From contig PLBP01000003.1 of the NCBI GenBank assembly GCA_003135415.1, positions 35,436 to 99,435 on the forward strand: 64,000 bases of DNA, written 5' to 3'. The notes under the pieces were generated by a model that did no database searches, had not been told where the DNA came from, and saw nothing but the letters and a program-made list of their open reading frames with translations. A program made the translations under genes and the position numbers. This stretch comes from Hyphomicrobiales bacterium. Its GTDB lineage: Bacteria > Pseudomonadota > Alphaproteobacteria > Rhizobiales > Xanthobacteraceae. Positions 1 through 64,000 of the stretch are shown here, one piece after another. Numbering within the stretch: position 1 is the stretch's first letter; the number at the start of each line of letters is the position of its first letter.

Positions 1-2
1 GC

Positions 3-1817
3 GTGATGCCGCAGACGATCGAGCATCTCTCGATCGTCGACCTCCTCGGGATTACATGCGGCGTCGTCGCCCTGACGAAGGTGGATCTCGCGGAGCCCTC
101 CCGGCGCGAGAAAGTCGCCAACGATATCCAGCAGTTGCTCGCCACAACGGGTCTTGCGAACGCCGATATCGTTCCGGTTTCGACCGTCACGGGCGAAGGC
201 GTGGATTCGCTCCGCGAATATCTGATGATCGCCGCGCGCGAGCATACGGCGCGCTCGGCCAAGGGCCGGTTTCGGCTCGCGGTCGACCGCTCTTTCACCC
301 TTCCCGGCGCGGGCACCGTCGTAACCGGCACTGTTCTCTCCGGAGCGATATCGAGCGGCGACCGGGTTCTTGTCAGCCCGCCGGGTCTCCCCGCGCGCGT
401 GCGCTCGATCCACGCGCAGAACCGCCCGGCCGGCAGGGGAGTGGCGGGACAACGCTGCGCGCTCAATTTGACGGGCGAAAGCATCGCCAAGGATTCGATC
501 GCGCGCGGCAACGTTGTGCTTGCCCCCGAACTGCACGCGCCGGCCGACCGGATCGATGCACGATTGAAAGTGCTCGCGCGCGAGCCGAAAGCGCTCACGC
601 AGTGGATGCCGGTTCGATTGCATCACGCGGCTGTCGAAGTGGGTGCGCGGATCGTGCTTCTGCAAGAGCCGATCTCGCCCGGCGGGGAAGGTTTCGCTCA
701 ACTCGTGCTCGATCGTCCGATCGCCGCGGCCACCGGCGATCGCTTTATCATCCGCGACACCTCGGCGCAGCGGACGATCGGCGGTGGCCGCTTCCTTGAT
801 CTCCGCGCGCCCGTGCGCAAGCGCCGAGTGCCCGAGCGGATTGCGCAACTCGAAGCGCATGCAATGGCCGGTCCCGGCGAGGCGCTAGAGGCGCTGCTCG
901 GGCGTCCGCCGTTTTATGCCAACCTTTCGGCCTTCGCGTGCGATCGCGTGCTGTCGCCCGAAGAAGTCGAGGAGATTGCCGAAAGAATCGGCTTGATCCG
1001 CGTTCCGGTGCGGGATTTTATACTGGCGTTTTTGCCGGCCGCCTTCATGCGCTTGAAGCGCGGATTAATGACGGCGCTCGAAAAGTTTCATGGAGAAAAT
1101 CCGGATCTACCTGGCATCGGGCTCGAGCGGTTGCGCCTGCAGTTGGAGCCGCGCGTGCCGGCACCGGCATTTTCAGCGATTCTGCAAGGACTTGCGAAGC
1201 AGGGCGAGGTCGCACTCGACGGCGCCTGGATCCGGCTGCCGAAGCATGAGGTGAAACTCACGCCCGCCGACGAAAAAACCTGGGGGCGGGCTCGTACGCT
1301 ACTTTCCGGCACTGAACGCTTTCGCCCGCCGCGGACGCGCGACCTTGCCGGCATCTTGAGCGTGGCGGAGCCGGAGGTGCGGCGCCTTTTGAAGCTCGTC
1401 GGACGCATCGGCAGGGTCGACGAGATCGCGCACGATCATTTCTTTTTGCGCGGCACGGTCGGCGAAATGGTCGATGTTATGATCGATCTCGCGTCGAAAA
1501 TCGAAGGCGAAGAATTCAGCGCCGCCCAGTTTCGCGACCGCGTCGATAACGGCCGCAAGGTCGCGATTCAGATTCTCGAATTCTTCGATCGTCACGGCGT
1601 GACCATTCGGCGCGGCGATTTGCGGCGTCTCAACAAGCATCGGCTGGATTTGTTTCGCCAGCCGGCGATCGGAACGCCGCCCGCGGAGACATCGAATTCC
1701 GGAAGGGAAGCGCCCCCGGTGGGGCGTCCGGACTTCAAATCCGGGAAGGGCCGCGAGTCGGTTCTTGGTGGGTTCGACTCCCATTCTCTTCCGCCATCTT
1801 CCAGGAGCGCACGATGA
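3..1817 (+). CDS. selB: Selenocysteine-specific elongation factor SelB (5' end outside window)
   Basis: SelB is the GTPase that carries Sec-tRNA to UGA codons marked by a SECIS element. The first visible residues (VMPQTIEHL, then ALTKVD as the G4 element) fall in the middle of the GTP-binding domain, so roughly the first 80 residues, including the P-loop, lie upstream. EF-Tu-like beta-barrel domains follow (for example GAGTVVTGTV), then the helical C-terminal winged-helix repeats that bind SECIS RNA, ending near the RLDLFRQP stretch. There is no stop codon where the family usually ends. The frame stays open through the whole tRNA-Sec gene (1701-1796) and stops at TGA 1815-1817, adding about 40 non-homologous residues. 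That TGA overlaps the ATG of the next gene (ATGA). Family assignment is firm; whether the tail is made as protein is unknown. Confidence 0.95.
   Translation: MMPQTIEHLSIVDLLGITCGVVALTKVDLAEPSRREKVANDIQQLLATTGLANADIVPVSTVTGEGVDSLREYLMIAAREHTARSAKGRFRLAVDRSFTLPGAGTVVTGTVLSGAISSGDRVLVSPPGLPARVRSIHAQNRPAGRGVAGQRCALNLTGESIAKDSIARGNVVLAPELHAPADRIDARLKVLAREPKALTQWMPVRLHHAAVEVGARIVLLQEPISPGGEGFAQLVLDRPIAAATGDRFIIRDTSAQRTIGGGRFLDLRAPVRKRRVPERIAQLEAHAMAGPGEALEALLGRPPFYANLSAFACDRVLSPEEVEEIAERIGLIRVPVRDFILAFLPAAFMRLKRGLMTALEKFHGENPDLPGIGLERLRLQLEPRVPAPAFSAILQGLAKQGEVALDGAWIRLPKHEVKLTPADEKTWGRARTLLSGTERFRPPRTRDLAGILSVAEPEVRRLLKLVGRIGRVDEIAHDHFFLRGTVGEMVDVMIDLASKIEGEEFSAAQFRDRVDNGRKVAIQILEFFDRHGVTIRRGDLRRLNKHRLDLFRQPAIGTPPAETSNSGREAPPVGRPDFKSGKGRESVLGGFDSHSLPPSSRSAR
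1701..1796 (+). tRNA. selC: tRNA-Sec (anticodon UCA)
   Basis: A 96-nt selenocysteine tRNA with encoded CCA (1794-1796). The acceptor stem pairs 1701-1708 (GGAAGGGA) with 1785-1792 (TCTCTTCC), with one G-U pair and discriminator G1793. The D arm is a GCCCC/GGGGC helix. The anticodon stem CCGGA/TCCGG encloses loop CTTCAAA, with anticodon TCA at 1735-1737. A long variable arm follows, then a T arm with TTCGACT loop. The long extra arm, long acceptor stem and UCA anticodon are diagnostic. The gene lies entirely within the open frame that continues selB on the same strand, so it is probably cut out of the selB transcript. Confidence 0.96.
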
Positions 1818-2281
1818 CGCTGACGACCGCTTCGTTTCTCGACCAGCTGAAGGAGGCTGCGGCAAAGGCAGATGTGGCCGAAGCCGCGTTTCGCCGCGAA
1901 ATCTCCGAGCGCATCAAGAATTTCGAGCACGAGCGCGCCTTCGCCTATCGCCGGCTCAATTTCATGCGAGCGCTGGCCGACGCCACCGCCGCCGCGGAAA
2001 GCGAGGAGATCGCGGTCGCCAATGCGCTTGCGGTCGTGCGGGCGAAGCTGGGCTGGTCGAGCGACAGCGAGGCGCGCACGGACGTGCTCGCGCGTCTCGC
2101 GCCGGTGGCAGCGGCGATGTTCGCGAACCTCGCGCCGCCCGAACCGAAAAAAGACGAGCCGCTGCCCGACATCGGCAAGGCGCTCGCGAATTTCGAGACA
2201 TGGTACGGTGAAACGCACGACGTGCCATTCTGGGTCCTGTTCGAGCACTACATTCCGGAGACGCCGCGTGTCGATTTCTGA
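1814..2281 (+). CDS. Uncharacterised 155-aa protein of the selenium locus
   Basis: Not recognised. The ATG overlaps the TGA that ends the selB frame (ATGA), so translation is probably coupled to selB. The first two thirds are alanine-, glutamate- and arginine-rich and look helical, with charged stretches such as LKEAAAKADVAEAAFRREI. A linker APPEPKKDEPLPDIG then leads to an aromatic C-terminus (FETWYGETHDVPFWVLFEHY). There is no signal peptide, transmembrane segment or cysteine motif. The end overlaps the next gene by 14 bases. Position between selB and a lipoate-ligase-like gene suggests a part in the same process; function is unknown. Confidence 0.75.
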   Translation: MTLTTASFLDQLKEAAAKADVAEAAFRREISERIKNFEHERAFAYRRLNFMRALADATAAAESEEIAVANALAVVRAKLGWSSDSEARTDVLARLAPVAAAMFANLAPPEPKKDEPLPDIGKALANFETWYGETHDVPFWVLFEHYIPETPRVDF

Positions 2282-2666
2282 GACCAAAGCCCCGGCCACC
2301 GATTTCGACCGCTGGGTGGCCGACGAATTCACCGAGACCGGCGCCTTCACCGCGCTTGTCATCCTCGTCCAAATTGTTGAGCCCGCGGTCGTTCCGCTCT
2401 GCTCGACCTATTTCAACGTGATCGGCGACGAGTTCGATTGGGGTGAAATCACCGTGCTGTTCGCGGGCTCGGGGCGTGACTGGAGCGGCGCTTGCTTTTT
2501 TCCGGTTACCGCGACGGATGGCGGCCCGCTCGACAATCCGACCGCGCGGCTCCGACTGCGCGAGCTTGAAAGTCGCGTCGACGAAAACAGGCTCGTGATG
2601 AACGAGGGAAATTTCTTCGACAAATGGGGTCGCCGCCTCCAGATCGAGGAGATGCAGGCGCAATGA
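2268..2666 (+). CDS. Uncharacterised 132-aa protein of the selenium locus
   Basis: Not recognised. A GTG start at 2268 (product begins VSISETKAPATDFDRW) is chosen because it overlaps the end of the preceding gene by 14 bases and opens the frame with protein-like sequence; the same frame further upstream is only a shadow of the previous gene. The protein is acidic, with a hydrophobic segment around ALVILVQIVEPAVVPL (too polar-flanked to call membrane) and aromatic residues in the second half (WGEITVLFAGSGRDWSG, NFFDKWGRRL). The stop overlaps the ATG of the next gene (ATGA), so four genes in a row are tightly packed. Function is unknown. Confidence 0.75.
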   Translation: MSISETKAPATDFDRWVADEFTETGAFTALVILVQIVEPAVVPLCSTYFNVIGDEFDWGEITVLFAGSGRDWSGACFFPVTATDGGPLDNPTARLRLRELESRVDENRLVMNEGNFFDKWGRRLQIEEMQAQ

Positions 2667-3460
2667 GCGTACTTCGCGTCATCGATACCGGGTTGCGGCC
2701 GCCACGCTGGAACATCGCCATGACCGCGGCGCTGGCGGAACTGCACGGCGCGGGCGAAATTCCCGATACGCTTCGCTTTCAGCGCTTCCAGCCTTGCGTG
2801 CTCGCCGGACGCAATCAGGACATTCGCCGCGAAGTCCGCCTCGATCGCTGCCGGCAAAAGGGCGTCGCGACTGCCCGGCGCGTGACCGGCGGCGGCGCCG
2901 TATATATGGATGCGGGCATTCTTTCCTGGGAGATCGTCGCCGGAAGACGACGCTTCGGGGCGGATTTGGCCGAGGCCGCGGAAAAAATTTGTACCGCGGT
3001 CGCCGATGGCGTTGCCGCTCTCGGTGTACCGGCGCGTTTCTGCCCGCCCAACGCCATCGAAGCCGAAGGTCGCAAGATCAGTGGCGCCAGCGGCTATTTC
3101 GAGGGCGCGACCCTTGTCTACGAAGGCACGGTGCTCGTCGATTTTGATCCTCGCGACATGGCCGAAGTCCTCCGCCTGCCGGATGCGAAAGAAGGAGCCG
3201 CGCTCGCGCATCGCGTGACAAGTATCGCCGCGATCCTGGGGCGCGCGCCGGCCGTCGGCGAGGTTCAGCGCGCTCTCATCGCAAGTATCTCGGATTGCTT
3301 CGATCTTCGCATCACAAGCGAAGCGCCTTTGGATCGCGAGCTGGCGCTCGCCGAAAGACTCCACGCCGTGGAATTCGGCACCGATCGGTTCGTGCTGGGG
3401 GAGGAGCCGCAAGAGATTTCTCGCGAGCCCTCCGGCGATGCGGCCAGGCTGCCCGCATGA
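2663..3460 (+). CDS. Lipoate-protein ligase A family enzyme (LplA/LipB/BPL fold)
   Basis: A 265-aa enzyme of the biotin/lipoate ligase fold, expected to attach lipoate or octanoate to a lipoyl domain. Seen motifs: RRVTGGGAVYMD (residues 72-83), matching the family loop RRxxGGGxVxHD but with M in place of the usual H; and NAIEAEGRKISGAS (130-143), whose lysine (K138) matches the substrate-binding lysine of LplA. The small C-terminal accessory domain of E. coli LplA is not obvious. ATG overlaps the preceding stop by four bases, and the end overlaps the DsrE-like gene by four. A GcvH-like protein two genes downstream is its likely client. The family is clear; substrate and partner are inferred from context. 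Confidence 0.85.
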   Translation: MSVLRVIDTGLRPPRWNIAMTAALAELHGAGEIPDTLRFQRFQPCVLAGRNQDIRREVRLDRCRQKGVATARRVTGGGAVYMDAGILSWEIVAGRRRFGADLAEAAEKICTAVADGVAALGVPARFCPPNAIEAEGRKISGASGYFEGATLVYEGTVLVDFDPRDMAEVLRLPDAKEGAALAHRVTSIAAILGRAPAVGEVQRALIASISDCFDLRITSEAPLDRELALAERLHAVEFGTDRFVLGEEPQEISREPSGDAARLPA

Positions 3461-3834
3461 GCAAGCGGCTCCTCATCGTTCTCGTCAACACCGATCCGAA
3501 GAACGCCGAGGAACTCGGCGCGCCGTTTTATCACGCAGCGGTCGCCGCGGCGATGGATTACGAAGTCGATGTCGTCTGCACCGCGACCGCGGGCAAGCTC
3601 ATGATCAAGGGCGTCGCCGATAAAATCCACACCAAGCCCGGCAATCCGAAAACCGTCTATGACTGGATCAAGGAAGCGCATAACCAAGGCGCGCGGCTGT
3701 GGGCCTGCCCGGCCAATCTCGAGCTGTTCGAAATTTCCGAGAGCGATCTCATCCCCGAATGCAAGGGCATGATGGGAACGGCGACGATGATCCAGGACAT
3801 CATGGACGGCGAATGCCGCGTCCTGACTTATTGA
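3457..3834 (+). CDS. DsrE/DsrF-like sulfurtransferase family protein
   Basis: A 125-aa protein with the DsrE-like fold: an N-terminal beta strand (KRLLIVLVNTD), a helix-rich middle and a C-terminal ACPANLELFEI segment whose C84 is in the place of the sulfur-carrying cysteine of DsrE-type proteins. Other cysteines are C41, C102 and C120. Such proteins bind persulfide sulfur and pass it between partners in the cytoplasm. ATG at 3457 overlaps the ligase stop. Sitting between selB and selD with lipoyl-type genes, it could handle sulfur or perhaps selenium at the selenide level; this is inference. The family is well supported. Confidence 0.85.
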   Translation: MSKRLLIVLVNTDPKNAEELGAPFYHAAVAAAMDYEVDVVCTATAGKLMIKGVADKIHTKPGNPKTVYDWIKEAHNQGARLWACPANLELFEISESDLIPECKGMMGTATMIQDIMDGECRVLTY

Positions 3835-3841
3835 GGGTATC

Positions 3842-4282
3842 GTGGCACGCGTGCAGGACCAGGAATATCCGGACCACCTGTTTTACGATGTCGAGAATCA
3901 AATCTGGTACGAAGCGCTTCCCGGTGGAAAAATCCGCGCCGGCATGACGCCGATCGCGGCTTCGCTCGCCGGCGAGGTGCTCGTCTTCACGCCGAAGCGG
4001 CTCGGGCGCGACTTCGAAAAAGGCCGCTCCTTCGCCACCATCGAGTGCGGAAAATGGGTCGGCTCGGCGCGCGCCGCCTTCGCAGGCGTCGTCGAGGCGC
4101 AGAACGAAGCGCTGATGAAAAAGCCCGAACTACTGAACGAAGACGCCTTCGGCAAGGGCTGGATGCTTATCGTGCGCTCTTTGCACGACGACTGGCGCAC
4201 GGGCCTCGTAACCGGCGCCGCGATCGGGCCTGCCTTCGGCGAGTGGATTGCATCAGAAACCTACAAAGACCGGTCGGAGTAA
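3842..4282 (+). CDS. GcvH-like lipoyl carrier protein
   Basis: A 146-aa protein related to glycine-cleavage H protein. The core runs from AGMTPIAASLAGEVLVF to NEALMKKPELLNEDAFGKGW, which matches the GcvH signature around the lipoyl hairpin and the PELVNEDPYGEGW region. The lipoyl lysine is K71 in IECGKWVGSAR; canonical GcvH has ESVKA here, so the hairpin is divergent but the lysine is kept. No gcvT or gcvP is in the window, which argues against a glycine-cleavage role. It resembles the lipoyl-binding carriers (LbpA type) that work with sHdr sulfur-oxidation complexes, also found with dedicated lipoate ligases. The GTG start is supported by GAGGG a few bases upstream. Convergent with selD, 7 bases apart. 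Confidence 0.85.
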   Translation: MARVQDQEYPDHLFYDVENQIWYEALPGGKIRAGMTPIAASLAGEVLVFTPKRLGRDFEKGRSFATIECGKWVGSARAAFAGVVEAQNEALMKKPELLNEDAFGKGWMLIVRSLHDDWRTGLVTGAAIGPAFGEWIASETYKDRSE

Positions 4283-4289
4283 GGAGCGG

Positions 4290-5339
4290 CTAAACGGAGA
4301 CGCGAATGCCGGGCGTTCCGGCTTCGGCGTGGCCGATGATATGTGCCGACGGATTGCCCGCGTCGACGATCCGCTGCAACAGCACCTTCGCCTCGCTCGC
4401 CTCGCAGGCGACGAGCAAGCCGCCGGAAGTTTGCGGATCGGTGAGAAGCGCGCGCTGCCAGTCCGGCAGATCTTTCGGCAAAGCGACGGCGTCATCGTAG
4501 CTCGACCAGTTCCGCCCGGAAGCGCCGGTGATGAATCCTCGCCGGGCGAGGCGTTCCGCCTCCTTCAGCAACGGTAGGTCCGGTAGCCGGAGGACGAGCG
4601 AAAGCTTCGATCCCCGCGCCATCTCCAGCGCATGGCCGAGCAAGCCGAAACCCGTCACGTCGGTCACGGCGTGCACGGCCGGATCGTCGGCGAGCGTGGT
4701 GCCAACCTTGTTCAGAAGCGTGGTCGAAGCGATCATCTCGGCATAGCCGTCACCGCCAAGCTCGCCTTTCTTGAGTGCTGCCGAATAAATTCCGACGCCG
4801 ATCGCCTTAGTGAGAATCAGCGCGTCGCCGGCCCGCATGGTGCGGTTTCGCCGCACCTGCTCGGGGCGGCAAACGCCGATCACCGCGAGCCCGTAAATCG
4901 GCTCGGGCGCATCGATCGAATGGCCGCCCGCCACCGGGATTCCGGCCGCAGCACAAACCGCGGCACCGCCTTTCAGAATCTCGCGCACCACCTCGATCGG
5001 AACCTTGTCGAGCGGCATGCCGAGGATCGCGAGCGCCATGATCGGCTTCGCGCCCATGGCATAGATATCGGAAATCGCGTTGGTGGCCGCGATGCGGCCG
5101 AAATCGTGCGGATCGTCGACCACCGGCATGAAGAAATCGGTGGTGGCGACGATGCAGGTCTTGTCGTCGAGTTGCCACACCGCCGCGTCGTCGCCGGTCT
5201 CGGTGCCGACCAGAAGCTCTCGGTAGGGCGCGGCCGCGGGATGGCCGGCGAGAAGCTCTTGCAAGACCGAGGGCGCGAGCTTGCATCCGCAGCCGCCGCC
5301 ATGGGCAAGGCTCGTGAGCCGCACGATGGGTGCATTCAT
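4290..5339 (-). CDS. selD: Selenide, water dikinase
   Basis: SelD makes selenophosphate from selenide and ATP, the selenium donor for Sec-tRNA synthesis. The 349-aa length is typical. The catalytic segment GGGCGCK (residues 14-20) contains Cys17 and Lys20, equivalent to the E. coli active-site residues; this is a Cys rather than a Sec form. Family motifs include [37 protein letters not shown] and [10 protein letters not shown]. It faces the GcvH-like gene convergently, so it has its own promoter, presumably in the roughly 160 bases between it and the IclR gene. Confidence is high. Confidence 0.97.
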
Positions 5340-5500
5340 GCTCGATCTTCCTTAGAGCGCCGGCCCGCGGCGACGATCTTCTGCAATCCGCGCATCATAC
5401 CGGCAGCGGGGAGAAGAACCGGGCGGATTATGCCCCGCACGGCACGCCCTGCCAACTCGCTTGAAGGCGGCCTTATGCCGAGGCAGGGCGGGCTCAAACC

Positions 5501-6295
5501 TCAAACGAGTTGCGCGCGTAATTCCTTCACGGCGTCGCGCATGAACGGAAGAAATCGGTCGACCATTTGGCTGCTGGTCGAGCGATCGACGTGGCTCACG
5601 ATGCTGAGCGCCGCCACCGTGCGATCGATGGCGTCCTTGATCGGGACGGAAATCGCGACCACGCCCGCGTCGAGTTCTTCTTCGACGATTGAATAAGAAG
5701 CGGTCCGCGCTTTGAGGATCGCGTCGCGGATTTTCGCGGGATTGGTGATTGTGCGGGGCGTGTAGGCGTGAGGCTCGATGCGCGCGAGATATTCCTCGAT
5801 CACCTCGTCGCGTTGGGCGGCGAGCAGAACGCGTCCCATCGACGTGCAGTAGGCGGGAATCCGGCTTCCCGCCGGCACGTTCTCGATCGAGACACGCCGC
5901 ACCGGAACCCGCGCCAGGAAGACCGCGTCGTCGTGATCGAGGATCCCGGCGGAAGAAGTCTCGTTGAACAGGGAGGACATTCTTTCGAGATAAGGCCGAA
6001 CGGCACGCGTCACCGGCATCGACATCAGATACGAATGGCTGAGAGACAATATCTGCGGCGTCAGCATGAACGTTTTGCCGTCGGTTTCGACATAGCCGAG
6101 CGTCTCGAGCGTGATCAGCGAGCGCCGCACGGTGGCGCGCGGCAATTCGACCCGCCGTGCGATCTCGGCGAGCGACATGCGGTTCGAATGCGCGCCGAAA
6201 GTGCGAATGACCTCGAGCCCGCGCGCGAGCGCGGTGACAAAATCGGGCTGTTCAATGGGGTCGATTGCGGGGAGACGAAACAGAGGCTGGTCCAT
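5501..6295 (-). CDS. pcaR: IclR-family transcriptional regulator (PcaR/PcaU type)
   Basis: A regulator with an N-terminal winged helix-turn-helix (MSLAEIARRVELPRATVRRSL) and the C-terminal IclR ligand-binding domain (SSAGILDHDDAVFLARV, IPAYCTSMGRVLLA, VVAISVPIKD). It is divergent from pcaIJF, the usual arrangement for PcaR/PcaU regulators responding to aromatic pathway intermediates. The ATG at 6295 gives 264 aa; a TTG nine codons upstream would be the only longer option. The IclR family is certain; control of the neighbouring CoA-transferase genes is inferred from orientation. Confidence 0.85.
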   Translation of the reverse strand: MDQPLFRLPAIDPIEQPDFVTALARGLEVIRTFGAHSNRMSLAEIARRVELPRATVRRSLITLETLGYVETDGKTFMLTPQILSLSHSYLMSMPVTRAVRPYLERMSSLFNETSSAGILDHDDAVFLARVPVRRVSIENVPAGSRIPAYCTSMGRVLLAAQRDEVIEEYLARIEPHAYTPRTITNPAKIRDAILKARTASYSIVEEELDAGVVAISVPIKDAIDRTVAALSIVSHVDRSTSSQMVDRFLPFMRDAVKELRAQLV

Positions 6296-6599
6296 GAGCG
6301 GGCCTTCGGTTATCGCGTTCAACCAACAACTACTTTCAACCAGTGAACGAGGATTACCCTGCGAATTTGCAGATATTGGCCGTGGAATTGGGCCCAGACC
6401 GAACGATGTAACCCCCGAATACTGAAAATGGTTCCGGCTGAAAACGAACCGTGCTCAAGGCCTTGAGGAAGCTCCTGAATCCTGGAGTCGTTCCACCCGC
6501 CTTGGCTTGCTTGACTGCGCTGGGCCATGCTTGAAAAGCATGAAACTGGCGTCCGCTGTCGGCGGGAACGTAAAAATCTCCAGGGTTCGAGGTAGCTGA
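6296..6599. promoter_or_regulatory. Divergent control region between the IclR regulator and pcaI
   Basis: About 300 bases without a gene. It contains three inverted repeats: GGTTC at 6430-6434 paired with GAACC at 6446-6450; a perfect 14-bp palindrome at 6454-6467 (CTCAAGGCCTTGAG); and CATGCTT at 6526-6532 paired with AAGCATG at 6536-6542. Any of these could be operator sites for the divergent IclR protein, which usually binds between its own gene and its targets. No promoter hexamers are convincing by eye. Confidence 0.45.
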
Positions 6600-7448
6600 A
6601 TGGCGGCCATTCTCTCGCTTGCCCAAGCGGTCGAGGACAATCTCAAAGATGGCGACATCGTTGCGATGGAAGGGTTCACCCACCTCATTCCGTTCGCCGC
6701 CGGCCACGAGGTGATCCGGCAGGGACGCAAGCGCTTGAACCTCATCCGCATGACGCCGGATCTCATCTACGACCAGATGATCGGCATGGGTTGCGCGGAA
6801 AAGGTCGTCTTCTTCTGGGGCGGCAATCCGGGCGTCGGCTCGCTGCCCCGTTTCAGGGACGCGCACGAAAACGGCTGGCCGAACAAAATCACGATCGAAG
6901 AGCACAGCCACGCCGCCATGGCTAACGCCTTCGACGCCGGTGCGGCGGGGCTGCCATTCGCCGTCTTCCGCGGCTATCGCGGCGCGGAACTCAAGCGCGT
7001 CAATCCGAACATCAAGGATATCACCTGTCCCTTCACCGGCGAGAAGCTTGCCGCGGTGCCCGCGCTTAAGCTCGATGTGGCGATCGTCCACGCGCAGAAA
7101 GCCGACATCAGGGGAAATGTGCTGTTCGAAGGCATCGTCGGCGTGCAGAAACAGGCGGTGCTCGCCGCCAAGCGTTCGATCGTTACGGTCGAGGAAATCG
7201 TCGATACGCTCGAGCCGCATTTGCCGAACGCGGTGATCCTGCCGGGTTGGACGGTGAGCGCGGTCGTGCACGTGCCCGGCGGCGCGCATCCCTCCTATGC
7301 GCACGGCTACTACAAGCGCGATAATGCGTTCTATAAAAAATGGGACGCGATTTCGCGCGACCGGGATTCGTTCCGCGTCTGGATCGGCGAGCACGTGTTA
7401 CGCAAGGACCCCGACGCATTCGCGGTCCATGCGAAGAAAGCGGCATGA
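6600..7448 (+). CDS. pcaI: 3-oxoadipate CoA-transferase, subunit A
   Basis: With PcaJ it transfers CoA from succinyl-CoA to 3-oxoadipate, the penultimate step of the beta-ketoadipate pathway. The 282-aa length and features such as AMEGFTHLIPFAAGHEVI, GCAEKVVFFWGGNPGVGS and ITCPFTGEKLAAVPAL match the longer, glutaconate-CoA-transferase-like (CatI/PcaI) class of rhizobia rather than the 228-aa Pseudomonas putida class. The ATG at 6600 starts with MAAILSLAQAVED. It heads the pcaIJF operon, 10 bases before pcaJ. Substrate is inferred from the pcaF and pcaR neighbours and could be a related 3-oxoacid. Confidence 0.88.
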   Translation: MAAILSLAQAVEDNLKDGDIVAMEGFTHLIPFAAGHEVIRQGRKRLNLIRMTPDLIYDQMIGMGCAEKVVFFWGGNPGVGSLPRFRDAHENGWPNKITIEEHSHAAMANAFDAGAAGLPFAVFRGYRGAELKRVNPNIKDITCPFTGEKLAAVPALKLDVAIVHAQKADIRGNVLFEGIVGVQKQAVLAAKRSIVTVEEIVDTLEPHLPNAVILPGWTVSAVVHVPGGAHPSYAHGYYKRDNAFYKKWDAISRDRDSFRVWIGEHVLRKDPDAFAVHAKKAA

Positions 7449-7458
7449 GCAAAGAGCG

Positions 7459-8235
7459 ATGAGCATGAATTACACCCCCGCCGAGATGATGACGATCGCC
7501 GCCGCCCGCGCGCTCGCCAACAACGACGTCTGTTTCGTCGGCATCGGCGCGCCGTCGGCGGCCTGCAATCTCGCCCGCCTCACGCATGCGCCGGATATCG
7601 TGCTGATCTACGAATCTGGCACCATCGAAACCAAGCCCAACATCCTTCCGCTTTCGATCGGCGATGGCGAATTGTGCGAGACCGCGCTGGTGACGGTTTC
7701 GGTGCCCGAGATGTTTCGCTACTGGCTTCAGGGCGGCCGCGTCACCACTGGCTTTCTCGGCGGCGCGCAGATCGACAAATTCGCCAATCTCAACACCACG
7801 GTCGTCGGCCCTTATGAAAAGCCCGAGGTGCGGCTGCCCGGCGGCGGCGGCGCGCCGGAAATCGCGACCAGCTGCGGCCAAATCTTCATCACCATGAGCC
7901 ACAAGAAGCGCGCTTTCGTCGAAAAGATCGACTTTGTAACCTCGCTCGGTCACGGCAAGGGCGGCGACGACCGCGCCAAGCACGGCGTCACGACAGCGGG
8001 GCCGACAAAGGTACTGACCGATCTTTGCGTCATGGAACCGGACGCAAAGAGCAAGGAGTTGACCGTGGTCTCGCTTCATCCCGGTGTCACGCGCGAAAAG
8101 GTCATTGAATCCACCGGCTGGCGGATTAAATTTGCTGATAAAGTAGCGGTGACGCCCGCGCCGACCGCGCAAGAGCTGAAAGTGCTGCGTGAATTGCAGG
8201 CGCGTACCAAGGCTGCCCACGGCGAAGCGGCCTGA
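7459..8235 (+). CDS. pcaJ: 3-oxoadipate CoA-transferase, subunit B
   Basis: A 258-aa beta subunit partnering PcaI. YESGTIETKP near residues 50-60 carries the glutamate region typical of the active site in this class, and GGGGAPEIATSCGQIFI and LHPGVTREKVIESTGW are strong family stretches. The ATG at 7459 (MSMNYTPAEMM) is used; an in-frame ATG at 7465 is equally possible. The frame upstream is only a shadow of pcaI. It lies 11 bases before pcaF, so the three genes form one transcription unit. Confidence 0.88.
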   Translation: MSMNYTPAEMMTIAAARALANNDVCFVGIGAPSAACNLARLTHAPDIVLIYESGTIETKPNILPLSIGDGELCETALVTVSVPEMFRYWLQGGRVTTGFLGGAQIDKFANLNTTVVGPYEKPEVRLPGGGGAPEIATSCGQIFITMSHKKRAFVEKIDFVTSLGHGKGGDDRAKHGVTTAGPTKVLTDLCVMEPDAKSKELTVVSLHPGVTREKVIESTGWRIKFADKVAVTPAPTAQELKVLRELQARTKAAHGEAA

Positions 8236-8246
8236 AGGAGCGGATC

Positions 8247-9464
8247 ATGACCGATCTTCGAGACGCCTTCATTTGCGACTTCGCCCGCACGCCGATCGGA
8301 CGTTACGGCGGCGCGCTTTCGAAAGTACGCGCCGACGATCTTGCGGCGATCCCGCTCAAGGCGCTGATCGCCCGCAACAAATCCGTCGATTGGTCGAAGA
8401 TCGACGACGTCTTCTTCGGTTGCGCCAACCAGGCGGGCGAGGATAATCGTAACGTCGCACGCATGGCGCTTTTGCTCGCGGGCCTGCCCGCGTCGGTGCC
8501 TGGCGTTACGGTGAACCGGCTCTGCGCGTCGGGATTGGAAGCCGTCGGCCAGGCCGCGCGCGCGGTCAAGGCGGGCGAGATGGAGCTTGCGATCGCGGGC
8601 GGCGTCGAATCGATGTCGCGCGCACCTTTCGTGATGGGCAAGGCGACGGAAGCCTTCCAGCGCAGCGCCGAAATTTACGACACTACGATCGGCTGGCGCT
8701 TCATCAATCCGCTGATGAAAGCGCAATACGGCGTCGATTCGATGCCGGAAACCGGCGAGAACGTCGCCGAGGAATTTCAGGTTTCGCGCGAGGATCAGGA
8801 CAAGTTTGCGCTGCGCTCGCAACAGCGCGCGGTGGCGGCGCAAAAGAGCGGCTTCTTCGCCGAGGAAATCGTGCCGGTCGAAGTGCTGGGCGGCAAGAAC
8901 GGCCCGGTGAAGGTCGAGCGCGACGAGCATCCGCGCGCCGATACGACGCTCGAGGGACTGGCCAAGCTCAAAACGCCGTTTCGTAATCCCGGCACGGTGA
9001 CGGCGGGCAATGCCGCCGGCATCAATGACGGCGCCTGCGCGCTGATTATCGCTTCGGAAGCCGCCGTCAAAGCCTACGGTCTCAAGCCGCGGGCGCGCAT
9101 TCTCGGCATGGCGTCGGCCGGCGTGCCACCGCGCATCATGGGGATCGGCCCGGTGCCGGCGACCGAAAAGCTCACCGCGCGCCTCGGCATCAAGATCTCG
9201 AAATTCGACGTGATCGAATTGAACGAAGCGTTCGCGAGCCAGGCGCTGGCGGTGTTACGCCAGCTCGGGATTCCGGAGGAGGCCGAATACGTCAATCCGC
9301 ACGGCGGTGGCATCGCGCTCGGCCATCCGCTCGGCATGACGGGCGCCCGCATCGCCGGGACCGCGATGCATGCGCTCGAAGAAAGAGGCGGCAAGCTCGC
9401 GCTCGCGACGCTCTGCGTCGGCGTCGGCCAGGGCGTTTCGCTCGCGATTGAACGGGTGAATTAG
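8247..9464 (+). CDS. pcaF: 3-oxoadipyl-CoA thiolase
   Basis: Cleaves 3-oxoadipyl-CoA to succinyl-CoA and acetyl-CoA, ending the beta-ketoadipate pathway. The 405-aa length is normal. Thiolase motifs in order: ICDFARTPIGRYGGAL at the N-terminus; VNRLCASGLEAV with the acyl-enzyme cysteine near residue 90; NPHGGGIALGHPLGMTG with the catalytic histidine; and LCVGVGQG with the second cysteine. GGAG lies 8 bases before the ATG. Immediate linkage to the 3-oxoadipate CoA-transferase supports PcaF over a general acetyl-CoA acetyltransferase. Confidence 0.92.
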   Translation: MTDLRDAFICDFARTPIGRYGGALSKVRADDLAAIPLKALIARNKSVDWSKIDDVFFGCANQAGEDNRNVARMALLLAGLPASVPGVTVNRLCASGLEAVGQAARAVKAGEMELAIAGGVESMSRAPFVMGKATEAFQRSAEIYDTTIGWRFINPLMKAQYGVDSMPETGENVAEEFQVSREDQDKFALRSQQRAVAAQKSGFFAEEIVPVEVLGGKNGPVKVERDEHPRADTTLEGLAKLKTPFRNPGTVTAGNAAGINDGACALIIASEAAVKAYGLKPRARILGMASAGVPPRIMGIGPVPATEKLTARLGIKISKFDVIELNEAFASQALAVLRQLGIPEEAEYVNPHGGGIALGHPLGMTGARIAGTAMHALEERGGKLALATLCVGVGQGVSLAIERVN

Positions 9465-9511
9465 AGCATGATCCCGAAAAGTGGGAACCGGTTTTCGGAA
9501 AAGATCATGCT
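9465..9511. repeat. Interspersed palindromic repeat (rhizobial RIME/RPE-like), copy 1
   Basis: A 47-bp imperfect palindrome with arms AGCATGATC and GATCATGCT around a core containing CCGAAAA, GTGGGAACC and TTTTCGG. It starts right after the pcaF stop. A second copy with an internal insertion is at 18288-18358. Such elements are dispersed widely in Hyphomicrobiales genomes. The tract to 9559 holds no gene. Confidence 0.85.
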
Positions 9512-9559
9512 CGAAGTAAAATGTCAGGGACGCGCTGATCCAATCTAAAGCGACGCGCT

Positions 9560-10450
9560 CTAAGCCGGCTTGACCTCGATCGGACGACCGCGCCCGCGCG
9601 CGGAACGCGTCGGCTTCACCTTCAGCTCGATCCAATTTCTGATCTCGGTGACGCGAATCTCGCGTTGCGTGATCGCACCGTCGATACCGTGGCGCCAGGT
9701 CAGGCGGCGATTGGTCGGCTCCTGATAAAGCTGGTCGATATCGGCGATGAATTGCGAAGCGTCTTTGTCGCTCGCGAAGAAGCCTTCGGTCACGAGCTGT
9801 CCGTCGAGCCGCTTCAGGATTGCCGAAATATCCTTGAAGTTATATTCGGGATGGTACTGCACGCCCCAGGCGACGCCGCCTTCGTAATGAATTTCCGCAG
9901 CCTGCACGCCGGAGTGCTCGTTAGCGGCAAGCACCTCCGCTTTCGGCGGCAATGCCTCCACCTCGTCGAGGTGGACGGTAAGCGCCTCGAACACGGGCGG
10001 CTTCTTCTCGTAGAGCGGATGCTTGAAGCCCGTCTCGGTGACGCGGATGCGGCGGGCAAATCCGATTTCGCGCCCGCGCGGGTTGCGATGGACGGTGCCA
10101 CCGGCCGCGACAGTCGCCACCTGTAGCCCCCAGCAACTGCCGAACATCGGCGTCTTCGAGCGATAAACGCTGCGCGCGAGTTCGATCTGCGGCTTGATGG
10201 CGGGACCGCCGTCATAAATGTGGAGTGCTGAGCCCGTGATCGCGACGCCGTCATAGCTTTCGAGGCCGGCGCCATCGGGCAAGTTGGCGCCCGGATCGGA
10301 GGGAAAGCAGATATCGACGGCGGCTCCCGGCCAAAGCTCGCCCAGGAGCCGGGCGTAGCCCTCGCTTGCCGCCACTCCTCCGGCGGCGATCTGACGCTCA
10401 CGCCCCTCGGCGGTATTTCCTTCGACAACGAGGAGGCGGGGGGCAGGCAT
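9560..10450 (-). CDS. Class I glutamine amidotransferase-like protein
   Basis: A 296-aa protein with a class I GATase domain: nucleophile C106 in FGSCWGLQ and the H200/E202 pair in YHPEYN. Glutamine would be hydrolysed to release ammonia. The N-terminal 210 residues resemble stand-alone GMP-synthase-like amidotransferases, with the typical oxyanion segment AITGSALHIYDG. A further 85 residues follow, ending in a basic tail (TRSARGRGRPIEV). No partner synthetase is adjacent, so the acceptor is unknown. The ATG at 10450 is preferred; a TTG ten codons upstream is possible. Confidence 0.82.
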   Translation of the reverse strand: MPAPRLLVVEGNTAEGRERQIAAGGVAASEGYARLLGELWPGAAVDICFPSDPGANLPDGAGLESYDGVAITGSALHIYDGGPAIKPQIELARSVYRSKTPMFGSCWGLQVATVAAGGTVHRNPRGREIGFARRIRVTETGFKHPLYEKKPPVFEALTVHLDEVEALPPKAEVLAANEHSGVQAAEIHYEGGVAWGVQYHPEYNFKDISAILKRLDGQLVTEGFFASDKDASQFIADIDQLYQEPTNRRLTWRHGIDGAITQREIRVTEIRNWIELKVKPTRSARGRGRPIEVKPA

Positions 10451-10541
10451 GACAAGACAATAACTTAGAGGGGTGAACAAAACTTACATAGGTATTTTTT
10501 GCGGCGGAATGGAGGAAATCTCTTTTATTTATGCGAGATTA

Positions 10542-10557
10542 GTCACGCTAGCGTGAC
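10542..10557. promoter_or_regulatory. Perfect 16-bp palindrome, possible operator
   Basis: GTCACGCTAGCGTGAC is perfectly self-complementary. It lies about 85 bases before the glpD start and about 90 bases before the divergent amidotransferase, in an AT-richer stretch suited to a promoter. A dimeric regulator of either gene could bind here; the regulator is unknown. Confidence 0.45.
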
Positions 10558-10641
10558 AATGAGTAACAGATTGTGAAACGCGTTCCGATCGTTCAGCATG
10601 GGGCTCGACGAAAGTAGGAAAGCGCCGCCTGGGGAAGCGTA

Positions 10642-12143
10642 ATGGCCGACTATGATCTTGCGATTGTCGGCGGCGGAATAAACGGCTGCGGCATCGCCCG
10701 CGATGCGGCGGGCAGGGGACTTACGGTACTCCTGGTCGAGCAAGGCGACCTTGGCGGCGCGACCTCGTCCGCCTCGACCAAACTGATCCATGGGGGGCTC
10801 CGTTATCTCGAGCATTACGATTTTTCGCTCGTGCGAAAGTCGCTTGCCGAGCGCGAAAAATTGCTCGGGCTGGCACCACACCTCGTACGGCCGATGCGTT
10901 TTATCCTGCCGCACGTCACCGGCCAGCGGCCGGTCTGGATGCTGCGCGCCGGTTTCTGGCTTTACGATCATATCGGCGGGCGCACGGTGCTGCCGGCGAC
11001 GCGCGTTCTCGATCTGGCCGACGATCCGGCCGGCGTGCCGTTAAAGCCCGGCTTTCACACCGGCTTCGAGTATTCCGATTGCGTCGCCGACGACTCCCGC
11101 CTGGTGATCGCGAATGCGATCGGCGCGCGCGAGAAGGGCGCGAAGATCCGTCCGCGCACGCGGCTCGTGGCGGCACGGCGCGAAGGCGAATATTGGCAGC
11201 TCGTGCTGCAAGGGGGCGGCCAACGGGAAATCGTGAAAGCGCGCGCACTCGTCAACGCCGCGGGGCCGTGGGTGGCGCGGGTCAACGAGACCATTCTTCG
11301 CTTACCCGCACGCACCAAGATCCGGCTCGCCAAGGGCAGTCATATCGTCGTCCCGCGCGTGCATGCGCATGAACGGGCGTATCTCTTGCAAGGCGACGAT
11401 GGTCGTCTTGTCTTCGCGATTCCCTACCAGGATCGATATACGCTGATCGGCACGACCGACACGAATTTCACCGGCGATCCGGGCCAGGTCTCCGCGAGTG
11501 CCGACGAGATTCTCTATCTCTGCCGTGTCGCCGGCGGCTATTTTCGGGCGCCGGTCGAGCCGTCGAAACTCGTGTGGAGTTTTTCCGGCGTGCGGCCGCT
11601 GGTCGACGACGGTGCGACCGACGCCGAAGACCTCACGCGCGATTACACCATTGAGGTCGGCGGACGCTATGGCGAGCCGCCGCTCATTTCCGTGCTCGGC
11701 GGCAAGCTCACCACCTATCGCCGCTTGGCCGAGGCGGTGCTCGCGAAACTCAAGCACAAGCTGATCATGCAAAAGCCCTGGACCGGCGGGGAGCCGCTTC
11801 CCGGCGGCGATCTCGGCCCGGAGGGCGTCGAGGGGCTGATCGCGGAGATCACCGCCCGTCATTCTTATCTCGCGAGCGCGCACGTGCACCGGCTCGCGTT
11901 CTCCTATGGCTCGCGCGCATGGCGCATCGTCGCCGAGACGAAGCGCATCGAAGATCTGGGCCCGACGATCGTCGGAAATCTTCACCGCGCCGAGTTCGAT
12001 TATCTGCGCAAGGAAGAATGGGCGCGGACGCCCGACGACGTGCTCTGGCGCCGCACAAAATTGGGTCTCGCCGCGAGCGCGGCGGAAATCGCAGCACTTG
12101 AGGCCACATTCCGTTCGGGTCCGCCGGAACAAGCCGCGGCGGA

Positions 12144-12147
<4 letters not shown>
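10642..12147 (+). CDS. glpD: Aerobic glycerol-3-phosphate dehydrogenase
   Basis: A membrane-associated FAD enzyme oxidising glycerol 3-phosphate to dihydroxyacetone phosphate and feeding electrons to ubiquinone. The 501-aa length is normal. The N-terminal dinucleotide fold [20 protein letters not shown] binds [35 protein letters not shown] and [15 protein letters not shown] are GlpD signatures. It overlaps glpK by four bases (ATGA), forming a glycerol catabolic pair in which GlpK makes the substrate. Confidence 0.96.
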
Positions 12148-13648
<1,501 letters not shown>

Positions 13649-13652
<4 letters not shown>

Positions 13653-14269
13653 GCCTCATTGCGAAATCGCCGAAGAGCCTTGGCGCCGTACGCCGCGCCT
13701 TCGCGCCGTGGAGCGATCCCACCAGCCGTCCGCTCATTCGTTTTGAAAACGTAACGAAACGCTTCAGCGACGTCACCGCGATCTCCGATTTCTCGCTCGA
13801 TATTTACGAGCGCGAATTTTTTGCGCTGCTCGGCGCGATCGACCGGCCGGTCGAGATTCTCTACACCAACACCGCCGTCTATATCGGTATCGTCTATTCT
13901 TACCTGCCGTTCATGGTGCTGCCGCTCTATGCAGCACTCGAAAAGACGGATCATGCGCTGCTGGAAGCGGCAAGCGATCTCGGCTCGCCGCCGCTTCGCA
14001 CCTTCTGGAGCGTGACCTTTCCGCTGTCGCTGCCGGGCGTGATCGCGGGCTCGTTCCTGTGTTTTATCCCGGCGGTCGGCGAGTTCGTCATTCCCGATCT
14101 CATGGGCGGCTCGGAAACCTTGATGATCGGCAAGACGTTGTGGACCGAATTTTCCGTCAACCGTTCCTGGACCGTTTCCTCGGCGGCCGCCATCGTGTTG
14201 TTGATGGTGCTGATTGCGCCGATCCTGATCTACCAGCGCGCCGAAGCGCGATCGCTTGAAGCAAGGTGA
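13649..14269 (+). pseudogene. Deletion fusion of putrescine ABC ATPase (potG 5') and permease (potH 3')
   Basis: A 206-aa frame made of two unrelated parts. Residues 1-62 are the start of a PotG/PotA ATPase (PLIRFENVTKRFSDVTAISDFSLDIYEREFFALLG), broken exactly where Walker A (GxSGCGKTT) should begin. Residues about 63-206 are the C-terminal half of a PotH permease, including the EAA loop (EAASDLGSPPLRTFWSVTFPLSLPG). Walker A, Walker B, signature motif and the first permease helices are missing. A deletion of roughly 1.4 kb, probably at a short CTGCTCGGC-like sequence shared by both genes, joined them in frame. The ATG overlaps the glpK stop. The product cannot power transport, although a membrane protein could still be made. 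Confidence 0.88.
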
Positions 14270-14273
14270 GCCC

Positions 14274-15092
14274 ATGCGCAAAGGCTTGAGCTTCTTCAAT
14301 GTCGTTTCGCTATTCCTCGGCTTCGCCTTTCTCTATGTGCCGATCGTGCTCCTGGTCATCTATTCCTTCAACGGTTCAAAGCTGGTGGCGGTATGGGGCG
14401 GCTTTTCCACGCGCTGGTATCGATCGCTTCTTGACAATCAGCAATTGCTTGATGCCGTCTGGGTGACGCTCAAAGTGGCACTCGTCTCGGCGAGCCTCGC
14501 CACCGTCCTCGGTACGCTCGCCGCGGTCGCGCTCGTTCGTAGGGGCCGGTTTCCCGGCCGCACCTTGTTCGCGGGGCTAGTCTATGCCCCGATCGTGATG
14601 CCCGAAGTCATCACCGGGCTCTCGCTTCTCCTTCTGTTCGTGGCGCTCGACCTTGAGCGCGGATTTTGGACGGTCATGCTCGCGCATCTCAGCTTTACGC
14701 TTTGCTTCGTCGCGGTGATCGTGCAGGCGCGGCTCGTGAGTTTCGACCGCAGCATCGAGGAAGCGGCGATGGACCTCGGCGCGCCGCCGCTCAAGACGTT
14801 CTTTTCGATCACGTTGCCGATCATCGCGCCGGCCGTCATCGCGGGTTTTCTACTTGCCTTTACGCTCTCGCTCGACGATGTGGTGATCGCGAGTTTCACG
14901 ACCGGACCTGGTGCCACGACGCTGCCGATTCGAATCTATAGCCAAGTACGGCTCGGCGTGACGCCGGAGATCAACGCCGTTTGCAGCGTATTCATCGCGG
15001 CGGTAACCCTCGTCGTCATCGCCGCGTCGTTGGTGGCGAAGCGCGAGGCCGTGGGACGCGAGCGGGCGGCGCGTATGGCCGCGCGAGCATGA
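14274..15092 (+). CDS. potI: Putrescine ABC transporter permease PotI
   Basis: A 272-aa inner-membrane permease with about six hydrophobic segments, starting VVSLFLGFAFLYVPIVLLVI. FNGSKLVAVWGGFSTRWY and LDDVVIASFTTGPGATTLP are PotI signatures. The EAA loop is EEAAMDLGAPPLKTFFSITL. The ATG at 14274 has AGGTGAG just before it. The frame is complete, but the upstream potG-potH fusion and the lack of a binding-protein gene here mean it has no obvious partners in this locus. It may be a relic or may serve with components encoded elsewhere. Confidence 0.92.
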   Translation: MRKGLSFFNVVSLFLGFAFLYVPIVLLVIYSFNGSKLVAVWGGFSTRWYRSLLDNQQLLDAVWVTLKVALVSASLATVLGTLAAVALVRRGRFPGRTLFAGLVYAPIVMPEVITGLSLLLLFVALDLERGFWTVMLAHLSFTLCFVAVIVQARLVSFDRSIEEAAMDLGAPPLKTFFSITLPIIAPAVIAGFLLAFTLSLDDVVIASFTTGPGATTLPIRIYSQVRLGVTPEINAVCSVFIAAVTLVVIAASLVAKREAVGRERAARMAARA

Positions 15093-15099
15093 GGAACTG

Positions 15100-16413
15100 A
15101 TGCCTTACACCCATTCGATCGAGCGCGCGTTCAAGAGCCGGATCGGCGAGGGCGGCGTCGACGATCAGGCCTTCGCCCGGCTGCTCGCGCACGCCGAGGG
15201 CGAGCTCGAAAATCTGCGCAAGGCGCATCGAAGCGGCTCGTTGCCGCTCCTGCGCTTGCCGGAGAAGTCCGACGACTTCGCACCGCTGAAGCAGGCGGTG
15301 AAAAACTTTGCCAAGGCGAGCGACATCGTTTTTCTCGGCACCGGCGGATCGAGCCTCGGCGGCCAGACGCTCGCGCAACTCGCGGATTACGCAGTGCCGG
15401 GGCTTGGATCGCTACACGGCAAGCCTCGCGCGCACTTCTTCGATAATCTTGATCCTATCACTTTTGAAGCATTTTTGAAACGCGTGCCGCTGGAAGCGAC
15501 GCGCTTTGTCGCGATCTCGAAATCCGGCGGCACCGGCGAAACCCTGATGCAGACGATCGCCGTGATCGATGCGCTCAAGCGGGAGAAGCTCACAAAGCGG
15601 ATCGCAAACCACCTGATCGGCCTTTCCGAGCCTGCACGTGCCGGCAAGCGCAACGGGTTACGCGAGCTGTTGCAGGGCCATGGCTGCTTTGTTCTCGATC
15701 ACGACACCGGCGTCGGCGGCCGCTACTCTGTGCTTTCCAATGTCGGTCTCCTGCCCGCGCTTGCGCTCGGCCTCAATGGGAAGGCGATCCGCGCCGGTGC
15801 GCGCGAGGCGCTGGCGCCGCTTCTCGCCGGTAAGCTCGCGAAAGAATTTCCGCCCGCGATAGGTGCGGCCCTTTCCGTTGCCGCCGGCGAAGGTGGAAAA
15901 TCGATCGCCGTCAACATGGCCTATGCCGACCGGCTCGAGCGCTTCACCAAATGGTGGGTGCAGCTCTGGGCCGAAAGCCTCGGCAAAGGCGGCAAGGGCA
16001 CGACACCGGTCGCAGCACTCGGTCCGGTCGACCAGCACAGCCAGCTGCAGCTTTACCTCGCGGGACCGCGCGATAAGTTGTTCACGATCATTACGACCAG
16101 TGTTGCTGGTCGCGGTCCGCGCCTGGATAAGTCGCTTGCCAAAGCCGTTGGCGAGCCGGAATTCGGCGGCCGCCGCATTGGCGATCTTGTCGCGGCACAG
16201 GGCCGTGCCACCGCCGATACGCTGGCGAAGAACGGGCGCCCCGTACGCACGATGCACGTGGAGAAGCTCGATGAGCGCGCGCTTGGCGCGCTGTTGATGC
16301 ACTTTATGCTGGAGACGATCATCGCCGCTCGGCTCCTCGGCGTCGATCCGTTCGACCAGCCGGCAGTGGAGGAGGGGAAAATCCTCGCCAAGAAATACCT
16401 CGCCGGCAAATAG
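15100..16413 (+). CDS. pgi: Glucose-6-phosphate isomerase
   Basis: Interconverts glucose 6-phosphate and fructose 6-phosphate. At 437 aa it is shorter than the 549-aa E. coli enzyme, as is usual for the alphaproteobacterial form. FLGTGGSSLGGQTLAQLADYA and the AISKSGGTGETL sugar-phosphate motif define the SIS-domain core; GPVDQHSQLQLYLAGP carries the family GxxDQHSxxQ signature. It starts 7 bases after potI and may be cotranscribed. Confidence 0.95.
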   Translation: MPYTHSIERAFKSRIGEGGVDDQAFARLLAHAEGELENLRKAHRSGSLPLLRLPEKSDDFAPLKQAVKNFAKASDIVFLGTGGSSLGGQTLAQLADYAVPGLGSLHGKPRAHFFDNLDPITFEAFLKRVPLEATRFVAISKSGGTGETLMQTIAVIDALKREKLTKRIANHLIGLSEPARAGKRNGLRELLQGHGCFVLDHDTGVGGRYSVLSNVGLLPALALGLNGKAIRAGAREALAPLLAGKLAKEFPPAIGAALSVAAGEGGKSIAVNMAYADRLERFTKWWVQLWAESLGKGGKGTTPVAALGPVDQHSQLQLYLAGPRDKLFTIITTSVAGRGPRLDKSLAKAVGEPEFGGRRIGDLVAAQGRATADTLAKNGRPVRTMHVEKLDERALGALLMHFMLETIIAARLLGVDPFDQPAVEEGKILAKKYLAGK

Positions 16414-16502
16414 ACTGTGCACAGCGGGGACGAGCCCCCATGTCTGTCGCAGATAGGCGCTAACGGCTAGATTCCGAACCTTGAGTCGTTCAGGGTCGCC
16501 TT

Positions 16503-18287
16503 ATGCCCGTTCGCCAACTATCCGAGTCGGTCATCAACCGCATCGCCGCCGGCGAGGTCGTCGAGCGGCCCGCCTCCGTCGTGAAGGAGCTGGTCGAAAA
16601 CGCCCTCGATGCGGGTGCGCGGCGAATCGAGGTCGTGCTCTCGGGCGGCGGACGGCGACTCATCTGCGTCACCGATGACGGCAGCGGCATGTCGCGCGAG
16701 GATTTGACGCTCGCCGTCGAGCGCCATGCCACCTCGAAGCTTCCCGGCGACGATCTGCATGCGGTTTCCACATTGGGTTTTCGCGGCGAGGCGCTGCCCT
16801 CGATCGGCGCCGTGGCGAAGCTCTCGATCGCGACGCGGCTCGCGGGCTCGCCAAACGCCGTCGAGATCGTGGTCGATGGCGGCAAAAAGCAGGCGGTGAA
16901 GCCCGGGGCGCTCGGCGAAGGCACACGCATCGAAGTGCAAGACCTCTTCTACGCCACGCCCGCGCGATTGAAATTTCTGAAATCCGATCGCGCTGAAGTA
17001 GCAGCCGCGGTCGAAGCGCTGCGCCGCCTCGCGCTCGCGCGGTCCGACGTGACCTTCGTGCTCGCCGCCGAGGATCGCCCGCCCATCACCTACGCCGCGC
17101 AAAAAAACGATGCCGAGGGGAGGCTCGCGCGCATCGCCGATGTCATTGGCGCGGATCTCCGCGAAAACGCCGTGCCCGTCGAAGGCGAGCGCGAAGGTAT
17201 TTCCATCTCCGGCATTGCCGGGCTCCCCACCTTCTCGCGCGCGAATTCGCTCGCGCAGTATCTGTTTGTGAACGGGCGGCCGGTGCGGGACAAAGTTCTC
17301 CTCGGTGCCGTGCGCGCCGCCTATGCCGATCTCTTGTACGGCGATCGCCATCCGGTGGTGGCGCTTTTCCTCACGCTCGATCCGCGCGAAGTGGACGTGA
17401 ACGTCCATCCGGCGAAAACCGAAGTGCGCTTCCGCGATGCCGGCCTCGTGCGCGCGCTCCTAGTGCGTTCGCTGCAAGAAGCGCTGGGAACCGGCGCGCG
17501 CAGGTCGGCGACGACGGGCGCCGCCCGCCTCGTCGCTTTCGCGCGGCGCCATGGCGCTTCACGTCCTCCGGCGAATTGGCGCGGCTCGGCGGCGCCCGCT
17601 TTCGCGCCAGGATTCGAGGAGGATGCGCAGGAGGTCATTTCCGCGCTCACCGATCCCTCCGCCGATGCGCGCGCGAATTTTGCGCCCGCCTCTCCCGAAC
17701 TCCTCGACAAGCCGTTGGGTGCCGCGCGCGCGCAATTGCACGAGACCTACATCGTGGCGCAAACCCGCAACGGGTTGGTGATCGTCGACCAACACGCCGC
17801 GCACGAGCGGCTCGTTTATGAGCGGCTGAAGGCGGCGATGGAGCGCGACGGTGCCGCGCGCCAGATTCTCTTAGTACCGACAGTCGTCGAACTCGATCCG
17901 GCCGATGCCGCTGCCCTCGTCGAGCGCGCGAATGAACTCGCCCGGATGGGCCTCGTCATCGAGCCTTTCGGCCAAGGCGCCGTCCTCGTGCGCGAGGCGC
18001 CCGCGTTGCTTGGCGACGCCGACATTGCCGGTCTCGTGCATGACCTCGCCGAGCACATGGCCGAGTGGGATGCGCCCCTTCCCCTGGAGCGGCGGCTTTT
18101 GGCGGTCGCCTCGTCAATGTCGTGCCACGGTTCGGTGCGCGCCGGCCGCCGCCTCAAGCCCGAGGAAATGAACGCGCTGCTCCGCGAGATGGAGGCGACC
18201 GATTACGCCGGCCAGTGCAATCACGGCCGGCCGACCTATATCGAGCTCAAGCTCTTCGACATCGAAAAACTATTTGGCCGCCGCTAA
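16503..18287 (+). CDS. mutL: DNA mismatch repair protein MutL
   Basis: A 594-aa MutL. The N-terminal GHKL ATPase has [19 protein letters not shown] and [13 protein letters not shown]. The C-terminal dimerisation domain contains [12 protein letters not shown] starting at residue 429, which fits the DQHAx2Ex4E metal-binding motif of MutL proteins with nicking activity. This is expected in alphaproteobacteria, which lack MutH. The ATG at 16503 follows about 90 gene-free bases after pgi. Confidence 0.97.
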
Positions 18288-18358
18288 AGCATGATCCCGA
18301 AAAAGCCTGCCCCGGACTTGATCCGGGGTGGGAACCGGTTTTCGGAAAAGATCATGCT
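18288..18358. repeat. Interspersed palindromic repeat, copy 2, with nested hairpin
   Basis: Same arms and core as the repeat at 9465-9511, but the core is split after CCCGAAAA by about 24 bases that form their own hairpin (CCCCGGA, loop, TCCGGGG). It lies between mutL and the convergent rsmD and may act as a bidirectional terminator or transcript-stabilising structure. Mosaic construction is typical of rhizobial intergenic mosaic elements. Confidence 0.85.
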
Positions 18359-18369
18359 TCAGAAAAATG

Positions 18370-18924
18370 TTAAGATGCGCGAACAATGACGATTTCCGTA
18401 TCGTCGTAAGTCCGCCGCTCCAACTCTTCGAAACCTTGTGGAGTCTTGAAGGCCGCCTTCACCGCCTCCTCCACAACGAGAAGCGCCGATGGCGCGAGCC
18501 ATTTTCCGTCGCGCGCGGAGACAAGCGACTTTTCGGCGAGGCCCTGGCCATAGGGCGGATCGCAGAAGACGAGATCGAATGGTTCCATCGGTCCCATGTC
18601 GCCGAGCTTGGCGGCGTCGCGGCGAAAAATCTTGGTCGCGCCGGTGAGCGAAAGCGTCTCGACATTGTCGCGGATCAGCGCGCGCGCTTCGGCCGTCTCC
18701 TCGACGAAAAGCGCATAGCTCGCGCCGCGCGACATTGCTTCCAAGCCCAAGGCGCCGGTTCCCGCGAACAAATCCAACACGCGCGCATTGGTGATCGGAT
18801 CGGCATAGGCGTGCACCAGGATGTTGAAGATCGACTCGCGCAGCCGATCCGATGTCGGCCGGATCGCGTTCGATGATGGGGCCTTCAGATTTCGGCCGCG
18901 AAATTGTCCGCTGACGATACGCAT
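18370..18924 (-). CDS. rsmD: 16S rRNA (guanine(966)-N2)-methyltransferase
   Basis: A 184-aa SAM-dependent methyltransferase modifying G966 of 16S rRNA. The start MRIVSGQFRGRNLKAP and TSDRLRESIFNIL are RsmD signatures. The SAM motif I is DLFAGTGALGLEA and the catalytic motif is VFCDPPY. It lies just downstream of the pseudouridine synthase gene on the same strand (17 bases apart), so both rRNA modification genes probably share a transcript. Confidence 0.95.
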   Translation of the reverse strand: MRIVSGQFRGRNLKAPSSNAIRPTSDRLRESIFNILVHAYADPITNARVLDLFAGTGALGLEAMSRGASYALFVEETAEARALIRDNVETLSLTGATKIFRRDAAKLGDMGPMEPFDLVFCDPPYGQGLAEKSLVSARDGKWLAPSALLVVEEAVKAAFKTPQGFEELERRTYDDTEIVIVRAS

Positions 18925-18941
18925 GCGACGAAGATTCTCTT

Positions 18942-19940
18942 TTATCTCTGCGGGCCCCGACCGCGCGCGACATTCCTTTTACTTTTCCACCTTCCGCGAG
19001 CGGGAGGCGAAGAGGGCGAGGCGCGCGAAGATTTGCCGAACTCGGGCTTGCCCGAGTTCGTTTTAGAAGACCTGAAGTCGGGTGAACCTGACTTCAGGCG
19101 TGGCGAGGCCGGTGATGGGCGCGGCGGCTTTTGCGGGGGCTCGTCGTCCGGCTCGCGCAGCGGCGCCGAAAAATCAACGCCCGCGAGCCGCTCGACTTTT
19201 CCGCCCAGTTGCTCGCGCAACACCCGCATCTTCACCTCTTCCACCGAAGCGGGCGCGAGCTCCCCCAGTTGAAACGGCCCATAGGAAACACGGATCAGCC
19301 GGTTCACCGAGAGCCCGAGTTCGCGAAGCACGTTTCGCACCTCGCGGTTCTTGCCTTCGCGGAGTCCGAGCGTGAGCCAGACATTGGAGGCCTGTTCGCG
19401 ATCGAGCGTTGCCTGGATCGGGCCGTATTTGATGCCCTCGACCGTGATGCCGCGCGCAAGGCGGTCGAGTGCTGCTTGCGTCACCCGCCCCTGGGCGCGC
19501 ACGCGATAGCGCCGGAGCCAGCCGGTATCCGGCAGCTCTAACGCGCGCGCGAGCCCGCCGTCATTCGTCAGCAGCAACAATCCCTCGCTATTGATATCGA
19601 GCCGCCCGATGCTCATGAGCCTGGGCAGATGCTTCGGCAACGCACCGAAAATCGTCGGCCGGCCGCGCTCGTCGCGGTTCGTGGTCACGAGGCCCTTCGG
19701 CTTGTGATAGAGAAAAAGCCGCGTGCGCTCGCGGCCGGGCAGCGGCTTGCCATCAACCTCGATGCGGTCGCTGTTCGAGACCGTGAAGGCGGGGGAGACG
19801 AGCCGCTCGCCGTTCACCGAAACGCGTCCCTCCACGATCCATGCCTCGGCATCGCGCCGCGAACAGAGCCCGGCGCGCGCCATCACCTTGGCGATCCGTT
19901 CCTTGTCGCGGGGCTCGTTGGCGGGCGGCTTGCGGCTCAT
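18942..19940 (-). CDS. rluB: RluB/RsuA-family 23S rRNA pseudouridine synthase
   Basis: A 332-aa enzyme with an N-terminal S4 RNA-binding domain (RIAKVMARAGLCSRRDAEAWI) and a RsuA/RluB catalytic domain containing GRLDINSEGLLLLTNDG with the catalytic aspartate. YHKPKGLVTTNRD and LREGKNREVRNVL are family stretches. Start ATG at 19940 (MSRKPPANEPRDKERIAKV). The last 70 residues are a Ser/Pro/Arg/Lys-rich low-complexity tail, part of which is encoded by two DNA palindromes (19037-19098). Divergent from tadA, as in many relatives. RluB over RluE/RluF is likely but not proven. Confidence 0.9.
   Translation of the reverse strand: MSRKPPANEPRDKERIAKVMARAGLCSRRDAEAWIVEGRVSVNGERLVSPAFTVSNSDRIEVDGKPLPGRERTRLFLYHKPKGLVTTNRDERGRPTIFGALPKHLPRLMSIGRLDINSEGLLLLTNDGGLARALELPDTGWLRRYRVRAQGRVTQAALDRLARGITVEGIKYGPIQATLDREQASNVWLTLGLREGKNREVRNVLRELGLSVNRLIRVSYGPFQLGELAPASVEEVKMRVLREQLGGKVERLAGVDFSAPLREPDDEPPQKPPRPSPASPRLKSGSPDFRSSKTNSGKPEFGKSSRASPSSPPARGRWKSKRNVARGRGPQR
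19037..19098. repeat. Two adjacent palindromes inside the rluB coding tail
   Basis: The first (19037-19060) has perfect 11-bp arms, CGAACTCGGGC and GCCCGAGTTCG, with a 2-base loop. The second (19071-19098) has 9-bp outer arms, CCTGAAGTC and GACTTCAGG, plus further near-complementary bases. Both are translated as part of the rluB C-terminal tail. The first resembles the CTCGGG...CCCGAG hairpins at 57311-57375. Confidence 0.8.
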
Positions 19941-19997
19941 CGGCGTCCATGCGAGTTCGTGCGGCTTGTTAGCACGGGCCGGGAACGGAGACGAAGC

Positions 19998-20444
19998 GTG
20001 AGTGGGCCGAATTTCATGGACATCGCTTTCGCCGAGGCGGAGCTTGCCGCCCGCGCCGGTGAGGTGCCGGTCGGTGCCGTAGTGGTGCGCGGCAGCGAAA
20101 TCGTCGCCCGCGCCCATAATCGCCCGCTCGCCGAGCGCGATCCCACCGCCCACGCCGAGTTGCTGGCACTCCGCGCCGCCGCCGGCGCGATCGGCGACGA
20201 GCGTCTTTCAGGCTGCGATCTCTACGTTACGCTTGAGCCCTGCACCATGTGCGCGGCGGCGATCTCGCTCGCGCGCATCCGCCGGCTCTATTATACCGCG
20301 GCCGATCCGAAAAGCGGCGCGGTCGAATCGGGCGTGCGCTTTTTCACTTCCCCTGCCTGCCACCATCGGCCGGAGGTTTATGGCGGCATTCAGGCGGCGC
20401 GGGCGGCGGAGTTGCTGCGCGGTTTTTTCAAGGAGCGGCGGTAA
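19998..20444 (+). CDS. tadA: tRNA-specific adenosine deaminase
   Basis: Deaminates A34 to inosine in tRNA-Arg(ACG). The zinc-dependent deaminase motif is TAHAELLAL (HAE) with LEPCTMCAAA (PCxxC). EVPVGAVVV is typical. A GTG start at 19998 (VSGPNFMDIAFAEAE), preceded by GGAG, gives 148 aa and the usual N-terminal length; the ATG at 20016 is the alternative. Divergent from the rluB-like gene with under 60 bases between them. Confidence 0.94.
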   Translation: MSGPNFMDIAFAEAELAARAGEVPVGAVVVRGSEIVARAHNRPLAERDPTAHAELLALRAAAGAIGDERLSGCDLYVTLEPCTMCAAAISLARIRRLYYTAADPKSGAVESGVRFFTSPACHHRPEVYGGIQAARAAELLRGFFKERR

Positions 20445-20514
20445 TCTTCTTCTTTTTCTTCTCTACGTCGCTTGATTCGCGCTATTATCGTTCGAAATCC
20501 GGAGAGGCACGAAA

Positions 20515-20802
20515 ATGGCAAAAATGCCCGTCGATAAAATCAAAGACCTGGTCGGCCACGTCAAAACGAATTCGAGCAAGCTCGCTTCCGAAGGCGTTGA
20601 TGCAAAAGTGCTCAACAAGCACGTCGCGGATATTGAGGAAGAGCTGAAAAAACCCGAACCCGATCACAGCGTGCTTCATGCGCTGCTCGCTTCGTTGGAG
20701 ACTACGGTCGAGGAAGCCGAGGAAACGCTCGCCATGACCGGCGTGCTCAGGTTTCTCAATACGATTTTCGGAACGGGCGTGCCCGAGCCGCCCAAGCGAT
20801 GA
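20515..20802 (+). CDS. Small helical protein, DUF4404-like
   Basis: A 95-aa acidic, lysine-rich protein with heptad-like helices (LNKHVADIEEELKKPEPDHSVL, then LLASLETTVEEAEETLAM) and a hydrophobic end (VLRFLNTIFGTGVP). The pattern resembles DUF4404 proteins, but this is judgement by eye. GGAG lies about 12 bases upstream of the ATG at 20515 (GGAGAGGCACGAAA). No cysteines, signal peptide or enzymatic motif. Function unknown. Confidence 0.65.
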   Translation: MAKMPVDKIKDLVGHVKTNSSKLASEGVDAKVLNKHVADIEEELKKPEPDHSVLHALLASLETTVEEAEETLAMTGVLRFLNTIFGTGVPEPPKR

Positions 20803-20835
20803 AGGACGGGCCCGATGACTCGGCTGTAACAATCT

Positions 20836-21378
20836 TTAAGGACTTAATTTTGCAGCATCTTGTTCGATAGTCGTAATTTGGTCCTCCCACCATACGATCG
20901 CTTCCCGAACAAGATCGCGCGGATCCCGATCTGAAAACGGGCCCGAGTTCATGTGATAACTATGGATTGGCTTGGGAATCGGTCGCGCTTTAGATTCTGG
21001 CGGTGGTTGTTGGCCCGCTGCTAGCGCAACAACTGAAACGCCCTGAACGAAAACCATTGTTGATTGGCCTGCAGTCAATTCTGCTTCATGAAGAAGTAGG
21101 TTTCTGTCGCGGCGAATGAAGTCCCAGAAGATTTGAGGAGAAGGCTTCGTGCCTTCAATTTCTTTCCACCACTTATTCTGAGCCGTTCGAATGCGAGGTT
21201 CATCATCTTTGCGCAATGCGTCTTCGACTGTTCGCAGCAGCCCTATTGCACCAGCCCATTTTACGACCCAATCGTGACTAGTTGGCCCTTCTTGCAGCAA
21301 AACAAGAGCGTGCTTGCAGTAGTCTACGATTTCGCGAGCTCGACGAGCTTGAATTGCTTTGGGGCTGCTAGATGACAT
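20836..21378 (-). CDS. Hypothetical 180-aa protein of atypical base composition
   Basis: Not recognised at family-name level. The gene is visibly lower in GC (roughly half) than its neighbours and uses codons they avoid, suggesting acquisition. The protein is mostly helical: a basic start (KAIQARRAREIVDYCKHAL), RTVEDALRKDDEPRIR, tryptophan-rich NKWWKEIEG, then IFWDFIRRDRNLLLHEAEL. R92 and H97 in RNLLLH fit the R-x4-H spacing of HEPN-type ribonuclease motifs, but related proteins I recall have other residues at the H position, so this may be chance. The C-terminus has WWEDQITTIEQ. It is a lone gene between convergent and same-strand housekeeping genes. Confidence 0.7.
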   Translation of the reverse strand: MSSSSPKAIQARRAREIVDYCKHALVLLQEGPTSHDWVVKWAGAIGLLRTVEDALRKDDEPRIRTAQNKWWKEIEGTKPSPQIFWDFIRRDRNLLLHEAELTAGQSTMVFVQGVSVVALAAGQQPPPESKARPIPKPIHSYHMNSGPFSDRDPRDLVREAIVWWEDQITTIEQDAAKLSP

Positions 21379-21468
21379 GTCGCTTATCTTATTACGTGAT
21401 GCTCAGGTCGGTGAGGAGCGCCGTGATTCGGGAATCCATACAGATATCCAGCGTACGTTGCGCTTCCT

Positions 21469-21500
21469 CATGGATCGCCGGGTCAAGCCCGGCGATGACG
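21469..21500. repeat. REP-like palindrome between the low-GC gene and purD
   Basis: TCGCCGGG (21475-21482) pairs with CCCGGCGA (21488-21495) around TCAAG. The flanks TGGA and TGAC match the right arm of the larger inverted repeat at 61017-61097. The 150 bases between 21379 and 21530 hold no gene. Confidence 0.65.
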
Positions 21501-21530
21501 GATTGAATCCATAGCGGTTGCCCGGTTGGC

Positions 21531-22787
21531 TTATAGCCCCCGCCACCCAATATCCCGACGGCAAAAGCCTTCCGGCCAGTCGATCAAATCCACCGCTCGA
21601 TAAGCACGCGTACGCGCCTCTTGAAGCGTCTTGCCGGTCGCGGTGACGTTCAACACGCGACCGCCGGCGGCGACGAGTTTATCGCCCTCGCGTTTGGTGC
21701 CGGCGTGAAAGATTTTCACGCCTTCGACTTCGCCCGCGCGCAATAAACCCCGGATCTCCGAGCCCGCCTTGTAGTCGCCCGGATAGCCCTTGGTCGCGAG
21801 CACCACGGTGATTGCGACCTCGTCCCTCCAGCGCACGCTCATCTTTCCCAGTGTGCCGTCGCAAGTCGCGAGCATGAGGGTGAGAAGATCATCCTTCAGC
21901 CGCGGCATCAGCACCTGGCATTCCGGATCGCCGAAGCGGACGTTGTATTCGATCAGCTTCGGACCATCCTTGGTGATCATCAGGCCGACATAGAGAACGC
22001 CGCGATAGGGCGTGCCGTCGCGCGCGAGCGCCCGCACGGTCGGCTGCACGATTTCTTCGAGCGTACGGCGCTCGATTTCCGGCGTGAATACCGGCGCCGA
22101 CGAATAGGCGCCCATGCCGCCGGTGTTCGGGCCCTTGTCGCCATCGAAGACGCGCTTGTGATCTTGCGCGCTCGCGAGCGGCAATACCGTCTCTCCATCG
22201 ATGAAGCAGAAGAAGCTCGCCTCTTCGCCTTCGAGAAATTCCTCGATCACAACCGGATCGTTGTTGCCGCCCATGGCGAAGACTTGTTCAAGCGCGTCAT
22301 TCGCCTCGGATTTTGTCATGGCGACGATGACGCCCTTGCCGGCATGCAGGCCGTCGGCCTTGACCACAATTGGCACGTCGCTTTTATAAATGAACTCTTT
22401 GGCCTCCGGGAGATTAGTGAAAGTCGAAGACGCGGAGGTCGGAACATTGTTTGCGACGGCAACTGCCTTCGTAAAAGATTTTGAACCTTCTAATCGTGCT
22501 GCTCTTGCAGTCGGCCCGAATGCTTTAATCCCCGCTGCGCTCAATCGGTCCACGAGCCCCGCGACGAGCGGCGCCTCCGGTCCGACCACGACCAAGTCGA
22601 TCTTGTTCGCCTTGCAAAAGGTCTCGACCGCCGCCGAATCGTCGACCTTCAGATCGACGATCTCGGCTTCCTCGGCGATGCCTGGATTGCCCGGTGCCGC
22701 GTAGAGCTTGGAGAGCAGCGGGCTCGCGGCGAGCTTCCAGGCCAGCGCATGTTCGCGTCCGCCGGAGCCAAGGAGAAGCACGTTCAT
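21531..22787 (-). CDS. purD: Phosphoribosylamine--glycine ligase
   Basis: ATP-grasp enzyme of purine synthesis making glycinamide ribonucleotide. 418 aa. The N-terminus [34 protein letters not shown], the [13 protein letters not shown] loop and [12 protein letters not shown] are PurD signatures. Divergent from xseA with about 50 bases between the starts, so the promoters overlap or abut. Confidence 0.97.
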
Positions 22788-22840
22788 GAACGAAATCCGG
22801 GAGCGTGTATTGAAAAGCCGCGTTGATGTAGCATAGCCCG

Positions 22841-24280
22841 ATGCCAGTCACCGAAACGGCCGCCGGCGCATCCACCGAAATCGGCTCGAACCTGCCGGAG
22901 TTGACCGTCTCCGAGCTTTCGGCCGAGCTCAAGCGCACGGTCGAGGGGATATTCCCGCATGTGCGCCTGCGCGGCGAGATCTCGAATTATCGCGGGCCGC
23001 ATTCCTCCGGCCACGTCTATTTTTCGCTCAAGGACGAGGGCGCCCGCATCGACGCGGTGATCTGGAAGGGCAATTTCCAGCGCCTGCGCTTCAAGCCCGA
23101 GGAAGGGCTCGAGGTCGTCGCCACCGGCCGGATCACCACCTATGCCGGCAAGTCGTCCTATCAGATTGTGATCGAGCAGTTGGAGCCCGCCGGAATCGGC
23201 GCGCTGATGGCGTTGCTCGAGGAGCGGAAGAAAAAGCTCGCGGCGGAGGGCCTGTTCGACGAGGCGCGAAAAAAGCCGCTGCCGTTCCTGCCGCGCGTCA
23301 TCGGCGTCGTCACATCGCCCACGGGCGCGGTAATCCGCGACATTCTGCATCGGCTGTCCGATCGCTTTCCGTCCCATGTACTGGTTTGGCCCGTGCGCGT
23401 GCAGGGCGAGAGTTCCGCCGCCGAGGTTACTGCCGCCATAGAAGGATTCAACGCGCTTGTGCCCGGCGGCATACCGCCGCGGCCCGATGTTTTGATCGTC
23501 GCCCGCGGCGGCGGATCGCTCGAGGATTTGTGGGGCTTCAACGAAGAGATCGTCGCGCGCGCCGTGGCCGCGAGCGCCATCCCGCTCGTCTCCGCTGTCG
23601 GCCATGAAACCGATTTTACGCTGATCGATTTCGTCGCCGACCGCCGCGCGCCGACGCCGAGCGCGGCCGCCGAATTGATCGTGCCGGTGCGCGGGGAACT
23701 CAAAGCCATGACCGAGAGCCACGGCGCGCGGCTGATCGGTTGCTTGCTCCGATATTTCGAGCGCCTGCGCGGTGAATTGCGCGGGCTCACGCGCGGCATT
23801 CCCGCCGCCGATGCGTTGCTCGCGCTGCCACGCCAGAAGCTCGATGCCACCGGCGACCGCCTGCCGCGGGCGCTCCGCGCCAACGCCCACCGCCACCGCG
23901 TCGAATTCGCCCGCGCCGCCGCGCGCCTTTCGCCTTCGAGCCTTCGGGCGCGGTTTGAGCGCTTTCGCGGGCGCCCGGGCGAATTCCTCGAGCGCGCCGG
24001 ACGCGCGCTCGGCACGCTTATTGCGGCTCGCAAGGAGAAGATTCTTTCGCTGGCAAAGCTCGTGAATGCCTTCAGCTATCACAAGGTGCTCGATCGCGGC
24101 TTCGCCCTGGTGCGCGACGCCGCTGGCGAGCCCATCCGGTCGGCGGCAGCGGTGGCCGCGGGCGACCCGCTCGACATCGAGCTTGCCGACGGGCATCTGC
24201 CGGCGGTCGCGACCGGTGGCGCGCCTAAAAAGAAACGCGGAGGCGGCCCGGGCGGCGGGCAGGGAAGCCTGTTCAGCTGA
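22841..24280 (+). CDS. xseA: Exodeoxyribonuclease VII large subunit
   Basis: The large subunit of ExoVII, a single-strand exonuclease. 479 aa. An N-terminal OB-fold ([26 protein letters not shown]) is followed by the catalytic domain with [34 protein letters not shown] and [18 protein letters not shown] long charged helix leads to a Gly/Lys-rich tail. The small subunit xseB is not in the window. Confidence 0.96.
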
Positions 24281-24367
24281 TTACGAAGAATTTAGCCAAG
24301 AATGCTGGCATGAGCCGCGGCGACGGACTATCTTGCATCAGACCCGTTTTCTTGGCCCAATCCCGTC

Positions 24368-24592
24368 ATGAATCGTTTCGAGCGCATTCCGCTAGCAGCC
24401 GGCGAAGCCCAGCTTCGCTATCTCGACGGCGATTATCGCATCGTCCGCCCGGGCTCCTTCGTGCGCTGCGCGGTCACCAGCGAGCCGATTCCGCTCGACG
24501 AGTTGAAATATTGGAGCGTCGAGTTGCAGGAGGCCTACGCCAGCCCCGAGGCGGTGCTCGCCCGGCTCCATCCGAAACCGCGCAAGCGTTAA
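24368..24592 (+). CDS. DUF2093 domain-containing protein
   Basis: A 74-aa protein (MNRFERIPLAAGEAQLRYLDGDY, ... VRCAVTSEPIPLDELKYWSVELQEAYASPEAVL) that matches DUF2093, a small family found downstream of xseA in Hyphomicrobiales. One cysteine, no membrane segment. It ends one base before the convergent lpxK stop. Function unknown. Confidence 0.88.
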   Translation: MNRFERIPLAAGEAQLRYLDGDYRIVRPGSFVRCAVTSEPIPLDELKYWSVELQEAYASPEAVLARLHPKPRKR

Positions 24593-24593
24593 C

Positions 24594-25589
24594 TTAGACG
24601 CGGCGGCGCAGAGCTGCGGTTATGCGCTGCATCAGCGCGGCCTTATCATCGAATTCGAGCACAACTGGAAGCGTCATGCTCGCGGCATGGAGTGCCACGA
24701 ATTCCGGCGCGCGCGCGATCCGCGCCTGATCCTTCTCCGTGGTGACGAGAATAAGACCCCGGGCTTTAGCGGCGGCGAGCAATTCCCCTGCCTCATGCGG
24801 CGAATACGGATGGTGGTCAGCGAAGGCGCGGGCCTCCACCACCTCGGCGCCGATCTCGGCGAGGGTGCGGAAAAACTTTTCCGGTCTTCCGATTCCGGCG
24901 AAAGCGAGCACCCGCTGGCCGGCTAATTTTTGTGCGGCGAGGCGGTCGGGAACGATTTTCGCGCCGAAAGTCGGAATGCCCTTCTTCGCCGCGATGGCAT
25001 CGCCCGCCGCGCCCTTTCCGATGCAGACGAGCGCATGCGCCTTCGCGAGCTGTGCCGCGAGCGGCGCGCGCAAGGGTCCCGCTGGAAAGACGCGGCGATT
25101 GCCGATCCCGCCCATTCCGTCGATCACGAGCAGAGAAAAATCCTTCTCCAACGCCGCGTTCTGAAAACCGTCGTCGAGCACGAGCATCGTCGGCTTCGTT
25201 TGCGCCGCGAAGCGCGCGCCGGCGACACGATCGGCGGCGACTACCGTGAGTGCTGTCTGCGCCAATAAAAGCGCCTCGTCGCCGACCGCGTCCGCGCCGT
25301 GAACGGCCGGATCGACCAAGAGTGGCCCGCGCTCGCGCCCGCCATAGCCGCGCGTGATGAAAGACGGCCGCTCGCCCGTCGCCAGAAGCAACTTTGCCAG
25401 CGCAATCGCCGTCGGCGTCTTTCCGGCGCCCCCGAGCGTCGGATCGCCGACGCAGATCACCGGCACGCCGGCGCTGGCCCCGCGCTGCTTCAGCCGCGCG
25501 CTTGCCACCGCCCCGTACACCGCGCCGAGCGGCGCGAGCAAGGCGGCAGCGAGGCCCGGCGAACGCCACCAGAAAGCGGGCGCGCGCAT
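24594..25589 (-). CDS. lpxK: Tetraacyldisaccharide 4'-kinase
   Basis: Phosphorylates the 4' position of the lipid A precursor at the inner membrane. 331 aa. An N-terminal membrane-near segment is followed by the P-loop GDPTLGGAGKTPTAIALAKLL, VLDDGFQNAAL and the C-terminal EKDQARIA motif. It is the last gene of the Kdo/lipid A operon; its ATG overlaps the waaA stop by one base (TAATG). Confidence 0.96.
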   Translation of the reverse strand: MRAPAFWWRSPGLAAALLAPLGAVYGAVASARLKQRGASAGVPVICVGDPTLGGAGKTPTAIALAKLLLATGERPSFITRGYGGRERGPLLVDPAVHGADAVGDEALLLAQTALTVVAADRVAGARFAAQTKPTMLVLDDGFQNAALEKDFSLLVIDGMGGIGNRRVFPAGPLRAPLAAQLAKAHALVCIGKGAAGDAIAAKKGIPTFGAKIVPDRLAAQKLAGQRVLAFAGIGRPEKFFRTLAEIGAEVVEARAFADHHPYSPHEAGELLAAAKARGLILVTTEKDQARIARAPEFVALHAASMTLPVVLEFDDKAALMQRITAALRRRV

Positions 25590-26881
25590 TAGTTCGAAAG
25601 CCTCAATTGCACGAGATAGGGCTCAAGCGCGGCGAAGGTCCGCTCGAGCGCGCCGCCGAGACGAAGCACGGTCGTGTGCGCGGTTTCCGCCATTTGACCC
25701 ACGAGATTGGGATCATAGAGCAGAAGCTCGATGCTGGTGGTGAGCGAATCGACGCCGGTCACGGTCGCCGCCCCCCGCGCGCGATTAAGCTCGGCATAGA
25801 TCATGGAAAAATTCGAGACATAGGGGCCGTGCAGGATCGCGCAATCGAGCTTTGCGGGCTCGATCGGATTCTGGCCGCCGTGCTTTACCAGCGAGCCGCC
25901 CATAAAGACGATCGGCGCCAGCCGGTAAAAAAGTCCGAGCTCGCCGATCGTGTCGGCGACGTAGATTTCGGTGCCACTGTCCGGCAACCGCGCGCGCGTG
26001 CGGAGCACCGCCAAGAGCCCCGCGTCCTCCGCCTCGCCCGCGACGGCGCGGCCCCGCTCGGGATGGCGCGGAGCGATGATGGTCAACAGATTCGGCATCG
26101 CGCGGCGCAGGCGGCGATGCGCCTCGATGACGGCCGTTTCCTCACCCTGATGGGTGCTCGCGGCAAGCACGATCGGCCGGCCGCGCGCAGCGCGTTTGAG
26201 CGTCGAAAGCACCATCGGGTCGGCGGGCGGCGGCGGAACGTCGAATTTGAGATTGCCGGTCGTGAACACCCGCGGCGCGCCGAGCTGGGCAAGCCTGCGG
26301 GCGTCGTCGTTTTCCTGGGCGAGGCAAAGATCGATGTTGGACAGAAGCGCCGCCGCGGTTCGCCCGAACATTTTCCAGCGATCGAAAGAGCGTTTCGAAA
26401 GGCGGCCGTTGATCAGGACGAGCGGGATGCCGCGCCGCGCCCCTTCCGTGATCATGTTGGGCCACAATTCCGATTCGGCGAGCAGCACCAGACCCGGCTG
26501 CCAATAATCGAGGAAGCGTTGCACGAAAGCGGGCGAGTCGAGCGGTGCGAATTGATGCAGCACGCCCTCGGGCAGGCGCCGCTGCGCGAGCCGCGCCGCG
26601 GTGACGGTTCCGGAGGTGAGCAAAATGGCGAAACCGCCCGCGCGGATGCGATCCAGGAGCGGCATCACGGAAAGAATCTCGCCGACACTTGCGCCATGCA
26701 TCCAGACGAGCGGGCCGTGCGGCCGCCGTAGGCTCGGGATCCCGCGCCGCTCGGCGACACGCGTGGGGTCTTCCTTGTCGCGCTTGAGCCGTCGCTTCAA
26801 CACCATTCCGGCGAAGGGTGCCGCGAGCCGCGTCGAGCCGCGATAGAGCTTGAGCGTGAGGGGCAAGCGGTCTCTAGTCAT
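25589..26881 (-). CDS. waaA: 3-deoxy-D-manno-octulosonic acid transferase
   Basis: Adds Kdo to lipid IVA. 430 aa from the ATG at 26881 (MTRDRLPLTLKLYRG). The GT30 start has an N-terminal helix, then LVWMHGASVGEILSVMPLL. VLLAESELWPNMI, INGRLSKRSFDRWK, ASTHQGEETAVIEAHRR and GGSLVKHGGQNPIEPAK are WaaA motifs. The start overlaps the upstream acyltransferase gene by 8 bases. Translational coupling runs through DUF374, waaA and lpxK. Confidence 0.96.
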   Translation of the reverse strand: MTRDRLPLTLKLYRGSTRLAAPFAGMVLKRRLKRDKEDPTRVAERRGIPSLRRPHGPLVWMHGASVGEILSVMPLLDRIRAGGFAILLTSGTVTAARLAQRRLPEGVLHQFAPLDSPAFVQRFLDYWQPGLVLLAESELWPNMITEGARRGIPLVLINGRLSKRSFDRWKMFGRTAAALLSNIDLCLAQENDDARRLAQLGAPRVFTTGNLKFDVPPPPADPMVLSTLKRAARGRPIVLAASTHQGEETAVIEAHRRLRRAMPNLLTIIAPRHPERGRAVAGEAEDAGLLAVLRTRARLPDSGTEIYVADTIGELGLFYRLAPIVFMGGSLVKHGGQNPIEPAKLDCAILHGPYVSNFSMIYAELNRARGAATVTGVDSLTTSIELLLYDPNLVGQMAETAHTTVLRLGGALERTFAALEPYLVQLRLSN

Positions 26882-27584
26882 GTCCGCCTTTCCCGCTCGC
26901 CCTGCCGGCAAGTTTCTCGGCGCGCGCTGTCGCCGCATCGAGGCGTTCCTGCACGAGCCCGCGGGCCGCTTCGATTTCGGCGTCACCGGCATCGGGCGCG
27001 ACCCGGATCGGCTCGGCGGCGACGGCACCGCCGCGGGCGAATGGCAGATCGATGCTCGCCCGGTCCCAGCTCTTCGCCACGATCCGGCGGTTGGTGGCGA
27101 TCGCGATCGGGTAAATCGGCCGGCCGGAGTAGCGCGCGAGCGCGATCACGCCGCGGCCGGCGACGCGAGCAATCTTCGGCACGTCTGCGGTCAATGCCAC
27201 GTTGATTCCTTGCGCCAGTGCGTCGATCATCTCGCGCATGGCGCCGATCGCGTTCTTGCGGTGGAAATCGCGGGCGTTCGTCGCGCCCGAGCCGCGAATG
27301 GTGCCGACGCCGAGCGCCTCGGCGGCGATCGCGTTGATATCGGCATCGGCGTGCCGCGAGATCAGAACCTTGGCGCGATGGTGTGTCTGCATGATGAAGG
27401 GCGCGAGGAAATGCTGTCCGTGCCAGAAGGTGAGGATGATCGGCATCTCGGCTTCCGCGATTTCGTAAATATTCGCGGGCTCGACTTCAAAACGCGCCGA
27501 GCGGGCAACCGACCAGAGATATCCCGCGAGGGTATAACCGAGCGAGCGTCGAAAGAGTTCCGACTTACGCAGTGTGCGCCACAT
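26874..27584 (-). CDS. DUF374 lysophospholipid acyltransferase-like protein
   Basis: A 236-aa protein of the DUF374/LPLAT group, with an N-terminal hydrophobic patch (SLGYTLAGYLWSVA), the acyltransferase-like ILTFWHGQHFLAPF segment, LISRHADADINAIAAEALG, and IRGSGATNARDFHRKNA followed by ALTADVPKIARVAGRGVIALAR. It precedes waaA in the operon, so a role in lipid A acylation or membrane lipid handling is likely but untested. Confidence 0.88.
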   Translation of the reverse strand: MWRTLRKSELFRRSLGYTLAGYLWSVARSARFEVEPANIYEIAEAEMPIILTFWHGQHFLAPFIMQTHHRAKVLISRHADADINAIAAEALGVGTIRGSGATNARDFHRKNAIGAMREMIDALAQGINVALTADVPKIARVAGRGVIALARYSGRPIYPIAIATNRRIVAKSWDRASIDLPFARGGAVAAEPIRVAPDAGDAEIEAARGLVQERLDAATARAEKLAGRASGKGGHD

Positions 27585-27604
27585 GCGAGCCGCCCGAAAT
27601 CCGT

Positions 27605-27856
27605 CTAGCGCTTCTGCGCGGTCGCGTCGGTCGCGGGGTCGAGCAACCGGTGCAGATGGACGATGAAATAGCGGACCATCGCGTTATCGACGGTCTGCTG
27701 CGCCTTTCCCTTCCAGGCGGCGTAGGCGCTTGCGTAATTCGGATAGACGCCGACGACGTCGATCTTTTGCAGATCGCGAAACTCGTGCGAGCCGAGCGCG
27801 CTAAGCTCGCCGCCGAATACGAGATGAAGAAGCTGTTTTGCAGGCACGTCGCTCAT
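27605..27856 (-). CDS. DUF4170 domain-containing protein
   Basis: An 83-aa protein (QLLHLVFGGELSALGSHEFRDL ... VGVYPNYASAYAAWKGKAQQTVDNA ... YFIVHLHRLLDP) of the DUF4170 family, regularly found before the waaA gene in alphaproteobacteria. No enzymatic motif. It lies 20 bases upstream of the DUF374 gene and 16 bases downstream of the phosphatase gene, inside the lipid A operon. Confidence 0.85.
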   Translation of the reverse strand: MSDVPAKQLLHLVFGGELSALGSHEFRDLQKIDVVGVYPNYASAYAAWKGKAQQTVDNAMVRYFIVHLHRLLDPATDATAQKR

Positions 27857-27872
27857 GGCTTGGCGGTCCCCT

Positions 27873-28694
27873 TCACGCGTTCGCCGTAAGGCCTCGTTCT
27901 TTTGTCGCCCCCGTCAGCGCCGCTAAAAGCGGCGCGTGCAACTCCCGTCCCGCCGCAACCAGTTCCCCATGTTTGATTTCGGAACGATTATAAACAAGCG
28001 TATGGCCGTCGAATGTCGTCAATACGGCGCCGGCTTCGTGCACCAAAAGATCGGCTGCCGCAAGGTCCCAGTCGTGGCTCGCGGCGGTCGCGAGCGCCGC
28101 ATCGATCTCGCCGGTGGCGACGCGGGCGAAGCGAAGTGCCAGCGAATGAATTTTCGGCACGGCTACGATCGGAATGCCCGCGCTGATCAGCCGGTCGGCC
28201 CGCATTTTGTTGCCCGCCACGCGCGCATGTCGCAGTGAACCGAGCGTGTTCGCCCGTACGCGCTTGCCATTTCGCGTGGTGCCGCTTTCCCTCGAGGCGA
28301 TGAACAGTTCATCGCTAACCGGCGCATAAAGTGCCGCCGCCAACGGACGTCCGCTCTCGACGAGCGCCACTGAGACTGTCCAATCCGGCAAGCCGGCGAG
28401 ATAGGCGCGGGTCCCGTCGATCGGATCGACGACCCAAACACGCTTGCGCGTGAGGCGATCCGGCTGGTCGGCCGTCTCCTCCGAGAGCCAGCCATAAGAA
28501 GGCGCCTGCGCCATGAGCCGCTCGCGCAGGAAATTATCGGCGGCGATATCGGCCTCGCTGACCGGCGAACTCGCGTCTTTGTTCCAGCTGCGCACGCCTT
28601 CGCGCATCGACAGCGCGAGCTTTCCCGCTTCGACCGCGGCGGCCGCGAGCAGGCGCGCTTCCGGCGCGAGTTCGTCTTCGTTCGAAATCCCCAT
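27873..28694 (-). CDS. Inositol monophosphatase / CysQ-family phosphatase
   Basis: A 273-aa Mg-dependent sugar or 3'-nucleotide phosphatase. Metal-binding motifs: WLSEETAD (residues 74-81 region), VVDPIDGTRAYLAGLPDW (the WVxDPIDGT motif) and SHDWDLAAADLLVHEAGA near the C-terminus. The family includes SuhB, CysQ and Kdo-locus phosphatases; the substrate cannot be told from sequence. It heads the five-gene operon ending in lpxK. The ATG at 28694 (MGISNEDEL) is preferred over upstream in-frame codons that encode unlikely sequence. Confidence 0.88.
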   Translation of the reverse strand: MGISNEDELAPEARLLAAAAVEAGKLALSMREGVRSWNKDASSPVSEADIAADNFLRERLMAQAPSYGWLSEETADQPDRLTRKRVWVVDPIDGTRAYLAGLPDWTVSVALVESGRPLAAALYAPVSDELFIASRESGTTRNGKRVRANTLGSLRHARVAGNKMRADRLISAGIPIVAVPKIHSLALRFARVATGEIDAALATAASHDWDLAAADLLVHEAGAVLTTFDGHTLVYNRSEIKHGELVAAGRELHAPLLAALTGATKERGLTANA

Positions 28695-28816
28695 GCGGCT
28701 TCGGTCTAGGCACTCATTGAGAACGAAGCAAGCTTTCGGCAAGCATGTGCGGAAGTACCAAAGATTAACCAGGTCTCTTAAGCGGATTCTGGAATTTCCG
28801 TGGCAATCTTCCGGCC

Positions 28817-29443
28817 ATGACCGGGCAAATAAAAAAATCCCGGCGGGGGGATGCATTGAGGCGTCAAAGCACGGCGAGCGGGAAACCGTTCGCTGGCGGG
28901 TCGAGCCGCCGAGCGCGGCTCGACCCCCTTTCTCTTCCGGTTCGGCTCACCGCCGCCGACGAGCGGACGGACGACGGCACGCGTGTCATCGAAATCGCCC
29001 GCGACCGCGTTCTTCTGCTGCGCTCCGTGCGCGGCGTCCGCACGCGCATTCGAATTCCGCTCGACGACTTTCTCGGCGTCGCGGTACGCGCCCTTGTTGC
29101 GGCCGAAGGCGCCGAACGGGCCGCGATCACGCTTGAGCATCGCGATCCTTCGCTCAGCGTCTTGCTGCATGTCGGCGATGAAGTGGATGAACTGCTCGCC
29201 GAGTGGCAGCTCTGGGGCCGCATCCTCGGCCGCCCGCTTTTGATCGCGGGGCTCGACGGCAGCCTGCGTCCGCCCGTTGCGATGCAGGGCGCGCTCGCGA
29301 GGGGAGAGACCGCCGCGCGCAGGCGCCGGCGCACGCCATTGCGCAAACGCCGGCCTTATTTCTTTGCCCGTCGGAAGGGGTTCACGGCCCGAATCGCGCC
29401 GGTGGTGCACCGGGGTGAGCGCGAGATTATCGCGCGTAACTAA
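28817..29443 (+). CDS. DUF6101 family protein
   Basis: A 208-aa basic protein with a conserved core (RLDPLSLPVRLTAADERTDDG, IEIARDRVLLLRSVRGVRTRI, PLDDFLGVAVR, WQLWGRILGRPLLIAGLDG) that I place in DUF6101, a Hyphomicrobiales family commonly convergent with ubiA. Arg/Lys-rich C-terminus. Its last 17 bases overlap the 3' end of ubiA on the other strand. Function unknown. Confidence 0.8.
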   Translation: MTGQIKKSRRGDALRRQSTASGKPFAGGSSRRARLDPLSLPVRLTAADERTDDGTRVIEIARDRVLLLRSVRGVRTRIRIPLDDFLGVAVRALVAAEGAERAAITLEHRDPSLSVLLHVGDEVDELLAEWQLWGRILGRPLLIAGLDGSLRPPVAMQGALARGETAARRRRRTPLRKRRPYFFARRKGFTARIAPVVHRGEREIIARN

Positions 29444-30389
29444 AAAACGCTCCGGGCGAGCCCATAAGCCCGTCGAGCACGATTCCGGCGAATAGAATCA
29501 ACCCGGCCTCGCGGTTCGCGCGGAACAGGCGGAGACAAAGCGCCGGATTTTCGATGTCGATCCTGCGCACTTGCCAGACGAGGTGCAGCGCAAAACCGGC
29601 AACGCCGAGCCCGAAAAGAATACCGCCGCCCGAAAGAATTCCCGCGACAGAAATCAGGACCACCGCACCGGCATACAACAATGCCAGCGCCAGGCGCGTT
29701 TGCTCCCCGAACAGCCGCGCGGTCGAACGCACGCCGATGATGGTGTCGTCGTCGCGATCCTGATGCGCGTAGATGGTATCGTAACCGATGACCCACAGGA
29801 TCGAGCCCGCATAGAGGACGAGCGCGGGCCAATCGATCTTGGCGAAGACGGCCGCCCATCCCATCAACGCGCCCCAGGAAAAGGCGAGCCCTAACACCGC
29901 CTGCGGAAACCAGGTCACGCGCTTGGCGAGCGGGTAGACCGAAACCACGGCGAGCGAGGCGATCCCGGCCGCGATCGCGAACGAATTCATTTGAATGAGC
30001 ACCAAAAGCCCGATCAGCGCGAGCGCGACAAGAAACACGAAGGCGCCCGCCACCGAGACTTTTCCGGACGGGATCGGCCGCGAGCGCGTGCGCTCGACGC
30101 GGGCATCGAGGTCGCGATCGAGAATGTCGTTCCACGTGCAACCCGCCCCGCGCATGGCGACGGCGCCGATCGCGAACAGCACGAGGAGTTTCAAATCGGG
30201 CAAGCTGGCGCCGGAGGCAAGTGCCGCGAGCCCGGTCGACCACCAGCAGGGCAACAGCAAAAGCCACGAGCCGATCGGCCGGTCGAGTCGCGCGAGCTGC
30301 AGATAAGGCCGCGCCCAGGCCGGAGCAACGCGATCGACCCAATTGCCGGTCGAGTCGGCGACGGCAGCGGCCGACCGGCCTTCGCTCAT
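29427..30389 (-). CDS. ubiA: 4-hydroxybenzoate octaprenyltransferase
   Basis: Inner-membrane prenyltransferase of ubiquinone biosynthesis. 320 aa from the ATG at 30389, with about eight to nine hydrophobic segments. The first Asp-rich motif is GCTWNDILDRDLDARVERT and the second is GYDTIYAHQDRDDD, both required to bind the prenyl diphosphate. The start overlaps the stop of the secreted-protein gene (ATGA), suggesting coupling. Confidence 0.95.
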   Translation of the reverse strand: MSEGRSAAAVADSTGNWVDRVAPAWARPYLQLARLDRPIGSWLLLLPCWWSTGLAALASGASLPDLKLLVLFAIGAVAMRGAGCTWNDILDRDLDARVERTRSRPIPSGKVSVAGAFVFLVALALIGLLVLIQMNSFAIAAGIASLAVVSVYPLAKRVTWFPQAVLGLAFSWGALMGWAAVFAKIDWPALVLYAGSILWVIGYDTIYAHQDRDDDTIIGVRSTARLFGEQTRLALALLYAGAVVLISVAGILSGGGILFGLGVAGFALHLVWQVRRIDIENPALCLRLFRANREAGLILFAGIVLDGLMGSPGAFFSYAR

Positions 30390-30874
30390 CGCTGCAAGAT
30401 GTTGCCGTTTAGGGTGTCGAACAGTCCGCCGCCGTTCGTATTGTCCGGCGGCGGTCCGCCGACTTCGCCGGTGATGTTGATGGCGCCGGAGAGGCCCGAG
30501 CTCGGCGGACGGGCGCCGCCGCCATTGGCGGCGGCGGTGCACACTTGCGTCTTGACGGCAGTCGTCTTCGTGAGGCTGCCGGACAGATTTTTCATGATGT
30601 CGTCGGGCACGTTGCAGGCGACCTGGTTGTCCTTGAGGAACTTGAGCATCTTTCCTTGCGCCTCGACCAGCGATTTAAACAGCCCGCATGCTTCCTGCGC
30701 GTTGGCCTTGCGCTTGTTGGCGGCCTCGACCGCCTTGCCGCGTTTTTCATATTCCGTTCGCGCGGCGGTAAAGCCGCCCTGGCAATCGACCTGCTGCTGC
30801 GCAATGGCGCCGCCGCCCGCGAGGAGTACGAAGGCGAGGGCCGTTGATCCCAAGGTGAAACGACGAAGCTGCAA
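30386..30874 (-). CDS. Secreted hypothetical protein
   Basis: A 162-aa protein with a clear signal peptide (MQLRRFTLGSTALAFVLLAGGGAIAQQ, cleavage likely after AIA). The mature part has a helical, lysine-rich segment with four cysteines (VDCQGGF, EACGLF, VACNVP, TQVCTAA), suggesting two periplasmic disulfides, then a Gly/Pro/Asn-rich tail (GGPPPDNTNGGGLFD). Not recognised further. Related short periplasmic proteins occur in Hyphomicrobiales. Its stop overlaps ubiA. Confidence 0.8.
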   Translation of the reverse strand: MQLRRFTLGSTALAFVLLAGGGAIAQQQVDCQGGFTAARTEYEKRGKAVEAANKRKANAQEACGLFKSLVEAQGKMLKFLKDNQVACNVPDDIMKNLSGSLTKTTAVKTQVCTAAANGGGARPPSSGLSGAINITGEVGGPPPDNTNGGGLFDTLNGNILQR

Positions 30875-30962
30875 GACTACTTCTCCAAGGACACTCTAAT
30901 GCGTAACAAAGGTCTCGTCTTTAGGGCAAGATCAGGGCATTCAGCCGCGAGGGTTAATCGCC

Positions 30963-31703
30963 GTGGCACGTCCCGATTTCCGCATCCCCCGTCTATATGT
31001 CCCCGGCGATTTGAACCCCGGCGGCGAGTTCTCGCTCGGCCGGGAAGCCGCGAACTACCTGCGCAATGTATTGCGTCTCGAAAACGACGCGGAAGTGCTC
31101 GTTTTCAACGGGCGCGACGGAGAATGGCGGGCCCGGCTCGTCCCCTCCGGGCGACGTGAGGCCCGCCTCGCGCTGGCGATGCAGACCCGGCCGCAGGCAG
31201 CACCGGGCGAGCTTCACTATGCCTTCGCGCCGCTCAAGCACGCCCGTCTCGATTTCATGATGCAAAAGGCGGTTGAGATGGGCGTCGGCCGGCTCACCCC
31301 CGTCATCACCCGCCATACCCAGGTCGCCCGCGTCAATTTGGAGCGCATGCGTGCGAATGCGGTCGAAGCCGCGGAACAATGCGGAATCATTTCGCTACCC
31401 GATATCGAGGATCCCACGAGCTTTTCCCAGTGGCTCGCCCGCATCGATGCGGCACGGGTAATCGTGTTTTGTGACGAGGAGGCCGAAGCGCCGGGCCCGA
31501 TCGACGCGCTCGTGCGGGCGCCAGCGGGAAAGCTCACGCTTCTCATTGGGCCCGAAGGCGGCTTCGCCGAGGACGAGCGCCGCGCGCTGCTCGCCCGCCA
31601 CTCGGTGGTGCGGCTTTCGCTCGGCCCCCGCATATTGCGGGCGGACACGGCCGCGGTCGCGGCGTTGGCGCTGTTGCAAGCGGTGCGCGGCGACTGGCGC
31701 TGA
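30963..31703 (+). CDS. rsmE: 16S rRNA (uracil(1498)-N3)-methyltransferase
   Basis: A SPOUT-class methyltransferase, 246 aa, with a PUA-like N-terminal domain (RLYVPGDLNPGGEFSL, VFNGRDGEWRARL) and the trefoil-knot C-terminal domain (LLIGPEGGFAEDE, SLGPRILRADTAAVAAL). KHARLDFMMQKAVEMGVGRLTPV is a family signature. The GTG at 30963 gives VARPDFRIPRLYV, a normal RsmE beginning. Divergent from the secreted-protein/ubiA pair. Confidence 0.95.
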   Translation: MARPDFRIPRLYVPGDLNPGGEFSLGREAANYLRNVLRLENDAEVLVFNGRDGEWRARLVPSGRREARLALAMQTRPQAAPGELHYAFAPLKHARLDFMMQKAVEMGVGRLTPVITRHTQVARVNLERMRANAVEAAEQCGIISLPDIEDPTSFSQWLARIDAARVIVFCDEEAEAPGPIDALVRAPAGKLTLLIGPEGGFAEDERRALLARHSVVRLSLGPRILRADTAAVAALALLQAVRGDWR

Positions 31704-31771
31704 TTCTCGCGATTGCGAAGCACCATTCGTGACGGGGAACCAATCCCGGCCTTGTGAATTAAGCAGCACCA

Positions 31772-31814
31772 AGCCCCATTGCTGCCCGCTTTGGCGGGAG
31801 GCTGGCGTGGGGCT
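31772..31814. other. Inverted-repeat structure between rsmE and the GCS2 gene
   Basis: Outer arms AGCCCCA (31772-31778) and TGGGGCT (31808-31814) enclose a second hairpin CCCGC/GCGGG (31785-31789 with 31794-31798). No T run follows, so this is not a standard terminator. It could be a processing site or a leader structure for the downstream gene. Confidence 0.4.
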
Positions 31815-31871
31815 CTCACGACATTTGATTTTACTTGCCGGCACTGTCGATTCGACTGACGGGAGGTTTCC

Positions 31872-32993
31872 ATGACGGAGAACTACAGCTTCGGAATGGA
31901 AGAAGAATATTTCATCGTCGACGCGGAGACGAAATCGCTCCAGCGCAAGGCCTCGCCCGCTTTTCTGTCCGCGCTTAAGCGCGCGATCGGGCCCGCGGTC
32001 ACGCGTGAAATGCTGCAATCGCAGCTCGAGATCAGCACCAAACCGGCGCTGTCGATGGCCGCCGGCCATGCCGAATTGAAGCAGCTTCGCCAGACTATCG
32101 GCGCGATCGCAAGCGAACACGGCCTTTCCTACTTCGCCGCCGGCACCCATCCGACGGCAGGCTGGTCGGGCGGGCAGCCGACGCAGAAGGTCCGCTATGA
32201 CGCCTTGATGCACGACTTCCAGATGCTGGGAGAGCGCAATCTTTTGTGCGGCATGCATGTGCATGTTCAGTTGCCGGATCCGGACAAGCGCGTCGAGGTG
32301 ATGCGGCGGATGGTCCCGTATATTCCGCTGTTCATCGCGCTCTCGACTTCGTCGCCCTTCTGGCGCTCGCGGCGCACCGGCCTCATGGGCTATCGGCTCG
32401 CCGCCTATGACGAACTGCCGCGTACCGGCCTGCCGGAGCTGTTCGAGACGAACGAGGACTACGAAGCCTATGTCGAGGCGCTGGTCGAGGCGCGGGTGAT
32501 ACAGGATTCGAGCTATGTGTGGTGGGCGATCCGGCCCTCGCGCAACCATCCGACGTTGGAATTGCGCGCCCCCGATTCCTGCACGCGTATCGAGGATGCC
32601 GTCGCGCTCGCAGCACTTTATCGCGCGCTTGCCCGCCATCTCTTCCTCCATCCGGAGGTCAATCAGAATATTACCGCCGTCGACCGCGCGATCGCGGTGG
32701 AAAACAAATGGCGCGCGCAGCGCTATGGCATCCACGGCAGCTTCGTCGATCGCGAGGAGCGCCGCGCCGTTGCGGTATCCGAGGCGCTCGATCGCCTGAT
32801 CGTGATGCTGGACGAAGACTTTCGCGCGCTCGGTTGCGGCGAGGAAGTTACGGGGCTGCGCAAAATTCTGGCGACCGGCACCAGCGCCGATATGCAGATC
32901 GCGCTCTTCCGCGAGGCGGAGCAACGAACCGGCAGCCGCAGCAAGGCCTTCGGCGCGGTGAAAACGTGGTTGGCGGAAGCGACGTTGCAATAA
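31872..32993 (+). CDS. YbdK-type carboxylate-amine ligase (GCS2 family)
   Basis: A 373-aa enzyme of the glutamate-cysteine ligase type 2 family. It begins [17 protein letters not shown], the EEE-type metal/ATP motif of the family. [11 protein letters not shown] and [23 protein letters not shown] are further YbdK signatures. YbdK enzymes have weak glutamate-cysteine ligase activity and their true substrate is unclear. GGGAGG lies upstream of the ATG. It sits directly before gshA, 95 bases apart. Confidence 0.92.
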
Positions 32994-33088
32994 GCCCGAT
33001 CCGATAGAAACGCCGGTTGGCGGCGGCGGGGGCGCTTGTGTATCGTCCCGGTCCCGCGTCACCCCCCGCACGCCCGGAACCCCGCAGA

Positions 33089-34462
33089 ATGGCCCGCGAT
33101 CAGATCGACATGACTCCGATCGAGTCGCGCGCGGAGCTTGCCGCCTGGCTCGAAGCGGGCTGCAAGCCGGACGCGGATTTCCGCATCGGCACCGAGCACG
33201 AGAAATTACCCTTCACGCTCTCGGGCCACCGGCCGGTGCCCTATGAGGGTCCTCGCGGCATCCGCGCGTTGCTCGAGGGAATGCGCCACTTGCTCGGCTG
33301 GGAGCCGATTCTCGAAGGCGAGACCATCATCGGGCTTGCCGATGTCACCGGCGGCGGCGCGATTTCGCTCGAGCCCGGCGGCCAGTTCGAGCTTTCCGGC
33401 GCGCCGGTCGCCACCCTCCACCAGACATGCGGCGAGCTGGCCGCGCATCTCGTCCAGGTGAACGAAGTGGCGCGCCCGCTTGGTCTCGGCTTCCTCAGTC
33501 TCGGCATGAGCCCGAAATGGACGCGGGCTGAGACGCCTATGATGCCGAAAGGCCGCTACAAGATCATGGCGGCCTATATGCCCAAGGTCGGCAAGCTCGG
33601 CCTCGACATGATGTTCCGTACCTGCACGGTGCAGGTGAATCTCGATTTTTCCTCCGAAGCCGACATGGTGAAGAAGCTCCGCGTCGGGCTCGCGCTGCAG
33701 CCGGTCGCGACCGCGATTTTCGCGAACTCGCCCTTCACCGAGGGAAGGCCCAATGGCTTCCTTTCCTTCCGCTCCGAAATCTGGCGCGACACCGATCCCG
33801 GCCGCACCGGCATGCTGCCGTTTGCCTTCGAGGCCGGCATGGGCTTCGAGCGCTACGTCGATTACGCGCTTTCCGTGCCGATGTATTTCATCAAGCGGGG
33901 CGCCGACTATATCGACGTCGCGGGCTCGTCCTTTCGCGATCTGTTGGCGGGCAAGCTTCCCTCGCTGCCGGGCGAGCGTGCGACGATCTCCGACTGGGCC
34001 AATCATCTGAGCACGCTCTTTCCCGAGGTGCGCCTCAAGCGCTATCTCGAAATGCGCGGCGCCGACGACGGCCCGCGCGAGTGCATCTGCGCGCTCTCGG
34101 CGCTCTGGACTGGCCTTCTCTACGATCAGCAGGCGCTAGAGGCGGCCTGGGATCTGGTGAAGGGCTGGACCGCGGAGGAGCGCCAGAAGTTGCGCGACGA
34201 GGTGCCGCGCCTCGGGTTCAACGCGGTGATTCGCGAGCGCAAGATACGCGGGCTCGCGCGCGACATGATTTCGCTCGCGCGCGTCGGGCTGAAACGCCGC
34301 CGCCGGCTCGATTATTATTCCGGTCAGGACGAGAGCTATTTCCTCGATCCGATCGAGGAGATCGTCGAGAGCGGGAAGACGCCGGCGGAAGTGTTGCTCG
34401 CGCGCTTTAGCGGCGAGTGGAACGGCTCGATCGAGCCCGTATTCGATGCGTTAAAATATTAG
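33089..34462 (+). CDS. gshA: Glutamate--cysteine ligase (alphaproteobacterial/plant type)
   Basis: First enzyme of glutathione synthesis. 457 aa, of the class shared by rhizobia and plants. Signatures: FRIGTEHEKLPFTLSG, GGGAISLEPGGQFELSGAP, LGMSPKWTRAETPMMPKGRYKIM, TCTVQVNLDFSSEADMVKK and ANSPFTEGRPNGFLSFRSEIW. The ATG at 33089 (MARDQIDMTPIESRAEL) is preferred; the longer frame starts with TTG and low-complexity sequence. Convergent with the LysR gene, 8 bases apart. Confidence 0.95.
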   Translation: MARDQIDMTPIESRAELAAWLEAGCKPDADFRIGTEHEKLPFTLSGHRPVPYEGPRGIRALLEGMRHLLGWEPILEGETIIGLADVTGGGAISLEPGGQFELSGAPVATLHQTCGELAAHLVQVNEVARPLGLGFLSLGMSPKWTRAETPMMPKGRYKIMAAYMPKVGKLGLDMMFRTCTVQVNLDFSSEADMVKKLRVGLALQPVATAIFANSPFTEGRPNGFLSFRSEIWRDTDPGRTGMLPFAFEAGMGFERYVDYALSVPMYFIKRGADYIDVAGSSFRDLLAGKLPSLPGERATISDWANHLSTLFPEVRLKRYLEMRGADDGPRECICALSALWTGLLYDQQALEAAWDLVKGWTAEERQKLRDEVPRLGFNAVIRERKIRGLARDMISLARVGLKRRRRLDYYSGQDESYFLDPIEEIVESGKTPAEVLLARFSGEWNGSIEPVFDALKY

Positions 34463-34470
34463 CCTCAACC

Positions 34471-35346
34471 TCACTCCGCCGCGACGTCCGTCAAATTGTC
34501 GAGCCCTTGCACGATGTGGGTGGCGAGCGCGTCGGCAAGCGCCGAGGTCTCGTGGCGGTTGCGCAACAGGCCGATGTCGAAAGCGGGAAGGGCGGGGAAG
34601 TTCTCCGGCGCACCCAGCACGCGCATGCCCGGCCGCATGCCCGATTCTGGAACCACCGAGACCGCGAGCCCGGAAAACACGGCCGCGGCGATCGCGCCGG
34701 CGTTACGGCTGGTATAGAGAATGCGATGCGCGCGTCCCGCCGCCTGCAACCGCTCGATCGCGGCCTTCCGCCATACGCAGGTCGAGGGCCCGAGCGCGAG
34801 CGGAAGCGGCGATTCGTGATGCGTGCTGTGACGGTTGGAAGTGACCCACAAGAGCCGCTCACGCCGGATCACCTCGGTTTGACGACGTGCGTCGTAGTGC
34901 GTGACGATCGCGAGGTCGAGTTCGCCGATATCGATCAGCTCGACGAGCTGGACGGTGGGCTCGCACAGCACCGTGAGTTCCACTTCCGGGTGCGAGCGCG
35001 AGAAGCGCGCCATGACCTCGGGCAAGTAGCGATCGGCATAGTCGTCCGGCACGCCGAGCCGCACGCGGCCGGAAAGGGTAGCGCTCGCGATTGTATTCAG
35101 CGCCTCGGCGTTCAGCTTCACGATTCGCTGCGCGTAATCGAGGAGCCGCTCGCCGTCCTCGGTGAGCTTTGAGGCGCGTCCGTCGCGCGCGAAGATCGCT
35201 TTTCCGAGCCGCTCCTCGAGCCGCTTCATCTGCATCGACACCGCCGATTGCGTCTTGTGGACGACTTCGGCGGCGCGGGTGAAGCTTCCGGTTTCGACAA
35301 TGGCGATGAAGGTTTTGAGCTGGTCGCTATCGAGAAGTGTGGTCAT
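34471..35346 (-). CDS. LysR-family transcriptional regulator
   Basis: A 291-aa LysR protein: the N-terminal winged helix (LKTFIAIVETGSFTRAAEVVHKTQSAVSMQ) binds DNA, and a periplasmic-binding-protein-like effector domain follows (VRLGVPDDYADRYLPEVMARF, LDLAIVTHY). Divergent from the DUF1127 gene, with an inverted repeat in between (35390-35403). The effector and targets are not evident; LrhA-like regulators are the nearest type by eye. Confidence 0.92.
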   Translation of the reverse strand: MTTLLDSDQLKTFIAIVETGSFTRAAEVVHKTQSAVSMQMKRLEERLGKAIFARDGRASKLTEDGERLLDYAQRIVKLNAEALNTIASATLSGRVRLGVPDDYADRYLPEVMARFSRSHPEVELTVLCEPTVQLVELIDIGELDLAIVTHYDARRQTEVIRRERLLWVTSNRHSTHHESPLPLALGPSTCVWRKAAIERLQAAGRAHRILYTSRNAGAIAAAVFSGLAVSVVPESGMRPGMRVLGAPENFPALPAFDIGLLRNRHETSALADALATHIVQGLDNLTDVAAE

Positions 35347-35525
35347 GGGCGCGTCCCGCGATCATCATTGAAACTGATGAATTAGATTAGAAACATTCGT
35401 TTCACTCATCAATCGAAATAACGCAAACAAGCGCTGTCTCGAATTTCAATGATTTCGGATTGTACGCGGCTTTCCGTGCGCGAACAGCGGCGTTCTCGCT
35501 TCCGAAACCGACGATGGAGAAGGCC
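35347..35525. promoter_or_regulatory. Divergent control region, LysR gene / DUF1127 gene
   Basis: An AT-rich stretch holding nested inverted repeats: GAAAC (35390-35394) with GTTTC (35399-35403), and outside these TGATGA (35375-35380) with TCATCA (35406-35411). The arrangement is suitable for a LysR-type dimer or tetramer controlling its own gene and the DUF1127 gene. Binding is inferred from position only. Confidence 0.45.
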
Positions 35526-35810
35526 ATGTCCGCCTTGACCCAGTCCCGCAAGGGTGAAGCCCCGGCTTTCCCGGGTGCGCTCATTGAATGGCTTGTGCGC
35601 CTCGCCACGCGGTGCGCGCGTGTGGTTTCGCGGCGGCGAATGCTCGGCGAGCTCGCCCGCCTCGACGACCGCATGCTGAAGGACATCGGGCTCTTTCGCG
35701 GCGATATCGATGCCGCCGAATCTCTGTCGCTCGGGCGCGATCCGATCGCGCTTTTGGCCTCGCGGCGGGCGGCGCGAAGCAATGCGCGCTCGACGAACCG
35801 TTATTACTGA
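35526..35810 (+). CDS. DUF1127 small arginine-rich protein
   Basis: A 94-aa protein whose centre carries the DUF1127 motif (RRRMLGELARLDDRMLKDIGLFRGDIDAAE). Such proteins are abundant in alphaproteobacteria and have been linked to RNA turnover and stress responses. The ATG at 35526 is chosen because GGAGAAGG sits just upstream; an ATG four codons earlier is less well placed. Followed by a strong terminator. Confidence 0.88.
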   Translation: MSALTQSRKGEAPAFPGALIEWLVRLATRCARVVSRRRMLGELARLDDRMLKDIGLFRGDIDAAESLSLGRDPIALLASRRAARSNARSTNRYY

Positions 35811-35856
35811 TCGCTAGACCGTTTACCTCAGCCTTCCTCCCCGGCTGTCGGCCTGA

Positions 35857-35889
35857 AGCGTCCGCCGCGCCCCCGGCGGACGCTTTTTT
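35857..35889 (+). terminator. Rho-independent terminator after the DUF1127 gene
   Basis: An 11-bp perfect stem, AGCGTCCGCCG (35857-35867) with CGGCGGACGCT (35874-35884), a 6-base loop and a run of six T (35884-35889). It ends the DUF1127 transcript; the convergent kefB-like gene stops just beyond. Confidence 0.92.
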
Positions 35890-35899
35890 CATACGGCTC

Positions 35900-37744
35900 T
35901 CAGTCGGATGATCCGGCCTTGCGCTGGATCGCGTCTTCCGCTTCCGGATTGAGCGCGCGCGCCGCGCGCTTCGGCTCCGTGAGCGGTGTGGGCTCCGCTT
36001 TCGGCCGAATCTTGTCGAGCCCGGCATAGATGCCCCCGGCCTGCTGCAAGGCGATCCGGTCGCGGTCGCGCGTACGCACGTCTTCGATCAGCGTGTCGAT
36101 CGATTCCCGATCGACGCCGAATTCCTCGAGCGTCGCGCGCCCGAAGGCGATCGCCGACTCGTAGGTCTCGCGGATTTCATAGTCGACGTCCCGGGCGCGT
36201 AGCGCCAGTGTCGTGGTGCGGTCGTAGGAGCGCATGAACAGCTTCACGAATTCGAAGTTCGCCTTCACGATGTCAACGATGTGCTCGGCGGTTTCTCCCT
36301 TGTCGACGCAGACGGCGATCATGCGCGCCTTGTCGGCATGCGCCGCGCGCAGGACGTCGAGCCTGTTGCCGTCGCCGTAATAGATCTTGAAGCCGAAACG
36401 GGACGCCGCCGTCACCATCTCGGGATCGTTGTCGATGACGGTGATGTCGAGTCGATGCGCAAGCAGGCACTGCGCGACGATTTGCCCGAAGCGGCCGAAG
36501 CCGATGATCAACACCGAGCCGTGCGTCTGCTCTAGGCCGTCGAGCTCGTATTCGGGCTCCTCGATGTAGCGGCGCGAAAGCCAGATGTCGGTCACGACGG
36601 CAAACAACGGGCCGATCAGCATGGTGACCGCGGCCAGCGCCACGACCAGGCTCGATTGTTCGGCGGTGACGATGCCGAACGAAAGCCCGAGCGGCAGGAG
36701 CACGAAGGCGAACTCGCCCGCGGAGGTAAGCACGGCCGCCGCCCGCAAGCCGTCCGGGTCACGCGGCGCCAACTGGTAGAGCCCCCAGACGATCGCGGCC
36801 TTGACGATCGTGACTGTGATCGCGCCGCCGATCAGCACCCACAGATTGTCGCGCACGACCGAAAGATCGATCGACATGCCGACGCCCATGAAGAAGAGCG
36901 CGAGCAGCAATCCGCGAAACGGCTCGATATTGGCCTCGAGTTCGTGCCGGTAGTTCGATTCCGCGAGCAGAACGCCGGCGAGAAAGGCGCCGAGCGCCAT
37001 CGACATGCCGGCGTACTGCATGATGAGGCCGGTTCCGATGACGAGGAGGAGGGCCGCCGCCGTCATTACCTCGCGCGTGTTCGCCTGCGCGAGTAGTTGG
37101 AACAGCGGGTTGAGCAAGTAGCGCCCCGCCAATATGACGGCGGCGATCACGGCGGCGGCGATTCCGGCTTGCTCCGCGCCGCCCCAGAATCCGCCGTCGT
37201 TGCTCGTCTGCCAAGGCGACAGTAGCGGAATGAGGGCGAGGATCGGCACCACCGCCATGTCCTGGAACAGGAGCACGCCAAAGACGCGCTGGCCGTAGGT
37301 CGCCTGCAAATCGCCGCGCTCTTCCAAGAGTTGCAGCGCAATCGCGGTGCCCGACATCGCGAGCGCGATGCCGGCGAGTAGGGCGCCGCGCCACGCGTAG
37401 TCAAGACAAAGAAACGCCAGCGCGAACAGCACCAGCGTCGTCACGGTCAGTTGCGCGGCCCCGAGCCCAAAAATCGCGCGGCGCATGGCGAGGAGCCGCG
37501 ACAACTTCAGTTCGAGGCCGATGATGAACAAAAGCATCACCACGCCGAGCTCGGCGATGGCGAGAATGGTGGCGGGATCGCGGAAGAACGCGAACACACC
37601 GGGCCCGATGATGATGCCGACGGCGAGATAACCGACGATCGCGGACATCCCGAAATAGCGCGCGGTCGGCGCCGCTGCGACCGTGGCGCCGAGAAGGATC
37701 AGCATTTGCAGAAGCAGGCCGAATTCGCTGCCGTCGGGATGCAT
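35900..37744 (-). CDS. Monovalent cation:proton antiporter (CPA2, KefB/KefC type)
   Basis: A 614-aa inner-membrane protein. About 12 hydrophobic segments cover residues 1-390 (starting LLLQMLILLGATVAAAPTARYFGMS). A TrkA-N domain follows (SVLIIGFGRFGQIVAQCLLAHRLDITVIDND) that binds nucleotide and gates K+/H+ exchange. A charged, Pro/Ala-rich tail follows. KefB and KefC respond to glutathione adducts; gshA 1.4 kb away fits but does not prove a link. Confidence 0.92.
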   Translation of the reverse strand: MHPDGSEFGLLLQMLILLGATVAAAPTARYFGMSAIVGYLAVGIIIGPGVFAFFRDPATILAIAELGVVMLLFIIGLELKLSRLLAMRRAIFGLGAAQLTVTTLVLFALAFLCLDYAWRGALLAGIALAMSGTAIALQLLEERGDLQATYGQRVFGVLLFQDMAVVPILALIPLLSPWQTSNDGGFWGGAEQAGIAAAVIAAVILAGRYLLNPLFQLLAQANTREVMTAAALLLVIGTGLIMQYAGMSMALGAFLAGVLLAESNYRHELEANIEPFRGLLLALFFMGVGMSIDLSVVRDNLWVLIGGAITVTIVKAAIVWGLYQLAPRDPDGLRAAAVLTSAGEFAFVLLPLGLSFGIVTAEQSSLVVALAAVTMLIGPLFAVVTDIWLSRRYIEEPEYELDGLEQTHGSVLIIGFGRFGQIVAQCLLAHRLDITVIDNDPEMVTAASRFGFKIYYGDGNRLDVLRAAHADKARMIAVCVDKGETAEHIVDIVKANFEFVKLFMRSYDRTTTLALRARDVDYEIRETYESAIAFGRATLEEFGVDRESIDTLIEDVRTRDRDRIALQQAGGIYAGLDKIRPKAEPTPLTEPKRAARALNPEAEDAIQRKAGSSD

Positions 37745-37793
37745 GGCGAAAAGCTTTACACGACTCCGCGGCGCGCTTGTCTATCGCATTTTT

Positions 37794-38417
37794 TCACAGA
37801 AGCCCGCGTGCCCGCAATTCCCACTTGAGGCCCTCAATCCCGGCGAAGCGGTGGCCCACAAGCCCCGCCATCTCGGCGCCTTCGACGTTTTCCGGTTTGT
37901 CGTCGATCATCATGGCCATCTCAGGTGCGATCCCGTGCCGGGCGACGAGCCGGCGATAGACCTCGGGGTCGGGCTTTTTCGCCCCGAATTCGGCGGCGAC
38001 GTGCAGCCGCTCGCCGAATAGCGGCGGGAGTTCGGGGAAGAGCTCGCCGAAGGCGTCCTTGACCAGAAAGCCGTTATTGGTGAGTACCGCGATATCCGCG
38101 CGCCGCTTGAGATGTTTTGCGAGTTCGAGCACGTCGCGATCGGGATGCATACCCGCCCGCCGTGCCGCGATCCAGGCCGCGCGCGAAACGGGCGCGCTGA
38201 CGCGCTCGGCGAAACCCTCGAGATATTCCTCCGCCGAGAATTTCCCCGCATCGGCCGCGTCCTCAAAGCCCGATTTCCAGATCGCCGCGTGAATGGTGTC
38301 CGCACTTTTGCCGGTGACGGCGGCAAGGCGGTCGAGGCGCGCACCGAGATCGTAGTGGTCGAGCACGCCGTCCATGTCGAAAATGACGAGGCGGATTGCG
38401 GGCTTATCTGCGGTCAC
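37794..38417 (-). CDS. HAD-superfamily hydrolase
   Basis: A 207-aa phosphatase-type HAD protein with motif I IFDMDGVLD (nucleophile D14, D16), motif II VLTNNGF, the motif III lysine in KKPDPEVYRRL and motif IV MMIDDKPENVEGAEMAG. The cap is inserted between motifs I and II (helical, with KSGFEDAADAGKFSAEEYLEGF). Substrate unknown; a sugar-phosphate or haloacid-like substrate is common for this type. Confidence 0.88.
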   Translation of the reverse strand: MTADKPAIRLVIFDMDGVLDHYDLGARLDRLAAVTGKSADTIHAAIWKSGFEDAADAGKFSAEEYLEGFAERVSAPVSRAAWIAARRAGMHPDRDVLELAKHLKRRADIAVLTNNGFLVKDAFGELFPELPPLFGERLHVAAEFGAKKPDPEVYRRLVARHGIAPEMAMMIDDKPENVEGAEMAGLVGHRFAGIEGLKWELRARGLL

Positions 38418-38490
38418 GGCGCCTCCCGTCGAATGGCTCGCATCACAAGCCCGGCGCTTAGACGTTCTCCCACACGAACTCAGTTGTTGT

Positions 38491-38994
38491 TCAGGGCAGC
38501 TTATCGAGCCCTTGACCGAACCCGGCGAGGCTGACCGGAATTCCGATGCCTTCTTCGGGTTTGGAGAAAATAATGAAGTTCGCCTCTTGGCCGGATTTCA
38601 GCAGCGCCACGAGCTTCTCGTCCATGCTGAATTCGGCGACGCAGCCGTTCGGAATGCAATAGACGAAGCCGGTGGGGCCAAGGAGCTTCTGGCCGACCTT
38701 CAGGCGCAGCCCCTCGGTCAACAATACGCCCAAGGGCGCGAGCACGCGCATCATCAGGCCTTTCTGGTCGACCGTCTTCAGGATGATCACGGTGAGGCCG
38801 ACATTCGGCCGGTCTTCGGCGGTGACGCTCTGGATCAACGCGCAGACTTCGCTTTTCGAATCGGGCGGCGTGTCGCAACGGACTTGCCAGTCGCCTTGCA
38901 CCGCTTTCAACACGCCCTGCGCATGGGCGATGGGCATCACGGCAAGCAGCAACGCTATGACGATCAGGAACGAGCAGAGGCGAAAGGCCATCAT
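38491..38994 (-). CDS. Invasion-associated locus B (IalB) family protein
   Basis: A 167-aa exported protein. Signal peptide MMAFRLCSFLIVIALLLAVMPIAHA, then the IalB core: WQVRCDTP, CALIQSVTAEDRPNVGLTV, the VLLTEGLRLKVG region and GFVYCIPNGCVAEF with paired cysteines. Named after a Bartonella factor but widespread in non-pathogenic Hyphomicrobiales, where its role is unknown. The ATG at 38994 has GGGAG just upstream; the in-frame codons further up are not protein-like. Confidence 0.9.
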   Translation of the reverse strand: MMAFRLCSFLIVIALLLAVMPIAHAQGVLKAVQGDWQVRCDTPPDSKSEVCALIQSVTAEDRPNVGLTVIILKTVDQKGLMMRVLAPLGVLLTEGLRLKVGQKLLGPTGFVYCIPNGCVAEFSMDEKLVALLKSGQEANFIIFSKPEEGIGIPVSLAGFGQGLDKLP

Positions 38995-39374
38995 GTTCTC
39001 CCGGCGGCCGAATCGCTTGCGTGCCGCCGTGATCCGAGACTTTAGCCGGGGTACAACGCCTCCGGTCCGTGTCAAGAATGCGGCGTGCGGCACCGGCCGA
39101 CTTTAAAAAAATGCGTCTCCCCCCCGGACGAAAGACCGGCATGCGCCTTTGGCCTTATGGCGTTGCAGGAGATAGCGAATTATGGTTCATGAGCCGTGAA
39201 CTGCCCCTCGGGGCGGTCCTATCCGCGACTACGAGTAGGACTTCAGGTGGCAGCCTCGCGCGGCAACGCGCCGCTTGTCGCGGTGTTCAAGGACGGTCCC
39301 GGACCGATGTAGGATGCGTTTCACCGCTCGCGCGGGGCGAAGGTTGGCAGAGAGACGAAACAGGAAGGCGATCG
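38995..39374. promoter_or_regulatory. Gene-free region between ialB and coxB
   Basis: 380 bases with no convincing gene, between two divergent starts. It must contain promoters for ialB and for the cytochrome oxidase operon. The only structures noted are a short palindrome CGGTCC-C-GGACCG near 39295 and an A-rich tract near 39105. No FNR-type or other known operator was seen. Confidence 0.5.
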
Positions 39375-40229
39375 ATGCTTGAACGGATGCGTCTTGCAAT
39401 CTCAACGCTCGCACTGGTGATTTTGGGGGCGGGGGCCGCGCAAAGCGGCACCCCGGGACAGCCCTCGCCGTGGGAAATCAATTTCCAGCCGGCGGCGACG
39501 CCGATCATGGAATTCATCGAGACGTTTCATTTCTGGCTTCTCATCATCATCACGGTGGTCATGATCTTCGTCACGATCCTGCTCATCTACGTCATGATCC
39601 GTTTCAACGCGAAATCCAATCCAAAGCCCTCGAAGGTCACCCACAACACGCTGATCGAAGTGGTGTGGACGGTGATCCCAGTCGTTATCCTCGTCGGCAT
39701 TGCGATCCCTTCGTTTCGCCTGCTCTACGATCAGCTCGACCTGCCGGCGGGCGATCTTACCGTGAAGGCGACCGGGACCGCGCAATGGACCTGGACCTAC
39801 AGCTATCCCGATAATGGCGGCTTCAGCTTCGACTCGAACATGCTGCAGGACAACGAGCGCAAGCCCGATCAGCCGCGGCTGCTTGCCGTCGACAACGAAC
39901 TCGTCGTTCCGGTGAACAAGATCGTCCGCGTGCAGGTCACCGGCGAAGGCATCATCCATTCTTTCTCGGTGCCGTCCTTTGGCATCAAGATCGACGCCAT
40001 CCCCGGCCGCCTGAACGAAACCTGGTTCAAGGCCGAGCGCGAAGGCATTTATTACGGCCAGTGCTCGCAGCTTTGCGGGCGCAACCATGCCTACATGCCG
40101 ATCGCGGTCCGCGTCGTGAGCGAGCAGGCGTTCGCCGCTTGGCTCGAGGACGCCAAGAAGAAATATTCGTCCGTGCCGGGTGTGGATCCCGCCATGATGG
40201 CATCCGCGACCGCGCCCGCGCGCCGGTAA
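39375..40229 (+). CDS. coxB: Cytochrome c oxidase subunit II
   Basis: The CuA-bearing subunit of the aa3 oxidase. 284 aa: signal-like N-terminus, two membrane helices ([23 protein letters not shown] and [19 protein letters not shown]) and a periplasmic cupredoxin domain. CuA ligands are in [18 protein letters not shown] (CxxxC plus H and M). [12 protein letters not shown] is the aromatic electron-entry segment. The ATG at 39375 follows GGAAGG. First gene of the cox cluster. Confidence 0.96.
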
Positions 40230-40243
40230 AAGAGGGAATCCCG

Positions 40244-41845
40244 ATGGCTTACGCAGCAGCACACGCCGACCATCACAACTCGATGGGGTTTTTTCGGCGC
40301 TGGCTCTTCTCCACCAACCACAAGGATATCGGCACGCTCTATCTGATCGAGGCGATCCTCGCCGGCGTGATCGGCGGAGGGCTCTCGGCCGTCATGCGCG
40401 CGGAACTCGCGGAGCCCGGCGTGCAGATCTTCCACAACGCGCACATGTATAATGCCTTCGCGACGGCGCACGGCCTGATCATGATCTTTTTCATGATCAT
40501 GCCGGCGCTGATCGGCGGCTTCGGCAATTGGTTCGTGCCGCTGATGATCGGCGCGCCCGATATGGCGTTCCCGCGCATGAACAACATTTCCTTCTGGTTC
40601 CTGGCGGCGGCGCTGATCTTGATCTTGACCTCGATGTTCGTTCCCGACACGTCCGAGGGAACGGGATTTGGCGGTGGCTGGACGATCTATCCGCCGCTCT
40701 CATCGAAGGCGGGTGCTCCGGGGCCGGCGATGGATCTCGCGATCTTCGCGATCCATCTCGCGGGCGCGTCCTCGATTCTCGGCGCGATTAATTTCATCAC
40801 CACGATTTTCAACATGCGCGCGCCCGGCATGACGCTGCACAAAATGCCACTATTCGTGTGGTCGATCCTGGTGACGGCGTTCCTGTTGCTGCTGGCACTA
40901 CCGGTGCTCGCGGGCGCGGTCACGATGCTGCTGACCGACCGTAACTTCGGCACCACCTTCTTCGATCCGCAGGGCGGCGGCGATCCGATTCTATTCCAGC
41001 ACCTGTTCTGGTTCTTCGGTCACCCCGAAGTGTACATTCTCGTGCTGCCCGCCTTCGGCATCGTGAGCCAAGTGATCTCGACCTTCTCGAAGAAGCCGGT
41101 GTTCGGTTATCTCGGCATGGCCTACGCCATGGTCGCGATCGGCGGCATCGGTTTCGTGGTGTGGGCGCATCACATGTACACGGTCGGCATGAGCGCGAAC
41201 GCGCAGGCCTACTTCCTGGTCGCGACCATGGTGATCGCGGTTCCGACCGGCATCAAGGTGTTCTCTTGGATCGCCACCATGTGGGGCGGCTCGATCGAGT
41301 TCAAGACACCGATGCTGTGGGCAATCGGGTTCATCTTTCTCTTCACGCTCGGCGGTGTCACCGGCGTCGTGCTCTCGAATACCGGCATCGATCGCTCGCT
41401 GCACGACACCTATTATGTCATCGCCCACTTCCACTACACGATGTCGCTCGGCGCCACCTTCGGTATTTTCTGCGGTTGGTACTACTGGTTTCCGAAAATG
41501 ACCGGCTACATGTATTCCGAGTTTCTCGGAAAGCTGCACTTCTGGCTCACCTTCATCGGTGTGAACACGATCTTCTTCCCACAGCACTTCCTCGGTCTTT
41601 CGGGAATGCCGCGCCGCATCGTCGATTATCCCGAGGCATTCGCGGGCTGGAACATGGTTTCGTCCTTCGGCGCGTTGCTCTCGACCATCGGCCTCGTGGT
41701 GTTCTTGATCTCGATCGTCGATGCCTTCGCCCGCAAGCGCAAAGCCGCCGACAATCCGTGGGGCGTGGGCGCGACGACGCTCGAGTGGACGCTGCCTTCG
41801 CCGCCGCCGTTCCACACCTTCGAGACGCTACCGCGGATCAAGTGA
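40244..41845 (+). CDS. coxA: Cytochrome c oxidase subunit I
   Basis: The catalytic subunit with heme a and heme a3-CuB. 533 aa, 12 membrane helices. Heme and copper ligand motifs: [35 protein letters not shown] (His-Tyr cross-link region), WAHHMYTVG and the HFHYTMSLG helix. It starts [15 protein letters not shown] 14 bases after coxB, with AGAGGGA upstream. Confidence 0.97.
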
Positions 41846-41846
41846 G

Positions 41847-42758
41847 ATGAGCGCGACCGGCACCGCGCGTCCGGCGGAGGCGCTTTCCGGCTTTGCCGAC
41901 GTTGCGGATTATGTAGCGTTGCTGAAGCCGCGGGTGATGTCGCTCGTGGTGTTCACGGCGCTCGTCGGCCTCGTCCGCGCCCACGGCGGAATTCATCCGG
42001 TCATCGGCTTCGCCGCCCTTCTCTCCATCGCGATCGGGGCCGGTGCCGCGGGCAGCCTCAATATGTGGTGGGACGCCGACATCGACGCGCGCATGGCGCG
42101 CACGGCACAGCGCCCGATTCCGGCAGGCCGCATTGAGTCGGGTGAAGCGCTCGCCTTCGGCGTAGTGCTCGCGGTGGCCTCGGTCGCGATGCTGGGCCTC
42201 TTCGCGGGCTGGCTCGCGGCCGGCCTGTTGGCATTCACGATCTTCTTCTATGCCGTCCTCTACACCATGGGGCTGAAGCGCTGGACTGCGCAGAACATCG
42301 TGATCGGCGGTGCTGCCGGCGCGTTTCCGCCGATGATCGGCTGGGCCGCTGCCACGGGCACGATCGGGCTCGAGAGCGTTCTTTTGTTTCTGATCATCTT
42401 CTTCTGGACGCCGCCGCATTTCTGGGCGCTGGCACTTCTGCGCAAGAAGGAATACGCGCGCGCGGGCATTCCCATGTTGCCGGTCGTCGCGGGCGAGGAT
42501 GAAACGCGGCGGCAAATTCTGATCTACTCGGTTGTCGTCGCGGTCGTTGGCGTTGCACCCGCACTCTTCGGCTTCGCGGGGCTGATTTACGGGACGCTTG
42601 CGAGCATGCTCGGCGTTTTGTTCCTAGCGCTCGCGATCGCGGTTTGGCGCAAGCGCCGCGGCGTTGCCGCGCAGTCGGCGGCGCGCCGGCTTTTCGCCTT
42701 TTCCGTACTCTATCTCTTTCTCCTGTTCGCAGTTCTTCTCGTCGAGGGTATGAGGTAA
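41847..42758 (+). CDS. ctaB: Protoheme IX farnesyltransferase (heme O synthase)
   Basis: Converts heme B to heme O for the oxidase. 303 aa, UbiA superfamily, about nine hydrophobic segments. The first Asp-rich motif is [20 protein letters not shown] and the second is [20 protein letters not shown]. The ATG at 41847 is one base after the coxA stop. Assembly genes continue downstream. Confidence 0.95.
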
Positions 42759-42760
42759 CG

Positions 42761-42928
42761 GTGGCCGCCAAGCAAAAACGCAAAGGCATCGTGCTCAGCG
42801 CCGAGCAGCGCCGCCGCCGGCGTGCCCGCTCCATCGCGCTCGCGCTCGTGCTCGCGGGCTTCGCAATCCTGTTCTACGCGGTCACCATCGTGAAGTTAGG
42901 GCCGCAAGCGCTTAGCCATCCGACTTGA
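42761..42928 (+). CDS. CoxF-like small membrane protein
   Basis: A 55-aa protein starting with GTG (VAAKQKRKGIVLSAEQ). A basic stretch QRRRRRARS is followed by one membrane helix (IALALVLAGFAILFYAVTIVKL). It lies 2 bases after ctaB and 4 bases before ctaG. A short single-helix protein in this place is usual in Hyphomicrobiales cox clusters and has been called CoxF. A role in oxidase assembly is likely but untested. It is easy to miss because of its length. Confidence 0.82.
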   Translation: MAAKQKRKGIVLSAEQRRRRRARSIALALVLAGFAILFYAVTIVKLGPQALSHPT

Positions 42929-42932
42929 CGCC

Positions 42933-43526
42933 ATGAGCCGCGCCCGCAATCGCGATCTTATCCACCGTCACCGCACGGTGGCGTTTTCTTGCGCGGTCTT
43001 CGTCGCGGCGATGGTCGGCGTCGCTTATGCCTCGGTGCCGCTCTACGATTGGTTCTGCCGCACCACGGGCTTCGGCGGAATTCCGCTTGTCGCCAAGGAA
43101 TCGCCGGCGGCGCCCATTGCGCGAAAAATCACCGTGCGCTTCGACGGCAATGTCGCGGGCGGCCTGCCTTGGACCTTTGCGCCGGAGAAAAACGAGATCG
43201 AGCTCGCGATCGGCGAAACGGTGCTCTTCCACTACGTCGCAAAATCGCAAGGTGCGCGCGAAACGGTGGGGATCGCCTCCTACAACGTCTCGCCGCCGGA
43301 AGCCGCGAGCTATTTCAACAAGATCCAGTGCTTCTGCTTCACCGATCAGAAGCTGTCGCCGGGCGAGCGGGTCGACATGCCGGTGGTTTTCTTCGTCGAT
43401 CCCGCCATCGACGAGGACGCGGAGTTCAAGTCGCTGCGGGTGATCACGCTGTCCTACACGTTCTTCCCATCGAAAAGGATGCCCGATCCGCTGGCCGCCG
43501 CCAGCGGCGACACTCGGGTGAGGTAG
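42933..43526 (+). CDS. ctaG: Cytochrome c oxidase assembly protein CtaG/Cox11
   Basis: Delivers copper to the CuB site. 197 aa: an N-terminal helix (VAFSCAVFVAAMVGVAYASVPLYDWFC) anchors a periplasmic domain. The copper motif CFCF is in FNKIQCFCFTDQKLSPGE, and an additional cysteine is in DWFCRTTGFGG. The family matches at every conserved block. Confidence 0.96.
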   Translation: MSRARNRDLIHRHRTVAFSCAVFVAAMVGVAYASVPLYDWFCRTTGFGGIPLVAKESPAAPIARKITVRFDGNVAGGLPWTFAPEKNEIELAIGETVLFHYVAKSQGARETVGIASYNVSPPEAASYFNKIQCFCFTDQKLSPGERVDMPVVFFVDPAIDEDAEFKSLRVITLSYTFFPSKRMPDPLAAASGDTRVR

Positions 43527-43603
43527 ACCAAACACAGGCTTGCGGCGCGGCTTCCGCCGTGCTGTTGAGGTGAACGGAAATGGAATTTTACGGAGATCGG
43601 GGA

Positions 43604-44464
43604 ATGGCCGACGCGCACGCGAAACAACATGACTATCATCTTGTCGACCCCTCGCCCTGGCCGATTATCGGCGCCATCTCCGCGCTCGCGATCACCATGG
43701 GCGGCGTCTACTGGATACGCGGCGGCACCTCGCTGATCTCCATCGCCGGCATCCTCGGCATCGTCTATGTGATGATCGCCTGGTGGCGCGACGTCATCAA
43801 CGAGGGCGAACACAAGGGCGACCATACCTCGGTCGTCCAGCTTTCTCTCCGCTACGGCATGATCCTTTTCATCGCCTCGGAGGTGATGTTCTTCGTCGCC
43901 TGGTTCTGGGCCTATTTCGACGCAGCATTGTTTCCCGCTGAGCCCAAGCAATTCATGCGCACGGAGTTGCTCGGCGGTCATTGGCCGCCGGCGCCAACCG
44001 CCGACGACCGCTTCAAGAGCACGTTCGATCCCTGGCACCTGCCGCTCTTGAACACCCTGATTCTGCTCACCTCGGGCACGACGGTGACCTGGGCGCATCA
44101 CGCGTTGCTCGAAAACGACCGTAAGGGTTTGATCCAGGGTCTGTGGCTGACGATCATCTTGGGCGCCACGTTCACTTGCGTGCAAGCCTATGAATACTCC
44201 CACGCCGCCTTCACCTATTCCGGGCACATTTACGGCTCGACCTTCTTCATGGCGACCGGCTTTCACGGCGCGCATGTGATCATCGGTACGATCTTTCTTT
44301 CCGTGTGTTTGCTCCGCGCTTATCTCGGGCATTTCAAGCCGGATCATCACTTCGGCTTCGAGGCCGCCGCCTGGTACTGGCATTTCGTCGACGTCGTGTG
44401 GCTGTTCCTATTCACCTTCATCTATGTGTGGGGAGCGGGAACGCCGATGGAGCATGGCGGCTGA
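43604..44464 (+). CDS. coxC: Cytochrome c oxidase subunit III
   Basis: Third core subunit, 286 aa with seven hydrophobic helices. Signatures: [11 protein letters not shown] near the start, [20 protein letters not shown], the [15 protein letters not shown] helix and [23 protein letters not shown] at the end. The ATG at 43604 ([12 protein letters not shown]) gives the usual N-terminus and has GGAG 8 bases upstream; an in-frame ATG at 43580 with its own GAGGTGA is an alternative adding 8 residues. Confidence 0.95.
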
Positions 44465-44877
44465 ATAAGCCCTCGCGCTCGCGCAAGACGAAGATTGCGG
44501 ACGGCGATCGCCCGTCCGTATCGCCCTATATCGCCGGTATTGCTTGCCGCTGCCCGCGCTGCGGACGCGGGCGCCTATTCAACGGCTTTCTCACGCTGGC
44601 ACCGGCTTGCGAAAATTGCGGCCTCGACTACAGCTTCGCCGACGCCGGCGACGGGCCGGCGGTATTCGTGATTCTGATCGCGGGATTTCTGGTCGTAGGT
44701 GCCGCCGTCGTCGTCGAATCCGTCTGGCGCCCGCCCTATTGGGTCCACGCGCTTCTGTGGATCCCGACGATCCTCGCAGTCACGCTCGGGCTCCTGCGGC
44801 CCTTGAAGGGCCTCATGGTCGCCTTGCAGTTTCACCACAACGCCGAAGAGGGCCGGCCCGACCGAGGCAAGCGGTGA
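44428..44877 (+). CDS. DUF983 protein (start codon uncertain)
   Basis: A DUF983 membrane protein of the cox cluster. Zinc-ribbon-like cysteines (CRCPRCGRG and CENCGLDY) precede two hydrophobic helices ([19 protein letters not shown] and [16 protein letters not shown]). No ATG, GTG or TTG lies in frame between the coxC stop and the domain. The nearest conventional start is GTG 44428, inside coxC without a ribosome-binding site. CTG 44461, with GGAG 7 bases upstream, is better placed and would give 138 aa. The stop overlaps the surf1 GTG. Confidence 0.78.
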
Positions 44878-45638
44878 GACGCGCTTCGCCGCGCGCGCGC
44901 TTTCGCGCGCTGATTTTGCCCGGCCTCTGCACGCTCGTGGCGCTCGGCGTTCTCTGCGGCCTTGGCGTCTGGCAATTGCAACGGCTCGCGTGGAAAGAGG
45001 CCTTGATCGCGCGCGTTGCCGCGCGGATGCAGTTCTCGTTTGTCCCTTGGGCCCCGGGCGAGGCCGAATGGCCGAGCGTCAACGCCGAGCAACACGAATA
45101 TCTCCATGTGCGGATTACCGGCATCTTCCGGCACGACCATGAGGCGCTTTGCTACGAATTGCTCTCGGATGCGAGGGGGAAATTCTCCGGCCCCGGCTAC
45201 TGGGTGCTGACCCCGCTCGAGACCGCGGGCGGCGCGACATTCATCGTCAATCGCGGTTTCGTGCCGCTCGATCGCAAGGATGCGGCAACACGCAGCGAAG
45301 GTCAGGTAACGGAAAAAGTCACCGTCATCGGGTTTTTGCGTCTGTCGGAGCGGCGTTCTTGGTTCACGCCCGCCGACGATCCTGCGCGCGGCGTCTGGCA
45401 GGAGCGCGATCCCATCGCGATCGCCAAGGCTTATAGTCTTGCGCGCACGGCGCCGTTCTTCATCGATGCCGATGCTTCCGCCAATCCGGGCGGGCTGCCG
45501 CAGGGCGGCGAAACGAAGCTCGTCTTTCCCAACCGCCACCTCGAATATGCCGTCACCTGGTTCGGGCTCGCTTTGGCTTTAATCGCGGTTTTTAGCGCCT
45601 TTGCGCTGAAGCAACTGCGCCATCGCGGGCGTGCTTGA
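44874..45638 (+). CDS. SURF1-family cytochrome oxidase assembly protein
   Basis: A 254-aa SURF1 protein acting in heme a insertion. An N-terminal membrane helix (ILPGLCTLVALGVLCGLGVWQLQRLAWK) and a C-terminal one (YAVTWFGLALALIAVFSAFALKQ) flank a periplasmic domain with GYWVLTPLETAGG, FIVNRGFVPLDRK and RHLEYAVTWFGLA. The GTG start overlaps the DUF983 stop (GTGA). Last oxidase-related gene before thrC. Confidence 0.92.
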   Translation: MRRASPRARFRALILPGLCTLVALGVLCGLGVWQLQRLAWKEALIARVAARMQFSFVPWAPGEAEWPSVNAEQHEYLHVRITGIFRHDHEALCYELLSDARGKFSGPGYWVLTPLETAGGATFIVNRGFVPLDRKDAATRSEGQVTEKVTVIGFLRLSERRSWFTPADDPARGVWQERDPIAIAKAYSLARTAPFFIDADASANPGGLPQGGETKLVFPNRHLEYAVTWFGLALALIAVFSAFALKQLRHRGRA

Positions 45639-45686
45639 ATAGGAGGAAACCCGCGCCTAGGTTGCGTGCGAACTAGGAAAAAGCTC

Positions 45687-47090
45687 TTGCGCTACATTTC
45701 GACTCGCGGCGAGGCGCGTGCCGTCTCCTTCACCGACGCGCTTCTAATCGGGCTCGCGCGCGACGGCGGACTCTACCTGCCGGAGACCTGGCCGCAGTTT
45801 TCGGCCCGCGAGATTGCGGGCTTCAAGGGCAAGTCTTACGCGGACGTGGCGGTCGAGGTTATCAAGCCGTTCGTCGGCGGCATGATTTCCGACATGGATC
45901 TCACGCGCATGGCGCGCGAAGCCTACGCGACCTTCGACGATCCGGCGGTGGCGCCGCTGCATGAGTTAGCGTCCGGCGAATATCTGCTCGAGCTGTTTCA
46001 CGGCCCCACGCTCGCCTTCAAGGACGTGGCGATGCAGTTGATCGCGCGGTTGATGGATCATGTTTTGCGCGAACGCGGCGAGCGCGCGACCATTGTGGGC
46101 GCCACATCCGGCGATACCGGGGGTGCCGCGGTCGAGGCCTTTCGCGGCCGCGACCGGGTCGATCTCGTGATCCTGTTTCCGAACGGCCGTGTATCCGACG
46201 TGCAGCGCCGGATGATGACCACCGTTCCCGACCGCAACGTTCATCCCGTCGCGATCAAAGGCACCTTCGATCACTGCCAGGCGATCGTGAAGGGCCTGTT
46301 CAACGATTCTAGCTTCCGCGACCGGGTGAAGCTCTCGGGCGTGAACTCGATCAACTGGGCGCGGATCGTGGCGCAGATTGTCTATTATTTCACCGCTTCG
46401 GCCGCGCTCGGATCGAGCCGAAAAATTTCCTTCGTCGTGCCGACCGGAAATTTCGGCGACATTTTCGCAGGCTACGTCGCGAAGCAAATGGGCTTGCCGA
46501 TGGAGCGGCTCGTGATCGCAGCCAATATGAACGACATTCTCGTGCGCACGCTCGAATCGGGCCGCTACGAAATCCGCGACGTCATTGCGACCGAGTCGCC
46601 CGCGATGGATATCCAGGTCTCGTCGAATTTCGAACGGCTGTTGTTCGACGCCTACGGCCGCGATGCGGCGGCGATCCGCAAGATCATGGACGGGTTTTCG
46701 TTGACCGGCTCGTTCGAAATCGCGGCCAAGCCGCTCGCGGCCATTCGCGAAGTCTTCGGCGCCGGCCGTGCCGACGAATCCGAGACCCGGGAAGCGATCC
46801 GCGCCGTCCATCAAGCGAGCGGTTATCTCTTGGATCCGCATAGCGCGGTGGGGATCGCGGTCGCGCGCAAGCTCGCGGTCAAAACCCCGTTCGTTTCGCT
46901 CGGCACCGCCCATCCCGCAAAGTTTTCCGAGGCGGTGGAGCAGGCGACCGGAAAACACCCCGCTTTGCCCGCGCGCTTCGCCCGTCTCCGCCAGCGCAAA
47001 GAGCGGTTCGATGTCTTGCCCGCCGATCAAGCAGCGGTCGTAAAATTCGTGCTCGAACATTCCCGCGTAGCGGAAGGGGTTGCCCCATGA
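45687..47090 (+). CDS. thrC: Threonine synthase
   Basis: PLP enzyme converting phosphohomoserine to threonine. 467 aa from a TTG at 45687, which gives the family's normal beginning RYISTRGEA and has AGGA about 8 bases upstream; a GTG at 45666 is the other choice. PLP lysine in HGPTLAFKDVAMQ; phosphate loop GATSGDTGGAAVEAF; VPTGNFGDIFAGYVAK. The end overlaps the M16 peptidase gene by four bases. Confidence 0.95.
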   Translation: MRYISTRGEARAVSFTDALLIGLARDGGLYLPETWPQFSAREIAGFKGKSYADVAVEVIKPFVGGMISDMDLTRMAREAYATFDDPAVAPLHELASGEYLLELFHGPTLAFKDVAMQLIARLMDHVLRERGERATIVGATSGDTGGAAVEAFRGRDRVDLVILFPNGRVSDVQRRMMTTVPDRNVHPVAIKGTFDHCQAIVKGLFNDSSFRDRVKLSGVNSINWARIVAQIVYYFTASAALGSSRKISFVVPTGNFGDIFAGYVAKQMGLPMERLVIAANMNDILVRTLESGRYEIRDVIATESPAMDIQVSSNFERLLFDAYGRDAAAIRKIMDGFSLTGSFEIAAKPLAAIREVFGAGRADESETREAIRAVHQASGYLLDPHSAVGIAVARKLAVKTPFVSLGTAHPAKFSEAVEQATGKHPALPARFARLRQRKERFDVLPADQAAVVKFVLEHSRVAEGVAP

Positions 47091-48355
47091 GCCCGCGCGT
47101 CACCAAGTTAGAGAGCGGTATTTCCGTCGTGACCGACAGGATGCCGCATCTCGAGACCGCCTCGCTCGGCATCTGGGTCGCCGCCGGTTCCCGCCACGAG
47201 ACACCGAGCGAGAACGGCATTTCCCATCTTCTCGAACACATGGCCTTCAAGGGGACTGCGCGCCGCAGCGCGCGCCAGATCGCCGAGGAAATCGAGGCCG
47301 TCGGCGGCGACCTCAACGCATCGACGGGATTCGAGGCAACGGGCTACTACGCGCGCGTGCTTGGGAACGACGTGCCGCTTGCGTTCGATATCCTCACCGA
47401 CATCCTCACCGCGCCTGCCTTCGATCCCGACGAGCTTGCGCGCGAGCAAAACGTGATCGTGCAGGAAATTGGTGCTGCCAACGACGCACCCGAAGACCTG
47501 ATCTTCGAACTTTTTCAAAAACGCGCTTTCCCCGATCAGCCGCTCGGCCGCCCGATTCTCGGCACGCCGCAGACGGTACGCGCGCAATCGCCGGCGACGC
47601 TCCGCGCCTATATGGCGAGCCACTATCGCGGCTCCCGCATGGTGGTCGCCGCCGCCGGGGCCGCCGATCACGATAGAATCGTCGAGGACGTCACGCGCCG
47701 GCTCGGCCCGATCGCGGGCGGAGGCAATTCGGCCGCGACGCCCGCGCGCTATTCCGGCGGTCTCGAGATCGGAGTGCGCGATCTCGAACAGGCGCATATC
47801 GTGCTCGGCCTCGAGGGCCGCTCCTATCACGCGCCTGATTTCTTCGCCGTGCAGATTTTCGGGAATATTCTCGGCGGCGGCTCGTCCTCGCGCCTTTTCC
47901 AAGAAGTGCGCGAGAAGCGTGGGCTCTGCTACTCGATCTATGCCTTTCATGCGGCCTATTCGGACACCGGTACATTCGGCGTCTATGCCGGCAGCGATCC
48001 TGCCGACAGCGGTGAATTGCTCGACGTCGTGATCGCCGAACTTGCCGCGGCGGCCGAGAAAGCCGATGGCGTCGAAATCGACCGCGCCAAGGCGATGATG
48101 AAAGTGAGCTTGTTGATGGCGCTGGAAAGCTCGGGCGCGCGCGCCGACCAGATCGCGCGCCAGATCCTCGTCTATGGGCGGCCGGTCCCGCTCGAGGAGC
48201 TGGTGCGGCGAATCGATGCGGTGAGCGTCGAAGATGTGCGCGCCGCGGGCCGCGCACTGATCGCTTCGGGGCGCCCGACCTTTGCCGGCCTTGGGCCGCG
48301 CGCCGGTATTGAATCGGCGGCGCGCATCGCCGAGAATCTAGGACGGGCTGCCTGA
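47087..48355 (+). CDS. M16 family zinc peptidase
   Basis: A 422-aa protein related to mitochondrial processing peptidase beta and bacterial PqqL-type M16B peptidases. The inverted zinc motif HLLEH is in GISHLLEHMAFKGT, with the distal glutamate in the NASTGFEATGY/REQNVIVQEI region. Start MSPRVTKLESGISVVTD overlaps thrC (ATGA). The thrC-M16-GNAT order is common in Hyphomicrobiales; the physiological substrate is unknown. Confidence 0.93.
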   Translation: MSPRVTKLESGISVVTDRMPHLETASLGIWVAAGSRHETPSENGISHLLEHMAFKGTARRSARQIAEEIEAVGGDLNASTGFEATGYYARVLGNDVPLAFDILTDILTAPAFDPDELAREQNVIVQEIGAANDAPEDLIFELFQKRAFPDQPLGRPILGTPQTVRAQSPATLRAYMASHYRGSRMVVAAAGAADHDRIVEDVTRRLGPIAGGGNSAATPARYSGGLEIGVRDLEQAHIVLGLEGRSYHAPDFFAVQIFGNILGGGSSSRLFQEVREKRGLCYSIYAFHAAYSDTGTFGVYAGSDPADSGELLDVVIAELAAAAEKADGVEIDRAKAMMKVSLLMALESSGARADQIARQILVYGRPVPLEELVRRIDAVSVEDVRAAGRALIASGRPTFAGLGPRAGIESAARIAENLGRAA

Positions 48356-48379
48356 GCCCGCTCAAACGGCGAAACAGGA

Positions 48380-48970
48380 ATGGCGTTCTTTCGATCGGTT
48401 TCCTGGTCCGACACTCCACCCGATATAGAGGGTGCGGGCGTATCCCTGCGCGCGCCGCAGATGGCGGATTTTTCCGAGTGGTCGTCGCTGCGCGAGCGAA
48501 GCCGCGCGTTTCTCGGGCCGTGGGAGCCGGAATGGCCGGCCGACGATCTCACGCGCGGCGCGTTTCGCGACCGCCTTCGCCGCTACGCCAACGAGATGCA
48601 GGAGGACAGCGGCTATTCGTTCCTGATCTTCCGCACTGGCGACCACGCCCTTTTGGGCGGCGTCACACTTTCCAATGTGCGGCGCGGCGTCGCGCAATCC
48701 GCCAATCTCGGTTACTGGATCGGGGCAGAGCATGCGCGGCGAGGGTACATGAGTGCGGCGATGGCGGCGCTCACCCCCTTCGCGCATGGACAGTTGCGGT
48801 TGCGCAGGATCGAGGCCGCCTGTCTTCCCGAAAACGCCGTTTCGGTGCAGCTCCTGGAAAAACTGGGGTTTCAGCGTGAAGGTTATGCGCGGCAGTATCT
48901 CTGCATTGCCGGCAAATGGCAGGACCATCTGCTCTATGCGCGGTTGAGCAGCGATCCGCTGCGTTCCTGA
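48380..48970 (+). CDS. GNAT-family N-acetyltransferase (RimJ-like)
   Basis: A 196-aa protein with GNAT features: LRAPQMADFSEWSSLRERSRAFL near the start, GGVTLSNVRRGVAQSANLGYWIG, the acetyl-CoA loop region HARRGYMSAAMAALTPFA and the ending RIEAACLPENAVSVQLLEKLGFQREGYARQYL typical of RimJ/RimL. Probably acetylates an N-terminal amine, of a ribosomal or other protein. 24 bases downstream of the M16 gene. Confidence 0.9.
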   Translation: MAFFRSVSWSDTPPDIEGAGVSLRAPQMADFSEWSSLRERSRAFLGPWEPEWPADDLTRGAFRDRLRRYANEMQEDSGYSFLIFRTGDHALLGGVTLSNVRRGVAQSANLGYWIGAEHARRGYMSAAMAALTPFAHGQLRLRRIEAACLPENAVSVQLLEKLGFQREGYARQYLCIAGKWQDHLLYARLSSDPLRS

Positions 48971-48990
48971 GCCGCGCCGCCACAAAAATT

Positions 48991-50805
48991 TCAGGGCATT
49001 GAACCGGAGATATTCAAAAGCGTCGGAGCTTCCGAGCGCCGGATCAAGGCCGATGGATCGGGCACGAGCGTTGGGTCATCCCAACTCCCGCGCACGAGGA
49101 AAGGCAGGTTGAAGGTCACAGCATCGGCGTCGCCGCTCGCGGCCGGTCGGATCAGGCTTGCGTTACCGCGCAAGTCAAGATCGCGGCGGGGGATGGAGGC
49201 AAGGCCTGACAGCGTGATGTGCAGAAGCGCGTTCTGCATCTCAGCTTCCTGCACGCTCGCATTGCCCTCGGTCACTTGCAGCTTGGCGGCGAAGCGGTCG
49301 AAAGGCGTGCGGCCGCCGCGCAAATCGGCGGTCCCGGAGAGTGGACTTCGCTCAAACCGCCGCAACGCCTGCTCGACATTGAGGCCGTTGAACGATCCGT
49401 TCTGAACCAAGAGGTTCGCCTGTCCGTGCAGGTCGCGGGCAATGGCGCTGACACTTGTCCCCGAACCCGAAAGCAGGAGCGCGAGCGATCCGCTACCTTC
49501 GAGACGTCGAATGCCGGCGAGTTCGCCCAATCCACGTTCGGCGTCGAAATCCTTGAGATTGGCCTCGAGCTTAATCTTCGCCCCCGTGGGCGATGGACCG
49601 ATGGCCGCGGTTCCATGCAGCGTGCCGCCAAAAATTTGCGCTTCTCCGACCGAAAGCGTGAAACGGCCGGCGCGCACCGCGGCCGCCATGGCGACGCGTT
49701 CGAGTTCGGTTTTGTTGAAGAGAATTCTTCCCGCCGAGAGCCTGAGATCGAGATCGAAGCCCTCAAGCGCCCCGACGTCGATGGGCGCCTCGTTCCAGTT
49801 GCGGCCATCAGCGCCCCTCATCGAGAAACCGCTGGCGTAACGCGAGAAGTCGGCGGTTTCGCTGGCGAGCGTTCCTTGCACGAGCGGGCGGTCACTGTCG
49901 CGCGTTAGCGTCAGACCGCCTTGGGCACGATTGCCGTCGAGCTCGACGGTGAGACCGGAGAGCGCGAGCCCGGCCGGTGTGAACGTGGCCTGGGCCTTGA
50001 GCGCAAGCGGGCCGAAGCCGCCCGTTGTCGGCGGCTCGATTCCGCCCCAGGCGAGCGCCGCGCGCAAGGAATTCGACTCGGCCGCGAGCGCGCCTTCGGC
50101 CTGAAACCCTCTTCTGAAAGCGAGGCCGCCCTCGAAGCTGACCCGCAACGGCTCTGCTTCCAGCTTCAGCCGGAATGGACTGCGGTTGCCGTCGGCGAGT
50201 CTGTTGGGGTCGGCGATCAGCAGTGTCGCGTTGACCGGCGCGTTCCGCCATTGGAATGAGCCTTTGGCGGCGAGATCCGCGCCGTGCCAGGCGAACGTCC
50301 ACTCGAGCGCCGATAAGCTTTCGCTTCGCCCGCCGGTGCCGCGTAATTCCGCGATACCGTCCACGATCCTGATGTCGGGCCGCGCGGGTTCCGCGCTGTT
50401 ATCCATCAAGCGCAGCGGCAGTCCGACAAGCTTCACGCCGTCGTTCCCGATCTCCACAAGGAGACGCGGCCGCTCGAAGACGAGCGAAGCGATTTCGACC
50501 TGGCCAAAGATAAGCGGCAGAAGTCGAATCGTCGCCCGCAGAGAGCCTGCCGAAAAAACAGATGGTTCGGTACCGCCGAAGCGAACGCCGTCGAGCCGGA
50601 TCGCGGGCCGGGGCAAAAGCGTGAAATGCGCCTCGCCCTCGATGCGCGGGTCGGTGCCGGTCGCGGCTTGAAGCGACTGCGTGAGCGCCGTGCGGATATC
50701 GCGCTCCGGCACGAAATAAGGGAGCGCGAACAATACACCGGCGAAAACAAGGATCAGCAACAATGCGCCGAGAGCCAAACGTTGGATGCGACGGAAGACG
50801 CTCAC
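48991..50805 (-). CDS. AsmA family protein
   Basis: A 604-aa envelope protein. One N-terminal membrane helix (LALGALLLILVFAGVLFALPYF) is followed by PERDIRTALTQSLQAATG, the typical AsmA entry, then a long repeat-rich beta domain. The C-terminal AsmA block contains LHGTAAIGPSPTGAKI and DLHGQANLLVQNGSFNGLNVEQAL. AsmA-like proteins span the periplasm and are thought to help move lipids. The GTG at 50805 is chosen because the frame upstream is not protein-like. Convergent with the GNAT gene. Confidence 0.88.
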   Translation of the reverse strand: MSVFRRIQRLALGALLLILVFAGVLFALPYFVPERDIRTALTQSLQAATGTDPRIEGEAHFTLLPRPAIRLDGVRFGGTEPSVFSAGSLRATIRLLPLIFGQVEIASLVFERPRLLVEIGNDGVKLVGLPLRLMDNSAEPARPDIRIVDGIAELRGTGGRSESLSALEWTFAWHGADLAAKGSFQWRNAPVNATLLIADPNRLADGNRSPFRLKLEAEPLRVSFEGGLAFRRGFQAEGALAAESNSLRAALAWGGIEPPTTGGFGPLALKAQATFTPAGLALSGLTVELDGNRAQGGLTLTRDSDRPLVQGTLASETADFSRYASGFSMRGADGRNWNEAPIDVGALEGFDLDLRLSAGRILFNKTELERVAMAAAVRAGRFTLSVGEAQIFGGTLHGTAAIGPSPTGAKIKLEANLKDFDAERGLGELAGIRRLEGSGSLALLLSGSGTSVSAIARDLHGQANLLVQNGSFNGLNVEQALRRFERSPLSGTADLRGGRTPFDRFAAKLQVTEGNASVQEAEMQNALLHITLSGLASIPRRDLDLRGNASLIRPAASGDADAVTFNLPFLVRGSWDDPTLVPDPSALIRRSEAPTLLNISGSMP

Positions 50806-50934
50806 GGGAAGTTTGCCTGACCGAAGGTGACTGGAGGGCGAACTTTTAGCATACCGAGGCGAGCTTTGTCGCTTGCAGGACCTGACAATAATCGTCGGGC
50901 CGGTTATGAATTCGGTTGTGCTCAAGGAGACGGC

Positions 50935-52899
50935 ATGAGCGAGGATACAGAGCGACCACTTTGGACCCCCGATCCGCGGCGGGTTGCCGCGAGCCAAATG
51001 GTCGCTTTTCGCGATGCGGCAAACGCCCGTTTCGGTCTTTCGCTCAGGACCTATCGCGAGTTGCATGCTTGGTCGGTGGCACACCTTCCCGAATTTTGGG
51101 ATCTCGTTTGGGATTTCACCCAGGTCGTCGGCGAAAAGGGTGCGCGCCTCCTGATCGACGGCGATCGCATGCCGGGCGCGCGCTTCTTTCCCGATGGCCG
51201 CCTCAACTTCGCGGAAAATCTGTTGCGCCGGCACGACGAACAAACGGCGATCGTCTTTCGCGGCGAAGACAAAGTTTCGCGCCGTATGACATGGGGCGAG
51301 CTCGCCGCGCTCGTTTCGCGCATGCAGCAGGCGCTCGTCGCGAGCGGTGTGAAGAAGGGCGACCGGGTTGCCGTGATGCTGCCGAACCTGCCCGAAGCGG
51401 TCGCCCTGATGCTCGCGACCACCGCGCTCGGGGCGATTTTCTCTTCCTGCTCGCCGGATTTTGGCGAACGCGGCGTTTTGGATCGCTTCGGCCAGATCGA
51501 GCCCAAGCTGTTCGTTGCTTGCGACGGCTATTGGTACGCGGGCAAGCGCATCGACATCGCCGACAAGCTGAAAATCATCGCTGCTAACCTGCCGACCGCC
51601 GGCAAGATCGTGATTGTGTCCTATCTCGGCGATGCCGCGGCGATCGCGAAAACCCTGCCGCGCGCGGTCGAGCTCGATGCTTTCCTCGCGCCGTTCGCGC
51701 CGAAGGAGATCGCTTTCGAGCGGCTACCCTTCGATCATCCCGTCTACATTCTTTATTCCTCGGGCACGACGGGCGTTCCGAAGTGCATCGTGCATTGCGC
51801 CGGCGGAATTCTGCTGCAGCATCTGAAGGAGCATAGGCTGAATTGCGGCGTGCTGCCCGGCGAGCGGCTATTCTACTTCACGACGCTCGGCTGGATGATG
51901 TGGAACTGGCTCGTCACCGGGCTCGCGAGCGAGGCGACGCTCTGCCTCTACGACGGCTCGCCGTTCGCGCCCGACGCCGGCGTTCTCTTCCGTTATGCCG
52001 AGGAGGAGAAGATCAATATCTTCGGCACGTCGGCGAAATTCATCGATGCGGTCAAGAAATCGGAACTCGAGCCCAAACAAAAGTTCGATCTTTCCCCAAT
52101 GCAAATCATCGCTTCGACCGGCTCGCCGCTCGCGCCGGAGAGCTTCGATTTCGTCTATCAATCGATCAAGCCGGACGTGCACCTCGTTTCGATGTCGGGC
52201 GGCACGGATCTCGCCGCCTGTTTCGTGCTCGGCGATCCGACCTCGCCGGTATGGAAGGGCGAAATCCAGGCGCCGGGGCTCGGCATGGCGGTGGACGTTT
52301 GGTCGGAGGACGGCAGACATATCGAGGGCGAGCGCGGCGAACTTGTCTGCACAAAGGCATTTCCCTCGATGCCGGTCAAATTCTGGAACGATGCCGAAGG
52401 CCAAAAATACCACGCCGCCTATTTCGAGCGCTTCCCCAATGTGTGGTGCCATGGCGATTTCGCCGAATGGACGCCGCACGGCGGCATGATCATTCACGGC
52501 CGTTCGGATGCGACGCTCAATCCGGGTGGGGTGCGCATCGGCACCGCCGAAATTTACGCGCAGGTCGAGCAGATTCCGGAAATCGTCGAGGCGATCGCGA
52601 TCGGGCAGGAGTGGGACCGCGACGTGCGCATCGTGCTGTTCGTGCGGCTGAAAGAAGGTGCCGCGCTCGATAGCGCCCTGATCGAGCGGATCAAGAAGCA
52701 GATCCGTGCCGGCGCGAGCCCGCGTCACATCCCGGCGAAAATTGTCGAGGTCGCCGATATTCCGCGCACGCGTTCGGGCAAGATCACCGAACTCGCGGTG
52801 CGGGACGTAGTGCATGGCCGGCCAGTGAAAAACACCGAAGCGCTCGCCAATCCCGAAGCGCTCGAATTCTACCGCGATTTGCCGGCGCTGCGTAGATGA
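50935..52899 (+). CDS. Acetoacetyl-CoA synthetase
   Basis: Activates acetoacetate to acetoacetyl-CoA, feeding PHB or acetyl-CoA pools. 654 aa, ANL superfamily. AMP-binding motif YILYSSGTTGVPKCIVHCAGG; the N-terminus LWTPDPRRVAASQMVAFRDAAN is specific to acetoacetyl-CoA synthetases. The acyl-adenylate motifs ASTGSPLAPESFDF and GDFAEWTPHGGMIIHGRSDATLNPGG follow, with the C-terminal lysine in IPRTRSGKITELAV. AAGGAGA before the ATG. Phasin genes 3 kb away fit PHB metabolism. Confidence 0.93.
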   Translation: MSEDTERPLWTPDPRRVAASQMVAFRDAANARFGLSLRTYRELHAWSVAHLPEFWDLVWDFTQVVGEKGARLLIDGDRMPGARFFPDGRLNFAENLLRRHDEQTAIVFRGEDKVSRRMTWGELAALVSRMQQALVASGVKKGDRVAVMLPNLPEAVALMLATTALGAIFSSCSPDFGERGVLDRFGQIEPKLFVACDGYWYAGKRIDIADKLKIIAANLPTAGKIVIVSYLGDAAAIAKTLPRAVELDAFLAPFAPKEIAFERLPFDHPVYILYSSGTTGVPKCIVHCAGGILLQHLKEHRLNCGVLPGERLFYFTTLGWMMWNWLVTGLASEATLCLYDGSPFAPDAGVLFRYAEEEKINIFGTSAKFIDAVKKSELEPKQKFDLSPMQIIASTGSPLAPESFDFVYQSIKPDVHLVSMSGGTDLAACFVLGDPTSPVWKGEIQAPGLGMAVDVWSEDGRHIEGERGELVCTKAFPSMPVKFWNDAEGQKYHAAYFERFPNVWCHGDFAEWTPHGGMIIHGRSDATLNPGGVRIGTAEIYAQVEQIPEIVEAIAIGQEWDRDVRIVLFVRLKEGAALDSALIERIKKQIRAGASPRHIPAKIVEVADIPRTRSGKITELAVRDVVHGRPVKNTEALANPEALEFYRDLPALRR

Positions 52900-52907
52900 C
52901 GGCGGGT

Positions 52908-55877
52908 TTAACCCGCGAGCACGCGCGTCGCGGGAAACGAAATCTCGGCGAGCGTGCCGCCATTGGCATTGCTCTTGATCGAGAAGTTCGCGCGGTTCGC
53001 TTCCGTGAGCGCCTTGGTGAGCGGGAGGCCAAGGCCACTGTTACCGGCGGACGCCGCGCGGCCCGTGGTCGAAAGTTGGCGAAACGGCTCGAGCGCGGCC
53101 GCGATTTCCGTCTCCGTCATACCCATGCCGGTGTCGCGAACGCGCAGCAATACTTCGCCCGAGTCCGCGAGCTGGGTCGAGACGATGATCTGGCCGCCCG
53201 GCGGCGTGAACTTGATCGAGTTCGAGAGCAAATTGAGCACGATCTGGCGGATCGAGCGCACGTCGGCGACGACCTGCGGCAATTCCGGCATCAGCGAAGT
53301 GCGGATGATGATGCGCTCGCGGTTCGCCTGCGACTGCATGATCGCCATGCACTGTCGCGCGATGTCGTTGAGGTCGACGCTCGCGAACGAAAGATCGAGC
53401 TTACCGGCCTCGATCTTGGACAGATCCAACAGATCGTTGATGAGCGAAATCAGGTGCGCGCCCGAGGTTTGAATGTCCTTCAGATATTCGCGATAGCGCT
53501 CGTTGCCGATCGGGCCGAGGCGCTCCTCGCGCATGACATCGGCGAAGCCGATGATGGCGTTCAAGGGCGTGCGAATTTCGTGGCTGATCTTGGCAAGGAA
53601 GTCGGACTTCGCCGAGCTCGATTGCTCGGCCTTGCGCTTCGATTCGAGCAGTTCTTCTTCCGCCCGTTTCCACTGGGTGATATCGCGGAAGACCGCGCAG
53701 AATTTTTGGCTATCATCGGCGACGCGGCCGACCGTCATGAATAGCGGGATGAGACCGCCCTCGCGCACCCGCCCGATGACCTCGCGTCCGTCGTTCAAGA
53801 CGCTCGCGACGCCGTTGCTGGCGAGCCCTTCGAGATAATCGATCGCCGGACGATGGCTTTCCGGCGCGAACAGGCGCGTGAAGCTCGCGCCTTCGAGTTC
53901 GGGTGAATCGTAGCCGAACAGCGCCTCGGCGGAGCGGTTCATGCTCAAGATCCGGCCCTGGCGGTCGAGCAGAAGAACGCCGTCGGTCGCCGTATCCAGG
54001 ATCGAATGTAGTTCGCGGCTCGTGGCCTCAGCCTCGCGGAGTTTCAACCCGGCGGTTTCCATGCGCTCGTCGAGGCCCGTGCCCGCGCGGCGGAGCACAT
54101 AAGCAAGCGCCGTTTCCTCTTCCCATGGGACGCTGATCAGCCGCGCCTCGACCGGGATCGGCTCGCCGTTCTTTCCTGCGATTGCGAGCGTGCTGCTCTT
54201 CTCTCCGGGCTCGTCCGGATCGAGCGAAGGAATGCTCGCGAACAGACGATGGAGGCCGCCTTCGGCTTCGAGCGTGGCGGCGTCCGGCAACCCGATCCAT
54301 TCCAGTGCCGTGCGGTTGGCATAAAGCACGCGCTCGGCGCGGTGCACGACGACGCCGAGCGGCAGGCGGTCGAGAAGCGCGCGCTCGCCATTCCAAGCAC
54401 GGGCGCCCCCAACGGCCGAGCCTTCGCGTTCGAAGTCCTTGCCACCCGCGCCTGGAGCCTCACCTTCGGCCGCCACTGCCGGCCCCTTCCCGAATTCCTG
54501 CAGCGCGTTTACTTCCTCGATCCGCGCCCCGAGCTGGCGGGCGATCTCGCGGAACGCGGTTCGCTCGCCCGGCGACAGCTCCGCTCGCGCCGGATCGGAT
54601 GCGGAGGGCGTCGTGCGCAGCGGCACGACATTTTCCGGCCGTTCGACGAGGACGAGCGGCGGCCGCTCGAATGAAGGTTCGGACACGGGCGTAGGCCCTA
54701 GCTTGGGTGCTTTGTCTCCGGCCTCGGCCGGTCGCAACGTCTTTTCGCGGAACACGCCGAAGCCCCGATAGCCGCGGAACTCGCGCTCGCGGTCGAACAC
54801 CGGCAACGCCGCGAGGTCGACGACTTGCATCATGCCGCTCTCGGTGACGGGCCAGTGCACGATGACGCCCGACCAAGTATCACGGCGCGCGATGGACGCC
54901 GCGACCTGATCCGCGCCCTCGATGCCGATGCGTTCGGCGGCTTGCAACCAATCGAGCCCGTCGATTTGCGCTTTTTCGCCGCCCACCACCGCCGCGAGAT
55001 CATCGGAGACGCTGGAGAAATGCCCGGCGGCGTCGGTCTGCCACACGAAGCGCGCGGGCGCCTTTTGTGCCGGCTGTGAGGCTGCCTGGCCCGAAAGCTT
55101 TTGCTCGCGCGCTGCTTCCGGTTCCGCTTCAGCGGAACGGCTTTCATCGTGCAACGGTGCCGCTTCGACCCTTGGCTCTTCTTTCGGCTTTTCGATTTCG
55201 GCCTCGGCGCGATCTTTCGCTGCGGCGAAAATCGCGAGGATCGCCGACTGTGCCTTGGTGCCGATACGACGGAACACGATGCGCATTGTGCCGAACGGCG
55301 CCTCGGACAAGCCCTTTTCGCGCGCCTTGTCGAAAGCGGCGCTCGCGCCAGGATCAATTTCCGCGAGCGTTTGCGCCGAGCGGATGAGCGCGCTCGCCAG
55401 CGCGTTCGCATGCAGCAAGTAACCGTCGAGATCGAACAGCGCGAAGGAATCGCTTTCGTCGTCGAGGAGCGCCTTCGCGGCATCCACGATGGAAGGCGGT
55501 TTTCCTTTGCCCGCATCCAGTCCGGCGAACAAAACGGCGGGCCAATCGCCGGCAAAGACGATGCGCGAGCAGGCGAAAACGGCGGGCTGCAGCGATCCTT
55601 TAAGCCGCAAGCGCTCGAGCCGTGGCGCACCGCCGGCCGGAAGGTTTTCCGAGAACCGCCGCGCTGCTTCAGCGAGCGGCCCAAGGGCGGCGTCTCCACG
55701 TATGGCGGCGTCCTGCAGGGTTTTTGCGCCAAGCAAGGCGAGCCCCGCCGGATTGGCGAAGAGAAGCTTGCCCTCGGAATCGATCAGCAAGGCGGGCGTC
55801 GGCACGGCGGCGAGGCCGGCGATGCGCGCGTCGGCGAGAAGTTCCGCAAGCGGGGTCAATTGAGGCATGAAAAGCAT
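52908..55877 (-). CDS. Multi-PAS sensor histidine kinase (PdhS/PleC-like)
   Basis: A 989-aa kinase without membrane helices. PAS-like regions start near residues 20 (PTPALLIDSEGKLLFANPAG), 165 (ALFDLDGYLLHANALA), 270, 500 (GVVVHRAERVLYANRTALEW) and 645 (DGVLLLDRQGRILSMNRSAE). The HisKA helix has phospho-acceptor H766 in LAKISHEIRTPLNAIIGF. The ATPase has N- and G-boxes (LNLLSNSIKF, VRDTGMGM, NSGLGLPLTK). The segment MREERLGPIGNERYREYLKDI is characteristic of the PdhS/PleC-type cell-cycle kinases of Hyphomicrobiales. A cytosolic kinase controlling DivK is therefore plausible; the cognate regulator is not in the window. Confidence 0.88.
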   Translation of the reverse strand: MLFMPQLTPLAELLADARIAGLAAVPTPALLIDSEGKLLFANPAGLALLGAKTLQDAAIRGDAALGPLAEAARRFSENLPAGGAPRLERLRLKGSLQPAVFACSRIVFAGDWPAVLFAGLDAGKGKPPSIVDAAKALLDDESDSFALFDLDGYLLHANALASALIRSAQTLAEIDPGASAAFDKAREKGLSEAPFGTMRIVFRRIGTKAQSAILAIFAAAKDRAEAEIEKPKEEPRVEAAPLHDESRSAEAEPEAAREQKLSGQAASQPAQKAPARFVWQTDAAGHFSSVSDDLAAVVGGEKAQIDGLDWLQAAERIGIEGADQVAASIARRDTWSGVIVHWPVTESGMMQVVDLAALPVFDREREFRGYRGFGVFREKTLRPAEAGDKAPKLGPTPVSEPSFERPPLVLVERPENVVPLRTTPSASDPARAELSPGERTAFREIARQLGARIEEVNALQEFGKGPAVAAEGEAPGAGGKDFEREGSAVGGARAWNGERALLDRLPLGVVVHRAERVLYANRTALEWIGLPDAATLEAEGGLHRLFASIPSLDPDEPGEKSSTLAIAGKNGEPIPVEARLISVPWEEETALAYVLRRAGTGLDERMETAGLKLREAEATSRELHSILDTATDGVLLLDRQGRILSMNRSAEALFGYDSPELEGASFTRLFAPESHRPAIDYLEGLASNGVASVLNDGREVIGRVREGGLIPLFMTVGRVADDSQKFCAVFRDITQWKRAEEELLESKRKAEQSSSAKSDFLAKISHEIRTPLNAIIGFADVMREERLGPIGNERYREYLKDIQTSGAHLISLINDLLDLSKIEAGKLDLSFASVDLNDIARQCMAIMQSQANRERIIIRTSLMPELPQVVADVRSIRQIVLNLLSNSIKFTPPGGQIIVSTQLADSGEVLLRVRDTGMGMTETEIAAALEPFRQLSTTGRAASAGNSGLGLPLTKALTEANRANFSIKSNANGGTLAEISFPATRVLAG

Positions 55878-56012
55878 GTCCTGCCGCGACGGCCCGGCCA
55901 GCCCGTCTGTCGCGGTTAATAAAATGTTTAGTTCGAAAGGGCTGGAAAATCCACGCCGCAGGGCTCATCATTTGGCCGATCGGGCGGAAGGGTTAATCCG
56001 GGAGAGACGAAA

Positions 56013-56399
56013 ATGGCAATGAAAACGGGATTAGAGGTACCGCCTGAAATGAGGGCGTTTGCCGAGAAGAGCGTGGGCGAGGCGCGCAAGGCCTTTGAAA
56101 CCTACATGGATGCCGCCACCAAGGCGTTCGGTACCGTCGAGCAATCGGCGCAGGCGATGCAATCCAACGCCCGCGAGCTGGGCCGAAAGGCCATCGGTTT
56201 TGCCGAGGATAACGTCTCGGCGACGCTCGATTTCGCGCAGAAGCTCGTGCAGGCGAAGGACGCCGAAGAACTCATGCGGCTGCAGGCGGAGTTTACCCAG
56301 GCGCAAATGAAGGTGCTGTCGGAGCAGACCAAGGCCTTGGGCGAGAGCGCAACACAGGCGGGCAAGTCGGCCTTCGACGCGATGAAACCGAAGTCCTGA
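56013..56399 (+). CDS. Phasin family protein
   Basis: A 128-aa, almost fully helical protein (PEMRAFAEKSVGEARKAFETYMDAATKAF; FAEDNVSATLDFAQKLVQAKDAEELMRLQAEF), matching the phasin_2 family that coats PHB granules. GGGAGA lies 7-12 bases before the ATG. A second, related phasin follows 140 bases downstream, and an operator-like repeat lies between them. Confidence 0.9.
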   Translation: MAMKTGLEVPPEMRAFAEKSVGEARKAFETYMDAATKAFGTVEQSAQAMQSNARELGRKAIGFAEDNVSATLDFAQKLVQAKDAEELMRLQAEFTQAQMKVLSEQTKALGESATQAGKSAFDAMKPKS

Positions 56400-56420
56400 C
56401 AGCTTTATCTTGCCTCTGAG

Positions 56421-56452
56421 TGTGCAGTGCAATAAATATGTTGCATTGCACA
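56421..56452. promoter_or_regulatory. TGC-rich inverted repeat upstream of the second phasin gene
   Basis: TGTGCAGTGCAA (56421-56432) and TTGCATTGCACA (56441-56452) are complementary at 11 of 12 positions around 8 AT-rich bases. PhaR, which controls phasin genes in relatives, binds TGC/GCA-rich repeats near their promoters, so this is a candidate PhaR operator about 90 bases before the start. The identity of the regulator is inferred. Confidence 0.55.
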
Positions 56453-56537
56453 ATATCTTGTGCTAATCCTGTCAGATCATCGGGCGGGAGACCGTGATCG
56501 GCTCCCTTGCACGGGTGGATCAGACGAGGACCAAGCC

Positions 56538-56996
56538 ATGATCAATACCGATACTCCGAAAAAGGCCTCCAAAGCCGCCGCGGCGCCGAAGTTCGACATG
56601 CCGAACGTCGAGATGCCGGAGATGGTTCGCGAGTTCGCCGAGAAAAGCGTGCAGCAGGCGAAGGACGTCTATGCCCGCATCAAGTCGGCGGCCGAGGAAT
56701 CCACCGACTTGCTCGAAGACACCTATACGAGCGCGACCAAAGGCGCGACCGAGTTCAACGTGAAGGCCCTTGAGGTCTTGCGCGTCAATGTAAATGCCTC
56801 CTTCGATTTTACCCGCGAGCTCATGAGCTCGAAGACGCTCGCCGAAGCCGTCGAGCTTTCGGCGACCCACATGCGCAAGCAATTCGAGTCGCTTTCGGTT
56901 CAGGCGAAGACCCTTGCGGCGCTCGCCCAAAAGGTCGCGACCGAAACCGCTGAGCCGATCAAGGCCGGCCTGTCGAAGACCATGAACGTGCAGTGA
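56538..56996 (+). CDS. Phasin family protein
   Basis: A 152-aa helical phasin. An N-terminal Lys/Ala/Pro linker (KKASKAAAAPKFDMPNVEMP) precedes the phasin_2 domain (MVREFAEKSVQQAKDVYARIKSAAEESTDLLEDTYTSA, SFDFTRELMSSKTLAEAVEL). It shares FAEKSV and overall pattern with the phasin at 56013, suggesting duplication. The ATG at 56538 is preceded by GAGGA. A terminator follows at 57040. Confidence 0.92.
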   Translation: MINTDTPKKASKAAAAPKFDMPNVEMPEMVREFAEKSVQQAKDVYARIKSAAEESTDLLEDTYTSATKGATEFNVKALEVLRVNVNASFDFTRELMSSKTLAEAVELSATHMRKQFESLSVQAKTLAALAQKVATETAEPIKAGLSKTMNVQ

Positions 56997-57039
56997 AGCT
57001 TCCAGTTTGATTGATTCGCCGGCAGCTTGCCGGTGAAGT

Positions 57040-57071
57040 GAGCCCGGCCCCTAGCCGGGCTCTTCGTTTTT
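57040..57071 (+). terminator. Rho-independent terminator after the second phasin gene
   Basis: A 9-bp stem, GAGCCCGGC (57040-57048) with GCCGGGCTC (57054-57062), loop CCCTA, then TTCG and five T. A shorter GCCGGCA hairpin lies just upstream. Confidence 0.85.
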
Positions 57072-57157
57072 AAGGCCACTCTCGCGACAAACACCGTCCT
57101 TGAGCCTAGGCTTGCATCCCCGGGAGGCAGCCCGTAGCTTCCGCGCGGCTCGCCTAT

Positions 57158-57234
57158 GCAGCTGTAGCTCAGTTGGTTAGAGCGCCTGTCTGTGGAACAG
57201 GAGGTCGGTGGTTCGAGCCCACCCAGCTGTACCA
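57158..57234 (+). tRNA. tRNA-His (anticodon GUG)
   Basis: A 77-nt tRNA with encoded CCA. Acceptor GCAGCTG pairs with CAGCTGT (first pair G-U), discriminator A73. D arm GCTCAGTTGGTTAGAGC. Anticodon stem CCTGT/ACAGG with loop CTGTGGA, anticodon GTG at 57192-57194. T arm GGTGG-TTCGAGC-CCACC. The base before G1 is T, so no G-1 is encoded, and A replaces the usual C73. This is the alphaproteobacterial type of tRNA-His. Confidence 0.96.
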
Positions 57235-57310
57235 TTCTCGCGTCCGGCCAGCTTCCCGCGGCCCGCAACGCAAGCGACCGCCAGTTTCTTCGTCCAGCCC
57301 GTCACCCACT

Positions 57311-57375
57311 GATCTCGGGTTTACCCGAGATCAGATCATTACTTCTCGGGTCTACCCGAGATTAGATCATCACTT
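57311..57375. repeat. Two tandem hairpin repeats, 31-bp period
   Basis: The first unit holds a 22-bp palindrome (57311-57332) with arms GATCTCGGGT and ACCCGAGATC. The second has CTCGGGT/ACCCGAG at 57345-57360. The units share CTCGGGTYTACCCGAGATYAGATCATYACT-like sequence with few differences. They lie between tRNA-His and cynS, a 194-bp stretch with no gene. Confidence 0.85.
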
Positions 57376-57428
57376 ATGTGGCACAAGCATTGCTAGTCTC
57401 TGAGCGCCGAACGTTCAGGGAGAGTGCC

Positions 57429-57917
57429 ATGACGAGAGCCGGGCTGACGGAGAAGATCCTCGATATCAAGCGCGAGAAGGGCTGGAGCTGGAAATACATC
57501 TGCGAGAAAATCGACGGCTATTCCGAAGTGCTGATCGTCGGCGCCTGCCTCGGCCAGATGAAGCTCACCAAGCCGCAAGTCGTCAAGGCCCAGGAGCTTT
57601 TCGGGCTGAGCAAGGCCGAGACCGCGATGCTGAACGAAGTGCCGATGCGCGGCGCCGGCGTGCCGATGCCGCCCACCGATCCGCTGATCTACCGCTTCTA
57701 CGAACTCGTGATGGTCAACGGTCCCGCCTGGAAAGCGTTGATCGAGGAGCAATTCGGCGACGGCATCATGTCGGCGATTGACTTCGATATGGTGATGGAG
57801 CGCCTGCCGAATCCGAAGGGCGACCGCGTGAAGATCACGATGTCCGGCAAATTCCTGCCGTATAAATATTACGGCGCCAGCGGAAACGCGCCGGAATACG
57901 GTTTCAAGGAAGAATAA
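57429..57917 (+). CDS. cynS: Cyanate hydratase (cyanase)
   Basis: Converts cyanate and bicarbonate to ammonia and carbon dioxide. 162 aa from the ATG at 57429 (MTRAGLTEKILDIKREKGWSW). An N-terminal helical domain is followed by the catalytic part with DPLIYRFYELVMVNGPAWK (catalytic Arg and Glu) and GIMSAIDFDMVMER (catalytic Ser), ending in MSGKFLPYKYYG. There is no cynT or cynA/B/D neighbour. Expression control is not evident. Confidence 0.97.
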   Translation: MTRAGLTEKILDIKREKGWSWKYICEKIDGYSEVLIVGACLGQMKLTKPQVVKAQELFGLSKAETAMLNEVPMRGAGVPMPPTDPLIYRFYELVMVNGPAWKALIEEQFGDGIMSAIDFDMVMERLPNPKGDRVKITMSGKFLPYKYYGASGNAPEYGFKEE

Positions 57918-57939
57918 GCCACGCGATTTCGCGATCAAT

Positions 57940-59073
57940 TCACCTTGCGATCACCTGCGGCCCGATCTCGCTGATCTTGTTCACGCCGGTGAGCGCCATC
58001 GTGGTCTCCAACTCGCGGCGGATGAAGCCGATCGCTTCGCCCACGCCTTCCTCGCCGCGGGCGCCAAGGCCGTAAATATAAGCGCGGCCGATCATGCACG
58101 CCTTGGCGCCGAGCGCGAGCGCACGCATCACGTCCTGGCCCGAGCGTACGCCGCCGTCGAACAGCACCTCGACCTTGTTGCCGACCGCCTCGGCGATTTT
58201 CGGCAGCGCCCAGATCGACGAAGGCGCGCCGTCGAGTTGACGCCCGCCGTGGTTGGAAACCACGATCGCGTCGGCACCGTGCTCCGTCGCGAGCTTCGCG
58301 TCATCCACGTCGAGGATACCCTTGAGGATCAGCGGCCCTTTCCAAATGCTTCTGATCCATTTCACATCTTCCCAGTTCAGCGCCGGATCGAACTGGCTAT
58401 TGGTCCATTCCGCGAGCGAGGTGTTGTCGCCGACGCCCTGTACGTGGCCGACGCTGTTGCCGAAATTTCTGCGCTTGGCCCGAAGCACGCTGATGATCCA
58501 ACCGGGCTTGGTCGCGATGTCGATTAAATTCGCGATCTTCATCTTCGGCGGCACCGACAATCCGTTCTTGATGTCGCGGTGGCGCTGGCCGAGCACCTGC
58601 AGATCGACGGTGAGCACCAGCGCGCTGCATTTCGCGGCGCTCGCGCGCTCGACCAATGCGCGGATGAACTTGCGGTCGCGCATGACGTAGAGCTGAAACC
58701 AAAACGGCTCGCTCACTTCTTCCGCCACGTCCTCGATCGAGCAAACCGACATGGTGCTGAGGCAAAAGGGGATGCCGGCTTTTGCCGCTGCTTTCGCGGC
58801 GAGAATTTCGCCGTTGCCCCGCTGCATGCCGCAAAGCCCGATCGGCGCGAGTGCGAGCGGTACAGAGACGGGCTTGCCGAGGATCTGCGTTGCCGTGCTG
58901 CGCTTGGAAACGTCGACCAGGATTTTTTGCCGAAGCAAGATCGCTTCCAGGTCGCGCCGGTTGGCATGCAGCGTTTCCTCGGCGTAAGAGCCGCTTTCCG
59001 CATAATCGAAGAACATGCGCGGCACCTTATGGCGCGCGATTTCGCGCAAATCCTCGATGCAAGTGACGACCAT
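57940..59073 (-). CDS. lldD: FMN-dependent alpha-hydroxy-acid dehydrogenase (L-lactate dehydrogenase type)
   Basis: A 377-aa flavoenzyme of the glycolate oxidase/lactate dehydrogenase family. Substrate and FMN motifs: RMFFDYAESGSYAEETL, LALAPIGLCGMQRGNGEILAA, FQLYVMRDRKF, the LILKGILDVDDAKLA lysine, and the active-site VSNHGGRQLDGAPSS. LldD is the best guess, oxidising L-lactate to pyruvate, but glycolate or another 2-hydroxyacid is possible. It runs opposite to the glc genes. Confidence 0.9.
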   Translation of the reverse strand: MVVTCIEDLREIARHKVPRMFFDYAESGSYAEETLHANRRDLEAILLRQKILVDVSKRSTATQILGKPVSVPLALAPIGLCGMQRGNGEILAAKAAAKAGIPFCLSTMSVCSIEDVAEEVSEPFWFQLYVMRDRKFIRALVERASAAKCSALVLTVDLQVLGQRHRDIKNGLSVPPKMKIANLIDIATKPGWIISVLRAKRRNFGNSVGHVQGVGDNTSLAEWTNSQFDPALNWEDVKWIRSIWKGPLILKGILDVDDAKLATEHGADAIVVSNHGGRQLDGAPSSIWALPKIAEAVGNKVEVLFDGGVRSGQDVMRALALGAKACMIGRAYIYGLGARGEEGVGEAIGFIRRELETTMALTGVNKISEIGPQVIAR

Positions 59074-59208
59074 CGGCGCTTCCCCGGTTTTCTGTTATTC
59101 GTCTTGTCAGCCGCGTTGCGATATCACAAATCGCGCAAACGGGAAGCACCTCGCGCTTGCCGGTCCGGAACCCCGAGTGCGCTTGTCCGTTGAAACCGAA
59201 GGTCGTAA

Positions 59209-59418
<210 letters not shown>

Positions 59419-59479
59419 GCCTTCTCCATTATTTTTCGGCGCCAATCTGCTAGAATGCGAGCCGCTGAGCGGAGGACAC

Positions 59480-60973
59480 ATGTCGCTGGTCATGCCCGAT
59501 CTCGACCGGGCCGTGCTCAATCGTCGTGCCGAGATTGCCGCTGCACTTCGCCGCATCGTGCCGGGCGAGGGCGTGATCGATTCCGCCAGCGAAATGCGCC
59601 CCTACGAATCGGACGGGCTCACGGCCTATCGCCAGCCGCCGATGCTTGTGGTGCTGCCCGAGACGGCCGAACAGGTGTCGCGCATCCTTCGCTATTGCCA
59701 CGGCGAAGGCATCAAGGTCGTGCCGCGCGGCGCCGGCACCTCGCTCTCGGGTGGGGCGCTCCCGCTTGCCGACGGCGTGCTCTTGGGCATGGCGAAATTC
59801 AATCGCGTCTTGGACATCGACTATGAAAATCGCGTCGCGGTGGTGCAGCCGGGCGTCACCAATCTCGGCATCACCAAGGCGGTGGAGCAGGCGGCCTTTT
59901 ACTATGCGCCCGATCCCTCATCGCAGATCGCCTGCACGATCGGCGGCAACGTCGCCGAGAATTCCGGCGGCGTGCATTGCCTGAAATACGGCATGACCAT
60001 GAACAACGTGCTCGGCGTCGAGATGGTGCTGATCACGGGCGAGATCATTCGTGTCGGCGGCAAGCAACTCGACGCCAACGGCTATGACCTGCTTTCGGTC
60101 ATCATCGGCTCGGAAGGGCTTCTAGGCGTCGTCACCGAGGTGACGGTGCGCATTTTGAAGAGACCCGAAACCGCGCGCGCCCTCCTCGTCGGCTTCCCCA
60201 CTTCCGAGGCCGCCGGCGATTGCGTTGCCAAGATCATCGGCGCGGGAATTATCCCCGGCGGCATGGAAATGATGGACGGGCCGGCGATCCGTGCCGCCGA
60301 GGATTTCGTCCATGCCGGCTATCCGCTCGATGTCGAGGCCTTGCTGATCGTCGAGCTCGACGGACCGGAGGCCGAGTGCACGCATCTGCTCGAGCGCGTG
60401 AGCAAGATCGCCAAGGATTGCGGCGCCAGCACCTTGCGCGCATCCAACTCGGAAGAAGAGCGGCTGAAATTCTGGGCCGGTCGCAAGGCCGCCTTCCCGG
60501 CGGTCGGGCGCATCTCGCCCGATTATTACTGCATGGACGGCACCATTCCGCGCGCGAAGCTTCCTTTGGTGCTCGCGCGCATGCGCGAATTGTCCGCGCA
60601 CTACAAGCTCCGGGTCGCCAACGTCTTTCACGCCGGCGACGGAAATCTGCACCCGCTCATTCTCTATGACGCCAACCAAGCGGACGAACTCGATCGCGCC
60701 GAGAAATTCGGCGCCGACATTCTCAGACTTTGCGTCGAGGTCGGCGGCGTCTTGACCGGCGAGCACGGCGTCGGCGTCGAGAAGCGCGACTTGATGCCCA
60801 CGATGTTCACGGAAATCGATCTCGCCCAGCAGCAGCGGCTGAAATGCGCCTTCGACGACAAGGGCCTGTTGAATCCCGGCAAGGTATTTCCGAAGCTGCA
60901 CCGCTGCGCCGAACTTGGCCGCGTGCACATCCACGCCGGCAAGCTGCCGTTTCCTGATCTGCCAAGATTCTAA
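59480..60973 (+). CDS. glcD: Glycolate oxidase, FAD-binding subunit GlcD
   Basis: Catalytic subunit of the glycolate oxidase complex, oxidising glycolate to glyoxylate. 497 aa. FAD-binding PCMH domain with VVPRGAGTSLSGGALP and GGNVAENSGGVHCLKYG; the C-terminal substrate domain has NVFHAGDGNLHPLILYD and LTGEHGVGVEKRDLM. The ATG at 59480 follows GGAGGA. First gene of glcDEF. Confidence 0.95.
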   Translation: MSLVMPDLDRAVLNRRAEIAAALRRIVPGEGVIDSASEMRPYESDGLTAYRQPPMLVVLPETAEQVSRILRYCHGEGIKVVPRGAGTSLSGGALPLADGVLLGMAKFNRVLDIDYENRVAVVQPGVTNLGITKAVEQAAFYYAPDPSSQIACTIGGNVAENSGGVHCLKYGMTMNNVLGVEMVLITGEIIRVGGKQLDANGYDLLSVIIGSEGLLGVVTEVTVRILKRPETARALLVGFPTSEAAGDCVAKIIGAGIIPGGMEMMDGPAIRAAEDFVHAGYPLDVEALLIVELDGPEAECTHLLERVSKIAKDCGASTLRASNSEEERLKFWAGRKAAFPAVGRISPDYYCMDGTIPRAKLPLVLARMRELSAHYKLRVANVFHAGDGNLHPLILYDANQADELDRAEKFGADILRLCVEVGGVLTGEHGVGVEKRDLMPTMFTEIDLAQQQRLKCAFDDKGLLNPGKVFPKLHRCAELGRVHIHAGKLPFPDLPRF

Positions 60974-61016
60974 AGCGTGATGCTGAAAGTGGGAGTGGGC
61001 GCACCAAGCATTTTTC

Positions 61017-61097
61017 GTCATGTCCGGCCTTGTGCCGGGCATCCACGCCTTTACCAGGAAACAAGACGTGGATGGCCGGGACGAGCCCGGCCATGAC
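61017..61097. repeat. Large inverted repeat between glcD and glcE
   Basis: Left arm 61017-61047 (starts GTCATGTCCGGCC) and right arm 61067-61097 (ends GGCCATGAC) are each 31 bases and largely complementary, separated by 19 bases. The right arm resembles the REP-like palindrome at 21469. The repeat occupies most of the gap between glcD and glcE. It could attenuate or stabilise the operon transcript. The preceding bases (60975 on) look like a worn copy of the repeat seen at 9465. Confidence 0.85.
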
Positions 61098-61121
61098 AAG
61101 GATGTTAGAAGCGGCACTCCA

Positions 61122-62339
61122 ATGACTGACATCCTGAAGCCCCGCGACGATAACGAAGTCGTCGAGGCCGTCACATGGGCAGTGGCCGAAGGAAAAACGC
61201 TGGAAGTCGCCGGCCGCGGCAGCAAGCGTGCGATCGGCCGCGCGGCACAAACCGATCTCACGCTCGATGGCTCCGGCATTGCCGGCATCGTGCTTTACGA
61301 GCCGGAGGAACTCGTACTTTCGGCGAAGGGCGGAACGCCGCTCGCGGAAATCGAGCAAGCACTCGCGCAAAACCGCCAGGAGCTTCCTTTTGAGCCGCCC
61401 GATCTCGGCCCGCTGCTTGGCGGCAAGCCGGGCGAGGGCACGATCGGCGGCATGCTCGCGGCCAATCTTTCGGGCCCGCGTCGCATCAAGGCGGGAGCCG
61501 CGCGCGACCACGCGCTTGGCATCAAGGCGGTTTCCGGCCGCGGAGAATCCTTCAAGGCCGGCGGCCGTGTGGTGAAGAACGTCACCGGCTACGATCTGCC
61601 GAAATTGCTCGCGGGGTCCTGGGGTACGCTCGCAGTGATGACCGAGGTCACGTTGAAAGTGCTGCCCGCGGCGGAGGATGTGGTGAGCGTTCTCGCCCTT
61701 GGGCTTGCGGACCAGCAGGCGATCGAGGCGATGAGCGCCGCGATGGGAACGGCGTGCGATGTCTCGGCGGCGGCACATTTGCCGCGAAACGTCGCGGCGC
61801 TGATCCCTGTGCCGGCGGTCTCTGCCGCCAATTCCGCTGTGACCGCGTTTCGGCTGGAAGGAATCACGCCTTCGATCGCCTATCGGCGCGAGAAACTCGA
61901 AGCCTTATTGCGCCCCTTCGGCAAGTTAGAGGCCTTGGCGGCCGAAGATTCGCGCGCGTTCTGGCGCGCGGTGCGGGACGTCGTTCCGTTCGCGGACGGA
62001 AGCCAAAACGCGGTGTGGCGAATTTCCACGGCACCTGCCTCGGGCGCGAAGATCGCAAGCGCGATCACGGCGGTGACCGCGGCGAAGATTTTCTACGACT
62101 GGGCGGGCGGCCTGTTATGGGTCGCAATGCCAAGCGAGACGCCGCACGAGACCGTCATCCGCGAAGCGCTCAAAGGCGAGGGTCACGCCATGCTCATTCG
62201 AGCGAGCGCTGCGGTGCGCGCGAGTGCGGCCGTGTTCGAGCCGCTGACGCCCGATCTCGCGGCACTCACGCGCCGGATTAAGGAGAGCTTCGATCCGAAG
62301 GGCATCCTCAATCCCGGCCGTATGTACGCGGGCGTATAA
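61122..62339 (+). CDS. glcE: Glycolate oxidase, FAD-binding subunit GlcE
   Basis: Second FAD-type subunit. 405 aa. It has LEVAGRGSKRAIG, GGTPLAEIEQAL, FEPPDLGPLLGGKPGEGTIGGML and GRVVKNVTGYDLPKLLAGSWGTL, all GlcE signatures, with the usual Asn-Pro-Gly ending (KGILNPGRMYAG). The ATG at 61122 is used; the longer frame would translate the inverted repeat. glcF starts 2 bases after its stop. Confidence 0.94.
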   Translation: MTDILKPRDDNEVVEAVTWAVAEGKTLEVAGRGSKRAIGRAAQTDLTLDGSGIAGIVLYEPEELVLSAKGGTPLAEIEQALAQNRQELPFEPPDLGPLLGGKPGEGTIGGMLAANLSGPRRIKAGAARDHALGIKAVSGRGESFKAGGRVVKNVTGYDLPKLLAGSWGTLAVMTEVTLKVLPAAEDVVSVLALGLADQQAIEAMSAAMGTACDVSAAAHLPRNVAALIPVPAVSAANSAVTAFRLEGITPSIAYRREKLEALLRPFGKLEALAAEDSRAFWRAVRDVVPFADGSQNAVWRISTAPASGAKIASAITAVTAAKIFYDWAGGLLWVAMPSETPHETVIREALKGEGHAMLIRASAAVRASAAVFEPLTPDLAALTRRIKESFDPKGILNPGRMYAGV

Positions 62340-62341
62340 AC

Positions 62342-63661
62342 ATGCAAACGAACTTTACGCTCGCCCAACTCGCCGACCCGAATATCGCGGTCGCCGATAA
62401 GATTCTGCGCGCCTGCGTGCATTGCGGCTTCTGCACCGCGACCTGCCCGACCTACGTATTGCTCGGCGACGAACTCGATAGTCCGCGCGGCCGCATCTAC
62501 CTCATCAAGGAGATGCTGGAGCGGGACCAGCCCGCCACCGCCGATGTGGTCAAGCACATCGACCGCTGCCTCTCTTGTCTTTCTTGCATGACGACCTGCC
62601 CGTCCGGCGTCCATTACATGCACCTCGTCGATCAGGCGCGCATGCGGATCGAGGAGACCTATCGCCGCCCGCTGCTCGATCGTCTGTATCGTGTGTTTCT
62701 CGCGAAGCTCATGCCCTATCCCGCCCGTTTCCGCGCGGCACTTTACGCGGCGCTCTTCGCCAAGCCCTTCGCCCCGCTCTTTGCTGCCATCGGATTGAAA
62801 CCCGTCGCGGCGATGCTTCGCTTGGCGCCCTGGCGTGTTCCGGCTTCATCGCTCAAGGACACGCAGCGAATCTTTCCTGCGCAAGGAAAACGCCAGGGCC
62901 GCGTGGCGTTGCTGTCGGGCTGCGTCGACCGGGTGGCACAACCCGCGATCCGCGCGGCGGCGATCCGGCTGCTTAACCGCCAGGGCATCGAAGTCGTCTT
63001 GGCCTCGGGCGAGGGCTGCTGCGGCTCGCTCAGCCATCACATGGGCCGCGAGCACGAGGCGCTCGCTTTCGTGCGTAACAATGTCGACGTCTGGACAAGC
63101 GAAATCGAAGACAAGGGGTTGGATGCGATCCTGATCACGGCGTCGGGCTGTGGCACGACGATCAAGGATTACGGCTTTATGCTCCGCACCGATCCAAACT
63201 ATCGCGACAAGGCGGCGAAGGTCTCGACCCTCGCCAAGGACATCTCTGAATATTTGGCCGAGCTCCCGCCCTTGCCGCCGGTCGCCCCCCGCAACATCAA
63301 GGTCGCCTACCATTCGGCCTGTTCGATGCAGCACGGCCAGCAAATCGACCGCGAGCCGAAGGAATTATTGGCCAAAGCCGGGTTTATCGTCCGCGACATA
63401 CCCGAGGGTCATCTTTGCTGCGGCTCGGCCGGCACCTACAATATGCTGCAATCCGAGATCGCCGCGCGCTTGCTTGCGCGCAAGGTCGCGAATATTGCAG
63501 AGACCTCGCCGCAGATCATCGCGACAGGAAATATCGGCTGCATCACGCAAATCGCGAGCGGAATCTCGGTTCCGGTCGTTCATACCGTCGAATTACTCGA
63601 TTGGGCGACTGGCGGCCCGCGGCCTGAGGCTCTACAAGCGGCGGGTTTTGGCGGGGGCTGA
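62342..63661 (+). CDS. glcF: Glycolate oxidase, iron-sulfur subunit GlcF
   Basis: Electron-transfer subunit, 439 aa. Two 4Fe-4S motifs near the N-terminus (CVHCGFCTATCPTY and CLSCLSCMTTCPSG). Two CCG-type domains follow (GEGCCGSLSHHMGRE and GHLCCGSAGTYNMLQ). It completes the complex with GlcD and GlcE and feeds electrons to the membrane. The malate synthase gene begins 42 bases downstream. Confidence 0.95.
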   Translation: MQTNFTLAQLADPNIAVADKILRACVHCGFCTATCPTYVLLGDELDSPRGRIYLIKEMLERDQPATADVVKHIDRCLSCLSCMTTCPSGVHYMHLVDQARMRIEETYRRPLLDRLYRVFLAKLMPYPARFRAALYAALFAKPFAPLFAAIGLKPVAAMLRLAPWRVPASSLKDTQRIFPAQGKRQGRVALLSGCVDRVAQPAIRAAAIRLLNRQGIEVVLASGEGCCGSLSHHMGREHEALAFVRNNVDVWTSEIEDKGLDAILITASGCGTTIKDYGFMLRTDPNYRDKAAKVSTLAKDISEYLAELPPLPPVAPRNIKVAYHSACSMQHGQQIDREPKELLAKAGFIVRDIPEGHLCCGSAGTYNMLQSEIAARLLARKVANIAETSPQIIATGNIGCITQIASGISVPVVHTVELLDWATGGPRPEALQAAGFGGG

Positions 63662-63703
63662 AGCCGTCATACTATTAAGAACGAAAATCACGGGGATTGG
63701 ACA

Positions 63704-64000
63704 ATGGCCAAAAAGGCAAAGCCCAAAAAGGGCAGCAAGAAAAAAAGCGGCCGCAAGGCTGCGCGCAAAAAGGCGCCGGCAAGGAAGAAATCGGTAAAAC
63801 GCGCGACGGCGAAAACCGCGGCGCGTGCGGCGCCAGCCGCGCCGCAAATCCCGGGCCTGAAAATCAGCGGCGAGATGGGGCCCCACTTCGGCGAAATCTT
63901 GACGCCGGCGGCGCTCCATTTCCTCGCGGTGCTGCACCGCAAGTTCGAAGCCACGCGCAAGCAGCTCTTGGCGCGCCGCACCGACCGCCAGCACCGCTTC
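63704..64000 (+). CDS. aceB: Malate synthase A with a lysine-rich N-terminal extension (3' end outside window)
   Basis: 99 codons are visible and the frame is still open at the window edge. The first 47 residues are very basic (MAKKAKPKKGSKKKSGRKAA, then RKKAPARKKSVKRATAKT), like the tail of histone H1. Residues about 60-99 (GEILTPAALHFLAVLHRKFEATRKQLLARRTDRQHRF) match the start of malate synthase A, which joins glyoxylate and acetyl-CoA to malate. The position right after glcDEF supports this, since glycolate oxidase makes glyoxylate. The catalytic domain is outside the window, so the call rests on about 40 residues. The extension is unusual. Confidence 0.72.
   Translation, partial: MAKKAKPKKGSKKKSGRKAARKKAPARKKSVKRATAKTAARAAPAAPQIPGLKISGEMGPHFGEILTPAALHFLAVLHRKFEATRKQLLARRTDRQHRF

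Follow-up and report, generated by a model that had tools for sequence, protein, structure and literature searches.

The selB gene on contig PLBP01000003.1 of a Hyphomicrobiales bacterium contains the whole gene for tRNA-Sec (selC), and comparison of the sequences of such nested loci indicates that the phase in which the selB frame meets the tRNA is fixed, that no stop intervenes within the tRNA, and that the frame ends just beyond the CCA. The nested layout has already been published (Mukai, 2021, PMC8124441), and the locus in the window (the 64,000-nucleotide stretch analyzed here, positions 35,436–99,435 of the contig) is an instance of this known arrangement; the new element is a quantitative test of frame preservation through the tRNA. 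The reading preferred here, which we consider probable, is that translation through the tRNA has been selected while the amino acids of the resulting tail are incidental, the stop lying just past the CCA, where restart is possible.

The nested locus and its selenium gene cluster

The plus-strand frame read from position 3 of the window has no stop until TGA 1815–1817 and was identified as the 3′ part of selB (3–1817; TIGR00475, 259.5 bits against a cut-off of 242.25), the start of which lies upstream of the window and is visible in the fetched locus L038. The Rfam model RF01852 placed tRNA-Sec at 1701–1792 (79.0 bits, E 1.3e-14), and ARAGORN reported a tRNA-SeC with anticodon TCA at 1700–1796; as GCCA continues the sequence past the Rfam match, selC was assigned to 1701–1796 on the plus strand, a gene of 96 nt with an encoded CCA that is read by selB in frame 0. 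A preliminary description made from the letters of the DNA had stated that selC lies wholly inside the open selB frame and that the selB stop is shared with the next start, and both statements were confirmed, the TGA overlapping the ATG at 1814 (ATGA, 1814–1817). The SelB-wing_3 match covers residues 503–543 of the selB frame of the window, and selC begins at codon 567, the last SelB domain match having ended 23 residues earlier. A linker of 15 codons (1656–1700, plus strand) leads from the end of the conserved SelB sequence (..DLF) to the tRNA. The tRNA is followed by a trailer of 21 nt (1797–1817, plus strand), in which a Shine–Dalgarno-like AGGAG is found within the 17 nt that separate the CCA from the ATG. 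The selC-encoded extension opens with Gly (GGA), its tRNA part closes with Pro from the CCA, and the tail from tRNA start to stop comprises 38 residues. Two N's with a short flanking repeat are present inside selB just before the window start (window 1–10, L038 4998–5008); these are probably an assembly join and not biology, and the frame is open across them.

The next gene, ORF1 (1814–2281, plus strand, 155 aa), overlaps at its end with ORF2 (2268–2666, plus strand, 132 aa), and neither has a Pfam or NCBIfam match; the names are those of Mukai, the choice of which gene receives which name having been made in this analysis. Structural modeling predicted a long helical hairpin for ORF1 and an α/β fold for ORF2, with mean pLDDT values of 89.0 and 91.9 for the two models. 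Neither model had a Foldseek match at E 0.001 or better, and a second structural comparison of ORF2 gave Z of at most 4.2. Searches against PDB sequences at E up to 1 returned no match for ORF2 and one, at E = 1, for ORF1, while searches of Pfam gave no consistent family for either, only scattered weak matches below E 0.1 in at most 6 of 38 members per family. ORF1 was found near nested selBC in 62/106 loci and ORF2 in 51/106. Lipoate-protein-ligase-like, DsrE-like, and GcvH-like genes occupy 2663–4282 and are followed by selD on the opposite strand (4290–5339, minus strand). Upstream on the contig are genes for formate dehydrogenase β and γ subunits, FdhE, and SelA, each above its NCBIfam cut-off, together with a Sel1-like gene read by eye; these are preceded by a run of 1060 codons that was read by eye as fdoG and is interrupted in frame by only one TGA, in a context like that of formate dehydrogenase. 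The presence of fdoG with one in-frame TGA in the same cluster suggests that selenocysteine is presumably in use.

The window shares with the systems described by Mukai a whole sense-strand 96-nt tRNA-Sec in the selB frame, read from GGA to CCA, as well as a selB stop overlapping the next ORF, the fdoGHI-selAB(D) cluster, and ORF1/ORF2. That study reported the nested layout in diverse Alphaproteobacteria, with stop/start overlap in many members though not all, as the first such case in bacteria (PMC8124441); the window locus is unnamed in its text, and counts of phase, codon position, and stop position are absent from the text. The layout is restated in passages of a 2022 review (PMC9312934) and a 2026 review (PMC13188914), and no experimental follow-up was found in the part of the open-access literature on selB, tRNA-Sec, and nested tRNA genes that was searched. 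A full tRNA within a same-strand protein frame is also represented by tRNA-Lys inside cox1 of a crustacean mitochondrion, as cited in PMC8124441, although the genome there is a compact mitochondrial one and the genes are different. Autoregulation of SelB in E. coli is likewise cited there. Control of the amount of SelB is a theme that the switch proposed for the nested loci would share with E. coli. To our knowledge, the E. coli SelB system has no nested tRNA.

Phase of the selB frame at the tRNA

tRNA-Sec genes were sought in 61 genomes including that of the window and in 397 genomes of the order, 385 of the class, and 398 of the phylum, the samples overlapping. Matches under 55 bits in the 61-genome set were left out, being judged tRNA-Ser-like cross-matches, and the tRNA-Sec places G879 and G1122 (genus of G1048) were left out of the phylum survey. 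The 139 loci collected were all called tRNA-SeC by ARAGORN (139/139); selB ran through selC in 19, stopped inside it in 2, and stopped before it in 58 (55 near, 3 far), and the remaining 60, with no selB directly upstream, yield no phase. Within the 61-genome set, a clear tRNA-Sec was present in 15 genomes and selB lay directly upstream in 12, namely the window and 11 relatives of the same family; the frame entered the tRNA in all 12, running through in 11 and stopping inside in 1, and hence the overlap in the window is not a matter of chance. Further sampling of one nested genus (tRNA-Sec in 13 of 22 genomes) added 11 new loci, all of which run through.

In these tRNA-based surveys, selB enters selC in 32 loci and does so in the same frame in 32/32, i.e., phase 0 in 21/21 entering loci of the relatives, order, class, and phylum surveys and in 11/11 of the genus sample. 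The 58 loci in which selB stops before selC were distributed over the three phases as 19, 19, and 20. In 17 of the 21 entered tRNAs none of the three frames contains a stop, so that stops in the tRNA do not dictate the phase there. This bears on the processing switch proposed by Mukai and likewise set out in the preliminary description, in which folding and cutting of the tRNA destroy the selB message, so that SelB and tRNA-Sec are alternative products and their ratio is kept steady. It draws strength from the intact, conserved tRNA with encoded CCA lying inside a selB frame without an earlier stop, and from the published argument that surplus SelB sequesters Sec-tRNA-Sec (PMC8124441). Taken alone, however, it predicts no fixed phase, as any phase would yield a nonstop message where the tRNA is open in all frames, and we regard it as rather doubtful. 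The entered tRNAs are 96 nt long in 21/21 loci, compared with 38/58 where selB stops earlier, and Mukai noted that the frame may be easier to maintain with a tRNA length of 96 or 93 (PMC8124441).

On a quick SelB tree, a single 31-row clade (SH-aLRT 100) takes in every one of the 19 nested loci from the 139-locus set, the other rows being 11 loci that stop before selC and 1 that stops inside. Phase 0 was found in 20/20 entering loci of this clade and in 3/11 of those stopping before (Fisher p 2e-5, a value that ignores relatedness). The nested label changed 7 times on the quick tree (shuffled mean 17.2), and well-supported branches force only 2 of these changes; the pattern fits, but does not prove, one origin of nesting followed by several later losses. 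As 11 of the 31 rows lack the overlap, it is not essential, which also weighs against the processing switch. The preliminary description had taken relatives with a stop just before selC as a possible sign that the overlap reflects a recent chance loss of that stop; such relatives do exist, in these 11 rows, but they look like separate losses inside the nested clade. That the overlap arose once and merely persists without function agrees with the confinement of the nested loci to one clade (19/19) and with tail residues that look unconstrained (see below); a fixed phase over 12 linker lengths in the tRNA-found loci is unexpected without constraint, and the phases have drifted where the stop precedes selC, unlike those of entering loci, making such neutral inheritance very unlikely in our judgment. 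In L077 and L018, selB stops inside selC at the identical place, +46 to +48, the position that Mukai reported for Dyella and Luteibacter (PMC8124441). On the quick tree, L077 is not part of the nested clade, and the partial overlap may therefore have arisen separately.

With a query containing the tail, a contig scan yielded at least 516 relatives, of which the best 80, all named nested loci, were kept; they include Pseudorhodoplanes, Pseudolabrys, Azorhizobium, Xanthobacter, Microvirga, Mesorhizobium, Phyllobacterium, Bosea, and Inquilinus. Of these 80, a Pseudorhodoplanes MAG is nearest to the SelB end of the window (77%), which suggests the family Xanthobacteraceae. After removal of 4 of 110 loci as identical around the tRNA, the pooled set consisted of 106 distinct nested loci, of which the tRNA alone had identified 30 (the tRNA-found loci) and the tail query 76. 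The query includes the in-frame tail, and the 76 loci found with it thus cannot test the frame; the nested loci are, moreover, related, and their counts overstate the independent events. Nested selBC near the alphaproteobacterial ones was also seen in L210 (titled Mycobacterium sp. KBS0706) and L231 (a Terriglobia MAG), and this closeness suggests that their labels or bins may be wrong. S. terangae carries the full nested selB-selC form. The SelB of S. meliloti pSymA has a C-terminal extension from the tRNA frame as in the window, shortened in agreement with the remnant described by Mukai, but the tRNA is truncated there and intact in the window; no tRNA-Sec was found within the 9.7-kb stretch examined. 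Retention of a tail and a tRNA remnant in that stretch is a further point against the processing switch.

Constraints on the linker, the tail, and the stop

The linkers of the 106 nested loci have 23 different lengths between 7 and 38 codons, and those of the 30 tRNA-found loci have 12, one length accounting for 15/30. Linker length differs within 21 of 43 sister pairs, in each case by whole codons; only 6 of the 43 pairs are wholly tRNA-found and 1 of these 6 differs, so this whole-codon finding depends largely on the query. In frames 0, +1, and +2, the 106 linkers contain 0, 27, and 63 stops, the zero being conditional on the class and carrying no weight. The chance of all linkers being open was about 0.004 for the family (the locus stopping inside the tRNA being left out) and 0.01 for the genus, both sets having been taken without that condition and relatedness being ignored.

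Substitutions at the first, second, and third codon positions were counted in the 22 of 43 sister pairs with equal linker length (22 pairs also for the trailers). The SelB body showed 121/70/551, and the corresponding counts were 61/64/66 in the linker, 52/46/48 in the tRNA, and 31/25/35 in the trailer. The absence of codon-position bias in linker, tRNA, and trailer indicates that the amino acids of the tail appear unconstrained, while the frame is kept. The tail as a conserved protein module was rejected on this ground. A functional extension of SelB would account for the shorter extension that S. meliloti has retained with only part of the tRNA left, but the lack of codon-position bias makes it highly improbable.

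The position of the stop was compared among the three frames, the trailers being measured as if all tRNAs were 96 nt (two nested tRNAs are 95 nt by ARAGORN). A first stop within 39 nt after the tRNA was present in frame 0 in 27 of the 30 tRNA-found loci, as against 4 for frame +1 and 3 for frame +2. A locus was counted as coupled when the selB stop overlaps the start of a next ORF of at least 90 aa, and 59/106 loci were coupled, 57 of the 59 with an ORF1 or ORF2 homologue downstream; selB thus ends on the start codon of an ORF1/ORF2-region gene in about half of the nested loci. These figures speak for a second alternative, in which the sole reason for keeping selB open through selC is to bring ribosomes to the start of ORF1/ORF2, where they reinitiate. 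The remaining 47/106 loci are uncoupled, and restart on a following gene cannot account for their open frame. Frame 0 nevertheless stops within 39 nt in 45/47 of these uncoupled loci and in 57/59 coupled ones (102/106 overall), compared with 11/47 and 4/59 for frame +1 and 7/47 and 4/59 for frame +2. The tRNA-found subset gives the same picture, the 18 loci without a coupled gene having such stops in 16, 2, and 2 cases for frames 0, +1, and +2. As frame 0 stops promptly in uncoupled loci too, coupling to the ORF1/ORF2 region is not the sole reason for the open frame. A core Shine–Dalgarno site lies between tRNA and start in 39/59 coupled loci, so that independent starts are possible; restart as the only cause is a real possibility, though one against which we lean. 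With a median leader of 20 nt and the Shine–Dalgarno site in 39/59, the processed downstream message would not always be leaderless, contrary to PMC8124441.

The P-site codon of the terminating ribosome was most commonly situated 15 nt past the tRNA end (33/106). We suggest that the footprint of a ribosome would leave a P-site at this distance just clear of the tRNA. The selB stop is TAG or TAA in 17/106 nested loci, and Sec recoding of this stop as a conserved feature was rejected for that reason; the preliminary description had remarked that the stop is also the Sec codon, but a meaning in this was not supported, since TGA follows from the ATGA overlap.

Proposed translation and processing of one RNA

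To judge from the layout, selB, tRNA-Sec, and the genes that follow are probably transcribed together on one RNA. The preliminary description had held that a separate selC promoter with no read-through would remove the coupling between SelB and tRNA-Sec, and no such promoter was detected by a sigma-70-like scan of 1200–2300, though 0 sites found against 0.1 expected is weak evidence. The 60 nt upstream of the tRNA in the 106 loci contain no strongly conserved block, the top column reaching 0.55 bits; positions −1 and −2 before the tRNA have about 0.5 bits (T in 66/106, A in 56/106). A promoter of its own for selC was rejected on these two results, other promoter types remaining possible.

Under the preferred reading, ribosomes on the unprocessed RNA would read through the tRNA, halt just beyond it, and be able to restart on the next gene, while RNase P and 3′ processing would free the tRNA either once the last ribosome has passed or by competing with translation. 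If cutting came first, the selB message would be left without a stop and its product would pass to ribosome rescue; the 38-residue tail would be a by-product of the need to read the selB frame. The fixed phase means that through-translation of the unprocessed RNA probably matters, and the conserved tRNA points to processing. The hypothesis put forward by Mukai was that tRNA processing yields a nonstop selB message, setting processing against translation (PMC8124441), and the preliminary description had gone further in making tRNA maturation and full selB translation exclude each other on one RNA molecule. The coupling itself is plausible, is published, and agrees with a frame preserved through the tRNA, but strict mutual exclusion is overstated, as ribosomes could finish selB before the same RNA is cut, and translation and processing may be compatible. 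Homeostasis of the ratio of SelB to tRNA-Sec is a possible effect. More speculatively, and in our estimate unlikely in this specific form, passing ribosomes might hold the tRNA unfolded and uncut until SelB is made and stop clear of the CCA, whereupon the tRNA would mature; such a translate-first timer would tie each tRNA-Sec to prior SelB synthesis and make through-translation itself the selected trait.

The phase result gives the hypothesis of 2021 specific mutational predictions. If the frame is kept because ribosomes must cross the tRNA, the competition of the ribosome and RNase P on one RNA would govern the use of selenocysteine in many bacteria of soil and roots.
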